Shown: positions 1-64,000 of the stretch, piece after piece
How the letters are laid out: each line of letters opens with the position of its first letter
Position numbering within the stretch: position 1 is the stretch's first letter
Assembly (NCBI RefSeq): GCF_027409185.1
Contig: NC_084478.1
Span: 85,109,624-85,173,623, forward strand
Reading direction: 5' to 3'
DNA length: 64,000 nucleotides
Source: Cynocephalus volans
Lineage: Eukaryota > Chordata > Mammalia > Dermoptera > Cynocephalidae
Notes under the pieces: model-generated
The model's input: only the letters and a program-made list of their open reading frames with translations
Told to the model about the DNA's origin: nothing
Database searches by the model: none
Translations under genes and position numbers: made by a program

Positions 1-1669
1 TCTACATACTAACAATGAACTATCTAAAAAAAGAAATTAAAAGTTAAACCCATTTACAATAGCATTGAAAACAATAAAATAATTAGAAATAAATTTAACC
101 AAGGAGGTGAAAGATCTGTATACTGAAAACTGTAAGATATTAATAAAAGAAATTGAAGAAGACACAGATAATTGGAAAGATATCCTGTGTTCAGGGACTG
201 GGAAAATTAATACTGCCAAAATGTCCATACTAGCCAAGGTGAGCTATAGATTCATTGCAATCCCTATCAAAATTGCAATGGCATTTTCCATGAAAATAGA
301 AAAAGCAATCCTAAAATTTGTGTGGAACCACAAAAAAAAACCTGAATAGCCAAAGCAATCTTCAGCAAGAAAAACAAAAACTACAGTAATCAAAACAGTA
401 TGGTACTGACATAAAAACAAACACATAAAACAATAGAACAGAATCAAGAGCCCAGAAATAAACCCATGCATATATGGTCAACTAATATTTGACAAAGGTT
501 GTCAGGAATACACAATGGAAAAAGGATAGTCTCTTCAATAAATGGTGCTGGGAATACTGTATATCCATATGCAAAAGAATAAAATTGTATCCCTATCTTA
601 CACCCCCAACAAAAATTAACTCAAAATGGATTAAAGACCTAAGCTTAAGACCTGAAACCATAAAATTCCTAGAAGAAAACATAAAGGAAAGTTTCTTGAC
701 ATTGGTCTCTGCAATGATTTTTGGATAGGACACCAAAAGCAAAGGCAATCAAAGCAAAAATAAACAGGTGTGACATTATCAAATTAAAAAGGTTCTACAC
801 AGCAAAGGAAAACAATCAACAAAATGAAAAGACAATCTATGGAATGCGAGAAAATATTTGTAAACCATATATCTATTTAAGGGGTTAATATCCAAAATAT
901 ATCTGGAATGTATGTAACTCAATAGCAAAATACTAATACTAATTTGGTTTTAAATGGGCAAAACTGAATAGATATTTTTCCAAAGAAGACCAACAAATGG
1001 CCAATAGGTACATGAATAGGTGTTTGACATCACTAATCATCTGAAAAATGCAAATCAAAACCACAATGAGGCATCACCTCACACCTGTAAGATGGTCATT
1101 AACAAAAAAACAAGGGTTAACAAGTGTTTACAAGGACATGGAGAAAACAGAACCTTGTGTACTGTCAATAGAAACATAAACTCATGCAACTACTATGGAA
1201 AACAGTATAGATGTTTCTCAAAAAATTAAAAATACAACTACCATATGACCCAGAAATCCCACTTCTGGGTGTATATCGAAAGGAGTCAAATCAGTACCTC
1301 AGAGAGATATCTGCACCCCCATGTGCATTGCAGCATCATTCAAAATACCCAAGAAATGAAACAACCTATGTACCCATTGACAGATGAACAGATAAAGAAA
1401 AAAATATATATATAAAATAAAAATCATACAATTACATATATAGAATATACATTTTTGGAATATATGTACAATGGAATGTATATAATGGAAAAATAATGGC
1501 ATACAATTCAGCTTTAAAAAAAGAAGGAAATCCTGCTATTTGCAACAACATGGATGAAACTTGAGGGCATTATGCTAAGTAAAATAAGTCAGACAGAATG
1601 ACAAATACTGTATGATATCACATATAAGAGTATGTGGAATCTAAAAAATTCTAACTCAAAGATAAACCC
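1..1669 (+). mobile_element. Old L1 fragment, ORF2 3' half and start of 3' UTR (left part)
   Basis: The text follows the L1 ORF2 C-terminal half: the stretch coding for post-reverse-transcriptase sequence (around 107-350), then the conserved nucleotide run ending in the 'GTATGATATCAC'-type 3' region near 1610-1650. All frames carry stops, so it is dead. Divergence from the younger L1s in the window suggests an old eutherian L1 (L1MA/L1PB-like, by memory). The matching 3' UTR is not adjacent. It resumes near 6735, so this L1 was split by later insertions. Confidence 0.85.
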
Positions 1670-4600
1670 CAAAATGGTAGGGGACCTGAGCACCCAACTC
1701 TCAGCACTGGACAGATCATCTAGGCAACAAATCAACCGAGAAACAAACATTTAAACTACACTTTAGACCAATTGGACCTGGCAGATATCTACAGAACATT
1801 TCAACTGACAACTACAGAATATTCATTCTTCTCATCAACACATGGAAAATTCTCCAGGATAGACATGTTAGGTCCCAAATCAAGTCTCAACAAATTTTTA
1901 AAAACTGACATTATTTCAGGTATCTTTTCAGACAACAACAGATTAAAACTAGAAATCAACAATTAAAAAAATGCTGACAACTATACAAATACATGGAAAT
2001 TAAACAACATGCTCCCAAATGACCTATGGGTTCAACAAGAAATTAAACAGGAAAACAAAAAATTTCTTGAAACTAATGAAAATAAAGACACATTCCAAAA
2101 TCTATACAATACTGCAAAAGCAGTACTGAGTAAAATCTTACATCAAAAGATAGAAAAATTTCAAGTAAACAACTTAATGCTATACCTCAAAAAACTAGAA
2201 AACATAAACAATCCAATCCCCAAATTAGTAGATGGGAAGAAATAATTAATATCAGAACAGAACTAAATGAAATAGAGCAACAAAAAATGACACAAAAGAT
2301 AATGAAACAAAAAGTTGGCTTTTTTAGAAGATAAGCAAAATAGACAAACCATTAGCTAGGCTAACTAAAAAAAAGAAGAGAGAAGACCCAAATAACAACA
2401 GTCAGAAATGAAAGAGGAGACATTGCAACTGAAATCAAAGCAATACAAAGAATCATTAGAGACTACTATAAACAACTATACACCAACTAATTCCAAAATC
2501 TGGAAGAAATAGATCATTTTATGGACATATACAAACTACCAAGGCTGAACAAAGAAGAAACAGAAACATGAACAGACCAATAACACATAATGAGATTAAA
2601 GCAGTAATCAGCACTCTCCCAATGAAGAAAAGCCCAGGACCAGATGGCTTTACTGCTGAATTCTACCAAAATTTTAAAGAGAAATTAATACCAATTCTCT
2701 TCAAACTATTCCAAAAAACTGAAAGAGAGGTCATTCTCCCAAACTCATTCTATGAGGCCAGCATTACCTTCATACCAAAACCAGACAAAGATACAACAAA
2801 AAAAGAAAACTATAGGCCAATATCAGTTGGGGAACATAGAGGAAAAAAATCCTCAACAAATATTACCAATAAGAATACAGCAACACATCAAAAAATTATA
2901 CATACCATGGTCAAGTGGGAATCATACCAGGAAGGCAAGAATGGTCCAACATATGCAAATCAAAAAGTGTGATACACCACATCAACAAAATCAAGGACAA
3001 ATCCATATGATTATCTCAACAGATGCAGAAAAAGTGTTTGACAAAATTCAACACCTCTTCATGATAAAGACTCTCAGCAAATTAGGTATAAAAGGAAAGT
3101 ATCTCACACATTAAAAGCCATATGTGACAAACCCACTGCCAATATCATCCTGAATGGGGAAAAGCTCAAAGCTTTTCCCTTAAGAACAAGAACAAGACAA
3201 AGATGTCCACTCTCACCACTCCTATTTAACATAGTATTGGACATACTAGCCAGAGCAATCAGGCAAGAGAAAGAAATAAAGGGCATCCAGATTGGAAAAG
3301 ACAAAGTCAACTGTCCCTTTTTACAGATGACATGATCCAATAAACTTAAAGACATTACCAAAAACCTCTCAGAGCTGATAAATGATTTCAGTAAATTTGC
3401 AGGATACAAAATCAACATGAAAAATCAGTAATTTTTATATTCCAATAATGAAAAAGCAGAAAAAGAAGTCAAGAAAGCAAGCCCATTTACAATAATCACC
3501 TGGAAAATTAAATACCTAGGAATCAATTAAATCAAGGGGTGAAATATCTCTACAATGAGAGCTACAAGTCACTGGTGATAGAAATTAAAGAGGACACAAA
3601 AAGAGGGAAAGACATTCCATACTCTTGGATTTGAAGAATTAACATTGTGAAAATGTCCATATTACCCAAAGTTATCTACAGAATGAATGCAATACCCATC
3701 AAAATACCAATGACATTCTTCACAGAAATAGAAAACACAATCCTAACATTCATATGGAAAAACAAAAGACCCCAAATAGCCAAAGCAATCCTGAGCAAAA
3801 ATATAAAGCCAGAGGTATTACACTAACTGACTTCAAATTATACTAAAAAGCTATAGCAACCAAAACAGCATGGTACTGGCATAAAAACAGACACTTGAAC
3901 TACTAGAACATAATAGAGAACCCAGAAATCTACCCACAGACTTACAGCCAACCGATTTTTGACAAAAGCAACAAAAACAAACATTGGGGAAAAGACTGCC
4001 TCTTCAACAAATGGTGCTAGGAAAATTGAATTCCATATGTAGAAGAGTGAAACTAGACCTGCACCTCTCACCATATACCATAATCAACTCAAAATGGATT
4101 AAAGACTTAAGTATAAGACCTGAAACTTTAAAAATATTAAAGGAAAACATAGGGGAAACATTTCAGGAAGTAGGACTGAGCCAAGGCTTTATGAATAAGA
4201 GCAAAAAAAGAAAAAATTAACAAATAAATGGAATTATGTCAAACTCAAAAGCATCTGCAACAGCAAAGGAAACAATCAACAGAGTAAAATGACAACCTAC
4301 AGAATGCGAGAAAACATCTGCAAACTATACATCCAATGATGGATTAATATCCAGAATATACAAGTAACTCAAGCAACTACAAAGTAACAAAACAAATAAC
4401 CCAATAAAAAATGGGCAAAGGTGATGAATAGACATTTGTCAAATGAAGACATACAAATGGCTAACAGACACTTAAGAAAATGCTCAATATCACTAATCAT
4501 CAGGGAAATGCGAATTAAAAACACACTGAAATACCGTCTCACCACAGTTAGACTGGCTATAATCAAAAAGATGGAGAATAACAAATACTGGTGAGGATAT

Positions 4601-5265
4601 GGAGAGAAGGGAACACTCCTACACTGTTGTTGGGACTGTAAATTAGTACAACCACTATGGAAAACAGTATGGAGATTTCTCAGACAACTACAGATAGATC
4701 TACCATACAATCCAGCAATCCCACTTCTAGGTATATACCCAAAGGAATGGAAATTATCACATCAGAGGAATACCCACACCCCCCATGTTAATTGCAGCTC
4801 TATTTACAATAGCCAAGATATGGAACCAACCTAAATGTCCATGGACAGACGACTGGATAAGGAAAATGTCATATATATACACTGTGGAATACTACTCTGC
4901 CATAGAAAAGAATGAAATTCTGCTATTTGCAGCAACATGGATGGGCCTGGAGAAAATTATCTTCAGTGAATTAAGCCAGTCACCAAAGGAAAAATAGTGC
5001 ATCACCTGACTCATAAGTGGGAACTAAGAGAGAAAGAAGGAAAGAAAGACCACAGTGGCATGACGGCATTGCAGATGGAGAGAGCATACCAAGAGTTGCA
5101 GGGGGGAGGGAGGGGATGCCAGTGGTTAATTGATGGGGACATGAGGAATAATCACAATTTGTGTGATGGGCATGCTGATAGTATTGATCTAACCATCATA
5201 GTTTTGGCACAGGTGGTGATGGTCAGCATTGTACCCCATGAACATGCATGATCAATAAAAAAAAT
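1670..5265 (+). mobile_element. L1, 5'-truncated in the ORF2 endonuclease domain, nested in the older L1
   Basis: Begins in the endonuclease domain of ORF2 and runs through the reverse-transcriptase region (about 2568-3420) and the C-terminal region to an A-rich tail near 5250-5280. The '[20 protein letters not shown]' stretch at 2577 matches the start of L1 reverse transcriptase. Frames break repeatedly, for example near 2820-2850 and 3330. The text is close to the L1s at 14.3-16.9 kb and 60-64 kb, so it belongs to the lineage-specific L1 group rather than the old flanking L1. Confidence 0.85.
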
Positions 5266-5369
5266 CAAAAATAAGGAAAAAACACGTTTCAGAAAACACT
5301 ATAAAAGGAATATAAAGCTCTTCAGTAAGAAAAAACCAAAAGAAAACAAACAACAACAACAAAAAAAAA
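5266..5369. other. A-rich junction between two L1 copies
   Basis: About 100 bp of A-rich sequence with CAA repeats. It holds the tail of the preceding L1 and the degenerate start of the next. Nothing else is recognisable. Confidence 0.5.
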
Positions 5370-6732
5370 AAAACAGACACTTGGACAAATGGAACAGGAT
5401 CGAGAACCCAGAAATCAACCCCTGTACTTTTTTAGCCAAAAAAGTGGTATTTGACAAGGGCAACAGGAGCACACATTGGCAAAAGGAATGCCTCTTCAAT
5501 AAGTGGTGCTGGGAAAACTGGACATCCACATTTAGAGGAATGAAACTAGACCTGTACCTCTGGCCATATACCAAAAAAAACTGAAAATGGATTAAAGACA
5601 TATAAAGCCTGAAACTATAGAAACTAAAAGAAAACATTAGGGAAACACTTCAGGAAGTAGGACTGGGCAAAGACTTTATGAATAAGACCCGTAAAGCACA
5701 GGGAACAAAAGAAAATATAAACAATGGAATTATATGCAACTAAAAAGATTCTACACATCAAATGATACAGTTAACAGAGCAAAAAGACAACCTATATAAT
5801 GGGAGAAAATATTTACAAACTATTCAACTGATAAGGGATTAATAGCCAGAATATACAAGGAACTCGAACAACTAAACAGTAAAAAAAAGAAGCAACCCAA
5901 TTAAAAAATGGGCAAAGTAGCTGAATAGGCATTTCTCAAAGGAAATGGCCAACAGACACATGGGAAAATGCTCAACATCACTAAGCATCAAGGAAATGTA
6001 GATGAAAACCACATTGAGATATCATCTCACAGCAGTATAAAAAAGACAGAGAATAACAAATCCTGGCGAGCATAAGGAGAAAGGGGAACCCTCTCTTACA
6101 TTGTTGGTGGGACCGTAAATTAGTGTAGCCTTATGGAAAACAGTATGGAGTTTTCTCAAACAGCTACAGATAGATCTTCCATACAATCCAGCAATCCCAC
6201 TTTTGGGTGTATACCCAATGGAATGGAAATAATTATGTTGAAGGGAATACCCGCACTTCCAAGTTTATCACAGCTCTATTTACAATAGCTAAGAGTTGGA
6301 AGCAACCTAAATGTTCCTCAGTGAATGAATGCTTAAAGAAAATGTGGTATATACGTACAATGGAATACTACTCTGCCATAAAAAAGAGAATGAAATTCTA
6401 CCATTCTCAGCAACATGGATGAACTTAGAGAAAATTATGTTAAGTGAAATAAGACAGGTACATAAAGAGAAATATGACATGTCCTCACTCATAACTGGCT
6501 AAAAAAAACCCAACAAATAAACAAAAAAGGAAAGAAATATACAACAATCACAATAATTCATTGAACTTTCAAAAGGAGAGTATGGAACTGAGGCTGCCTG
6601 AGGTGGGAAAGGCAGAGGGGGAGAGGCAGTTAGCGAGAAATTGGTAAAGTGCCACAAAAAATGATTACATTGTGTAATGATTAATATAGTAGTAAAAAAA
6701 TAAAATATCTGTAAAGCAGTTGGAAAACAAAA
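5370..6732 (+). mobile_element. L1 3' part (late ORF2 and 3' UTR), 5'-truncated
   Basis: Starts in late ORF2 and continues to the typical lineage L1 3' UTR, with the purine-rich run near 6590-6640 and an A-rich end near 6690-6732. ORF2 remnants around 6207-6422 are in pieces. It lies directly after another L1 tail, so the two form a stack inserted in the older L1. A degenerate copy of the left flank (around 1650) recurs near 6733-6750, which would fit an old target-site duplication. Confidence 0.8.
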
Positions 6733-7068
6733 ATCTAACTAATAGAAGCAGACAGTACAATGGTGGTTATCAGGGACTCAGGGGCTTAAGGAATGAGAAC
6801 ATGTTAGCCAAAAGGTATAAGATTTCAGTCATAAGATGACTAAGTTCCGGGGATCTAATGTATAGCATGACTATAGTTAACAATACTGTACTATATAGTT
6901 GAAATTTGAATAAAGATAACTATGTGAGGTGATGGATATTTTAACTAACTTGATTTTGGTAATCATTTCACAGTATATACATATATCAAAACATTGCATT
7001 GTGTGTGTTAAATATATACAATTAAATTTCTCACTTATACTTCAATAAAGTGAGGGGTGAGGGGAATA
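6733..7068 (+). mobile_element. Old L1 3' UTR, right part of the split L1 at 1-1669
   Basis: The segment has the L1 3' UTR text 'GACTATAGTTAACAATACTG' and ends with an imperfect AATAAAG-type end near 7045. It completes the L1 interrupted at about 1669. Confidence 0.75.
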
Positions 7069-7089
7069 AATATAAATAAATAAATAACT

Positions 7090-7262
7090 GACCTTAGCTG
7101 ACATCTTGACTGCAATCTCATGAGAGACTCTGAGACAAAATCATTCAGCTAAGCCACTCCCAAATTCCTGACTTATAGAAACTACATGAGACAATAATTG
7201 TTTATTTTTTTTAACCACTAAGTGTTGGGGTAATTTGTTATGCAACAGTAGGTAACTAATAC
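7090..7262 (+). mobile_element. MLT1-type MaLR LTR, 3' end only
   Basis: The end shows the MLT1 signature: a 'CCACTAAGTGTTGGGGTAAT' block followed by 'TTTGTTATGCAACAGTAGGTAACTAATAC', here quoted in two parts. This is an ancient ERVL-MaLR LTR truncated at its 5' side. A fuller MLT1 copy lies at 33233-33775. Confidence 0.7.
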
Positions 7263-7269
7263 CTATTCA

Positions 7270-7590
7270 ATGTGCTAATATTTTTTAAAGGATTTTTGCA
7301 AACTCATGAAAGAGATTGGTCAAGAAAAAATTTTTGTTTTTTGCAATAAAGACTCGGTTTTTTTATTAAGATTACGTTAGCCTCACAAAATGAAATGGAA
7401 AGTGTTCTCTCTTTTTTTACTGTCTGAGTTTCTAAATGATTGGTATTATTTTTCCTCAAACATGTAGAAGAATTTACCAGAGATGCTCTCTGGGCCTGGA
7501 ATTTTCTTCAGTGAAAGTTTAATAACTGAATCAATTTTATTAATAAATATTGTATCATCTTGACTCTCTATTTTCTTCTTGCACTTCCAG
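7270..7590 (-). mobile_element. Ancient L1 ORF2 fragment, antisense
   Basis: Read on the minus strand this matches the start of L1 reverse transcriptase. The region around 7440-7510 is the reverse complement of the 'GPDG' block followed by the loop before the helix. It is strongly diverged, of L1M age. Confidence 0.65.
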
Positions 7591-9069
7591 GATCTTTAGT
7601 CCTGAAAGATATCAGATGATGAAGGACCCATGCTTATCCCTTCCTGGTTTGCTACCAGTGAAAAGCTTCCTTTGATAGCCTTTCTCTTTCACTTACCTTC
7701 TCTGCCTACTCATCAAAACCTGCTCTTTGCATCAAGAAATTTTATTGTGACTCCCTTTCTGGAGACTCCAGGTCATAAATCCCCAAAGGTCAGAATGCAC
7801 ATCACTTCTTATTTGCTGTCCTAGGATTAGTATCCAACTATCAGTTATGTACCACTGTCAGCTCAATCAGTGTTGCTAAGAAAATTTTCTAAAATGTAGT
7901 CAAATATCCAGCTAAGACTTCTGTATTAAATATGGGCTCCCACAAAACTCATGATTTCTCAAGGCATCCCATTGCCTCTCTGTCACCTTAGATTTTTATT
8001 TCAAGTAGTATCTCAAGGCAAACATTAATTCCCTTTTTTCTTCCAAATAAATGAAAAACTCCAGACATTTCCATTTTGCCTCCATCATAACATACAAGCC
8101 CCCATCCTTCCATGCTACTAATACGATTACCCACTACCCAGCTCCAGTGAAACAGGTCGCTGAAGCAGTTGCAGACTATACTACAGGTGCCTTTGGAGCT
8201 GAAGTCCTGACTTCCACAGACCAGAGGAGGCTTTGAAAGGGCATCGGAGATCTCCCTCAGAGGCGGCCCCACACATCTCATCTGGTCTGGTCCTGCTGAA
8301 AGGCTCAGAGGAAGGGTAAACCACCCCAAAAAAGCTAGTAAATTCTAACCTGTCAACTTTGCTAATTAGAGACTTCAGCTCCTGGCTTGACATGTTAAAA
8401 GGGATTAGGAAGAAATGGGAGGGAGGATAAGATGAAAGTGAATGTAGAAGAAGACAGCTCAACTTCATTAAGTGGCAAAGGAAAATGCCTGATAACAGGG
8501 AAAACAGGCTTTGTTTAGAAGTTCACCCCATCCCCACCTCTAAGTTTTCATCATCCTTCTGTGTCATTTTTTACTGTGCAGGAAAAGTTACTACAAAAGA
8601 AAAAGGAGACTCTCTGTCTTACAGTTTTTGCCAAACTCTTCCCACTCAGCATCAATGACTGGGAAATGCAGCCGGCTTTCAGAGAAGATAAAAACTACAC
8701 TGGTTCTCTCACTTCTCACTTATCTGCCATTTGGGGCCAACTTCCCTCCTAGGTCCAGGGAACTCACGGCAATTAAGGATAAAGAGTGTAAGGGCCCAGG
8801 GCTTTTCAAATGGCTTTTTCAAATGGCTCTGTTTCTAGATCCAGAACTGCTGCTTTCTGGAAAGGGTGAACAAACACACAGGTAATGGAGGAGCCCCTAT
8901 ATCACTGCAACCCCCCATGAAATCATTCATAGAATTTGGCATGAGAATTCAGAGGTACCAACCACCAGGAATTTGGAGAAGGAGACTTTATGGTACCCAT
9001 GTCTCTGAGTCAAAAATATCTGTCTCTTGGCTAGTATGGACTGTGCATTAGGTTTTCCACTATAAAGTT
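7591..9069. other. No recognisable feature (about 1.5 kb)
   Basis: No repeat family, gene or RNA recognised. Open frames here are short (under 115 codons) and lack family resemblance. It may be old single-copy sequence or repeats too decayed to see by eye. Confidence 0.4.
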
Positions 9070-9639
9070 TATATTTTTTCCTTTGTAAAAGTACTCTGTG
9101 GTGAGATTCTTTGAGTATATAAATACCCTGCTTCCCATCAAGGCTTCACCCACTACTTTTAGCATCTATTGATAATTTGTCCCTAAATCAATTTATTACT
9201 ATGATGATTGCAAAACAGTGACTTTCCTAACTATATCATTCCTTCTAAAACAAACATCATGTGGCTTCTGATTAGATGCACTAAGAACACCATCACTTCT
9301 GTGGTATTTCTGCCAAAATTGCATAACCACAATCTAATCATGAGGAAATATCAAACAAACTGAAATTGAGGAACACTCTACAAAATAAATATCCTGAAAT
9401 CATCAAGTGACAATATATGAAAGAGAAAGGCTAAAAAATTATTCCAAACCAAAAGGAGACTGAAAGTGAAATACATTATCATGGATTGCATCCTGGCTTA
9501 GGAAGGAACATTGATATAAAAGACAGTATTAAGACAATTGGCAAAATTTGAATATGAACTGTAAATTAGATGAAAGCATTCTATCAAAATTAAATATCCT
9601 GAATTTGAAAACTGTATTGTGGTGAAATACAAAAAACAA
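9070..9639 (+). repeat. Ancient interspersed repeat 3' end, probably LINE-derived
   Basis: The text from about 9300 on ('CTAATCATGAGGAAATATCA' and, near 9610, an 'AACTGTATTGTGG' type end) is familiar as a mammal-wide old repeat 3' end. I could not fix the family with certainty. An L1M-class 3' end is the best guess. Confidence 0.4.
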
Positions 9640-9956
9640 ATCTAAAATGTGTGTGGAACTACAAAAGACCCTGAATAGCCAAGCTACTCTTAGAAAGAAA
9701 AACAAACTTAGAGGCCTCACACTTTCTGATTTCAAATTATATTACAAAGCTATAGTAATCAAAACAGTTTGGTACTGGCATAAAAAATAGACACACAGAC
9801 CAATAGAACAGGAAAGAGAGCTCAGAAATAAACTCACACGTGTACAGTCACTAGTTTTCAACAAGGGCACCAAGAAGACAATGGAGAAAGGATAGTATCT
9901 TCAATAAATGGTGCTGCAGAAACTGGATATCCACTTGCAAAAGAATAAAATTGGAG
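9640..9956 (+). mobile_element. L1 ORF2 fragment (late ORF2)
   Basis: Matches the L1 ORF2 segment after the reverse transcriptase ('ATAGCCAAGCTACTC' through 'AAACTGGATATCCAC'). It is cut at 9956 by the 5' end of another L1. Confidence 0.75.
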
Positions 9957-10828
9957 CCCCTGCCCACAGATGACAGGAGTGCATGGGACCTCAGGAGCAA
10001 AGTGCAGCCACCACCACTGCCATAGACACTGCTGCTATGCAGGTGGCCTGCCAACCTCTCAACTGCATTGACACAAGGACGGTCACCAGCAGAGTCTGGG
10101 GAAAGAGAAGAGCAAGTGCAGACCTGTGACCCAGTGGCCTAACCCACAGGTGGAATCACTGCCACATATGGCAGCAAAACACCTGGGGGTGGGAGGTATA
10201 AGTGCAGCCCATGCAACTGCCTTGATCAGGGAGAGTCACATGCAGAACCCCACAAGAGTGCAGAAACCCGGTATATCCAAACAGAGTAAGGAAGAAAAAT
10301 ACCAGGTACCACCAACCCATCCCCCAACTGGGGAAAGCAAGGACCCAGGAGAAGCCTCTGCCTGTAGGAAGGAAGAAAGAAAAACCCTGCTCAGGGTCAC
10401 CCAATCAAACTGAGGAGCTCTAGTATAATCCAGTTCACTCATCAGGGTAACAGGGTGCAAGCTGGGGTGTAAACAAGCCTACCAAGGGGCCAAAGAGTGA
10501 CAGGGCACCCAGGTGCTTGTCCCAAGAAATTGAGAGCTCACTCACATACTCAATGAACCAACACAGTGTCACCAACTTTGCCAAGGAATCTCTCAGTGCC
10601 CCAGGGACTATGCCATGGAAGCAATCACACAGCAGCTCCAACACCGAATATGCCTAAAGTACTCACACAGAGACTACACTACTGTGTCCACCAGGAACTA
10701 ATACAAAAACATGGTACACAATGGTCAACGTAAAACACATTTACAGGAGACAGTCTCTCTCCTCAAAGCTGACTCCGGGGTAATAGAAGAAGCAATTGCT
10801 CTATCAGATGACCAGTATCAATGTAGAG
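9957..10828 (+). promoter_or_regulatory. L1 5' UTR of the L1 at 9957-16921
   Basis: A relatively GC-rich stretch of about 870 bp directly upstream of recognisable ORF1 sequence. Its length and position fit an L1 5' UTR with internal RNA polymerase II promoter. It is not similar by eye to the opening of the composite elements or to the shorter 5' UTR at 52960. No specific promoter site was identified. Confidence 0.6.
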
Positions 10829-11650
10829 ATACTAGAAATACAAAAAAAAGAAAATATGACACCAGTAAAGGATGTAATAATACTTAGGTACCAGAACACA
10901 TAGAGCAGAAAACCCTTGAAGTGACTGAAAAAGAATTCTGAGCAACAATCTCAAGGAAAAACAATGAAATACAAGAAGACTCAGTTAGGCAACACAAAAA
11001 AAATGAGAAAAAGTGCCCAGGATATGAAGGAGGAAATTTATAAAGAGATCAATATCTTAAAAACGAATGTAGCAAAACTCTTGAAACTGAAGGATTCGTT
11101 CAATGAAATCATAATTTAAAAAATAAAAAAATAAAAAAACAAGAGCTTAAGCACCAAGTTAGAGCAAGCAGAAGAAATAAATCCAGACCTTGAAGATTGT
11201 CTTTTCAAAATAACCTAGGTGGACAAAAAAAGGGGGGGGGGAGAAAAATAACGAAAAAAATATAAGAGAGCTAGCAGACCACCATTGGATGGAGAAGAGG
11301 AAGGAAAAGGCATAGAAAACCTATTCAATGAAATCAGAGAGGAAAACTTCTAAGGTATGGGGAGAGATATCAACCTTCAGATCCAGAAGGCTCAAAGATG
11401 TCCAAACAGATTCAACCCAAAAAGGTCCTCTCCAACACACATTACAGTCAAATTGAAAAGGCTCAAAGACAAAGAGAGAATCTTAAAAACAGCAAGAGAA
11501 AAGCATCAAGTCACCTATAAGGGAGTCACCATTAGATTAATAGCAGACTTCTCAACAGAAACACTTCAGGCCAGAAGATAACGGGATGATATATTCAAAA
11601 TCCTAAAAGAAAAATAACACCAGCCAAGAATACCATACCCATCAAGTCTA
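10829..11650 (+). pseudogene. L1 ORF1 (RNA-binding coiled-coil protein), broken
   Basis: ORF1p binds L1 RNA as a trimer. The N-terminal text parallels that of the L1 at 53150 and 58941. Next comes a coiled-coil region (about 11000-11210), then the RRM/C-terminal domain. The clearest piece is 11357-11581, with 'ITVKLKRLKDKERILKTARE', the conserved C-terminal block. Damage includes a stop in the N-terminal part (TGA near 10940), an A-run near 11120 and a 10-base G run near 11233 that breaks the frame. Not functional. Confidence 0.8.
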
Positions 11651-11969
11651 TCCTTCAGAAGTGAGGAAGATGTCATGTATTCCCCAGACAAACAAAAACT
11701 GTGGGAGTTCACCACCACATACCAGCCCTGAAAGAAACCCTCAAGGGAATCCTGCATCTAGAATCTGAAAAACAATAATAACTACCATGAATACACAAGA
11801 AAGACAGAAACAAGAAAGAATAAAATACACTGGTAGAACCAAAATGCAAATGAGAAGGAGAAAGAAACTATATCTTACCACCTCAAAAAACAGCAAACAC
11901 CAAAGTCGAACAATAAAAGAGGAAGTAAGGAACAAAAGATATTTAAAACATCAAAATAAAAATCATAAA

Positions 11970-12602
11970 ATGCCAGGAGTAAGACAATACCTTTCAACAA
12001 CAACCCAAAATGTAAGTGGGTTAAATTTCCAAATCAAAAGACACAGGCTGACTGATTGGATAAGAAAGCTGCTTCCAACTATATGCTGTCTTCAAGAGAC
12101 TCACCTCATCTGTAAAGACATACAGACTAATAGTGGAGGGATGAAAAAATATACACCAGGCAAATGGAAACCAAAAACGAGCAGGAGTAGCTATTCTTAT
12201 ATCAGATAAAATAGACTTTAAACCAGAAACTATGAAAAGAGATAAAGAAAACCATTATATAATGATAAAGGGAGCAAGAAGACATAACAATCACAAATAT
12301 ATACACACCCAACACCAGAGCACCCAGATTTATAAAGCAAAGTCTATTAAACATAAAGGAAGAGATAGACCCCGTACAACAATATTTGGGTACCTAAACA
12401 CCCCTCTCTTGGCAATGGACAGATTGCCTAGGCAACAAATCAACAGAGAAACACGGTATTTAAGCTATACTCTAGGCCAATTGGACCTGGCAGATATCTA
12501 CAGATTATTTCATCCAACAACTACAGAATATTCATTCTTCTCACCAGCACACGGAAAATTCTCCAGGATAGACATGTTAGGTCACAAATCAAGCCTCAAT
12601 AA
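11970..12602 (+). pseudogene. L1 ORF2, 5' part (endonuclease), interrupted
   Basis: ORF2 encodes the apurinic-type endonuclease and reverse transcriptase of L1. It starts at the ATG of 'MPGVRQYLSTTTQNVSGLNF' at 11970, matching the ORF2 start at 60049. The endonuclease text runs to 12602, where the antisense composite element (copy A) is inserted. A frameshift between 12209 and 12232 and stops break it. It continues at 14347. Confidence 0.8.
12591..12602. repeat. Left target-site duplication of composite copy A
   Basis: 'AAGCCTCAATAA' here and 'AAGGCTCAATAA' at 14347-14358 flank copy A, with one mismatch. The flanking L1 reading continues smoothly if the insert and one copy are removed. Confidence 0.75.
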
Positions 12603-12801
12603 TTTTTTTTTTAATTTTATTGAATCAAAATTGATGATACATACTTTTGGGGTTTGACATTGAGATATGTTGATCAAATCAATATTACTAGAATATATAT
12701 TGTTACAAACCATACTTATTCTTTATGCCCCTTGTCTAATCTCTCCCCTCTCCCCACTCTAATCACCCTAGACTTCTTCTCTCCTTCTGAAAGAGTAATG
12801 G

Positions 12802-12880
12802 TTACTCTGTTAATTTGTTGCCTAGATGAACTGTCCAATGCTGAGAGGTGTGGTCAGGTCCCCCACTATTATCATAGAGC
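12802..12880 (-). other. L1 ORF2 endonuclease scrap inside copy A
   Basis: The minus strand contains 'CAGCATTGGACAGTTCATCT' followed by 'AGGCAACAAATTAACAGAG'. This is the same segment as 60490-60545 in the large L1 (endonuclease domain). Immediately downstream the text jumps to L1 3' UTR, so the element carries a deleted L1 body. Confidence 0.75.
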
Positions 12881-13110
12881 AGATGCTTCTTCTGTCACTC
12901 TGAAATGGGCTTTATGGAGAGAGACATCCTCCTCTTTTCTTTATTTTTGCTGATGACTCTCCTTGTGTCAATGCACTCCAGTGGCTGGCGGACCATCTGC
13001 GTGGTGGTTGTGGCATCTAGCTGCTTTTGCAGCAGCCATGATTATGGTGGCAGCTGTGGTGGGCCACCCATATGAAGGTGATGTTTTTGGCATGCTCCTT
13101 GGTCCTGGCA

Positions 13111-13515
13111 GTGTACCTGGTTGTGGGGATTGTCTGGTCCCCAGCTGCATGCCTCAGGTCCCCAGGCAGGCCCCGAGGCACTGGCACAGTGTGCCTGGTT
13201 GTGGGAGGGGGTCCAGCCCACTTCTCCATGCCTCAGTTCCCTGGGCAGACCCCGAAGCACTGGCATGGTGTACCTGGTTGTGGGAGAGGGGTCCAGTCCA
13301 CTTCTCCATGACCCAGGTTACTGGGCAGTCCCCAAAACACTGGTGTGGTGTGCCTGGTTATGGGAGGTGGGTCTGGTCCCCGACTCCATACCTCAGGTCC
13401 CTGGGCAGGCCCCAAAGTGCTGGCGTGGTGTGCCTGGTTGGCAGAGGGGGGTCTAGTCCCCTTCTCCATGCCTTATGTCCCCTAGTGGGCCACAAGACAC
13501 AGGTGGTGTACCTGG
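13111..13515 (-). repeat. VNTR of composite copy A, about 5 units of 78-80 bp
   Basis: On the plus strand the unit contains 'GTGTGCCTGGTTGTGGGAGG'-type text. Its anchor recurs at 13111, 13189, 13268, 13348, 13428 and 13506, spacings 78-80 bp. The units differ by several substitutions. The open frames across this stretch are a by-product of a GC-rich tandem repeat with few stops. Confidence 0.85.
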
Positions 13516-14346
13516 GCCAGAACTAATTTTTTGTTCTTTGCTTACTTCTTAAATGGTGGAACTTCCTGTGGGAACCAGTATTTGAGCTGTGTGGTTGAGC
13601 TAAATTGCTGTTTCTCTAGGGAAGGCTTTTTGTGCAGCTCATGGTTTAATGGTTGATCTTATAGGTACTTGCGGCTCTCAAAAGACCCAATGCAGCTGGG
13701 TTGTGCAGAAACTCTAATCTGGGCCTGAGTTTTTTAATCTAACTGCACCCCATGCAATTCTGCATTCCCAACAGGTCTCCTCTGAGTGGTCCTGCACTGT
13801 TTAGGGTGCAGATTGGCTGTCCTTGCTGTGGCCCAGTGTTCCCCAGGTGGGCCCATCTCCCCCACCACCTTTGCTCCAAACACTTCCCATGGGATGGGCC
13901 CTGCACTGGTCTCTTGAAATGACTCACCAGCCTCTGAATGGCTCCCTTTTTTCAATTGTTGTGGCTCCTCACCCCTATGTGGGTCCACAGGAACCCTATT
14001 AGTGGTCTTGCTGTCCTGGGAGCCACCAAGTATCTCTTCTTGCCTGCCTCCTCCAAGTAACTCCATCTGAAGGGTACAGTTGTGGCTTCTGCCAGCTCCT
14101 TCTCCATGTGCTCAGCAGCTGGAGCCTTAAAGTGGCTATGGCCCAAAATGCTCAGAGCAGTTTTTTCTTTCTCTCATTGTGGTTTCTCCTGCCTTCATAA
14201 ACTCCGTAGGTCTCTCCTCCTCTTCCCCTGAGTTCCAACGGCCCAAGCTTGGCTGATATTGCATTTTCATATTTATAAATTGGTTGATTTGTGGGAGAGA
14301 GTAACGTTGAGGACCATCTATTCCACCATCTTGACCAGAGCTCCTC

Positions 14347-16921
14347 AAGGCTCAATAAATTTTTAGAAATTGAAATTATTTCAACTAACTCTTCAGACCA
14401 CAACAGATTAAAACCAGAAATCAATAACAAGAAAATCTCTGGAACCTATACAAATACAAGGAAATTAAACAACATACTCCTGAATGACCTATGGGTTCAA
14501 GAAGTAATTAAACAGGAAATCAAAAAATTTCATGAAACTAATGAAAATAAAGACAAACCATACCAAAACCTATGGAACACTGCAAAGCAGTACTAAGAGG
14601 GAAATTTATTGCAATTAACTCTTACATCACAAAACAGAAAGATTTCAAGTAAACAGCCCTAGTGCTATACCTCAAAAAACTAGAAAACAAGAACAATCCA
14701 ATCCTGAAATTAGTAGATGGGAAGAAATAATTAGCAACAGAGCAGAACTAGATGATATAGGGAAAACAAAAAATGATACAAAAGATCAATGAAACAAAAG
14801 GTTGGCTTTTAGAGAAGATAAGCAAAATAGACAAACCATTAGCTAGGCTAACTAAAAAAGAAGAGAGAAGACCCAAAGAATAAAAATAAGAAATGAAAAA
14901 GGAGGCATTATATCTGACACCATAGATATACAAAGAATCATTAGAAACTATTATCAACAACTATACTCCAACGAATTTGAAAACTTGAAAGAAATGGAAA
15001 AATTTCTGGATATATACAAACTACAAAGACTGAACAAAGAAAACATGGAAAACCTGAACAGACCAATAAAAAGTGACAAGATAAAAGCAGCAATAAGAAG
15101 TCTACCAACAAAGAGAGGCACAAGACTGATGGCTTTATTACTGAATTCTACAAAACCTTTAAAGAGAAATTAATACCAATTCTCTTCAAACTATTCCAAA
15201 AAAACTAAAAGAGAGGCCATTCTCCCAAACACATTCTATGAGGCCAGCATTACTTTCATACCAAAATCGGACAAAGATACAGCAAAAAAATAAAACTATA
15301 GGCCAATATCACTGAGGAATGTAGATGCAAAAATCCACAACAAAATATTAGCAAACAGAATACACCAAAAAAATTCTATACCATGGTCAAGTAGAATCAT
15401 CCCAGGAATGCAAAGATGGCTTAACATATGCAAGTCAACCAATGTGATACACCACATCAACAAAATCAAGGGCAAATCCATATGATTATCTCAACAGATG
15501 CAGAAAAATCATTTGACAAAATTCAACATCCCTTCATGATAAAGACTCTCAGCAAATTAGGTATAGAAGGAAAGTATCGCAACACAGTAAAAGACACATG
15601 TGACAAACCCACCATCAATATCATCCTGAATGGGGAAAAGCTCAAAGCTTTTCCCTTAAGGACAAGAACAAGACAAGGATGTCCACTCTCACCACTCCTA
15701 TTTAACATAGTATTGGACATACTAGCCAGAGCAATCAGGCAAGAGAAAGAAATAAAGGGCATCCAGATTGGAAAAGACAAAGTCAACTGTCCCTTTTTGC
15801 AGATGACATAATCCTACATAGAGAAAAACCTATAGACTCTACCAAAAAACTCAGAGCTGATAAATGGTTTCACTAAATTTGCAGGATATAAAATCGACAT
15901 GCAAAAATCAGTAGTGTTTTTATATTCCAATAATGAAAAAGCAGAAAAAGAAATCAAGAAAGCAAGCCCATTTACAATAGACATCAAAAAAATGAAATAC
16001 CTAGGAATCAATTTAACCAAGGAGGTAAAATGTCTCTGCAATGAGAGCTACAAATCACTGCTGAAAGAAATTAAAGGGGACACAAAAATATGAAAAGACA
16101 TTCCATGCTCTTGGATGGAAGAATTAACATTGTGAAAACATTCACTACCCAAAGTAATCTGCAAATTCAATGCATTCCCCATCAAAGCACCAATTACATT
16201 CTTCACAGAATTAGTAAAATCAATCCTAACATTCATATGGAACAACAAAAGACCCCAAATAACCAAAGCAATCCTGAGCAGAAAATAATGAAGCCAGAAG
16301 TATAACACTACCTTACTTCAAATTATACTACAAAGTTACAGTAATGAAAACAGCATGTTACTGGCCTATAAACAGACACATGGACCAATGGAACATAATA
16401 CAGAACCCAGAAATCATCCCAAATACTTATAGCCAACTGATCTTTGACAAAGGCAACAAGAACATACATTGAGGAAAAGACTGCCTCTTCAATAAAAGGT
16501 GCTGGGAAAACTGGACATCTATATGTAGAAGAATGTAACTAATCCCATACCTCTCACCATATAACAAATCAAAACAAAATGGACTAAAGACTTAAGTATA
16601 AGAACTGAAACTATAAGGCTCCTAAAAGAAAACAAAGTGGAAATATTTCAGGAAGTAGGACTGGGTAAAGACTTTATGAATAAGACCCCAAAAGCACAGG
16701 CAACAAGAAAAAAATTAACAAATGGGATTATATCAAACTAAAAAGCATCTACACAGCAAAAGAAACAATTAACAAAGTGAAAAGACAACCTGTAGAATGA
16801 AAGAAAATATTTTCAAATTATGCATCTGAGAAAGAATTAAATAGCCAGAATATACAAGGATCTCAAACAATTTAAGAGAAAAAAAAAAAAAAAAACGAGT
16901 AACCTGATTTTACAAAGGCAA
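14347..16921 (+). pseudogene. L1 ORF2, remainder (reverse transcriptase and C-terminal part), broken
   Basis: Continues the ORF2 interrupted at 12602. The reverse-transcriptase domain includes 15428-15811 ('[20 protein letters not shown]', palm motif A) and the FADD active-site codons at 15796-15807. Many frameshifts are present, for example near 15110 and 15290. It ends in late ORF2 at about 16921, where composite copy B starts. The rest of ORF2 and the 3' UTR do not resume beyond copy B. Confidence 0.85.
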
Positions 16922-18395
16922 AGGGCTTCCAGTCAATATGGTATAACAGACAGTTCCCAGTCACTCTCTTCCACAAATCATTAATTTACACCTATAAAAA
17001 AGCAATGACAGCCAAACTGGGAGTGCTAGAGTTCAGGGGAGGAGGAAGAGAGACATACAGCGTTCACGAAGGCAGGAGAAGCCACAATAAGAGAAAGAAA
17101 GGATTGCTCCCACCATTTTGAGCCCTGAGCCACTTCAGAGTTGGAGCTAGTGAGCTCATGGAGCAAGAGCTGGCAAAAGCCACAGCTCTGCACTTTGTAT
17201 GAACTTGCTTGGAGGTGGCAGGGGAGAAAACGGCCTTGATGGCCCCCCAGGCCAGCAAGACCACTAACAGTGTTCCTATGGAGCCTCACAGGAGTAAGGA
17301 ACCACAAACAAGTAAAAACAGGAGCCACTCAGAGGCTGGTGAGTCATCACAAAGGACCAGCACATGACTGTCTCATGGGAAGTGTTTGGAGTGTGGGCAG
17401 TAGGGGAGATGGACCCACCAGGGGAACATAGGGGCACAGCATGGACAGCTGATCTGCCCTCCAGTCAGCACAGGACCACTCAGTGGAGACTGGTCAGGAT
17501 TATAGAACTGCAGGGGGTGGAGTTTTCTGAAAAGACTCAGGCCCAGACCAGAGTTTCCACACAACCCAGGTATACCAGACCTCACAAGACCTGGAAGTAC
17601 ATACAAGGTCAACAGTTAAAATCTTAGCTGCACAAAAAGCCTTCCCCAGAGAATCAGCAGTAAAGCAGAAATTTAGCTCAACTACAGGGCTCAGGTGTTG
17701 GGCCCCACAGCACGTTCCCCAATTTTAGAAATAAATAAATGAAAACAAATTAATTCTAGTGCAGAGTTTAAGTGGTGAGAATAGCAAATAATCCAACACA
17801 GATCTGAAAGAAAAACCCAGATAAGATACAAAGTTCTTATATTAACCAATAAAAGTCTAATATCACCAAAGAACACCTATAAAACCTAGAAGGACCAGAA
17901 GCCCCCCAGGCTCCTAAGCTGGGATGGGGGGAGGGCTGAGGGCCTCAGCCATGCCCCCTGATGTCCACATCCAGCCCAATGATGACCACCAGGCCACTGC
18001 TGGAAGTGCCCTGGGCTCCCAAGCTGGGTCGGGTGGGGCCTAGGGCCTCAGTCATGTTCCCTTGACATCTGCATCCAGCCCAGTGATGACCACAGAGCTG
18101 CCAGAGGAAGCACCCTGGGCTCCCAGAGTGGAGACAGGCCAATGGCCTCAGCCGTGACCCCCTGAAGTCCACATCCAGCCCAGCCATGACTGAGTCACCA
18201 CCAGAAGCCTTCTGGGCTCCCCTACCAGAATGAGGGGGGTGCTACAGGCCTTGATGACACACACCCCTCCTTTCTCCTCCTCCTACCTTATCCCTCTCTC
18301 TTTTCCCCTCTTCCCTACCCCCCAACTGCTCCACAACAACATCTTAGATATAAAAATAATAATAATAATTAATTAATTAATTTTTTAAAAAGAAA
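16922..18395 (+). mobile_element. Composite SVA-like retroelement, copy B
   Basis: Starts with 'GGGCTTCCAGTCAATATGG', aligning with the start of copy D ('AGGCTTCTGGTCAAGATGG'). The shared 5' half runs to about 17900. Three VNTR units of about 100-104 bp follow (17905-18230), then a pyrimidine-rich block (18266-18340), 'CCAACTGCTCCACAACAACA', and an ATAAT/AATT-rich tail. It has diverged more than copy D. No clear target-site duplication was found. The left flank is late L1 ORF2 and the right flank is an older L1 endonuclease region, so a deletion or secondary rearrangement at the right edge is likely. Confidence 0.75.
17905..18230 (+). repeat. VNTR of composite copy B, 3 units of about 100-104 bp
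   Basis: The anchor 'ATCCAGCCCA' recurs at 17969, 18073 and 18173. Units begin with 'GGGCTCC' and contain 'GGCCTCAGCCATG'-type text. The same unit type appears in copies C and D. Confidence 0.8.
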
Positions 18396-18742
18396 GTGAA
18401 AATATGGAAAAAGATATTCCCTGCAAATAGTAACTAAAAGGGAGCTAGGGTGGCTATCCTAATATCTGTTAAAATAGACTTTTAGTCAAAAACTGTTAAA
18501 GGATACAGAGAAGGACATTATATATTGATAAAAGGGTCAACTTACCAAGAAGGTATAACCATTATAAACATATAGCACCTCACAACAGCATCCCAAAATA
18601 TATGAAGCAAATATTGACAGAATTGAAGGAAGAAATAGCTCTAAAATAATAATTGGACACTTCAATATCCCACTTTCAATAATGGATAGAACAATAGGAC
18701 AGAAGGTTGATGAAGAGAGGACTTGAAAAACAGTGTGCACCA
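18396..18742 (+). mobile_element. Old L1, piece 1 of 5 (ORF2 endonuclease region)
   Basis: Endonuclease-domain text of an old L1, including 'AATTGGACACTTCAATATCC' (the 'GDFN' region). It is broken off by an LTR at 18743 and resumes at 19618. The other pieces are 22990-23760, 26623-28292 and 29288-29867. Joined they give about 3.6 kb, close to an ORF2 plus 3' end. Confidence 0.75.
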
Positions 18743-18788
18743 TGTATTAGTTAGGGCTCTCAAGATCAACAAAACAAATACCACAGAA

Positions 18789-18796
18789 AGATAGAT

Positions 18797-18881
<85 letters not shown>

Positions 18882-18935
18882 GTAGATAGATAGATAGACA
18901 GACAGACAGATAGATGGATGGATGATGGATAGACA
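18789..18935 (+). repeat. (GATA)n microsatellite inside the LTR
   Basis: About 145 bp of GATA/TAGA repeats with GACA and GGAT variants at the right end. It replaces the AT-rich part just inside the LTR's 3' end (minus strand). Confidence 0.95.
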
Positions 18936-19427
18936 GAAATGGATATTTATTATGGGAATTGGATCATATGATTATGGAGGCTAAGAAGTCCCACAATATG
19001 CCATCTTTAAGCTGAAGAACCAGGAAAGCCAGTGGCGTAATTCAGTCTGAATCCAAAGACCTGAGGACCGTGGGAGCCAGTGGTATCACTCCATCTTTGA
19101 GGCCAAAGACCTGAGAGTGGAGAGGGGAAGGAAGCACCAGGTTAAGCCTCAGAGTCTGAAGGCCCAAGAACCAGGAGCTCCAATGTCTGAGGGCTAGAGA
19201 AAATGGGTGTCCAAGCTCAAGAAGACAGAAATAGAATTCACCCTTCCACATTTTTTTCTATTTGGGTCCTCAATAGATTGGATGATGCCCAACCACATTG
19301 GTGAGAGTAGATCTTTACTCAGTCTACGAATTCAAATGCTGATCTCTTCCAGAAATACAATCACAGACAGTCAGAGAATGTTTTACCAGCTATCTGAGCA
19401 TCCCTTAGCTAAGTCAAGTTGCCACTT

Positions 19428-19443
19428 AGAATTAACCATCACA
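19428..19443. repeat. Left target-site duplication of the CYN-like SINE
   Basis: 'AGAATTAACCATCACA' here is repeated exactly at 19602-19617 around the SINE. Confidence 0.95.
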
Positions 19444-19601
19444 GGGCCAGCCCTGTGGCTCACTCGGGAGAGTGCGGTACTGATAGTGCCAAGGCCACGG
19501 GTTCGGATCCTATATAGGGACGGCCAGTACACTCACTGGCTGAGAGCGTGGTGAGGATGACACTGAGCCAAGGGTTGCAATCCCCTTACCAGTCAAAAAA
19601 A
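19444..19601 (+). mobile_element. CYN-like tRNA-derived SINE (dimeric)
   Basis: Two tRNA-like units in tandem. The first has an A-box-like 'TGGCTCACTCGGG' and a B box 'GGGTTCGGATCCT'. The second has 'CTGGCTGAGAGCG' and 'GGGTTGCAATCCC'. A short A tail follows. It is flanked by a perfect 16-bp target-site duplication, so it moved by L1 machinery. The design matches the tRNA-Ile-derived CYN SINE of colugos as I remember it. Transcription would be by RNA polymerase III from the internal boxes. Confidence 0.85.
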
Positions 19602-19617
19602 AGAATTAACCATCACA

Positions 19618-19838
19618 CACTAACTAGATCTAATAGACATATACAGAGCACTCCACCGAACAGCAGAATACACATTCTTCTCAAGTGTACTTGGACATTC
19701 TCCAAGATAGGCCATATGTTAGGCCACAAAACAAGTCTTAATAAATTTTTTAAAGATTGAAATCTTATGAAGTATCTTTTCTAATCACAATGGAATGAAG
19801 CTAGAAATTAATAACAAAAGAAACAGTGCCTACAAAAT
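19618..19838 (+). mobile_element. Old L1, piece 2 of 5 (ORF2 endonuclease end)
   Basis: Resumes the endonuclease-to-reverse-transcriptase linker text ('GGCCATATGTTAGGCCACAA') and is cut at 19838 by a DNA transposon. Confidence 0.75.
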
Positions 19839-20130
19839 CCCAAAAGACACAATCCCCAATACCATAATCTCAAGTGTTGAAATCCCAAAAGCTCAAAATC
19901 CCCAAAATCTAAAATTCTGAAAATCACAATCCCAAAAGATTGAAATCCTGAAAAAGATTAAAAATTCCTGAAAATATAATTTTGGAAACAATAATTTTAA
20001 AAATTCGTTAAAAGACATTTATTTACATTTCTAAAAGGGATTTATTTGAGAAACATAAAAACATGGCCGAATACTTCATAGGCCACTTTACACAATAAAA
20101 TAGGCAATAATAACATATTTTTTTGCATAT
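19839..20130 (+). repeat. Left terminal inverted repeat of the MULE
   Basis: Pairs with 22190-22456 on the opposite strand. AT-rich, with repeated 'AAATCCCAAAA'-like steps. Confidence 0.75.
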
Positions 20131-20387
20131 TGTTCTTGGTTAGGGATTTGACTTTCGAAGAAGATGTACTTCTCAGATTTACCACTAAATCTAACATAGA
20201 AAAACTGGAGCATGCTTCACTTTGGCTAATGGAAAACACTTTCAAAACTGTCTCCACTATTTTTTATCAACTATATACAATTCATGCCCCTGTTGGATCT
20301 GAAATTCTAGAATTATCCACTTGTTTATTTATTAATGACTGAAAAAGTAAAGCACAATATAAATGCTTATTTGAAAATTTGCTGGTG

Positions 20388-20872
20388 TGATGGTTAATTC
20401 GACTTGTCAACTTGACTAGATTAAGGAATACCTAGAAACTTAGTAAAGCTATCTTCTGGGTGTGTCCAGAAGAGATTAGCATGTGGGCATGAGTGGACTA
20501 GGTGGGAAAGATCCACACTCAATATGGGTGGGAGCCATCCAATCTGCTGGGGGCCTGGAGAGAACAAAAACAGAGAAAAAGGCAAGCCTCTCTCTCTAGC
20601 AGTTGGAGCTGGGATATACACTCTTCTCTCCTGTCCGTTGATAACAGAACTTGAGACTCTTCAGCTTTTGGGTCTCAGGACTTACACCAATGGCACTATT
20701 GGCTTCCCTGGTTCTGAGGCCTTCAAACTTGGACTGAGCCATACTACCAGCATCCAGTTTGCAGACAGCCTATCATGGGACTCCTGAGCCAATTCCCCTA
20801 ATAAATACCCTCTCATATATTTATATATGTATCCTATTGGTTCTGTCTCTCTGGAGAACCCTGACTCATACA
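20388..20872 (+). mobile_element. ERVL MLT2-type solo LTR inside the MULE
   Basis: Starts 'TGATGGTTAATTCGACTTG' and ends 'GGAGAACCCTGACTCATACA', with an AATAAA signal near 20800. GGTG flanks both sides (20384-20387 and 20873-20876), a short target duplication. It is related to the antisense LTR at 18743-19443. Confidence 0.75.
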
Positions 20873-21079
20873 GGTGAACTTTGCAGAAGAAAACGGGTTT
20901 CAATTGAATCCCCAAATCAACAACAGATTTGAAATTAGGTGCAATCAAGGCTTCTAAAAGTGAACTTCAAGGTGTTATCAATAAAGTTTGTATTTTCCAT
21001 TCAGTCCAGTGCATTTGGTGAAAAATTCAGATGAGTGATTGGCCATGCAATACAGCAACAACGAAAACATCAGTTCAAA

Positions 21080-21590
21080 AATGCATTAATTTGTCTGCAT
21101 TGGCTTTCCCCCCAGCTGATGAAATTCCAGGAGTTTTTAATGAATTAAAGCCACATTGGCCTGAAGAAGCCAGTGAAGTTACTGACTGATTCAAAAATAA
21201 CTATGTGCACAGTAGGATAAGACATTTACGTAATGGTGTTGCTATTCAATCACCAGTATTGTTTCTGCCAAATTTGTGGTCTGTATATGAGTGTATGCAA
21301 AATGGATTTCTGTGTACCCAAAACAGCATATTAGAATGGCACAGAAGATGGAAAAATTTAATAGGGAATATTCATGTCAGTATATATTGAATCAGAGAAG
21401 AATTTCAAAAAGAGCAGCACCACATAGAAAATGGTGGTGAACATATTCTTCGAGGAAAGCCATGACCTGAAAGAAAAAAAGCAGGTATTCAATGAGATGC
21501 AAGACTTCAAAATATAGTTAATGACTGTGAATGTCAGCCAGCTCTTATAGACAACCTTCGTGCAATTGCCAATAATCTGTCCCTGAAATG
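21080..21590 (+). pseudogene. MULE transposase remnant, C-terminal part
   Basis: A DDE transposase of the MuDR/MULE type is suggested. The frame at 21205-21390 contains 'LPNLWSVYECMQNGFLCTQN' and then 'EWHRRWKNLIGNIH'. These fit the conserved C-terminal pattern of MULE transposases (aromatic, 'NN/QN', 'WHRR'). Upstream in-frame stops (for example at 21187) and the absence of the catalytic core show it is dead. The LTR insertion separates it from any 5' coding part. Confidence 0.6.
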
Positions 21591-22189
21591 CATTTTTTTA
21601 TATATCGAATTTTCTTTTTAGTTGTTTTGGTTTTTGTTCTATTTTTAAATATTCTTTTTTCAGCTTTTATACCACTATTTAAAATTGTCAGTATTATTTT
21701 TTACAATTTGCTATGATATGTATTTCACATTATTTCCAATACTGAAGGTACAAGTTGTGTAAAGACTGAGAGAGTTCTAATTTGTTTTATAAATTTTCTG
21801 CAAATTTCACTCCACAAAAGTGCATTGTCACAACATTGAATCTGTGTGTAAGCACTCTGCATGTATGTAAAAATATTGAAACTTCATCAATAAATGAAGA
21901 GATGTCCTTTTTGTGCATCTGCATTTATGAAAGATTAAATTTCTCAAGATCTTAGCTCTTGGGGAGACTGCATATGTGGTGGTGACCCATCGCAGTTTTT
22001 GATCGATCTTGTCAAAAGACTTGGTATTTCAGATGACTGCAGTTATAAAGCTGGGTGCACACAATTACCAACCATAGTAATATACACTTATACATTTCGC
22101 TTTTGGACCTATTTCTTTATTAATATGGTTCACCTGCTCATAACTATTATACTCATGCAACTGTCATTGGTATACCTGAGTGTTTGTGC

Positions 22190-22456
22190 TTGCAAAAATA
22201 TATATGTTATCATTGTTTATTTTATCGTGTTAGGTGGCCTATAAAGTGTTCTGTAATGTTTTTAAATATTTCTCAAATAAATCCACTTTTTAAATGTAAA
22301 TAAATGTCTTTTAAAGAATTTTTTTTTATTTAGAATTATATTTTTGAGATTTTGAACTTTCATGATTGTCATTTTCAGGATTTTAGACTTTAGGGATTTT
22401 GATCTTTCCATATTTTAACATTTGAGATTATGGCATTCGGAATTGCATCTTTTGGG
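22190..22456 (-). repeat. Right terminal inverted repeat of the MULE
   Basis: The reverse complement matches 19839-20130 with scattered differences and small indels. Confidence 0.75.
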
Positions 22457-22976
22457 AGAAATACCGCATGTTCTCACTCATAAGTGGGAGCTAAAATAGA
22501 AGGAAGGAAGGAAGGAGAAAGAAAGAGGGAGGGGAGGAGGGGAGGGAGGGAGAGAGGAAAGAAGGAAGAAATCATAATAATAGGTTTTACTTTCAAAAGG
22601 AGAGAACAGAACTGTGGTTACTAGAGGCGGAAAAAGGGGAGAGGGAGGGGGAGAGCAAGAAATGGGTTAATGGACACAGAACAGATAGTTAGGAAAAATA
22701 AATTCTATTGATTCACAGTTGTGCTAGGCACCCACAATTAACATGAATTTACTGCATGTGGTTACATAACTGGAAGAGAGGAAAGTGAATGTCCTCAACA
22801 CAAATAAATGATTATGTTTTGTAATGATGCATATGCTAATTGTCCTGACTTGATCACCTCACATTGTACACAGGTACTGATATTCAACTCCGTACCCCAC
22901 AAATACGTATACATTTCAATTAAAACAAAATAAAATAAAGTAAATGTTTTTAACTTTTAAAAAATTGAAAAAAAAA
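22457..22976 (+). mobile_element. L1 3' end fragment (3' UTR) abutting the MULE
   Basis: Starts 'AGAAATACCGCATGTTCTCA', the usual last ORF2 block of this lineage's L1. It runs through a purine tract (22500-22570) to an A-rich tail at 22960-22976. 5'-truncated. Confidence 0.8.
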
Positions 22977-22989
22977 ACAGATTATGGCC

Positions 22990-23760
22990 CAAACCCCAAA
23001 AGAAAAATCTGAAAAATTCATAAATAAATGGAAATTAAACAAAACACTCTAAACAACCAGTGGGTCAAAGAAGAAATCAAAAGGAAAATTGGAAAATGCT
23101 TAAAGAGAAATAGAAATGAAAAAACAATATACCAAAACTTATAAGATGCAGAAAAAGCAGTGATCAGAGGGAAATTTATAGCAGCAATTGCCTACATTAG
23201 AAAATAAGAAAGATCACAAATCAATAACCTAAATTTACACTTTGAGGAACTAGAAAAAGAAGAGCAAATTAAACCTAAAACTAGTAAACGGAAGGAAATA
23301 ATAAAGACTATAACATAGATAAATGAAATAGAAAAACAGAGAAAATCAATGAAACCAAAAGTTGGTTATTTGAAAAGACCAATAAAATTGACAAATCTTT
23401 AGTTAGACTGACAAAGAAACAAAGAGAGAAGACTAAATAACTAAAATTAGAAATGAAAATGGGGCGATTAATCCCAAGCAAACAGAAATAAAAAGAATTA
23501 TAAGAGAATGTGATAATTAATCGTTATGCCAACAAATAAGATAGCACAGATGAAATGGACAGATTTCTAGCAATACACCAATTACTTAACCAACTCAAGA
23601 TGAAACAGAAAATCTCAACAGATAAGAGATTGAGTCAATAATCAAAAAACACAACAAAGACTAGCTCAGGACCAGATGGCTTGACTGGTGAATTCTACCA
23701 AATCATTTAAAAAATAATTAACACCAATCCTTCTCTAACTCTTTCAATAAAATGAGAGAA
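22990..23760 (+). mobile_element. Old L1, piece 3 of 5 (linker and start of reverse transcriptase)
   Basis: Text from 'GGAAATTAAACAAAACACTC' through the 'CTCAGGACCAGATGGCTTG' (GPDG) block to 'CTAACTCTTTCAATAAAATG'. It is split there by the GLOD4 pseudogene and resumes at 26623. Confidence 0.8.
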
Positions 23761-23765
23761 GGAAT

Positions 23766-26622
23766 CATAGCTGCTTGTCAAACTCTGCACTTTATGTTTA
23801 AAGTGGGAAACTGCTTCCAGATGGTGCATTTCTATTGGAATGCCCTGGAGATGAAGGTTCTATGGCATAAGGAGTTGGAAGAAGGCTGCAAAGCTGCCTG
23901 TAATGGACCTTATGGTGGGAAATGGAGTAAAACAGTGGTGGGATTTGAGCCTGAGGATCATTTTGTTGCAGAACTAATTTACAATTATGGCATCAGAGAC
24001 TACAAGCTTAGCAATGACTTCATGTGTATCACGCTGGCTTCTAACCAAGCTGTCAGCAATGCGAAGAAGCTGGAGTAGCCACTCACTGAAGTTGGAAAAG
24101 GTGCTTTTCAAACTGAGGCTCCAGGAGGATATAGTTTCTATTTGCAGAATCACATTCTGCCTCAGTCAGATCCTGTACTAAAAGTAACTCTAGCAGTGTC
24201 TGATCTTCAGAAGTTCTTGAACTACTGGTCTAACCTACTGGGAATGAAAATTTATGAAAAAGATGAAGAGAAGCAAAGAGCTTTAGTGGGCTAGGCTGAT
24301 AACTAGTACAAGCTGGAGCTACAGGACATCAAGGGTACAGTTAATCATGAGCAGCTTTCGGAACACTTGCCTTTTCTTGCCCCCAAAAAGAGTTGCCAAG
24401 CCTAGAAGACTTGATGAAAAGGGAGAACCGGTAGCTTCTGACTCCGCCAGTGAGTCTGCATACCCCAGGGAAAGCAACAGCACAAGTGGTCATTCTGGCT
24501 GACCCGGATGGACATAAAACTTGCTCTGTCAGGGATGAAGCATTTCAAGAATTTTCTAAGACAGATCCAGAGAGAAGCAAATTGTTGGATGACACAATGG
24601 TGGCAGATAAAAGTGATAAGTGGTTTGCTAAAGGAAATAAACAAAGCCTTCAGTTTAATGGAAGACAGTGTGGAGCAAGCATTTGTGATTCCTGCCTAGC
24701 ATCTGTGGTGACTCCTGCCTAGCACCTGTGAGGCCTGATGTGTCTATTTCTGAAAAAATTCTCTTAAACTTGGTTGTTTCCTCTATAGGCAAGGAGGCCT
24801 GGGTGGTGAAGATTTCTGTATTCTAGAAATCAATCCAATTATCATTAGTGCTGGTAGAGGAGAACTCTTGTAATCTGCACTGTCACTGGAACGGCACATT
24901 CTGTGTAACTGTATTAGATTAGTAACAAATTATTTTCCACACTAGGATAGCTGTATGGGACACAATGGTAATATTCCCAGCACCTGATGATAATATGCTG
25001 TTCTAATATCTTACTCTGGCAGGTCTTGACGTTTAAAATTTTTTTAAGAAATCTTGTTCCTTGGAACAACATATTTGGTTAACACACCCATCTTACTTGC
25101 TTTCACATTTTGAGTAGCCAGAGAAAACAGACAGGAAGGATTTAATGTGTTGTGTTGCCACATACCTGCTTCTGTGCTAGTTTCTTTACATAACTTTTTT
25201 AATCCTTACAAGAAAGAACATGATGTTAGATTTCTTTAAAATGGATTAAACTGTTTCTTCAGCATGAAAAAAACATTTTTTTGGCAGCTTCTCAATATGG
25301 AGATCCAAACCCTTGACCCTGATGTTATAGCACCATGCTCTAACCAACTGAGCTAACTGACTAGCCCCAATATGTTTCGGTGTTGTCTCATAGTTTTCTC
25401 TTTGGGTCTACAGAACAATCAGGTTTTAATCATTAGAAACAGAATTGTATTGGGCATATTCATTAGAGTATGCTTCTGAAATCAAGTAGTTATATCAGTC
25501 TCTAAGTCTCATTATTTAAAGTGGTGGTTGGGTTCAAATTTCAGGGAAAAACTGAGGAGACTGGAAAGGATTGACTCAGGGGATACCAGTTCCAAAATAA
25601 CATATATAAAATTACTTGTAAGTCATAACCCCTGCTGTTCTCCCTTACTGAGAGGGTGGGGCATGGAAATTTCTGGGTGAGTTGCAGCTTCCCTTCTTAT
25701 AGGGGTGACCTTACCTGCCTTGAGAGAAAAAAACTTTGTCTAGTTCCACACTTCTCACTCAACTTAAATTCCCTATCTTAGGGAAGCAATGATAAGTTTC
25801 AAAGAAAACCAAATTATATATATGTTCCTCTGCTAGGTAATTGGTTCATTTTTTTTCTGTACATGAGGAAATTATTATGTGAATTTCAAATAATCAGATA
25901 AACTTCTGTGTCTCTTTAGATTATGATATGTTAATTCTCAGATTTTCTATTGATTATTAAGTGATTCTTGGTGCTTATCCCTAGTAACGCTGTTCTTGTG
26001 AAAAGAAACTACTTTTCCCACTGTATTAGGCTGCTATATTATGGCCCTCTAATTTTGTTATAGTAAAATAAGTGGTTTATGAAAGTACTGAATGACTAAA
26101 TAACACATCCTAGATTCTTTATCTGCTTATCTTGTATTTTGACATGCCAAAATGTTTTACTCTTAAATGAACAACTATACATGATAGTAGTACCATGCAT
26201 GACAGAAATCAATGCTGTTTATCCACCTGGGATATTTTGGCTTTCTGAGACCTGCTCCCTTTTATTTATCTCATTGCCTGTCATGTTTTCCTTTGTTGTA
26301 GTCTTTAATATTTTATCCATCCTAAAGCTATGTAGTATACAACTTTGGCCTTTTATCAAGCAATCCAAAAGTTTGGTTTTGCACGATTCAGCCAGTAATT
26401 TTAAACCAAAAGTTATGATTACTTTCCCACCTCTGGGAGGATAGTATGATCAATTAGAAAATGAAGTTATAAGAAAGATGGTTTTCCCCAGGCCAAAATT
26501 TTAAATGAATGAAGTTGGAGTTGGTCCATGGGTTGTGGGTTATTGTTAAACTGATTAACATTGTCTCCCTTCACAACCACACTTGTCTGATTAGCTTTGA
26601 AGAAAAATAAATAAATAAATAG
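23766..26622 (+). pseudogene. GLOD4P: GLOD4 processed pseudogene (glyoxalase domain containing 4)
   Basis: GLOD4 is a mitochondrial protein with glyoxalase/VOC-fold domains. Its exact reaction is not settled. Here the frame reads '[20 protein letters not shown]' and '[19 protein letters not shown]' without introns, matching GLOD4 from its second residue. The initiator is ATA (23767), a TGG-to-TAG change stops the frame at 24076-24078, and further stops and frameshifts follow to about 24670. A long 3' UTR-like stretch ends in AATAAATAAATA (about 26605-26620). Similar text flanks both sides ('AAAATGAGAGAAGGAA' and 'AAAATAAGAGGAGAGAA'), a probable target-site duplication. It is a retrocopy, dead, split in its 3' UTR by a SINE. 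Confidence 0.9.
25275..25368 (-). mobile_element. tRNA-Ile-derived CYN-like SINE (monomeric), antisense
   Basis: The minus strand reads 'TTAGCTCAGTTGGTTAGAGC', which is the tRNA-Ile A-box region, then a B-box-like 'GGGTTTGGATCTC', then an A-rich end. It is closer to a tRNA than the dimeric copy at 19444. It lies in the 3' UTR part of the GLOD4 pseudogene. Confidence 0.8.
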
Positions 26623-28292
26623 ACAGATGGAAGAAAAATAAGAGGAGAGAACACTTCCTAATGCATTCTATGAGGCCAGCATTACCCTAATAGCAAAGGC
26701 AGATAAAGACATCACAAGAAAACTACGTACTAACATCCCTTATGAATATACATGCAAAAATCCTCAAAAAAAAAATACTAGCAAAGTAAATAAAAGAGCA
26801 TATTAAAAGGTTTATACACCATGACCAAGTGGGATTTATCTTGGGAATGCAAAAAGGATTCACTATAAGAAAACCAACCAATGTAATTCACCACATTAAT
26901 AGAATGAAGAGGAAAACAACCACCTGACTATCTCAATTGGTGTTTTCCTGAAAAAAACACTCAGTAAACTAGTAATAGAAGGTAACTCCTCAACAGAACA
27001 AAGGATGTTTATGAAAAACCCACAGCTAGCATCATATTCAATGGCAAAAGACTGAATGCTCCCTCTAATAATAGGAAAAAGACAAGGAAGCCTACTTTCA
27101 AGACTACTATTAAACATTGTACTGGAAATTCTAGTCAGAGAAATTAGACAAGAAAAAGAAAAAGAAATAAAAGGCATCCATATTGGGAAGGAACAAATAA
27201 AACTATTTCTACTTACAGATGACATGATCCTAAATAAAGAAAATCCCAAAAGAATCCACAAGAAATCTACTAGATAATAAACAAATTCAGCAAAGATGCA
27301 GGGTTAAAGATCAAGATACAGAAATCACTTGTGTTTCTATACACCTGTAATGAACAATCCAAAAAGGAAATTAAGAAAGCAATGTCATTTATAACAGCAT
27401 CAAAAAGAATAAGACACCTAAGAATATATTTAAGAAAAAAAGGTGAATGACTTATACACTGAAAATTTAAAAAACATTGCTGAAAATAATTAAAGAAGAC
27501 CATGTTTATGGGTCATTAGACTTAATATTGTTAAGACGTCAGTACTAGCCAAAGCCATCTACAGATTCAAAACAATCCCAATCAGCATTCTAACAGCCTT
27601 TTTTGAAGAAATGGAAAAGTCAGTCCTTAAATTCATATGGAAGTACAAGGGACTCCAGATAGCCAAAACAATCTTGAAAAAGAATAACAAAGTTGGAAGA
27701 CTCATACTTTCTGGTTTCAAAACTTACTACAAAGTACAGTAATCAAAACAGTGTTGTAGTGGCATAGAGAAAGACATATAGACCAATGCAATAAAATTGA
27801 CAGTCCAGAAATAAATTCATACATGTATGAAGAGTTAATTACTAACAAGGGTGCCTAGTCCATTCAACAAGGAAAAAAACTGTGCTGGCAAAACTGAATT
27901 TCCACATACAAGAGAATGAAGTTGTACCTCTACCTCACAGCAGATATAAAAGTTAACTCAAAATGGATCAACAACCTAACTATAAGAGCTAAGCCCATAA
28001 AACTCTTAGAAGAAAACTTAGGGCTAAATCATCATAACCTTGGATTTGGCAAAGGATTCTTAGATATCACACTAAAAACATAAGCAATAAAAAAATAGAT
28101 AAAATGGGCTTCATCAAAATTAAAAGCTTTTGTGCATCAAAAGGCACCATCAACAAGGTAAAAAGATAACCACAGAATGGAAGAAAATATTAGCAAATTA
28201 TATACTAAACCCTCAAAGGGTTTAATATCCAGAATTTATAAAGAACTTCAACTCCACAACAAAAAGATAACCCATTTTTAAAGTGGGCAAAA
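26623..28292 (+). mobile_element. Old L1, piece 4 of 5 (reverse transcriptase and C-terminal part)
   Basis: Continues from piece 3 ('GCATTCTATGAGGCCAGCAT'). The reverse-transcriptase frame at 27056-27277 shows '[20 protein letters not shown]' and a damaged FADD region, reading LLTDD. It is interrupted at 28292 by a young L1 insertion. Confidence 0.8.
28280..28292. repeat. Left target-site duplication of the young L1
   Basis: 'AAAGTGGGCAAAA' here is repeated exactly at 29275-29287. Confidence 0.9.
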
Positions 28293-29274
28293 GTAACTGC
28301 ATCCGACAAGGGATTAATATCCATAATATACAAGGAACTAAAGCAATTACACAGTAAAAAAACAAGCAACCCAATTAAAAAATGGGAAAAGGAGCTGAAT
28401 AGAAATTTTTTAAAGGAAGACATACAAATGGCCAACAGATACATGAAAAAATGCTCAACATCACTAGTCATCAGGGAAATGCAAATTAAAACCACATTGA
28501 GATATCACCTCACCACAGTTAGACTGCCTATAATAAAAAAGACACAGAATAACAAATGCTGGTAAGGGTGTAGAGAGAAGGGAACGCTCCCACATTGTTG
28601 GTGGGACTGTAAATTAGTACAAGCACTATGGAAAACAGGATAGAGGTTTCCCAAACAACTACAGATAGATCTTCCATATGACCCAGCAATCCCTCTTCTG
28701 GGTATATACCCAAAGGAATGGAAATCATCATGTCAAAGGGACACCTGCACTCCCATGATCATCACAGCTCTGTTTAAAACAGCCAAGATATGGAACCGAC
28801 CTAAATGTCCATTGATGGACGATTGAATAAGGAAAATGTGGTATACATACACCATGGAATACTATTCTGCTATAAAAAAGAATGAAATTTTCCCATTTGC
28901 AACAACATGGCTGAGCCTGGAGAAACTTATGTTGAATGAAATAAGTAAAGCACAGAGGGATAAATACCACATGTCCTCACTCATAAGTGGGAGCTAAAAG
29001 AGAAAGAAGGAAAGAAAGAAAGACCACAGTGGTGTGTTGGACTCACGAAGGGAGAGAACATACCTAGGGATACAAAGTGGAATGTGGGAAAGGGGGATGG
29101 GGAGGGAGGCTGGGGATAATTGGGTGGAGGACATGAGGCACAAACACAATTTGTGGTAGTGGGCATGCTACCAGTATGGATCTGGCCTTCACATCTTGGG
29201 CATGAAGGGTGACAATCAGTTTTGTATTCATGAATATTCATAACCAATAAAAAAACATTTTGTTTAAAATAAAT
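28293..29274 (+). mobile_element. 5'-truncated young L1 (late ORF2 plus 3' UTR)
   Basis: Begins in late ORF2 and ends in an A-rich tail (29245-29274). It is flanked by a perfect 13-bp target-site duplication. It is less diverged than the host L1 and of the same type as the L1 at 52960-64000. Confidence 0.9.
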
Positions 29275-29287
29275 AAAGTGGGCAAAA

Positions 29288-29867
29288 GAAAAAAATAAAT
29301 AAAATGGGCAAAGGACTTGAATACCCATTTCTCAAAAAAAAGAGATACAAATGACTGAGAAGCACATGAAAAGATGCTCAACATCATTGGTCATTGGGGA
29401 GATGTAAATCAAAACAAAAATGAAATACCACTTTGCACCTACTGGGATGGCTATAATAAAAATAAATAAATAAAACAAAAGAACAAGTGTGGGTGAAAAT
29501 GTGGAGAAATTGGAACTCTTATACATTTATGATGGGAATGTAAAATGGTATAGCTGCTTTGGAAAAGAGTTTGGAGGTTTCTCAAAAAGCTAAATATATA
29601 ATTACCATATGATACCACAATTCCACGTCTAAGTATATAGGAATTCAAAGAGATACTTGTACACCACTGTTCATTGCAACATTAGTCACTGTAGCCAAAA
29701 GGTGGAAACAGCCCAAGTGTTCATCAACAGATGAACAGATAAACAACATTTCATATATACATCCAGTGGAATATTTTTCAGCCATAAAGGAATGAAATTC
29801 TGATATGCACTACAACATGGATAAACATTGAAAACGTTATGCTAAATGGAATAAGCCAGACAGCTGT
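29288..29867 (+). mobile_element. Old L1, piece 5 of 5 (end of ORF2)
   Basis: Resumes at the same L1 position where piece 4 stopped ('AAAATGGGCAAAGGACTTGA'). It runs to near the ORF2 end, where composite copy C begins. Confidence 0.75.
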
Positions 29868-30540
29868 ACAAAAAGCCTTCCCCAGGGAATCAGCAGCAAA
29901 GCAGCAATTTACCTCAGCCACAGAGCTCAAGAACTGGTCCCCACAGGAAGTTCCCTCTTTTTAGAAGTAAGCAAAGGATTGTTAGTTCCAGTGCAGAGTT
30001 GGAGTACTGGGAACAGCAAATAACCCAATACAGAACTGAAAGAAAAAAAATACCCACAACTAGAGACAAAGTTTGATATTAACTAGTAAAGGTCTCACAT
30101 CACCAAAAAACACCTATAACTCATAGAAGGATGAGAAGTCCTCTGGGCTACTAAGCCAGAGATGGGGGAGGGCTGGGGTCCTCAGCCATGCCCCCTGACA
30201 CCCACAACCAGCCCAGCCACAACCACCAAGCCATAGCAAGAAGGGCCCCAGGTTCCTGAATGGAGGTAGGGGGTCGAGGGCTTTTGCCACACCCCCCTGA
30301 CATCTGCACCCAGCCCAGCCATGACCAAGCCACCACTGGCAGCCCCCTGGTCTCTCCTGTGGGAATGAGGGGGGTGTCACAGGCCTCAATCCTGCCCCTC
30401 CTCCTTCCTCCTTCTTCCATCCCTTTTTCTTCCCCTTTCCCCTCTCCCTCTCCCTCCCAACTGCTCCACAACATCATAGAACGTAAAAAAATAATAATAT
30501 TAATAAATAAATAAATAAAATTTTAAAAAGAAAATTAAAG
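29868..30540 (+). mobile_element. Composite SVA-like retroelement, copy C (5'-truncated)
   Basis: Begins at 'CTGTACAAAAAGCCTTCCCC', matching internal positions about 43595 (minus strand) in copy D and 17628 in copy B. It holds the spacer, about two VNTR units, a pyrimidine-rich block (30390-30460), 'CCAACTGCTCCACAACATCA' and an ATAAT/AAATA tail. 5' truncation is normal for L1-mobilised elements. Confidence 0.8.
30140..30370 (+). repeat. VNTR of composite copy C, about 2 units
   Basis: The anchor 'CCAGCCCA' context recurs at 30206 and 30308, spacing about 102 bp. The units match those of copies B and D. Confidence 0.75.
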
Positions 30541-30727
30541 ATAGAAAATCTTGAAAGAAGTCAGAGGAAAAAACATTTTCCCTATAGAGAAACAAGAATA
30601 AGAATTACACTGGACTTTTTTTCAGAAACCATGCAAGCAAAAAGAGAGTGGAGTAAAACATTTAAAGTGTTGAGAGAGAAAGAAAACACCAACCTCAAAT
30701 TCTCTATCCAGCAAACTTATCCTTCAC
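30541..30727 (+). mobile_element. Old L1 ORF1 C-terminal fragment
   Basis: Text such as 'TTCAGAAACCATGCAAGC' is the L1 ORF1 C-terminal region. It continues after a nested L1 at 31043. Confidence 0.65.
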
Positions 30728-31042
30728 ACACACAGAAAGAGAAATACCATGTCTTCACTCATAATTGGGAGAAAGAAAGAAAATAATACATTGGACTTTC
30801 AGAAGGAGAGAAGAGAGCCACAGTTACTAGAGGATGGAAAGGGGGAGGGAGAGGAGGGCTAGCAAGAAATTGGTTAATGGACACAAGGAATGCATACGTT
30901 CTGTAATGATGAACATGCTAATTATCCTGATTTGATCATCACACATTGTATGCAGGTATTGATAATCAACTCTGTACCCTACAAATATGTTTAATCAATT
31001 ATTTTTCAGTTAAAAGAAAGAAAATAAACTAAAAAAATGTGA
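30728..31042 (+). mobile_element. L1 3' UTR fragment nested in old L1
   Basis: Short 5'-truncated L1: 'AGAAATACCATGTCTTCACT' to the 3' end 'TCAATTATTTTTCAGTTAAA' with an A-rich tail. Confidence 0.8.
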
Positions 31043-32190
31043 GGGAGAAATAAAGACTATCTCAGACAAAAAAAATTAAAGGAATCTTTAACCAGTAGAC
31101 CTGCCTTGCTAGAAATGTAAAAAGAAGTTCTTCAGAGAAAAGGAAAATTGTATAGGTCAGAAACTTGGATCTGCATAAAGAAAGGAAGAGCATTAGAGAG
31201 GAAATAAGTGAAGGTAAATTAAAAACTTTATTTTTATTCTTAATTGATCCAACAGATAACAGCTTGTTCAAAATAATAATAAAAATGTCATTATTACAGT
31301 TTATGGATAAGTGAAATGAACAACAGCAATGACATAAGGGACAGGAGTGTGGAATTAGGAACATTTTGTTATATGGTACTTGCACTGCCCCTGAAGTGGT
31401 ATAGTATTATTTGAAAATGGACTTGGATTAGCTGTGAACGTATACAGCAAGCTCTAGGGAAACTGCTAAAAAAAGGTTTCTTTAAAAAAAAAAAGCATAA
31501 TTGATATGCTAAGAAAATAGGCAGAATGGAATCATATAAAATGCACAATTAAAATTACTGAAGGCAGAAAAAGAGTGGATGACAAAAAATAGAAACAAAG
31601 AGCAAGAATAACAAATAGAAAACAGTAACAAATATGATAGATATTAATACAACTATATCGATAATTTCTTTAAACATCAGTGGTCTAACTGCATCAATTA
31701 AAAGACAAGATTGTCAAAGGAGGAGATCAAAAATAAGATCCAACTTCATGTTGTCTACAAGAAACCCACTCTAAATATAAAGAAAGATATAAAGTAAAGG
31801 GCTAGGGCAAGATATACCATGCAACACTAAACAAAAAGCTGGAGCAGCTATATTAATTTCAGACAAAGATAGCTTCAGAGAAAGAAAAATTTTCAAGGAT
31901 AAAAAGGATAATTACATAATAACAAAGAGGTCAATTCTTCAAGAAGACTTAATAATCCTTAATGTGTATGCACCTAAGAGAACATCAAAATACAGGAGGC
32001 AAAAACTGATAAAAACACATGAAGAAATAGATGAATCCACTATTATAGCTGGAGACTTCAACACTCCTCTATCATAAATAGATCCAGCAGGCAGAAAATC
32101 AACAAGAATATAGTTGAATTCAACAGCACCATCAATCAACTGGATATAATTGATATCTATAGAATACTTCATCCAACAATTAATTGAGGA
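31043..32190 (+). mobile_element. Old L1: ORF1 end, inter-ORF region and ORF2 endonuclease
   Basis: 'CAGTAGACCTGCCTTGCTAG' is the end of ORF1. Around 31680-31780 the start of the endonuclease region appears, with 'TTCATGTTGTCTACAAGAAA' (the LQETH block). 'GGAGACTTCAACACTCC' at about 32050 is the GDFNTP motif. All frames are broken. The inter-ORF gap is long, as in L1M families. Confidence 0.7.
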
Positions 32191-32945
32191 GAAAGAGCTG
32201 GTAAAAAGGAAGAGGTTAAAGATAAAGAATTGTGTGTGTTTGAGGGAGAGGTGGTGGTAATTGATCACATAAATGTCTGAGGAGACAGGATAGAATGGGG
32301 TCCAAAGCTTGGGTAGAGGAATATGCTCTGATTGGGAGAAGTTATACCTTCTCTACTGAGACAGAAGGAAAGGAGAAGACAATGGGTCCAGGTAAAAATC
32401 AAGTTTACAGGTGGTGAAAGAGGAAGTTCAGGAAGGTCCTATCTATCTTCATGGTCTCAGTCAAGCAGGAGAAAAAGTAACTTCAAGAATGAGAAGAGGG
32501 AGGGTAGAGTAGAGGAATTTTAAAAAGTGGAAATGTGGAATAATCACTTAGAAATTCAAGAATGAGTTGCCTAGGTATATAAAGAAAGGCTGTTAGGCAG
32601 CTCAGTTGAGGGCCTAGCTGAGAATGGGAAACCATAAATTTGTACTGGTGCCAAACTGCATAGTTGTATGATTTTCTTTGCCAACATCCTGACTGTTGAA
32701 CAGAGCAGTGATGGGAACTTGGATTTATCCTGGGTTGCAGCTCTACAGGGCAGGTGTGGCAAAAGGATTAAGGGTGTGATGAGAATATTTACAATAAGGC
32801 TCCCAGGCTCCAAATTGAACCCAGGAGAGCACCAAAATATAAAAGATGAACAGAAGAGGAGAATGAAAAGGTAATTGAGAAGGAAAAATCAGAAGCCAGT
32901 GGTGTTACGGAATGAAATAGTCCTGAAAACTCCAGAGTTTGGAAA
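32191..32945. other. No recognisable feature
   Basis: About 750 bp without a recognised repeat or gene. The frames at 32332-32523 and 32668-32874 look like chance. Confidence 0.4.
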
Positions 32946-33110
32946 ACCCTCTGAGGCCATGTAGTCCAAACCTCTCATTGTGGCAGATGAGGAAAATGAG
33001 GCCAGAGAGGAGAGGAGACTTGCCCAAGGTTCACAGTGTTAGGCCACAGAGCTGGGACTAAAATTCAGGTCTTTTAACTCTGTCCTGTGCTCTTATTTAC
33101 TCTATGGCAG
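32946..33110 (+). repeat. MIR-like SINE remnant
   Basis: Text 'CAGATGAGGAAAATGAGGCC' followed by 'ACTTGCCCAAGGTTCACAG' and 'AGAGCTGGGACTAAAATTCA' is the MIR core and tRNA-like part in reverse reading order typical of MIR-class repeats. Confidence 0.7.
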
Positions 33111-33232
33111 TTGGTTACCTTTTCTTCATTTAAAAAGTCACATATATTTTCCATAGATAATTTGAAAAAACTCAAAAAAGAATAAAAAATAAAATTTAAA
33201 TCTTTATAATCTTACCACTAACTGTAAACTTT

Positions 33233-33775
33233 TTGACATATGTAGTGGTTTTAAAACAAGTTCATAAATTCTTTGACATCTGTCTCATCAAAAGGTGGAA
33301 TCTAATTCCCCTCCCCTAGAATATGAGCTGAACTTAGTGGCTTGCTTCTAATGGATAGAATGCAGTGGAAGTGCTGCTGCGTGACTCCAGACACTAGGTC
33401 ATAAAAGCAATACTGCTTCCACCTGGCTCACTCTCTCTCGGGACACTTGCTCTTGGAACCCAGCTGTCATGCCATGAGAAAACCCAGGCCACATAGAGAA
33501 GCCACGTGTAATTGTTCCAGCTGAAAATCCCAGCTGAGTTCTCAGCCAACAACCAGGATCAACTGCCAGACATGTGAATAAGGATGCCTTCGAGATTTCT
33601 CCAGCTCCAGCCATAGTCTGACTGCAACTATGTGAGAGACTCTGAGCAAGAAGCATGTAACTGACCCAGTCAACCCCCAGAGTCTCAAGAGAGAATAATA
33701 AATGATTGTTGTTACTTTACATCACCACGTTTGGGGGTGATTTGTTATGAAGCACTAAATAACCAATATAGCATA
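33233..33775 (+). mobile_element. MLT1-type MaLR LTR
   Basis: About 540 bp with the MLT1 pattern, including 'GGTGGAATCTAATTCCCCTC' near the 5' side and 'TTTGGGGGTGATTTGTTATG' near the 3' end. An AATAAATG polyadenylation-like site lies near 33697. Solo LTR, ancient. Confidence 0.7.
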
Positions 33776-33779
33776 TTTC

Positions 33780-34175
33780 TTTCCAGTCTTTTGTATGAAT
33801 ATATATTTTAATTACAATACTGGAATCACAATATATATACTATTTTATATACTCATTTTTACTTTGCGTTATCCATGATGATTTCCCCACATAATTAAAA
33901 TGTTTTAAAATGCCATTATAATGGGTACATGATAGTCAGCCTTATGGATATTTCATAATGTATTTAATCAGTACTTACAGTCTTTATTGTTAGACATTTA
34001 TAGTTTTCCAATTTTTCACTATCATAAATAATGCTGCAGTGAATGTTCTTGCACCTACATCATTTTTTAAGTATTTTTTTCATTTGAATGACAAAAGCAA
34101 CACAGATTAATTGAACCAATTCAAATAATATAAAAGTTCCAAAAGTAAAATTATAGATTCTTCCATTCCTCCTCT
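33780..34175 (-). mobile_element. Old LINE fragment, antisense
   Basis: The minus strand has 'TTCACTGCAGCATTATTTAT', a familiar old L1M/HAL1-type 3' region. Very diverged. Confidence 0.5.
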
Positions 34176-34179
34176 CTAG

Positions 34180-34434
34180 TGAATTGAATTATATCCCCCA
34201 AAACTCGCTGAAGCTTGAATTGTGTCCCCCAAGTTTTATGTATTAGAAACTTGGCCCACACTCTGACTGTTAAGAGGGTGGGAAATCCTATTATGGTAAT
34301 TGAAAGGTGGGGCCTTGGAGAGCTGATTGGATTGTAGGACCATGCCCTAGTGAATGGATTAAAAATGGTGGTCAGGGGCGTGGTTCTGAGGGCTTTAAAA
34401 GAAGAGAGAGAGGAGAGTCCGTCTTGCTCTCTCT

Positions 34435-34478
<44 letters not shown>

Positions 34479-34642
34479 TCCACCATCTTGTGATGTGAGA
34501 CCCCTGGGTCACTGTTGCCACCACCAGATGGACTTTGGATTTCCCAGGCTCAGAAACTGTAAGGAATAAATTTCGTTTTCTTTATAAATCACCCAGTTTC
34601 AAGTAATTTGTTATAAGCGACAGAAACGGATTAATATATCCA
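34180..34642 (+). mobile_element. MaLR (MST-like) LTR with (TC)n
   Basis: 'GAATTGTGTCCCCCAAG' near the start and 'TCTTTATAAATCACCCAGTT' near the end fit MST/THE1-type LTRs. AATAAA lies near 34565. A partial duplication of the first 20-30 bp is seen at its 5' end (34183 and 34216). A CT microsatellite lies at 34434-34477. Confidence 0.65.
34434..34477 (+). repeat. (CT)n microsatellite
   Basis: About 22 uninterrupted CT units within the LTR, preceded by an imperfect CT-rich stretch. Confidence 0.95.
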
Positions 34643-35045
34643 AGCCATCCCCATAATGTAACTACTGTTAAAAATTTAGCGCAAATCCTTCCACACATAT
34701 ACAATCATATAAGTACATAGAATGAGTTTATTTTCTTTTACAAAAATGGGGTCACTATCGCCTTCTCTTTTACTTAGGAATATGTCATGGATAGCCTTCT
34801 GAGTCAATATACCTTGTTCCTTTTAATGACTGGATAGTAGCCCATAGTATAAACATACCATAATTTTATAACTATTTCACTATAAGTAGACATTAAAGTT
34901 GTTGCTATTACAAACAATATGGTAGTAAACACCCATGTACACATTCCTATACATACTAGTACTTTTATTTCTGACAGTTATATTCTCATAAGTGAGATTT
35001 CCAGATCAAGGGGTATGTGAATTTTTCATTTTAATAAATACAATT
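34643..35045 (-). mobile_element. Old LINE fragment, antisense
   Basis: Minus-strand text such as 'TTGATCTGGAAATCTCACTT' and the 'ACTATGGGCTACTATCCAGT' block match an old LINE 3' region. It probably continues the fragment at 33780-34175 across the MST-like LTR. Confidence 0.5.
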
Positions 35046-36034
35046 GGAGGACTTCCCATTAAATATGGCAGATGAAATACACGTTCATCTATTAACTCTT
35101 CTAAAACTGCACTAAAACGAGAAGACATGAATTTTTAAAGAGAAAAGGGCAAAGACAACAGGAATGAAGACAGCAACAGACAAAATATACCAACACATTT
35201 TTGGGGAGATGGAAAGCAGATGGAAGTTAGCAGAGCTGAAAGAGCTGAAGAGCAAGTGCCTGCAGAAGGAAATGCGAAATGAGAAGTAAGACAACTCATG
35301 CTGCAGAGTGTCTGGAAAGCTCAGGAATTAGAGACACTGCCACTAGTCTATTACTAATCACCAGCATCTCAAAGAAGGCAGGTGTGTGTCAAGAGGCTGA
35401 AAACAGGGTTTGGTTGCGTGTGGGTGCAAGGTAGACCACTCCGAGGTCCCTTATCTCATAAATATACCTTTTCCCTTCTCTGACAGGAGACTGGAAGTTT
35501 ATTCAAAGAAAATTGATCCACAGAAGCCCCAGACCGAGATACCCCAGATAGAGTAAAAGGTAAGGAAAAGGTATCATATTGAAAATAGCATTAAATGAAA
35601 GGCTACAATAAGATCCCCTTCACTACCCCTAAATAGCTTGATTCCAAGAACACTGGCAGCCAGGTATATATTTTCCTGGCAGGAAATTAGAAAATTCATC
35701 TCTGAAGACACTAAACTGCTCTCGGAGAAAAGACCTATAGATAAAATTATTTTGGAGCCCCCAGTGAACTATCCCGGTTCTCTTTCATTCAGTCATCTTA
35801 CAGTGAAGCTCACCAGTTGACAAGCCCTGCCCCTATAGGAAAGCCTTCTATATGAAAGGTAAAAAACAAAACAAACATTAGACAAATCAATGAAATAAAG
35901 GGGAGAGCAGATGAAAACTTTTTTTAATTATCCTCAGAGATCAAAGATATTAAAACCATGAAATAAAAACAGGATGCTATTAAAAATAAACATTTAGGAA
36001 GCCAAAGAGAAGTTATACAAATATCTATAGTTTC
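35046..36034 (+). mobile_element. Probable old L1 5' UTR/ORF1 start
   Basis: The last 150 bp ('AAACAGGATGCTATTAAAAA') resemble the ORF1 start of L1M/HAL1-type elements. The upstream 800 bp would then be its 5' region. The assignment upstream is weak. Confidence 0.4.
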
Positions 36035-36460
36035 TTACCTTATCTATAATTTACTTTTTTTTAACATTTATATCTAAAATTCTATGCAATTTTTTTATAT
36101 GGTACAAGGTGGGGATCTAAATGCATTTCCTTACAAATTGACAGATAGCTGTCCCAATATCATTTATTGAATAATTCATATATAGAGATTTTTGTTTTGA
36201 TAGTTTCCTTAGGATAAAATTATATAAGTGAAACTGTTGGGCTAAAGGACAAAAACAACTTTAAAGCTTTGAAAACTGCCAAATTGTCCTCCATAAAAGT
36301 TATAGCAATTTTCATTCTCATGAATAGTATATGAGAGTGTATTTCCTACATCCTTACTAATTCTGAGTACTATTATCTTCTCCAATTTTATAAGCCAACA
36401 ATGGTACTCTCTTATTTAATATTTTTCTTAATTACTTTTGGTTGTGCCAAGGGGTAGAGC
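36035..36460 (-). mobile_element. Old L1 ORF2/3' fragment, antisense
   Basis: The reverse complement around 36150 contains the 'TTCAATAAATGATATTGGGA' block (late ORF2). The rest matches an old LINE 3' end ('GGACAATTTGGCAGTTTTCA'). Confidence 0.55.
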
Positions 36461-36985
36461 TAAATTCACTTAGAGGAGGAATTCCAGTAATTTGATAATT
36501 TCAGCCCTTTCCTGTGACATCTTTCCTGGCCTTGCACTTTCTTTTTCTTGTCCTAACTTTGCTCCCATTCACACATATCCCTGCATGCTATTGTATATAC
36601 ACAAGCCCTAGGGTTTGGGGACTGGCCTTACAAGTAGGTAGCTATGTGATATAGGAACTCAACTCACTGATTAAAAAGTCTTTATACCATTTCTGAAGTA
36701 AAGTTTGGCAATGTACTACAATTTGAAATACACATACCTTTTGATTCAGTAATTCCCACTGAAAGAATGTGACCTAAGGAAAAGATAATCAGAGAACCAT
36801 GCAAAGTTGTAAGCATAAAACTATGCATCAGGAATGCCTATAAGGCAAACATTTAGAAACAACTTAAGTACCATCAACACGAAACTAGTTAAATAAAATA
36901 TCCTCCATTCAATTAAATGGTATACAAATCATTTTTTCAGAGTTTGACATATATTAGAATAGTGGTTACCAGAGACTGGGGGATG
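36461..36985 (+). repeat. Unassigned stretch with a possible old LINE 3' end
   Basis: Nothing recognised to about 36690. 36690-36960 weakly matches an old LINE 3' end ('TTTTGATTCAGTAATTCCCA', then 'AACAACTTAAGTACCATCAA'). Confidence 0.35.
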
Positions 36986-36989
36986 TAGG

Positions 36990-37243
36990 GGGAAAAGGGA
37001 ACAAGACAAGGATGCCTGTCTCAGCACTCCTATTTAACATAGTACTGGAGGTTCCAGCCACAGCAAATAAACAAGAGAAATAAATAAAGGACATCTAAAC
37101 TGGAAAACAGGAAGTCAAATTGTCCCTGTTTGCAGATAACATGAACTTATATAGACAAAAACCTAAAGACTCCAGCAAAAAACTCCTAGAGCTGATAAAA
37201 GAATTCAGTAAAGTTGCAGAATACAAAATCAATATACAAAAAT
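36990..37243 (+). mobile_element. L1 ORF2 reverse-transcriptase fragment (left part)
   Basis: 'ACAAGACAAGGATGCCTGTC' begins the RQGCP block. The FADD codons are altered ('TTTGCAGATAACATG'). It is split at 37243 by another L1 3' end and resumes at 37638. Confidence 0.8.
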
Positions 37244-37637
37244 AAATATATACAATTACCATGGGTGAATTAAGAAAAATAAATTAAAAAGAAAGAAACA
37301 AAGAGAGAAGAGAATAGTGGTAACCAGAGGCAGGGAAAGAGAGGGGTAGGGGAGCTGGGGAAAGGTTGGTAGACTAGTACAAAGTTACAAATCTATAGTT
37401 AGATAGGAAGAATAAGTTCTGGTGCTCTACACTGAAAATAGCTAATAATATTGTATTGAATATTTCAAGATAGCCAGAAAAGAGGATCTTGAATGTTATA
37501 AACACAAAGAAGTGATGAATGCTTGCATGATGGATATGCTAACTACTCTGATTGTATCACTATACAACATTGCATATGTTGAAACAGCAAATTGTACCCC
37601 ATAGACATGTACAACCAAAAAAAATTAAATAAAATAA
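37244..37637 (+). mobile_element. L1 3' UTR fragment, nested
   Basis: 'AGAATAAGTTCTGGTGCTCT' to 'TGTACCCCATAGACATGTAC' plus an A-rich tail. A very similar copy is at 46346-46700. 'ATAAAT' text flanks both ends, consistent with a short target duplication. Confidence 0.8.
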
Positions 37638-38468
37638 ATCAGTAGTATTTTTATACACCAACAATAAACTAGAAGAAAAAGAAATCAAGAAAGCAAGCCC
37701 ATTTACAATACATACAAAAAAAATAAAATACTTAGAAATAAATTTAACCAAGGAGATGAAAGATCTCTACAATGAAAACTATAAAACATTGATGAAAGAA
37801 GTTAAAGTGGACACACACAAAAAAGAAAAGATATTCCATGTTCTTGGATTAGAATTAATGTTGTGAAAATGTTCATTCTACAGAAAGTGATCTACAGATT
37901 CAATGCAATCACTATCAAAATACCAATGACATTCTTCACAGAAATAGAAAAAAAATCCTAACATTAATATGGAGCAACAAGAGACTCTGAATAGCCGAAG
38001 CAGTCCTGAGCAAAAAGAATAAAGCTGGAGGCATTACACTATCTGACTTCAAATTACACTACAAAGCTATAGTAACCAAAACAGCATGGTACTGGATAAA
38101 AATAGACACATGGACCAATGAAACACAATAGAGAACCCAGAAATAAATTCATGTATTTACAGTCAATTGAACTTCAACAAAGATTCCAAGAATATACATT
38201 GGGGAAAGGACAGTCTCTTCAACAAGTGGTGCTGGGAAAACTGGATATCCATATGTAGAAGAATGAAACTAGACCTCTTACCTCTCACCATATACCAAAA
38301 TCAAGTCAAAATGGATTAAAGACTTAAATGTAAGACCTGAAACTATAAAACTTCTGGAAGAAAACATGGGGGAAATGCTTCAGAATGTAGGACTGGGCAA
38401 AGATTTTATGAATAAGACCTCAAAAGAACAGGCAACAGCAACAAAAAGTAAACAAATGGGATTATATC
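37638..38468 (+). mobile_element. L1 ORF2 fragment (right part)
   Basis: Continues the ORF2 of 36990-37243 ('TCAGTAGTATTTTTATACAC') to 'GGGATTATATCA', where it stops abruptly at non-L1 sequence. Confidence 0.8.
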
Positions 38469-38841
38469 ATGATAAATATTTAACTCAATGCCTGAGATTG
38501 TCACCAAAGATCCCACTTTGCTGAATTATTGTTTAAGATCAAAATATATAATGAATGCATAATTTGATGTTATTTGTAAATAGCAGCTCAATTGCTGAAA
38601 TGTACGTTAAATATAAGATGTAGGCTTTTTGAAAACAAGGGTTTTTTGATGAAATACAAACAGAACTAAATTTATTTTGTTAATTTAGTTTATAAGCAAC
38701 AGATTTAGAGACACAATGTTAAAAGCACAAAATGAAAAGTGTTTTTTATTGAATTCACCCATGTGATTTTGTTCATATTATTTCCTTAGCATTAAGGAAG
38801 ATATGAATAACAAAAAATAAATAATAAATAATAAAAACACA
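38469..38841. other. Non-L1 island between two L1 fragments
   Basis: About 370 bp, AT-rich, without recognised repeat text, ending in (AATAAATAAT)-like sequence. It could be original unique DNA between separate L1 insertions or an unrecognised insert with an A-rich tail. Confidence 0.4.
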
Positions 38842-39492
38842 GTAGCTGAGATATGGAACCAACCTAAATGTCCATCGATGGATGACTGGATAAAGAAAAT
38901 GAGGTATATATACACAACAGAATATGACTCTGCCATAAAAAAGAACGAAATTCTGAGATTTTCAAGAATACAGATGAACCTGGAGAAAATTTTGTTAAGT
39001 GAAATAAGCCAGACACAGAGAAATACAGCATGTTCTCACTCATATGAGGAATCTTTAAAAAAAAAAAAAAAGTGGTTCTCATAGAAGTTCTCACTCATGT
39101 TGGAACTAAAATAAATAAATTAATGATAACTAGTTGAACTTTTAGAAGGAAGGAGTAGAACTATGGTTACTAGAGGCAGGAAAGGGGAGGGAGTAGGGAG
39201 GATAGTGAGAGGCTGGTTAATGGACACAAATTTACAGCTAAATAGGAAAAATAAATTCTATAGGTGTACAGTCAAGCTAGGCATCTATAATTAACAATAA
39301 TTTACTGCATGTTATCAAATGGCTAGAACAGAGGAGATCAAATGTTCATATCACAAAGAAATGATTGTTTTACAGTTATGAATATGTTAATTACCCTGAT
39401 TTGATTATCACACATTGTATACATGTATTAAAGAATAACTCTGTACCCCATAAATATGTTTAATCAATACATTTCAATAAGAAAATAAATAA
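38842..39492 (+). mobile_element. L1 3' end (last ORF2 part and 3' UTR)
   Basis: Starts at 'CTGAGATATGGAACCAACCT', includes the ORF2 end (frame 38878-39084) and a 3' UTR to the A-rich tail 'AAGAAAATAAATAAATAAG'. Confidence 0.85.
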
Positions 39493-39700
39493 ATAAGATA
39501 TTGCATATCTCAAAATAGCTACAAAAGAGGATTGTGAATACTCCCACCACAAAGAAATGATTAATGTTCGAGGTGATGGATATGCTAATTACCCTGATTT
39601 GATCATTAGACAATGTATACATGTATCAAAACATCACATTTTACCTCATAAATATGTACAGTTATTACACATCAATTAAAAATAAAAATAATATAAAAGG
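39493..39700 (+). mobile_element. Second L1 3' end, adjacent
   Basis: 'GTGATGGATATGCTAATTAC' to 'CAGTTATTACACATCAATTA' and an A-rich end. It is a different subfamily from the preceding tail. Confidence 0.75.
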
Positions 39701-40690
39701 AGAAACAACAAATTGATATCCACTTGTGAAGGACATTCCCAGTCACCATCCTCACCCTTTACTCCCAGTCATTGTCCTTGAAAAATGTCAAGTCTCCCAA
39801 GAACAACTAAGCCATCATCAGCCATCAGTACCCCTTCATAAACTTTTTTTTATCTCTTTTAGGGGGTAGTTGGCTAAGGGAAAATATTCCTAAGGGTTAA
39901 AATAGAGTGCTTGGAGGTAGGGAGATGACCACTGAAATGGAACTTTTGATTACACAGTTTTCTGAAGGGAAGTTGGGAAAGGTAACTATATCTAAGTTTG
40001 AGGGAAGGGAAAGTTCCACCCAGTGCTAAAGAGATTACAGACTTCCCACCCTTCTTGGCTCCAAAGCCTCACCTTCACAGCACCCCAGAGGAGCTACACT
40101 CTGTAGCCTGCCAGGAGCCCTCTGGCAGCCAGAAAGGTCATAAGGGAGGCAGAGGTTCTCATCTGAATAAGTAAGTGTCCTTCTTCTTTTCTCCTCTCTA
40201 CAAATAGACTCAATAGACTTTTGGCACCCCCAAAAGAGTGGGAGCCAACCCTCGCTGCTGACAATTCCCATTCGCATGCCTTCATTGCAGCCCTTTTACT
40301 GCACTGATCAAATTCCTTTCTCCAGGAACATTCCCGAGCCCACCGGTTAAGTTATGTGTTGAAGAAGAGCATCTGGAAAGCTCTCAAACTTCTTATCCAG
40401 CATGCTGGGTCCCAGAAATAGGACAAGGTAGGGTACTCCTTAACCAAGGCTGCCGTCCCATTCTCTTTACCAGAATCCATCACAACTGCTATTCCCTTTA
40501 ATTAACAAACAGACAGTTGTTTACGTAGAAGTATAGCATAGCAATTAACTGTTTAGTTTACAGTCCAGGAGCATTGATAAATATGTACATAACAAACATT
40601 AATACCAAGCAGGAAGAATTAAACGATATGATAAAGTACAAGCAAAGAGCTAAGGCATTAAAAAGAAAAGTACTATCCAGTCTGGTTGGG
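39701..40690. other. No recognisable feature
   Basis: Roughly 1 kb without recognised repeats or genes. GC is higher around 40040-40290, but no ORF is convincing. Confidence 0.4.
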
Positions 40691-41515
40691 ACATTACAGC
40701 CAACTACACAGAGGAAGTGGCATAGGAGCTAAGGCTTAGAGGATGAGTTAGATGTGAACAGATAGAAATGATGAGAGGGATAAATCCAGGCTGAGAAAGG
40801 AACATAAGCAAAGGCATGAAGGCAGAGAAGTAAGTGAAGTGTTGAGCTGAGAGTTAGTTATCAGCTGTGGCTAAAGGAAAAGTTACTATAGCCTTGGCCT
40901 CCAGTGCTTACTAAATGTTGAATGACTATATGCAGGATTCCTGGAGAAATGTAATGAGAGATGACATCAGAAAAAAAAGTGGCAGAGGCCAGGTTGTGAG
41001 GATCCTTGAATGCCAGGTTAATGAGGTTAGTTATTTAGGAATTATCAAGGGGGAGGCATAACAAGATCTAGCCTCTGCCTTAAAAGGACAATTCCAGTGG
41101 TTGTATTGAAGCTGGAAAAAAGGCAATGACACTGGTACAGAAGGAAGACCAGTTAAGAGGCTACTTCAGTGTGTACATAAGAGACAATGAAGACCTGGAC
41201 TAGGGTAGAAACAATGGGATGAAGAACAGGGATACAGATTTTGGGAGTCTTCAGGATACAGAAGATGTCCAAAGTTTTGGGAATGGATGAGCTTACCCTA
41301 GGAAAAAATACAGAGAAAAGAGAAGAGATTGAAAATGAAACCCTGGGAAAACTAACATTCAAAAGAGAGAAGAGCTCCCAAATGAGACTAAAGAATAGCC
41401 AGAGGAGACTAGGAAAACCAGCAGAGTACAATGTCCTGAAATTCATGGCTCAGAAGTCTCTCAAAGTCCAGGGTACCCTGGAGCTAATCCTCCTTTGATC
41501 TGCATACTAAAAAGG
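40691..41515 (+). repeat. Ancient mammal-wide repeat, family not named
   Basis: Text such as 'AGCAAAGGCATGAAGGCAGA', 'GGAAGACCAGTTAAGAGGCT' and 'GACCTGGACTAGGGTAGAAA' belongs to a widespread old mammalian repeat that I recognise but cannot name with confidence. The open frame at 41241-41498 lies in it and is not evidence of a gene. Confidence 0.45.
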
Positions 41516-42290
41516 CAGCTTATGATTGTGGTAATTTTATTTAGTAACCATGTCATAATTTTGGTTCCTGCTGAGTTTGTTGCCCACAACAACTCTCAAG
41601 TCTTTGCTATAAGAATTGGTAATCCAGTCAGGTCGCCCTGAGCTAGACTTTTGCAGTTACAAAAGCAGGACATATTTTGTTCCTATTTAATGTGATTGTG
41701 TTTGTCTTGCCTTGTTATCCTAGCCTGTTCAAGAATTTTTTACATCTTAATTCTGCCATCCAACATATTATATTTCTCCCTGCTTTTCATCATCTGCAAT
41801 TTTATCAGTTCACTATCTTTGTCTTCCATATCACTGATTAAAGTGTTGACTAGATAAGGACCAAGTTCAATATGGGCCTATAGATCTCCTTTGGGCTGAC
41901 AGAAAACATGAATCAGCCATCTTTGGGTGCAAATTATGAATCTTGTACTGTTTCATCATTCAGCCCATGTTTCTACATTTTGTCCTCAAAGGTGTCACAG
42001 AGAAAATTTACTGAAACTAACATACACCATGACTAAAGCATTCTCTTTGTCTACAAGTCTAGTAACAACATCCAGAGAAGAAATCAGTTTCCTTTGGCAG
42101 GCCACCTGCTAGTGATCACTTCCTTTTATAGATGCACATAAGCCATTGGCTTACTAATAAATTCTAAAATGTTACTGAGTGTTGACATCTAGGTTTTTAG
42201 TCTGTACTTTCTAGAATCTGATTCCAGTCTTTTGGCACTTCTCTAAGAACATTTACAGAAGTGTTACACATAGTATCTGGAAATTCTTTT
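41516..42290 (+). mobile_element. L3/CR1-type LINE remnant
   Basis: 'CATACACCATGACTAAAGCA', 'TTTGTCTACAAGTCTAGTAA' and 'CTGCTAGTGATCACTTCCTT' match the CR1/L3 reverse-transcriptase C-terminal region at nucleotide level. Very old, heavily mutated. Confidence 0.7.
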
Positions 42291-42338
42291 TAACTCCATT
42301 GTATGGAACATGGATGTTGTTATAAATGTAAGGAGAGG

Positions 42339-42353
42339 CCATTGGTGGTTTTG
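42339..42353. repeat. Left target-site duplication of composite copy D
   Basis: 'CCATTGGTGGTTTTG' here is repeated exactly at 44303-44317. Confidence 0.95.
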
Positions 42354-42390
42354 TTTTTTGGGTTTTTTGTTTGTTTGTTTGTTTGTTTTT

Positions 42391-42552
42391 AGATCTGCGA
42401 GAGACTGTTTATTTGGCTAATAATCTAATAATTGTTGAGGTATGGGAAAGATTAACACAGTCTGCGTATTTCAGAAAACTCTGTCTTCACCAGACAAAAA
42501 AGCAGATGGGTTTTCATAAGACAAGTCACATAAAAGGTGCTTTTTGATGTTG
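42391..42552 (-). other. Probable 3'-transduced segment of copy D
   Basis: On the minus strand this follows the element's own A-rich end and ends with AATAAA (42408-42413 on the plus strand as TTTATT) about 18 bp before the terminal A tail. It is absent from the ends of copies B and C. That is the pattern of a 3' transduction by read-through of the element's own polyadenylation site. Confidence 0.7.
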
Positions 42553-42719
42553 GGTTTTTTTGTTGTTTTTTAAAGAAAATGTAATTCTATTAAAGTTATT
42601 TTTTACATTCTAGGATGTTGTTGCAGAGTTGGGAGGGAGGGAGAGAGGGGAAAGGGGAAGGAAATGGGATAGGAGGAGGGGTGTGATTGAGGCCTGTGTC
42701 ACCCCCCCTCATTTCCACA

Positions 42720-43310
42720 GGGCAGACTGGGGGGACCTTCCAGAGGTGACTTGGTCATTGCCAGGCTGGGTGCAGATGTCATGGGGGTGTGGCAAAAGCC
42801 CTCACCCCCACCATCCCAGCTCGGAAACCTGGAGCCCTTCTTGCTACAGCTTGGTGGTTGTTGCTGGGCTGGCTGCATGTGTCATTCGGTGTGGCCAAGG
42901 CCCAAGGCCCCCCACTGCCCTGGATCAGGAGAGCCTGGGCACTTCCTGTGGTGGCTTGGTGGTCGCCACTGGGCTGGCTGCATGTATCAGGGAGGCATGG
43001 ATGAGGCCCAAGGCCCCCCATCACCCTGGCTCAGGAGGCCCGGGGCACTTTCTGTGGCAGCTCAATGGTCATCACTGGGCTGGCTGTGTGTGTCAGAGGG
43101 GCATAACTGAGACTCAAGGCCACCCGCCACCGTGGCTGGGAGAGCCCAGGATGCTCCCCGTGGTGTCTTGGTGGTTGCCGCTGGGCTGGCTGTGAGTGTC
43201 GTGGGGGTGTGGCTGAGGCCCTTGTACCCCACCCTCCTGATTGGTTGCAGGTGTTGAGGGGCATTCCTGAGGCCTCCGACCCTCCCCCCTTTCTGGTGTG
43301 GTAGCCTAGG
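42720..43310 (-). repeat. VNTR of composite copy D, about 5 units of 105-106 bp
   Basis: The plus-strand anchor 'CTGGGCTGGCTG' recurs at about 42864, 42969, 43075 and 43181, and a diverged unit precedes these. GC-rich with CpG sites. Confidence 0.9.
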
Positions 43311-44317
43311 GGACTTCTGGTCCTTCTAGGTGTTAATAGGTGTTCTTTGGTGATGTGAAACCTTTACTAGTAAATATCAAACTTTGTCTCTAGTTGTGGG
43401 TATTTTTTTATTTCTTTCAGTTCTGCATTGGGTTATGTGCTGTTTCAACCACTCCAATTCTGCACTGGGACTAACTTGTTGTCCTTTGCTTACTTCTAAA
43501 AAGAGAGAACTTCCTGTGGGGACCAGTACTTGAGCTCTGTGTTTGAGGTAAATTGCTGCTTTGCTGCTGATTCCCTGGGGAAGGCTTTTTGTACAGCTCA
43601 GGTTTTAATGGTTGACTTTATAGGTACTTCCAGCTCTCGAGAGATCCAGTGCACCTGGGTTGTGTAGAAACTCTGGTCTGGGCCTGAGTCATTTCATCAA
43701 ACTGCACCCCATGCAATTCTGTATTTCTGGCCAGTCCCCTCTGAGTGGTCCTTCACTGATTGAAGTGCAGATCAGCTGTCCTTGCTGTGCCCCAGTGTTC
43801 TCCCGGTGGCCTGTCTCCCCCTCTGCCCATGCTGCAAACACTTCCCATGGGACAGGCTGTGCTCCAGTCCCTTGTGATGACTCACCTGCCTCTGAGTGGC
43901 TCCTTTTTTTCAGTTGTTGTGGCTCTTCGCTCCTATGTGAGTCCACGTGAACCCTATTAGTGGTCTTGCTGGCCTGGGGGCCACCAAGGCCCTCTTCTCC
44001 CCTGCCACCTCCAAACTACTTTATCCAAACGGCACAGCTGTGGCTTTTGCCAGCTCCTGCTCTGTGCACTCAGCAGCTCCAACTTGGACATGGCTGTGGC
44101 TCGAAACCATCAGAGTGGTTTTTTCTTTCTCTCATCATGGCTTCTCCTGCCTTCATGCACTCTGTAGGTCTCTCCTCCTCTTCCCCTGATCTCTAGCAGC
44201 CCCAGCTTGGCTGTCGTTGCTTTTTTATAGTTGTAAATTGGTTGATTTGTGTGAGAGAGTGATGCTGGGGACCATCTCTTCCACCATCTTGACCAGAAGC
44301 CTCCATTGGTGGTTTTG

Positions 44318-45305
44318 AATGGGGAAGGTGGTGACATAAACCGGTTTGCATCCAGAAGTAGAATAGAATGGGAAAGACTCCATAGCTGTGTGAGGCTATG
44401 TAAAGATCTTTTTGAAGTTTCTTTAACATCTCTACTTCCCAAAACGATCAAACCCTGCTCATCACACAAGACCACATTTCCCACCTCTGCTTTTTATTCA
44501 TTCTTTGCCCCTCTGCCTGGGGCACTACCACTACCACTACCTTTTCCCACTCCCACTACCTTCTCCCCACATACAAATTTCGTACATCCTTTCAGTTCTA
44601 ATTCTAATGCCATCTTTACCATAAGTCGTCTGGTTTTCCACAGCATCTGAATTTCCATACTCTTTCTCTGTGCCTTCCTCAGGCACTAGCTCTTTCTTCC
44701 TTAGATTATACTCTTTGGAGTAGAGCTAGAAAGGATATAGAAACAGCAGATGCTATCCTGAAAGTAGATGCTTATTACTGGCACCCCACTATCTGAGACT
44801 CCAAGGCACTTCAGAAGAGATTTGGGTCCCTAGGAATGCTGGTCATGGACAAAGTCACACAACTACAAGAGCATTCCCTGTTGTTTATACCCTAGTTTCC
44901 ATCACCAGGATGCTTCCAACAATGAGCCTCTCTTCTCATTGTTTAGCCACATTATTACTGGTCTGTTCCATCAGCAAGGCTTTGACCACACCTTTTACCT
45001 CCCATACTAAGCCTATTAGTACATCTGGAACAAAGATGACACTACAACAAAGTTTCTCTTGTCAGTTGAATCACCTGATGATAAAGGCCTGAAACATCAG
45101 CTTCAATGCCTTTCTGTATTTTAAAAGACCTTCTTGTTGCAATGGAAGCTAAAATACCTGGTCAGAGAATATCCTTCGGTTCTGCATCAAATGGAATTGC
45201 CCAGTTCCTGCCAAAAGTATGGATGTCCTAAACAGTATTTTCTATATTTACTTCAATTCTAGCAGAAAATTCCAGTAGATCTAAAAATCTCTGAAACCCT
45301 ACTGT
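44318..45305. other. No recognisable feature
   Basis: About 1 kb of apparently single-copy sequence. The frames at 44306-44650 and 44910-45092 show no family resemblance. Confidence 0.4.
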
Positions 45306-45625
45306 ATCAGTTAGGATTGTGCTAAGCTACATGTAACAGAAACCAAAGGCCAGTGTCTTAAACAAGAAGGAGTTTATTTTCTCATGAAACCAAAAGTCTG
45401 ATGGTATGCAGTCCAGGGCAGAATACAGCAGCTCCACAGAATTTCATGTAGCAAGATGGCTGCTACAACTCTAAACATCACATGTGCATTATGGGCAGGA
45501 AGAAGAAAAGGCTAAATGGGGCAAGCCAGCCAGATTTGTCCCTTTTTGTCATGAAAACAATCATTTTCCCTGATGCCTCACCCAGTAGACTTCCATGTAC
45601 ATCTCACTGGCCAGAACTGCATCAC
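45306..45625 (+). repeat. Ancient MER-type interspersed repeat, family not named
   Basis: 'CTTAAACAAGAAGGAGTTTA', 'AGCAAGATGGCTGCTACAAC' and 'CTCACTGGCCAGAACTGCAT' are familiar from an old mammalian repeat. I am not sure of the family. Confidence 0.45.
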
Positions 45626-45689
45626 ATGATTACCCTTAGCTGCAAAGGCACTTAAGAAATCAACTGAGCATATTGCAGCCCCATATAAA

Positions 45690-46345
45690 GTCAGGGGTTT
45701 TCATGTTTATCGCAGCTCTACTCACAATAGCCAAGAGTTGGAACCAACCTAAATGTCCTTCCATGGATGACTGGATAAAGAAAATGTGGTATATATACAC
45801 AATAGAATACTACCCAGCCATGAGAAAGAATGAAATTCTGCCATTTGAAGCAACATGATGAGCTTGGAGAAAATCATGTTAAGTGAAATAAGCCAGACAA
45901 AGAGAGAGAAATGCCACATGTTCCCACTCAAATGTGGAAGCTAAAAAAGTTGATCTCATAGAAGTACAGAGTAGAATAGTGGTTACTAGAGACTGGTGGG
46001 AGGAAAGGGTAGAAGGGGATGGGGAGAGAGTGGTCAGTGGACACAAAATATTGGAGAGATAGGAAGAATGAGACCCGGTGTAATATAAGGAGACTACAGT
46101 TAACAACAAAGTATTGTGTATCTTTATTTATTTATTTATTTTTATATTGTGTATCTTTAAATAGCAAGTCAAAATGATGTTGAATGTTCCTAACACAAAG
46201 AAGTGACAAATGTTTGAGGTGATGCATATACTAAGCACCCTGATATGATCATTGCATACAGTATGAATGTACTCAAATATCATGGTGTACTCCATAAATA
46301 CATAGAATTATCATGGGTCAATTAAGAAAAATAAATTGAGAGAAA
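45690..46345 (+). mobile_element. L1 3' end (last ORF2 part and 3' UTR)
   Basis: Begins 'CATGTTTATCGCAGCTCTAC', contains the ORF2 end (frame 45673-45858) and runs to an A-rich tail near 46345. A TTTA-repeat interruption lies at 46122-46142. Confidence 0.85.
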
Positions 46346-46700
46346 AAAAAAAGAGTACTAGAGAGTAGAATAGTGATTACCAGAGGCAGAGAAAGGGAAA
46401 GGTAGTGGGGGCCGGGAAAATGTTGGTAGACTGGTACAAAATTACAGTTAGATAGGAAGAATAAGTTCTGGTGCCCTAGGGTGACAAGAGCTAATAATAT
46501 TGCACTGTGCATTTCAAGACAGCCAGAAAAGAGGAACTTGAATGTTACAACTACAAAGAAATGATAAGTGCTTATGTGATAGACATGCTAACTATTCTGA
46601 TTAGATCATTATACAATGTATGCATGTATTGAAACAACAAACAGTACCCTATAAACATGTACAATGAAAGAATTAAAATTAAAAAATAAATAAATAAAGT
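46346..46700 (+). mobile_element. L1 3' UTR fragment, adjacent copy
   Basis: 'GAATAAGTTCTGGTGCCCTA' to 'TACCCTATAAACATGTACAA' and an (AATA)n tail. Near twin of 37244-37637. Confidence 0.8.
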
Positions 46701-46914
46701 CAAGGAGGGTTTAGCACAGATGAAATTAAGGAAAGATAGGTAATGAGCAGTGTTTACCACTTATACAGAGATCCAAAGGGATCAAAACCTTAAAGATGTA
46801 TAATAGTCATTTGAGTACATGGTTTATCTCCCTTTTTAGACTGTGCTTTCCCTAAAGTCAGAGGCTACATCTTCATTTCTCCATTCCACACAGCAAGTAA
46901 AGAACATTTATTTC

Positions 46915-47105
46915 ACACTTACTGTATACCAGAAACTGTGTAGACACTTTACATATTTATTTCATCTAAAATCCTCCCAACAACCTTAGAAGGTAGATAC
47001 TATTACTCTTCCTATTTAATAAATGATATAACTGAGGTTCAGAGAGTTGGGATGACTTGTCCAAGATCACACCTATAGTGAGTGGTCTAAGTAGAATTTG
47101 AATTG
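46915..47105 (+). repeat. MIR SINE remnant
   Basis: 'CATCTAAAATCCTCCCAACA', then 'ATAACTGAGGTTCAGAGAGT' and 'TTGTCCAAGATCACACC' follow the MIR core to LINE2-like tail order. Confidence 0.75.
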
Positions 47106-47610
47106 GACAGTCAGATGCTAAAGGCTATATTCGTCTACTACACCAAATTACCTGACATAATGTTGGCACTTAATAAATCAATCACATTAGTCACAGCAGA
47201 CTCCCTTCCTGCCATTGTCATCTGCTTCAAAGGATCATATGCATTCAAATTTGGGGCCACTCTTCACATGGCCTCTTGTGGCCATATGCATACATACTGC
47301 TTTCCTGCCCATCTTTCTGCCTCACCACGGATTTCTCTCCAGAGCAGTAGAGGTTTTTGCAGCTTAATGCAGGTCAGCTCCAGGCTCCAGACAATCTTTG
47401 TTGCTATGGTAAAAGACATAGTTTCAAGAACAACAGACAAAAGCCACTGTTTCAAAGAAAAGAGATAATTTTTTATAGAGGTATGACCAAGATTGGCTAT
47501 GATGGCTCCTGGGAGGAATGTCCCAGTCACACCAGCCCAGTGCTAAGGAGGGGGGGTGGGGAAAGCAGGGCTGGCAGTCAGGAGACTTGGACATCCTAGC
47601 CCAGGTTTTG
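47106..47610. other. No recognisable feature
   Basis: About 500 bp. The open frames at 47103-47468 and 47357-47599 overlap in different phases and show no family resemblance. Confidence 0.4.
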
Positions 47611-47745
47611 TCAGTGATGTGTTGTGTGACCTTGGACAGGTCACTGCCCAGTTCTCAATCTCAGTTTTTACCATCTATAAAATAAGTAGCTTGGACAAAT
47701 AAGGTTGCTCTGGGAATGAGCTAACATCTGTAGATATATGACCTA
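47611..47745 (-). repeat. MIR SINE remnant, antisense
   Basis: 'GTGTGACCTTGGACAGGTCA' and 'CAGTTTTTACCATCTATAAA' are the MIR core in reverse. Confidence 0.75.
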
Positions 47746-47811
47746 GAATTAAGAGGGTGCTGGTCAGAGTCACATCCATGGGCAGATACATGCAAGTATA
47801 TGTGCACATGT

Positions 47812-47826
47812 GCGCGCGCGCGTGCA

Positions 47827-47866
<40 letters not shown>
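47812..47866 (+). repeat. (CG)n/(CA)n microsatellite
   Basis: A short GC/CG alternation (47812-47822) followed by about 20 CA units. Both are alternating purine-pyrimidine, so Z-DNA formation is plausible. Confidence 0.95.
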
Positions 47867-47869
<3 letters not shown>

Positions 47870-47870
<1 letters not shown>

Positions 47871-48515
47871 CTTGAACAAGCCCTGTCACTTGTGCAAGCA
47901 CCAGACATACACAGGACACATTTTCACAAAGGCCAAATTTAGTGCTTTCTCTCTGCTTGCCAAGGCTAAGCCATGTGATCATTTTTCTTGTAATCTACAT
48001 CCACTCACAAGAAGAATGTTGTTTTTTATGATGTCACCCAAATTATATTTGTTAAAGTGAGTGAGACTGGAAGCCAGGCTGAGGAGCCTGCTTAGTTGCA
48101 TTATTTCAGTATATTAAGTTATCTTGGGTGCTCAAGTCTGACTGTGATGAGAAGAAAATCTGCCAGTGTTTGGGTTTTATCCACTACCACTGAGGGTGGT
48201 CCCAGTGTTTGCTGAGCAATGAGGTGGATTTTTTTTTTTTAATGTGCACATTCCTCCTATTAAGCTTTCGAGCCTATTTTTCCATTGACCTCACTCCTAG
48301 CAAATGCTCCAGGACTCACCTGGGTCTAGGTCCTCCTGGGTTGATATAATAAACCCAGGGGCTGGTCCCCATTCCCTCAAGATTCCCAGCTCCTCACCCT
48401 TTAAAAGACAAGTGAAAAATACAAATACTTTAGTGCCATTCATGGAACTTTATTTCCCACTGGATAGCTGGTTTCCTGCACACACATAGAAGAACAGCAT
48501 GTGCAGTGGTAAGGG
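47870..48515. other. No recognisable feature
   Basis: About 650 bp without a recognised repeat. Confidence 0.4.
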
Positions 48516-48675
48516 CAAACAGTGGGACTTGGGAAGCCTGGCTTCTGGTCCAAATTCTGCCATCATCTATGTGGCCTTGAGTAAGCCTTTTCTACTCTTT
48601 GGGCTTTTAAAATTCATCTTAAAATCACAGGGATGAACTAGTAATCTCTGAAGACCCTTTTGGTCCTAATAATAA
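48516..48675 (-). repeat. MIR SINE remnant, antisense
   Basis: 'GTGGCCTTGAGTAAGCC' and 'CACAGGGATGAACTAGTAAT' follow the MIR pattern in antisense. Strongly diverged. Confidence 0.6.
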
Positions 48676-51195
48676 TGATTTGCCCACACAAAGTCACCCA
48701 TGTTAGAATGCACTCTCCCAGAACTTAGGGCTATAAGTCTAATTAACATCATCTTCAGTACCTGGGGGTCACACAACCCCAGGGGATACCATTCACATTG
48801 TGGGGGATACCACTCACCTGAGGCCCTAAGACCATCTGACACCATGTTTAAGGGAACCTGACAAAGGCTTTTTGAGCATGATGCCAATCATGGCATATAT
48901 ATGTCTTGAGCTATGCATGACGGTTGAAAGCCTGTTCCCCCACTAACCCTTGGTACAGGAGCCCCCTCCATCAAAACCTCAGGTTCCCTCTTCACTGAGA
49001 AGGCATAGATTGCTAGATATCTCTCTTAGTCCCATTCACAAAATCTTAGGGGTCTATGGAGAGTGCCGTCTCTGTCCAAAGGAAGGAGAGCTTGCATTAC
49101 ATAAAAGGAACAAAGAGATTCAATTTGGTTGAAAATAGAGCATCTGAAAGGAGCATATTGGACTGAATAAGATCAGCAGGCCTTTTTGCTCCCTGAGTAG
49201 CATCTTGAGCAGCACAAAAGCCCAAGTGCCTAGGGGAGAAGAAAGCCACAGAAAGGTAAGATTAGGATACTTTAAACTAACTGGAAGATTTCACAAATTT
49301 CCTTGGGCCAAACCAAGAGTGTACCACCTATACCCAGCCTAAGTATATAACAGAGGGTCATGAGGTATTTCCCTAAGGGTGTCCTTGGCAAGGGGGAGGA
49401 GGGTGTTATACTCCTCCCAGGGAAATGAGCTGAAGGAGCTCTACTGAGATATCAAATATGACTATAGTAGAGCAGGACCTGTGTGTACATCTACATCTAT
49501 TCTCAACAGCCTCCAGAGAACTAGAACTTCACTACATACACTGCACGTGAACTCTGGCCCTGCTGACCAGACTAACTGGACTCTCCAGACATCTTTCATA
49601 CTCTTGAACATTTTCTCTCGATGGACTTAGTTTCCAAGTATATAAATGAGGGAACTAAAATGCAATCATAGATTTCAAACTGTTTTGTGGAGCCCTAGGG
49701 TTCAGGCTCAAGGGTATGGCTTGAGCACATGGCTCAAGGGCTATCTCAGGGATGAGAAAGCAAGGAGAGGCCAAACGGGCAGAGATGCAGATTCCCCCAC
49801 CCAACATACACTTCAACACAGTAGTTCAGCTTCTATCTGTTTTATATATCAAGCTCCCACAAAAGATTCCATTTGAAAAAAAAATTATTTCAATGTTAAA
49901 AATAGTTCAAAAGCTACTGCCTTACATGTTTGCTAAGTGCCCTACGAGCATTAATGTTCTCTGTGTCTATGAAGAAGGAGTCAGAAATTGAGAAGAATTG
50001 TTTTTTTCTTGGGAGACCAGCACTCTGCTGGGAAGAAGAGTCACTGAAAATCCCAAGAAGTAGCAAATGGCCATCTTTCACTTGCCTATTTAGATAGATC
50101 TGTGGTTGAGCTTTGCCTCCTAGTAGGAACATGAGGTGAAAAAATCTTCTGTGCCTTAATTACTTTCCCGTAGGTGAGATTCCAACTGGAGAAAACTGAT
50201 TTAGCTTGAAAGGAAGCTGGAGGCATCAGTAGAAGGGCCTCCTAGGTCTCAGTTGGAACTCTATTCAAGGAAGCTAAATAGTGAGGTGTCACCCTCATCT
50301 GAACTTTCCAGAGCAATTAATTTGTCTACATTTGTCTAGTTTGTGATTTTAACAAAAGTTTAGATAGAGGGAGAAACTGTACATTTTAGCACCATCTACT
50401 GGTATTGAATTATCTCTGGAAACCAAATACCAACTACCTACCTTACTTGCAAGTTGGGCATCTTCTGGCACTAGTTAGTAAAGGTCACTTCAGTCATATT
50501 GTCACTTGAATGATTCATTTGTAAAGAGAGTTGTCATCAAAGGAGTGTTCCAAAGGAGCCCAGAACAACTGATCTCCCCCAAAAGATTGGCAGAGAAGGT
50601 GACCACCTGCCTAGTAGAATTTGAGAAGCCACGGAAAGGTATCTCCTATTCCTAAATTCCCCAGTGGTAACCAGTCCTAGTATATTAAGTTCCATTGTCC
50701 TAATTCTGTTATTTTAGATACTAAAGGCTCTTTGGTCTCCCAAAGCACCATGTGAAAGTGTAACTCCTTCTCAAAAGAGACACATTTTAATCTGTTAGCA
50801 GTTTACACTTGTTGAGGAATTGATAGGAGACTCATTAGTAATCACCTTCAAGAGAGCTATTAAGAGGATTAGCTACAGACAGCCCCAGTTTACACCTTTT
50901 TTCCTGGTACTATTATTAATAACACCCCCATCTACTCTCAAACATGTCCCAGTTTGGGAGATAAATTACATGGTCACTTTAGCCATGACATTTGATATCA
51001 CATTATACATTTGGATTTTCCAAGCCCAACATTCCCAAGGCTGATTAGTTTTTTCTAGGCATTATGCCCACAATTCAGAAGGCTCCCACTAAGTGTACAC
51101 TGATGCCCAGTATGGCTTTATAAGCAAACTTTTAGGCATGTGAGAGTTGGTGGATATAACTTAGAACAGATAATATTTGTGGTATAATATTTGTT
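48676..51195. other. Repeat-poor stretch, no recognisable gene
   Basis: About 2.5 kb, the longest stretch without L1 or LTR text. I see no splice-bounded ORF, no RNA gene and no family resemblance in the short frames. It is the best candidate here for single-copy or regulatory DNA, but nothing positive supports that. Confidence 0.4.
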
Positions 51196-51944
51196 AAATT
51201 GAAAAGTTTAATGAAACCACTTTGAGATATCATCTCACCTCAGTTAGACTGGCTACTACCAAAAAGATAGAGAATAACAAATGCTGATGAGGATGTAGAG
51301 AAAGGGGAACCCTTCTGTACTGTTGGTGGGGCTTTAAATTAGCACAGCCATTATGGAGAACAGTATGGAGGTTCCTCAAACGACTACAGATAGAACTTCC
51401 ATATGATCCAGCACTCCCACTACTGGGGATATGATCCAGAGGATTAGAAATCATCATGTCGAAGTGATACCTGCACTCCCATGTTTATTGCAGTGCTATT
51501 TACAATCCCAGGCTATGGAACCAACCTAAATGTCCATCTATGGATGACTGGATAAGGAAAATGTGGTATATATACACAATGGAATACTACTTAGCCATAA
51601 AAAAGAATAAAATTCTGCCATTTGCAGCAACATGGATAAGCCTGGAGAAAATTATGTTAAGTGAAACAACCCAGGTGCAGAAAGAGAAATACCACATGTC
51701 CTCAGTCATAAGTGGGAGCTGAATTAATAAACAATGAAGAGAAAGAGAGAGAGAGAAACAACAATCACAATAATACATTGAACTTTTAGAAAGAAAGAAC
51801 AGAACTGTGGTTTCTAGAAGTGCAAAGGGGGAGGAAGAAAGGGCTAATGAGAAATTGATTAACAGACACAAAGAATGATTATGTATTATAATGATGAATA
51901 AGCTAACTACCCCAATTTGACCATCACATATTGTACACAACTAT
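51196..51944 (+). mobile_element. L1 3' end, left part
   Basis: Late ORF2 from 'CACTTTGAGATATCATCTCA' through the ORF2 end (51540-51722) and 3' UTR to 51944. It is split by an antisense L1 and resumes at 52896. Confidence 0.85.
51931..51944. repeat. Left target-site duplication of the antisense L1
   Basis: 'TTGTACACAACTAT' here is repeated exactly at 52882-52895. Confidence 0.95.
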
Positions 51945-52881
51945 TTTTTTTTTCCAAATTTTATTTTGTCAATATACAATGTGGTTGATTATTGTGGCCC
52001 ATTACCAAAACCTCCCTCCCTCCTCCCTCTCCCCCCTCCCTCCCAACAATATCCTTTCTGTTTGCTTGTCGTATCAACTTCAAGGAACTGTAATTGTTAT
52101 GTCTTCTTCCCTCCCCCCCCCCCCAGTTTTTTTGTGGATTTATTTATTTTTAGCTCCCACAAATAAGTGAGAACATGTGATATTTCTCTTTCTGTGCCTG
52201 ACTTGTTTCAGTTAATATAATTCTCTCTAGGTCCATCCATGTCATTGCAAATGGCAGTATTTCATTCTTTTTTATAGCAGAGTAGTATTCCATTGTGTAG
52301 ATATACCACATTTTCCGTATTCACTCATCTGATGATGGACATTTGGGCTGGTTCCAACTCTTAGCTATTGTAAAGAGTGCTGCGATGAACATTGGGGAAC
52401 ACGTATACCTTCGACTTGATGATTTCCATTCCTCTGGGTATATTTCCAGCAGTGGGATGGCTGGGTCATATGGTAGATCTATCTACAATTGTTTGAGGAC
52501 CTCCATACCATTTTCCATAGAGTCTGCACCATTTTGCAGTCCCGCCAACAATGTATGAGAGTTCCTTTTTCTCCGCAACCTCGCCAGCATTTATCGTTCA
52601 GTCTTTTGGATTTTAACCATCCTAATTGGGGTGAGATGGTATCTCAGTGTGGTTTTGATTTGCATTTCCTGAATGCTGAGTGATGTTGAGAATTTTTTCT
52701 TATGTCTGTTGACCATTCGTATATCTTCCTTTGAGAAATGCCTATTTAGCTCTTTTGCCCATTTTTTAATTGGGTTGCTTGTTTTTTTCTTGTAAAGTTG
52801 TTTCAGTTCCTTGTATATTCTGGATATTAGTCCTTTGTCAGATGTATGTTTTGCAAATATTTACAGAGTGGGAGAAAATAT
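51945..52881 (-). mobile_element. 5'-truncated L1, antisense, with tiny 5' inversion
   Basis: The A tail appears as a T run at 51945-51955. The G-rich 3' UTR tract appears as C runs (52017-52045 and 52112-52125). Late ORF2 follows to about 52861. The last 20 bp (52862-52881, 'ACAGAGTGGGAGAAAATA') are in the opposite orientation to the rest and come from the adjacent ORF2 position, as expected from twin priming. Perfect 14-bp target-site duplications flank it. Confidence 0.9.
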
Positions 52882-52895
52882 TTGTACACAACTAT

Positions 52896-52959
52896 TGATA
52901 GTCAACTTTGTACCCCACAAATGTGTGTAATCAATTATGTTTCAATAAAAAAAAAAGAG
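52896..52959 (+). mobile_element. L1 3' end, right part with A tail
   Basis: Completes the L1 interrupted at 51944: 'TTTGTACCCCACAAATGTGT' then 'TTTCAATAAAAAAAAAAG'. Confidence 0.85.
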
Positions 52960-53149
52960 ACCGGCAGCCACTGTGCCATGGAACTCTCAGCCCAGTCGAG
53001 TCCCCACTCCCCAGAGGCCTGAGAGCCACCAGCCCCACAGGCCCTGTGGCAGCCATGCTGAATTGGTAGTCCCACCAAATTGGCAGTCCCTGTGGGATCT
53101 GGGCCAGACACCAGGGTGGAATGAGTGGACCATGAAACCCTCTGCCACA
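52960..53149 (+). promoter_or_regulatory. Short L1 5' UTR remnant
   Basis: 190 bp of GC-rich sequence between the preceding L1 A tail and the ORF1 start. It is much shorter than the 870-bp 5' UTR at 9957, so this L1 is 5'-truncated within its 5' UTR. Confidence 0.6.
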
Positions 53150-53202
53150 ATGGCTAAACACCAAAGGAGAGATACCAGAAATATGAAAAACCAAGAAAGT
53201 AC

Positions 53203-53538
53203 TGAGGCATCCGTGCTTACCTGGCAGTGTCCCAACCAGCTGTGGCCATTAGGCACCCATACTTGCCACACTGCACCCAGCTCTGTTATCATACTTACCC
53301 AGCTGCACCTGTGCTCTGCCAGACACTGCTGTAATGGAATTGTCCACCCTCACCCTCTACCCTGCTGTGAAACCTGAAAGAAATGTGCCATAAAAGAAAC
53401 CTCCCTGCTGCATTCAGGGCTCAGCGTTTGTGACAGGAGTCTGCTGAACTGCTGCCGGCATCAGTAAACTCTGCTTCCTGTCTCAAGCCTTAGTGCTTAC
53501 TGCCTCTTCCTGCGAGTTTGCAGTAACACACTGCAATA
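53203..53538 (+). mobile_element. 5' LTR of the class I endogenous provirus
   Basis: About 335 bp, starting 'TGAGGCATCCGTGC', aligned end to end with 58605-58940. It contains a CATAAAAG TATA-like site (about 53389) and a polyadenylation region ('CATCAGTAAACTCTGC', altered from AATAAA). The 4-bp flanks are GTAC on the left and GTAT after the 3' LTR, a target-site duplication with one difference. Confidence 0.85.
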
Positions 53539-53539
53539 T

Positions 53540-53560
53540 TTCTTGGGGAATCATCTGGGA
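53540..53560 (+). other. Primer binding site, tRNA-Pro-like
   Basis: 'TTGGGGAATCATCTGGGAT' directly follows the 5' LTR. It matches 14 of 18 positions of the tRNA-Pro complement as I know it from gammaretroviruses. The differences fit age. Confidence 0.65.
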
Positions 53561-54169
53561 TGGTGGAGATGGTGGTTTTACCACCTCCCTTGTCTCTTGG
53601 TCTCGGCCCCCAGGACACCCGATGACACAGACCACATTCAGGTGCCAATGGAGAGTTTTCCGTGAGTGGGAAAGACCTCACTGGGTGGACCTGGAGGATG
53701 AACCCTGAGCACAATGGAACCCAAAGAGGCACAGGAACCAGAACAGAAGAGCTTCGCCCACTGGACTAGTAAAGGACCCAGGTCCCACTAGGTTCCTACT
53801 CCCATGACAGTAGAAGGGGAACTTGATCAACTCCAAAAGAGGGGAATGTCTTAGTACTCCATTCTATGGAAGAAACCACATTCCCTGGTCAGGTCAGGAT
53901 TTTTGTAATTTTTAGGTGGTGAATGAAAGTGTGTGAGTGTGTGTGGCTGAGATGTACCCTAGATACGAAGTGAGTGCAGACTCCCAATCTGCGGTTCCAT
54001 TGCAACCTCATATGGCTAAGGGTGACTCGCAAGAGAGGTCCTGACGGGGGGTTATACCATCTCACCAAATCCAAGAGGTGCTGAAATGTCACTGTGAGGT
54101 GAGTGGCCAGAGACAGACAAAGCGATTAGAATAGAGTGTCTGTTGTGGCACCAATCAAGGGTGTAAAAC

Positions 54170-55898
54170 ATGGGAGGGAAACCTAGCAAACAAATTCCCC
54201 TTGCATGTATGCTGAGGAATTTTTAAAAGGGCTTTTCTGGTGACTATGGTATCAAACTATATCCTGATAAACTCAGGGCATTCTGTGAGGTGGATTGGCC
54301 ATCTTTCAACGTGAGATGGCCCTCAGAGGGATCCTTTGACCTTTCCCTTATCCATTGAGTCAGGCAAGTTATTACTGGCCAACATGGAAATGACCCTCAG
54401 GGCCACGCTGACGAGTACCCCTGTATTGATTCTTGGGAATACTTAGTTCTTTCTCCACCCTCCTGGTTACAGGTCTGCATGGAAAAACACTGCCAAATTC
54501 TCCTGGCCTGAGAAATGTCAGTCCCAGGTCAGACTCATGCCCAGAGGTGACTGCTACATGCGGCCCCCAAGCCAGCTATTCGGCCCTCAGATCTGGAGGA
54601 TCTGCCACCTCCCTACTTGACTGGGCCAACTGCTCTGCCACCCCCATGGCTCCCATCACTGCCTCCCACTCCAGCGCTGCCTCCAACATCTCCTCCTGGC
54701 TTATCAGAAGGGAACACTTCAGCTCCCAATTCTCAAGAGACCCTACCACCACCTACCCTGACCCTATATGGGCCAAGCTGGACCCAGCCTTCAACCAGGT
54801 CACCATGGGGAACAGCTCTCCAGATGTGACTCCAAGAAACCCAAGGTCCCCTTTACTATGATCAGGATGGACACCTGCAGGGAGGACACCCCACATTCAT
54901 CTATCATCCATTCACAATGACTGACTTTGAATTGGAAACATCATATGCTCACATATGCCAAAAAGTTCCAGGCTATGTTTGATCTGGCCTGGTCCATAAT
55001 CCAGACTCAACAGCCCACCTGGATAGACTGCAGGCAGCTCCTAATGACTCTCTTCAATTCAGAAGAGAGATGCCATATCAGCCAGGTGGCTCTAAAGTGG
55101 CTCCAAGCCCATGCCCCAGCCAGGATATTGAATGCCCAAGTGTATGCCCAGGCCCATTTTCATGATGAGGATCCACACTGAGACCACAACACAGATCAGG
55201 GCCTATGGATGCTGGAACGGTATCAAGAGGCTCTCCTGAGAAACTTAAAGGCAGGAGGGAAAAAACTGACCAATGTGACTAAGATCTCTGAAGTCTTCCA
55301 AAAGCTAGATGAGAGTCCCAGTCAGTTCTATGAAAAGCTCAGCAAGGCATTCCACATTTACATGCCCTTTGATCCTGAACAACCTGAAACCCAGAGGATA
55401 GTTAATGCCACTTTTGTGGAACAAGCACAGGGGGATATCTGCCACAAGCTGCAAAAGCTAGAAGGGTTTGCTGACATGAATATTACCCAACTCCCAGAAA
55501 TTGCAACCAAGATGTTCATCAACCAGCACCTGGAGGCCCACTGCAAGACAGACAAGAAAATAAAGAAGAAAGTGGACCTACTAGCTGCTGCACTGGCCAA
55601 GAAATCAGAACATCCAAAAGGGCCCCAAGGCTGAGGCTGAAAGCCGACCAGAGGGCAGCCACAGGATGCACCCAGTTCCAGACCACCTCTAAGATCCAAC
55701 AAATGTGCCTACTGTCATGAAGATGGTCATTGGAAAACAGACTGTCCCCAACTCCTGGCCACCACTAAAAGCCAATTCCAGCCCCCAAGGAAGAGACAAG
55801 CCTCCCAAGGAGGCCACAATCCAGGCAAACCAGCTACCAAGACACCCCAGCAAGATTTCATCAGCTTAGCTGAACTTGAACAATGTGAAAATGAATAA
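54170..55898 (+). pseudogene. gag: Proviral gag remnant
   Basis: Gag is the virion structural polyprotein. Matrix: ATG at 54170 followed by Gly, giving an N-terminal 'MGGKPSKQ' fit for myristoylation. A PPPY late-domain codon run lies at 54605-54616 in a proline-rich region. Capsid: the segment at 55209-55634 has a major-homology-like 'DESPSQFYEKLSKAF'. Nucleocapsid: a single zinc knuckle, 'CAYCHEDGHWKTDC' (C-x2-C-x4-H-x4-C), at 55704-55745. One knuckle plus PPPY is the gammaretroviral pattern. Gag ends with TAA at 55896. Stops (for example 54224) and frameshifts between matrix and capsid make it dead. Confidence 0.85.
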
Positions 55899-56260
55899 AA
55901 CTGACTAGGCTCCCTTTCCCTGGGCCCCTGGGAACCCTTGGTCCAAATGATGGTAGGGGGCCAACCTATAAACTTCATTGTGGACACTGGAGCCAAACAT
56001 TCAGAGTCACACAACCTCTTGGACCTTTCTCTTAGAGACAAACCACCATAGTCAGAGCCACAGTGAGCCAAGAGAAACACACTTTCTTACTGACCAGAAG
56101 ATGCAACATAGGAAAAAGAGAAGTCAGTCACGAGTTTCTCTACCTGCCTGACTGCCCAATACCCCTACTCAGAAGAGATCTACTGAGTAAGTTACATGCC
56201 CAAATAACTTTCTTGAAGACTGGAGAAATGTCCCTAACTCTGGGAGATTCAGAGGCTTAG
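55899..56260 (+). pseudogene. pro: Proviral protease remnant
   Basis: The aspartic protease is recognised by 'FIVDTGAKHS' at about 55974-56003, the catalytic Asp codon at 55983. It is in the same frame as the gag zinc knuckle, separated only by stop codons, which is the gammaretroviral gag-stop-pro arrangement. In-frame stops at 55902 and 56049 disable it. Confidence 0.8.
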
Positions 56261-57471
56261 ATCCTGTCCCTCACCATTCCCCAGTGGGAAGAATGGCAGT
56301 TGTTCAGCCTAAAGGCCATGACATCAACATTGCTGGAGCTTCCCTTTCAGGTGCCTGGAATCTTGGCTGAAGACAACCCACCAGGTCTGGCTGAGGACAT
56401 TACCCCAGTCCTGGTGGAAATGAAACCAAGGGCAATGCCAGTCTGGTAAAAGAAATATTATATCCTCTGATGGGCTCAACAGGGGATACAAAAACATCTG
56501 GACAGACTCCACAAGCATGGACTTTTAAGGCCACGCCAGTCACCCTGGAACACACCTCTACTACCAGTTCAGAAGCCAGGGACCAATGACTTCCAACTGG
56601 TACAAAACCTCAGGGCAATCAACCAAGCAACTGCCACCCTGCACACTGCTGTTCCTAATCCATACACACTTCTGAGTTTAATCCCTGCTTACGCCGCTTA
56701 CTTCACCTGTCTGGACCTTAAAGATGCCTTCTTCTGCATCAGACTGACTTCCCACAGTCAACCCATTTTTGCTTTCCAATGGAACAGTCCCAAAGGGACT
56801 CAAGGACAATTAACTTGGACTCAGTTGCCTCAGGGATTCAAGAACTTCCCAACCATTTTCGGCACGAGCCTGGCTTCCAACCTACAGACTTTCCCAGTCA
56901 AACAAAGTGGATGTGCTCTGCTCCAATACATCAATGACCTGTTGCTGGCTGGAAGGACCCACCAAAAATATATAAAAGGGACTAAACTCCTCTTCAACCT
57001 GCTTTTGGAAAAGGGATACAAGGTATCTAAAAAAAAAAAAAAAGGCCCAAATATGCCAAGAAAGAGTCAAATATTTGGGGTTCCATATCTCCCAAGGACA
57101 ATGCCAACTGGGACCAGAGCATAAACAGGCTGTCTCTTCCATCCCAACCCCCAACACACAAAAACAAATTCATGAGTTCCTGGGGGCAACAGGCTTCTGC
57201 AGGATCTGGATCCTTAACTTTGCAAAACCCCTATATAAAGCAGCCAAAGCGGTGGGAAAGAACCCATAATCAGGGAAACAGCCCAGCAAAAGGCCTTCAT
57301 GGACATAAAAAGGTCACTTACAAGTGCTCCAGGACTGGGACTGCCTGACTTGGAAAAATCCTTCTTTCTATATGTCCACAAAAGACAGGGTCCTATGGTG
57401 GGAGCTCTAACTCAGCTTCTGGGGTCCTGGCACCACCCGGTGGCATATCATTCAAAACAGCTGGACATAGT
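56261..57471 (+). pseudogene. pol: Proviral reverse transcriptase remnant
   Basis: Reverse transcriptase text spans the fingers ('LLPVQKPGTNDFQLVQNLRA'), the palm motif ('FTCLDLKDAFFCIRL', about 56707-56750) and the active-site region, where the YxDD box reads YIND (56927-56938), so the first catalytic Asp of the pair is lost. The connection region continues to about 57471. Several frameshifts are present, including an A run at 57031-57043. The RNase H domain is missing, cut at the deletion junction. Confidence 0.85.
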
Positions 57472-58236
57472 GGCCTGAGTACTCCTGCAAGAAATCATCC
57501 CACAGTTTGAACTACCTCTAGTCATTGGGTCTGACAATGGACCAGCATTTGTAGCTGAAATTCTTAAACTGATAGCCTGGAATTTAAAAATTACCTGGAA
57601 GCTACACACTGCCTATCGACCCCAAAGTTCAGAAATGGTCAAACACATGAACAGAACTATAAAAACTCATCTCAGAAAATTATGCCAAGAAACCCACCAC
57701 CACTGAACAAAATCCTCCCCATAGTTTTGTTCCAGATCCAATCTACACCCACCAAGTGCACAGGCTTCTCCCCTTTCAAAATCCTGTATGGCAAGCCTCC
57801 CTCTCTCGTCAAGGCTATTCAAGGTGATCTGACAGAGGTCAGACATGTAACTTTGCAACAACTCCTGGCTCTAAGAAAAACCATGCAGGCCATTCACCAG
57901 TGGGCAAGAGAATGGCTCCCACTTAGTCTTCAACCCCCTCTACACCCTTACAAGCCAGGAAGCTCTCTTTGGGTAAAAGAATGGAATGTACATCCCCTCA
58001 AAGCCCTGTGTAGGGGAACTTTTATTGTCTTATTGTCTACCCCAACTGCAGTCAAAGCAGCTGAGGTCACTCCGTGGATACATCACAGCAGACACAAACA
58101 AGCCACAACCTCTTGGGACTGCATTCCTCAAGCCACTTCACCCTGCAAGTTAACTCTCCAGAAAAGAGGACCAAAAACTGCCATGGAGACACTGGATGAC
58201 AACAGCCCTGCTCTAGTCACTCCAAGGGCTGACTAG
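57472..58236 (+). pseudogene. pol: Proviral integrase remnant, N-terminally deleted
   Basis: Begins inside the catalytic core. 'VIGSDNGPAF' holds the second catalytic Asp (codon 57533-57535). Thirty-five residues later the expected Glu position is Lys (57641-57643), so the DD35E triad is broken. The zinc-binding domain and first Asp are absent. The C-terminal domain follows at 57682-58236 ('GFSPFKILYGKPPS', 'VTPWIHHSRHK'). The reverse-transcriptase connection region is joined directly to this piece, so about 1 kb or more has been lost. Confidence 0.85.
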
Positions 58237-58590
58237 TTCACGCATAGTAGAAGCCTGAGGATCGTCAGACAAGAAATTAAAAAACTAACTCATGTCCCAG
58301 TACAAAAGTGGTCAGGATAGAACCCAAAAGGCCTCTTCAGAGGCTGGTTTAACATGTTCAGAGGGCTCAAAACCCTTATTATTATGGGTCTTTTCTTAAT
58401 GGGCACCTATCTCATCCTCCCTTGCTTGCTGCTTCTGGTAATACACACAGTCACATCCTCCCTGGAGGCCATAGTAGAACAAAAAAAAAACATAGCCAAA
58501 ATGTTCTCACTATGACAATACCAGCCCATAGACCAAAAGCCAGCTAAAGGTGATGCTGTTTGACCAGGCCATCTAAGGCCTTGGTCATGC
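58237..58590 (+). pseudogene. env: Proviral env remnant, transmembrane-subunit tail only
   Basis: Only the end of Env remains. At 58326-58480 the frame shows a membrane-proximal segment and a hydrophobic span ('TLIIMGLFLMGTYLILPCLL') followed by a cytoplasmic-tail-like stretch. No surface subunit, fusion peptide or CX6CC region can be found. Stops at 58317 and 58513 are present. Most of env was lost by an internal deletion. Confidence 0.75.
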
Positions 58591-58604
58591 ATCAAAGGGG
58601 GCAA
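58591..58604 (+). other. Polypurine tract of the provirus
   Basis: 'CAAAGGGGGCAA' lies immediately upstream of the 3' LTR start TGAGG, at the expected place for plus-strand priming. Confidence 0.75.
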
Positions 58605-58940
58605 TGAGGCATCCAGCTGTGGCTGTTAGGCTGTTAGATGATACTGTGCCCATCTCTGTTATCGTACTTACCCAGCTGCATCCCCACCCTGCCAGACACT
58701 GCTGTAACACCCCTCCCCTGCCAGACACTGCAGTAATGGAATTTTACACCCTCACCCTCTACCCTGCTGTGAAACCCAGAAGAAATGTGCCATAGAAAAA
58801 ACTACCCTCCTGTGTTTGGGGCTCAGCCTTTGTGACAGTAGTCCACTGAGCCACTGCTGGCATCAATAAACTATGCTTCTTGACTCAAGCCTCGGTGTTT
58901 CCTGCCTCTCCCTGTGAGTTCACACTAACATACTGCAACA
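58605..58940 (+). mobile_element. 3' LTR of the class I endogenous provirus
   Basis: Aligns with 53203-53538 with many substitutions and small indels, so the provirus is old. It has a standard AATAAA (about 58865) in the R region. 'CCTGCCAGACACTGC' is duplicated at 58688 and 58717, a 29-bp tandem duplication not seen in the 5' LTR. Confidence 0.85.
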
Positions 58941-59690
58941 GTATGACACCACCAAAGGAAAATAACAACCCTCAAGTTCTCGATCCTATAGAACAGGAAG
59001 TCCTTGAAATGACTGACAAAGAATTTCCAGCAACAATTCTAAGGAAACTAATGAGATACAAAAGAACTCACTTAGACAACACAACAAAATGAGAAAAAGT
59101 ATACAGTACCTGAAAGAAGAAATGTACAAAGAAATCAATGCCCTGAAGAAGAATGTAGCAGAGCTTGTAGAGCTGAAGGATCCATTCAATGAAACAAAAT
59201 ACACAAAAGAAAGTTTAACCAGCAGGCTAGAACAAGCAGAAGAGAAAATTGTTGACCTTGAAAATGATCTGTTTGAAATAACATAAGTGCTCAAAAAAAA
59301 AAAAAGAATTTTAAAAATTGAAGAAAATCTAAGAGATAACAGTCAACTCTAAGCATTCAAATATACAAATCATGGGTATTCGAGAGGGGGAGGAAAAAGG
59401 AAATGGCATTGAAAACATATTCAATGAAATAATAGAAGAAAAATTCCCAGGTATAGGGAAAGATACAGCTCTTCAGATTCAGGAAGCTCAAAGATCCCCA
59501 AACAGATTGAACCCAAAAAAGTCCTCTCCAAGACATGTTACAGTCAAACTGGCAAAACTCAAAGACAAAGAGAGAATGTTAAAAGCTGCAAGAGAAGCAT
59601 CAAGTCACCTATAAGGGAGGCCCAATTAGACTAACATCAGACTTTTCATCAGAAACCCTGCAAGCCAGAGAAGAATGAGATGATATATTT

Positions 59691-60048
59691 AAGACAGTAG
59701 AAGACAAAAACTGCCAGCCAAGACTGCTTTACCCAATAAGGCTATCCTTCCCAAATGAAGGACAAACAGTATATTTCTCAGACAACATAAAGTGCAAGAG
59801 TTCACTACCACAAGACCAGCCTTACACGAAATTCTCAAGGGAGTACTGGGTCTGGTACCTGCAAAACAACCATCACTACCACAAATACTAAAGAAAGAGC
59901 AAATCCTACCAGTAAAATAAAACTGCTAACAATAAAGAGAAAAAACATTATCTACCATCCCAAGAAACCAACAAACACAGAAGACAAACAGTAAATCAGA
60001 AAGAAAGAAACAAAAGACACTTAAGACATCCAAACAAAAATCAATAAA
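59691..60048 (+). mobile_element. L1 ORF1 tail and inter-ORF region
   Basis: The end of the ORF1 coding text ('TGCTTTACCCAATAAGGCTA') is followed by an A-rich inter-ORF region up to the ORF2 ATG. No separate feature. Confidence 0.75.
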
Positions 60049-63000
60049 ATGCCAGGAGTAAATCAACACCTTTCAATAATAACTCTTAATGTAAAAGGAC
60101 TAAATTCGCCACTCAAAAGACACAGATTGACTGAATAGATTAAAATGATGCACCCAACAATATGCTGCCATCAAGAGACCCACCTCATCTGTAAAGACAC
60201 ACATAGACTAAGAGTAAAAGGATGGAAAAAGATATACCAGGCAAATAGAAATGAAAAATGAGCTGCAGTAGCTATTCTTATATCAGATAAAATAGACTTC
60301 AAGCCAAAATCCATAAAAAGAGATAAAGAAGGCTACTATATAATGATAAGAGGAGTTATCCATCAAGAAGGCATAACAATTATAAATATACATGGACCCA
60401 ACATTGGAGCAGCCGGATTTATAAAGCAAACACTATTAGACCTAAAGAATGAGACTGACACTAATACCATAATAGCAGGAGACCTGAACACCCCACTCTG
60501 AACATTGGACAGATCATCTAGGCAAAAAAATCAGCAGAGAAACACAAGATCTAAACAACATTTCAGACTAATTGGACATGACCGATATCTACAGAGCATT
60601 CCATCCAACAACCTCAGAATGTTCATTCTTCTCATCAGCACATGGAACATTCTCCACGATATATCACATGTTAGGTCTCAAATCAAGTCTCAAGAAATTC
60701 AAAAAAATTGGAACTATTCTGTGTATTTTTTCAGATCACATTAGATTAAAATTAGAAATCAATAATAAATGAAACACTGGAAACTATAAAAATACACAGA
60801 AATCAAACAACATTCTACTTAATGACATACGGGTCCAAGAAGAAATTAAACAGGAAATCAAAAAATTTATCAAAACTAATGAAAATAATGACACATCATA
60901 CCAAAACCTGTGGGATACTGCAAAAGCAGTATTAAGGGGGATACTTATCACATTAAATGTTTATTTCAGAAGAATGGAAAGATGGCAAGTAAACAACCTA
61001 ACACTTCACAATAAAGAACTAGAAAACCAAGAATAATCCAAACCCAAAGTTAGTATATGAAAAGAAATAATTAAGATCAGAGTAGAAATAAATGAAATAG
61101 AGACCCAAAAAATGATACAAAAGATCAATGAAACAAATAGTTGGCTTTTTGAAAAGATAAATAGAATTGACAAACCATCAGCAAGGAAAACTAAAAAGAA
61201 GAGAGAAGACCCAAGTAACAAAAATTACAAGTGAAAAAGGTGATATTACAACTGATACCTCAGAAATACAAGGAATCATTACAGAACAACTATATGCCAA
61301 CCAATTTGAAAATCTGGAGGAAATGGATAAATTTCTGGACATAAACAAACTACCAAGACTGAGCCAAGAAGATATAGAAAATCTGAACAGACCAATAACA
61401 ATAAAAGAGATTGAAGCTGTTATGAGAAGGCTCCCAACAAAGGTCCTCTCAGGACTGGATGGCTGCACTGCAGAATTCTATCAAACCTTCAAAGAGGAAT
61501 TGATACCAATTATCTACAAACTATTCCAAAAAATTGAAACAGAGGCAAATCTCCCAAACTCATTCAATGAAGCAAACATCACCCTGATACCAAAACCAGA
61601 CAAAGACACAACAAAAAAAGAAAACTATAGGCCACTATCTTGATGAATAGATGCAAAAATCCTCAATAAAATATTAGCTAACAGAATACAGTAACACATA
61701 CACAAAATTATATACCATGATCAAGTGGATTCATCCCAGGGATGCAAGGTTGGTTCAACATACACAAATCAATAAATGTGATACACCACATCAACAAAAT
61801 CAAAGACAAAAATCATATCATCATCTCTATAGATGCTGAAAAAGCATTTGACAAAATTCAACATTCATTCATGATAAATACTCTCTATAAGTGGGGTACA
61901 GACAGAAAGTATCTCATCTCAATTAAAGCCATATATTATAAGCCCACTCCCTATATTGTCCTGAATGGGGCAAAGCTGAAGGCTTTTCCCTTAAGAACAG
62001 GAACAGGACAAGGTTGCCCACTCTCAACACTCCTATTCAACACAGTGTTGGAAGTACTAGCCAGAGCAATCAGAGAAGAGAAGGAAATAAAGGGCCTCCT
62101 GATCGGAAAAGATGAAGTCAAACTGTTCCTGTTTGCAGATGATATGATCCTATATATTGAAAAGCCTAAAGCCTCTATTTAAAAAACCTCTTGCAGTTGA
62201 TAAATGATTTCAGCAAAGTTGCAGGATACAAAATCAACACACAAAAATCAGTAGCATTTCTATACTCCAACAGTTAACGTGCAGAAAAAGAAATCAAGAA
62301 AGCTAGCCCATTTACAATAGTCACCAAAAAATAAAATAGTTAGGAAAAAAGTTAACCAAGGATGTGAAAAATCTCTATGACAAGAACTACAAACCACTGT
62401 TGAGAGAAATTAAAGAGGACACAAGAAGATGGAAAGATATCCCATGCTCTTGGATTGGAAGAATTACCATTGAGAAAATGTCCATACTACCCAAAGTCAT
62501 CTACAGATTCAATGCAATCCCCATCAAAATTCCAATGACATTCTTCTCAGAAATGGAAAAAAACCACCCTAACATTCATATGGAATAACAAAAGACCACG
62601 AATAGCCAAACAATCCTGAGCAAAAAAAATAAAGCTGGGGGCATAACACTACCAGACTTTAAACTATTCTACAAAGCTATAGTAACCAAAACAGCATGGT
62701 ACTGGCACAAAAATAGGCACACAGATCAATGGAACAGAACAGAGAATCCAGAAATCAATCCATACACCTAAAGACATATGATCTTTGATAAAGGCACCAA
62801 GTCTACACACTGGAGAAAAGACTGCCTCTTCAGCAAATGGTGCTGGGAAAACGATATTCATATGTAGGAGAAATGAAACTAGACCCATACCTCTCACCAT
62901 ATACCAAAATCAACTCAAAATGGATTAAAGAATTAAATATACATCCTGAAAAAATAAAACTCCTTAAAGAAAACGGGGGAACATTCCAGGAAGTAGGATT

Positions 63001-63871
63001 GAGTACAGACTTCATGAATACGACCCCCAAAGCACAGCCAACTGAAGGAAAAATAAACAAGTGGTATTATATCAAACTAAAAAGCTTCTGTACAGCAATG
63101 AAACAATTAACAGAGTGAAAAGACAACCAACAGAGTGGGAGAAAATATTTGCAAAACATACATCTGACAAAGGATTAATAATCCAGAATATACAAGGAAT
63201 TCAAACAATTTTACAGCCAAAAAACAAGCAACCCAATTAAAAAATAGACAAAGGAGCTGAATAGGCATTTCTCAAAGGAAGATATACAAATGGCCAAAAG
63301 ACACATGCAAAAATGCTCAACATCACTCAGCATTTGGGAGATGCAAATCAAAGCCACTTTGAGATACCATCTCACTCCAGTTAGGATGGCTAAAATCCAA
63401 AAGACTGAGAATGATAAATGCTGGCAAGGCTGCAGAGAAAAAGGAACTTTCATACACTGTTGATGGGACTGCAAAATGGTGCAGCCTCTATGGAAAATGG
63501 TATGGAGGTTCCTCAAACAATTGCAGATAGATCTACCATACGACCCAGCTATCCCACTGTTGGGAATATATCCAGAGGAATGGAAATCATCAAGTCGAAG
63601 GTATACCTGTTCCCCAATGTTCATCGCAGCACTCTTTACAATAGCCAAGAGTTGGAACCAGCCCAAATGTCCATTATCAGATGAGTGGATACGGAAAATG
63701 TGGTACATCTACACAATGGAATACTACTCAGCTATAAAAACGAATGAAATACTGCCATTTGCAACAACATGGATGGACCTTGAGAGAATTATATTAAGTG
63801 AAACAAGTCAGGCACAGAAAGAGAAATACCACGTTCTCACTTATTGGTCGGAGCTACAAATAAATAAATAA
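60049..63871 (+). pseudogene. L1 ORF2 (endonuclease and reverse transcriptase), full span but inactive
   Basis: ORF2p nicks target DNA and reverse-transcribes L1 RNA. The span from ATG 60049 to the stop at 63871 is about 1,275 codons, the normal length. Endonuclease: starts 'MPGVNQHLSIITLNVKGLN', with 'AGDLNTP' near 60478. Reverse transcriptase: '[20 protein letters not shown]' (61831) and an intact FADD at 62132-62143. C-terminal zone: the last frame ends 'SQAQKEKYHVLTYWSELQIN'. Damage includes stops in the endonuclease (TAG near 60136, TGA at about 60257) and frameshifts near 61030, 61640, 61680 and 62180. It is the best-preserved L1 in the window yet cannot move on its own. Confidence 0.9.
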
Positions 63872-64000
63872 ATACACAATTAAACTGGGCGGGGGAGGGA
63901 AGAAGACACAGCAATTACAATTCCTTGAAGTTGATACGACAAGTGAACAGAAAGGACATTGTTGGGAGGGAGGGGGAGGAGGGAGGGGGTTTCGGGGATG
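63872..64000 (+). mobile_element. L1 3' UTR, start only (runs off the window)
   Basis: Begins the 3' UTR with an (AATA)n run and the G-rich tract at 63965-64000 typical of L1 3' UTRs. The end lies outside. Confidence 0.85.

Follow-up and report, generated by a model that had tools for sequence, protein, structure and literature searches.

Results

A composite element bounded by target-site duplications

The 64,000-nucleotide stretch of DNA analysed here (hereafter, the window) contains an element, D, whose sense strand is the minus strand and which, together with its flanking duplications, extends over 42339-44317. The sequence-only reading had described perfect 15-bp target-site duplications around D, and these were recovered as CCATTGGTGGTTTTG at 42339-42353 and 44303-44317; the 15-mer has two plus-strand occurrences in the whole window, both of them bounding D. 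The element opens at 44301 with GGCTTCTGGTCAAGATGGTGGAAGAG (minus strand), an opening presumably of the L1-5′-UTR type in its resemblance to mammalian L1 5′ ends (CAAGATGGCGGAATAG). The order given in that reading, from opening through spacer, 106-bp array and pyrimidine block to A tail, was reproduced by repeat scan, self-comparison and reading, as follows:

44303-44317, minus strand: 5′ target-site duplication (perfect 15-mer)
43282-44301, minus strand: 5′ module of about 1,020 bp, opening GGCTTCTGGTCAAGATGGTGGA, 92% to the module consensus; its border with the array is approximate
42737-43281, minus strand: GC-rich tandem array (VNTR) of about 3-5 degenerate 106-bp units (TRF and self-comparison)
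42572-42736, minus strand: 3′ domain, comprising a degenerate unit end, a pyrimidine-rich block (about 42640-42681) and the family 3′ end
42539-42571, minus strand: A-rich junction of 33 bp (alignment to contig C2 and reading)
42391-42538, minus strand: single-copy tail sequence with AATAAA at 42413-42408 (one other genome match)
42354-42390, minus strand: A tail (AAAAACAAACAAAC...; reading)
42339-42353, minus strand: 3′ target-site duplication (perfect 15-mer)

The tandem array itself stood, while its proposed count of about five units became about 3-5 degenerate ones: TRF reports 3.3 copies of period 106 at 42849-43192, and self-matches in the window self-comparison span about 42737-43237. 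D is also non-coding, as had been proposed, the longest of seven ORFs of at least 80 aa being an antisense one of 188 aa that runs through the array. A scan of D against Rfam gave no match at E<=0.1, in a search that would detect a 7SL-like part only if it were well kept. Where the family consensus has AATAAA, D has AATAGA (42591-42586), and the 33-bp junction downstream of it is probably the A tail of a source element plus a few bases of that source's flank. The earlier description of D as complete is misleading, because the element carries a foreign tail at its end.

Relatives of D in the window

D had been grouped with three further copies into one family. The self-comparison bears out the homology of A, B and C, but they differ from one another and the proposed uniform structure did not hold:

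12603-14344, minus strand: copy A, of the type A sister family (self-comparison, TRF and reading)
16924-18391, plus strand: copy B, type D-like (differs by 16% from the module consensus)
29862-30540, plus strand: copy C, type D-like, without the initial ~705 bp of the module (self-comparison)

Copies B and C, which had been said to follow D's order, are indeed of a D-like type, but B has no clean 3′ end and C lacks the start of the module. L1 ORF2-like sequence lies directly 3′ of copy B, from 18395, and copy C is followed by L1 ORF1-like and L1 3′ UTR-like sequence. Each of these continuations may represent a chimeric insertion, a rearrangement or what is left of a longer ancestor. At 30540-31030, directly after copy C, the ORF1-like part joins the L1 3′ UTR-like part with ORF2 absent, which is perhaps another internally deleted form of L1.

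Copy A and D share the 5′ module over its initial ~830 bp, after which A continues into an 80-bp array (13111-13481), a partly spliced L1 5′ UTR, an ORF2 endonuclease fragment and an L1 3′ UTR. These labels, like that of ORF1, are presumptive and follow from likeness and from position within the L1s of the window. Copy A sits antisense in an L1, between ~14-bp duplications of the form TCAAG(G/C)CTCAATAA. The surrounding L1 (9966-12605 and 14345-16923) is old and nearly complete, with its 5′ UTR starting at 9966 and an ORF1-like part at about 10855-11740, and is interrupted by copy A in its ORF2-like part; a splice donor is frequent in the 5′ UTRs of related L1s.

The type-D family across the genome

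D was used as a query against the 2.81-Gb assembly (130 contigs), and all 40 of the 12,086 first-look candidates that were scored match it, at 75-100% identity; this figure, like the 7,242 given below for type A, is a number of first-look candidates rather than of copies. Positions 42339-42554 of the window (query bases 1-216) are covered by none of the 40 scored copies except D itself. Twenty of the 39 other scored loci, mostly the best-scoring ones, were read with about 8 kb of downstream sequence. Eighteen have the plan of D and are referred to as type D; the remaining two (L026 and L028) are of type A.

All 18 type-D copies contain the pyrimidine block and, behind it, a region like TAGAATGT-A(n) that leads into an A-rich tail, with a common end region of ...CCTCCCAACTGCTCTGCAACAACATCCTAGAATGTAAAAAA... 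or near. By reading, the 3′ end takes the consensus form TTAATAAAATTACATTTTCTTT-A(n) (ATTACATTTTC-like), or nearly so, in 12/18 copies and is an A/T-rich variant in the other six (L011, L012, L013, L021, L025 and L027). AATAAA or ATTAAA occurs within the last 65 bases read in 16 of the 18, although some of these motifs may belong to the tail; in the family consensus, AATAAA lies 14 nt from the A tail. TRF found the array in 8/18 copies, with 1.9 to 7.5 units, and array length varies between copies. Distances from the module consensus range from 6.2 to 10.2% for the 20 copies read, compared to 7.9% for D, 18.0% for A and 16.0% for B, in a comparison where the consensus was built from these same 23 rows and the 20 copies had been picked for their likeness to D. 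D is an old, fossil copy of a large family.

Marks of mobility

The target-site duplications of the 18 type-D copies were compared with those obtained when each copy was paired with the 3′ flanks of the others. In 12 copies the copy's own duplication beats all 17 permuted 3′ flanks (examples are GAACTTC(T/C)AGTGGAGA, AAGAA(C/T)CACTGGGGAGCT and AAAGATCACATACA), and in the other six no duplication rises above the permuted-flank controls. A duplication score of at least 8 was reached by 10/18 own flank pairs versus 9/306 permuted pairs. This scoring was fixed after two earlier framings of the flanks, both of which pointed the same way, but less strongly: in one, at a score of 9, the counts were 7/18 for own and 18/306 for permuted pairs, and the other used random-window controls. 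Additionally, each of two copies (L012 and L020) interrupts an antisense L1, the sequence of which picks up again beyond the copy.

A sister family with a partly spliced L1-derived 3′ half

Type D and type A (L026 and L028) are alike over about 1,040 bp and then diverge. The order is the same in copy A, L026, L028 and a further copy that lies antisense in L013: the module, the 80-bp array, L1 5′ UTR and then a jump of 634 bp, a size measured in the window L1. Beyond the jump follow more 5′ UTR, the ORF2 endonuclease fragment, L1 3′ UTR and an A tail. The first junction corresponds to an L1 splice donor, GGGAAAGAG/GTGAG(C/T) (the slash after the token marks the junction), of which the GAG/GTGAG core is present in 5/8 L1s, and an AG acceptor precedes GAGG or GAGA at this junction in 7/8 L1s. 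The second junction, CTCTAT/GATAATA, is non-canonical. The type-A junctions are spanned in one piece by all 39 other scored genome matches (39/39, of 7,242 candidates), and another complete copy with identical junctions and an apparent duplication CTCTTCTCTC lies on contig C2. As these junctions recur in copy A, in L026, L028 and L013, in the C2 copy and in the 39 matches, type A is a family that has multiplied in one fixed, partly spliced form.

Separation from ordinary L1 5′ UTRs

The alternative named in the sequence-only reading, that full-length L1s simply have this segment as their normal 5′ UTR, did not hold for the copies and the old L1 loci read. When the window L1 at 58942-64000 was used as a probe for L1 downstream of the 20 copies read, none (0/20) passed directly into ORF1 or ORF2, the sole L1 coding piece that directly follows the elements being the short ORF2 piece of type A (L026 and L028). 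Sense-strand L1 matches were found farther downstream, at about 0.25 kb for L028 (65%), at 1.0 kb for L012, amid nested L1s, at 1.8 kb for L023 (the 3′ end of an L1), at 2.1 kb for L024 (an old scrap of the ORF1 region) and at 7.5 kb for L011, with the remaining L1 matches more distant or antisense. The L1 beside L009, traced upstream, is truncated. A second query consisted of the 5′ UTR plus ORF1 from the window L1 that starts at 9966, and for seven of the 39 other loci scored (L034-L040; old L1s with long 5′ UTRs, 75-78% to the query), the module and either array were absent from the 1.5 kb upstream (7/7). Upstream of the query match, these seven loci remain homologous to one another for at most about 170 bp. 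Taken together, the lack of direct passage into an ORF in 20/20 copies and the missing module at 7/7 L1 loci indicate that type D is a discrete non-autonomous family rather than an ordinary L1 5′ UTR.

These results bear on two other accounts of the same sequences. The element could be nothing more than the 5′ UTR of one lineage of full-length L1s; the short copies would then stem from L1 RNAs that were polyadenylated too early, independently for each copy. The apparently L1-like opening of D would fit this account, as would the L1 5′ UTR, ORF2 and 3′ UTR pieces inside type A and the continuation of window copies B and C into L1 sequence. A plain L1 5′ UTR has against it all 20 copies and all seven L1 loci, though the latter are old L1s, and the unspliced form of the type-A pattern had no match genome-wide, which is a weak result. 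We consider this account unlikely. Alternatively, a non-mobile patchwork of old L1 fragments, made by segmental duplication or recombination, would explain why A, B and C adjoin L1 fragments in the window, but common ends, A tails and target duplications recur at loci on many contigs, and this origin is barely conceivable. A chance repeat or segmental patchwork was rejected on the permuted-flank test.

The foreign 3′ tail of D

A 173-base query taken from the tail of D has one match in the genome besides D, at C2:187762035-187762178 (88% over 151 bp). The 6.5 kb around this site (locus L031) contain no match to the type-D 3′ end with up to three mismatches and a single family opening. This opening is that of a type-A copy lying 2.4 kb upstream of the site and in the opposite orientation. 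As this copy (about 180-1640 of L031, minus strand) reads away from the C2 site, it is not the source of D. An AATAAA precedes the A tail in D and is absent at the same place in C2 (CAAATAGTC versus CAAATAAACAGTC). The 33-bp junction matches the sequence upstream of the C2 site weakly, with 78/2000 shuffles and 49/1547 A-matched windows scoring as well; in the alignment, 12/14 bases just upstream match and are followed by an 11-nt gap.

The ~150-bp single-copy end of D is probably a 3′ transduction whose source is missing from the assembly. With so weak a match between the junction and C2, a chimeric retrocopy also has to be considered, in which the L1 reverse transcriptase began on a transcript of the C2 site before moving over to the A tail of the composite's RNA. 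The 6.5 kb around the C2 site contain no type-D element, and the homology breaks at ACCTTTTATG with the 11-nt gap, both as such a switch would leave them; speculatively, antisense transcription through the site might start from the type-A copy at 2.4 kb distance. On the other side, the AATAGA in place of the polyadenylation signal in D would favour read-through, although it may have mutated later, C2 also matches 12/14 bases just upstream of the break, and lost source elements have been reported for human SVA transductions (in the text cited from PMC12593883). We regard template switching as a possible but rather doubtful origin of the tail.

Discussion

Our analysis makes it quite likely that D is a fossil, non-autonomous, L1-mobilised VNTR composite with a probably transduced tail, and that type A is its sister family. 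The parts look L1-derived. According to the mechanism we propose, the 5′ module of ~1 kb, which probably derives from an L1 5′ UTR, would act as an internal Pol II promoter, and the RNA would run through the 106-bp VNTR and the pyrimidine-rich 3′ domain to be polyadenylated after AATAAA, at the end that is seen in the copies. L1 ORF2p would insert this RNA in trans by target-primed reverse transcription, a machinery to which the observed tails and duplications point. Type A would combine the 5′ module of D with another VNTR and with an L1-derived, partly spliced 3′ half. For D itself, a source on contig C2 may have produced a transcript that passed its own signal into a flank with a second AATAAA.

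The known VNTR composites SVA, LAVA, PVA and FVA are described, in the text cited from PMC4432496, as hominoid-specific elements with a CT-hexamer/Alu-like 5′ part, a central VNTR and variant 3′ ends. The elements reported here are, like them, non-autonomous and non-LTR, with a GC-rich central VNTR and target duplications, and they likewise unite a common 5′ part with alternative 3′ domains, represented by types D and A (compare PMC4432496, same text). Transductions are a further likeness to SVA (as given in the cited portion of PMC12593883), that of D being the putative one. The central VNTR varies in copy number in both groups, with units of 106 or 80 bp here, in contrast to 30-50 bp in the hominoid elements, and L1-type A tails and target duplications are likewise in common, being clear in 12/18 type-D copies and not clear in 6/18. 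Mobilisation by L1 in trans in cell assays is another trait of the hominoid composites; for type D, insertion by L1 in trans is proposed. Unlike in the hominoid composites, no CT-hexamer/Alu-like 5′ region was seen, the 5′ consensus opening in an L1-5′-UTR-like manner instead, no HERV-K or L1ME/Alu 3′ domain was recognised by eye, and the genome is probably not that of an ape. The type-D family thus works like the SVA-type composites, yet is not one of them.

Other L1 derivatives offer comparisons for single parts. HAL1 and other internally deleted L1s are, like type A, L1-derived and non-autonomous; HAL1, however, retains ORF1 and has lost ORF2, whereas copy A jumps from the 5′ UTR to an ORF2 fragment, with no ORF1 seen. 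The monomer-type 5′ UTRs of mouse L1s resemble the array in having tandem GC-rich units in the L1 5′ region, but the array of the present elements is internal and is followed by a 3′ end and an A tail rather than by ORF1. The junction of GT-AG type within the L1 5′ UTR of type A is similar to those of human SpIREs, which are generally evolutionary dead ends (as stated in the part of PMC5860796 cited here). In contrast to SpIREs, type A has multiplied with fixed junctions and carries the extra 5′ module and a VNTR; it also differs in lacking ORF1 and most of ORF2 and in its non-canonical second junction.

Literature searches on colugos and on composites outside primates turned up no VNTR composite of colugos, which is weak evidence of novelty, and the words "colugo", "Galeopterus" and "Cynocephalus" are absent from the main text of a study of chimeric L1 insertions (Law and Burns, 2026; PMC13174262). 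Type D and type A may already be present in curated mammalian repeat libraries, classed there as L1 or as "unknown".

On balance, we lean towards the view that VNTR composites arose independently outside the apes, probably in colugos, from one L1-5′-UTR-like module joined to two VNTR/3′ domains, and that these were multiplied by L1 and could carry flanking sequence with them. If true, the SVA body plan would have arisen twice, the second time by convergence. If such a modular scheme, in which the 5′ part is shared and the VNTR and 3′ part are exchanged, did originate separately, it would offer a way to probe what the VNTR is for, and the features on which the two lineages converge are likely to be those that mobilisation by L1 in trans needs. 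Type A would additionally show a partly spliced L1 RNA turned into a successful family, as opposed to the generally dead-end SpIREs of humans.

Other repeats at these loci

Several further repeats were observed in and around the copies. A 5′-truncated L1 (86%) lies within the VNTR of the type-D copy at L014 (1502-3041, element sense), so this L1 insertion is younger than the copy that it interrupts. Just 3′ of the 3′ duplication at L025 is a short element whose ends are inverted copies of each other, GAGGGTACTTCA...GAAGTACCCTC; it is perhaps a DNA transposon of small size and perhaps also present in the 5′ flank of L009. A tRNA-like SINE beside L010 (GGCCAGCCCCGTGGCTCACTCGGGAGAGTGCG) seems akin to the colugo CYN SINE, as does a sequence in L030, a likeness that would point to a colugo genome.

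Within the window, self-comparison identified two L1 3′ ends, 52019-52862 and 63143-63989, that are 90% identical and are the most similar L1 pieces of some length. The segment at 57600-58940 contains what we take to be retroviral-looking coding remains, and a stretch of ~330 bp after them (58610-58938) has a direct partner at 53233-53536 (75%); these two are perhaps LTRs.
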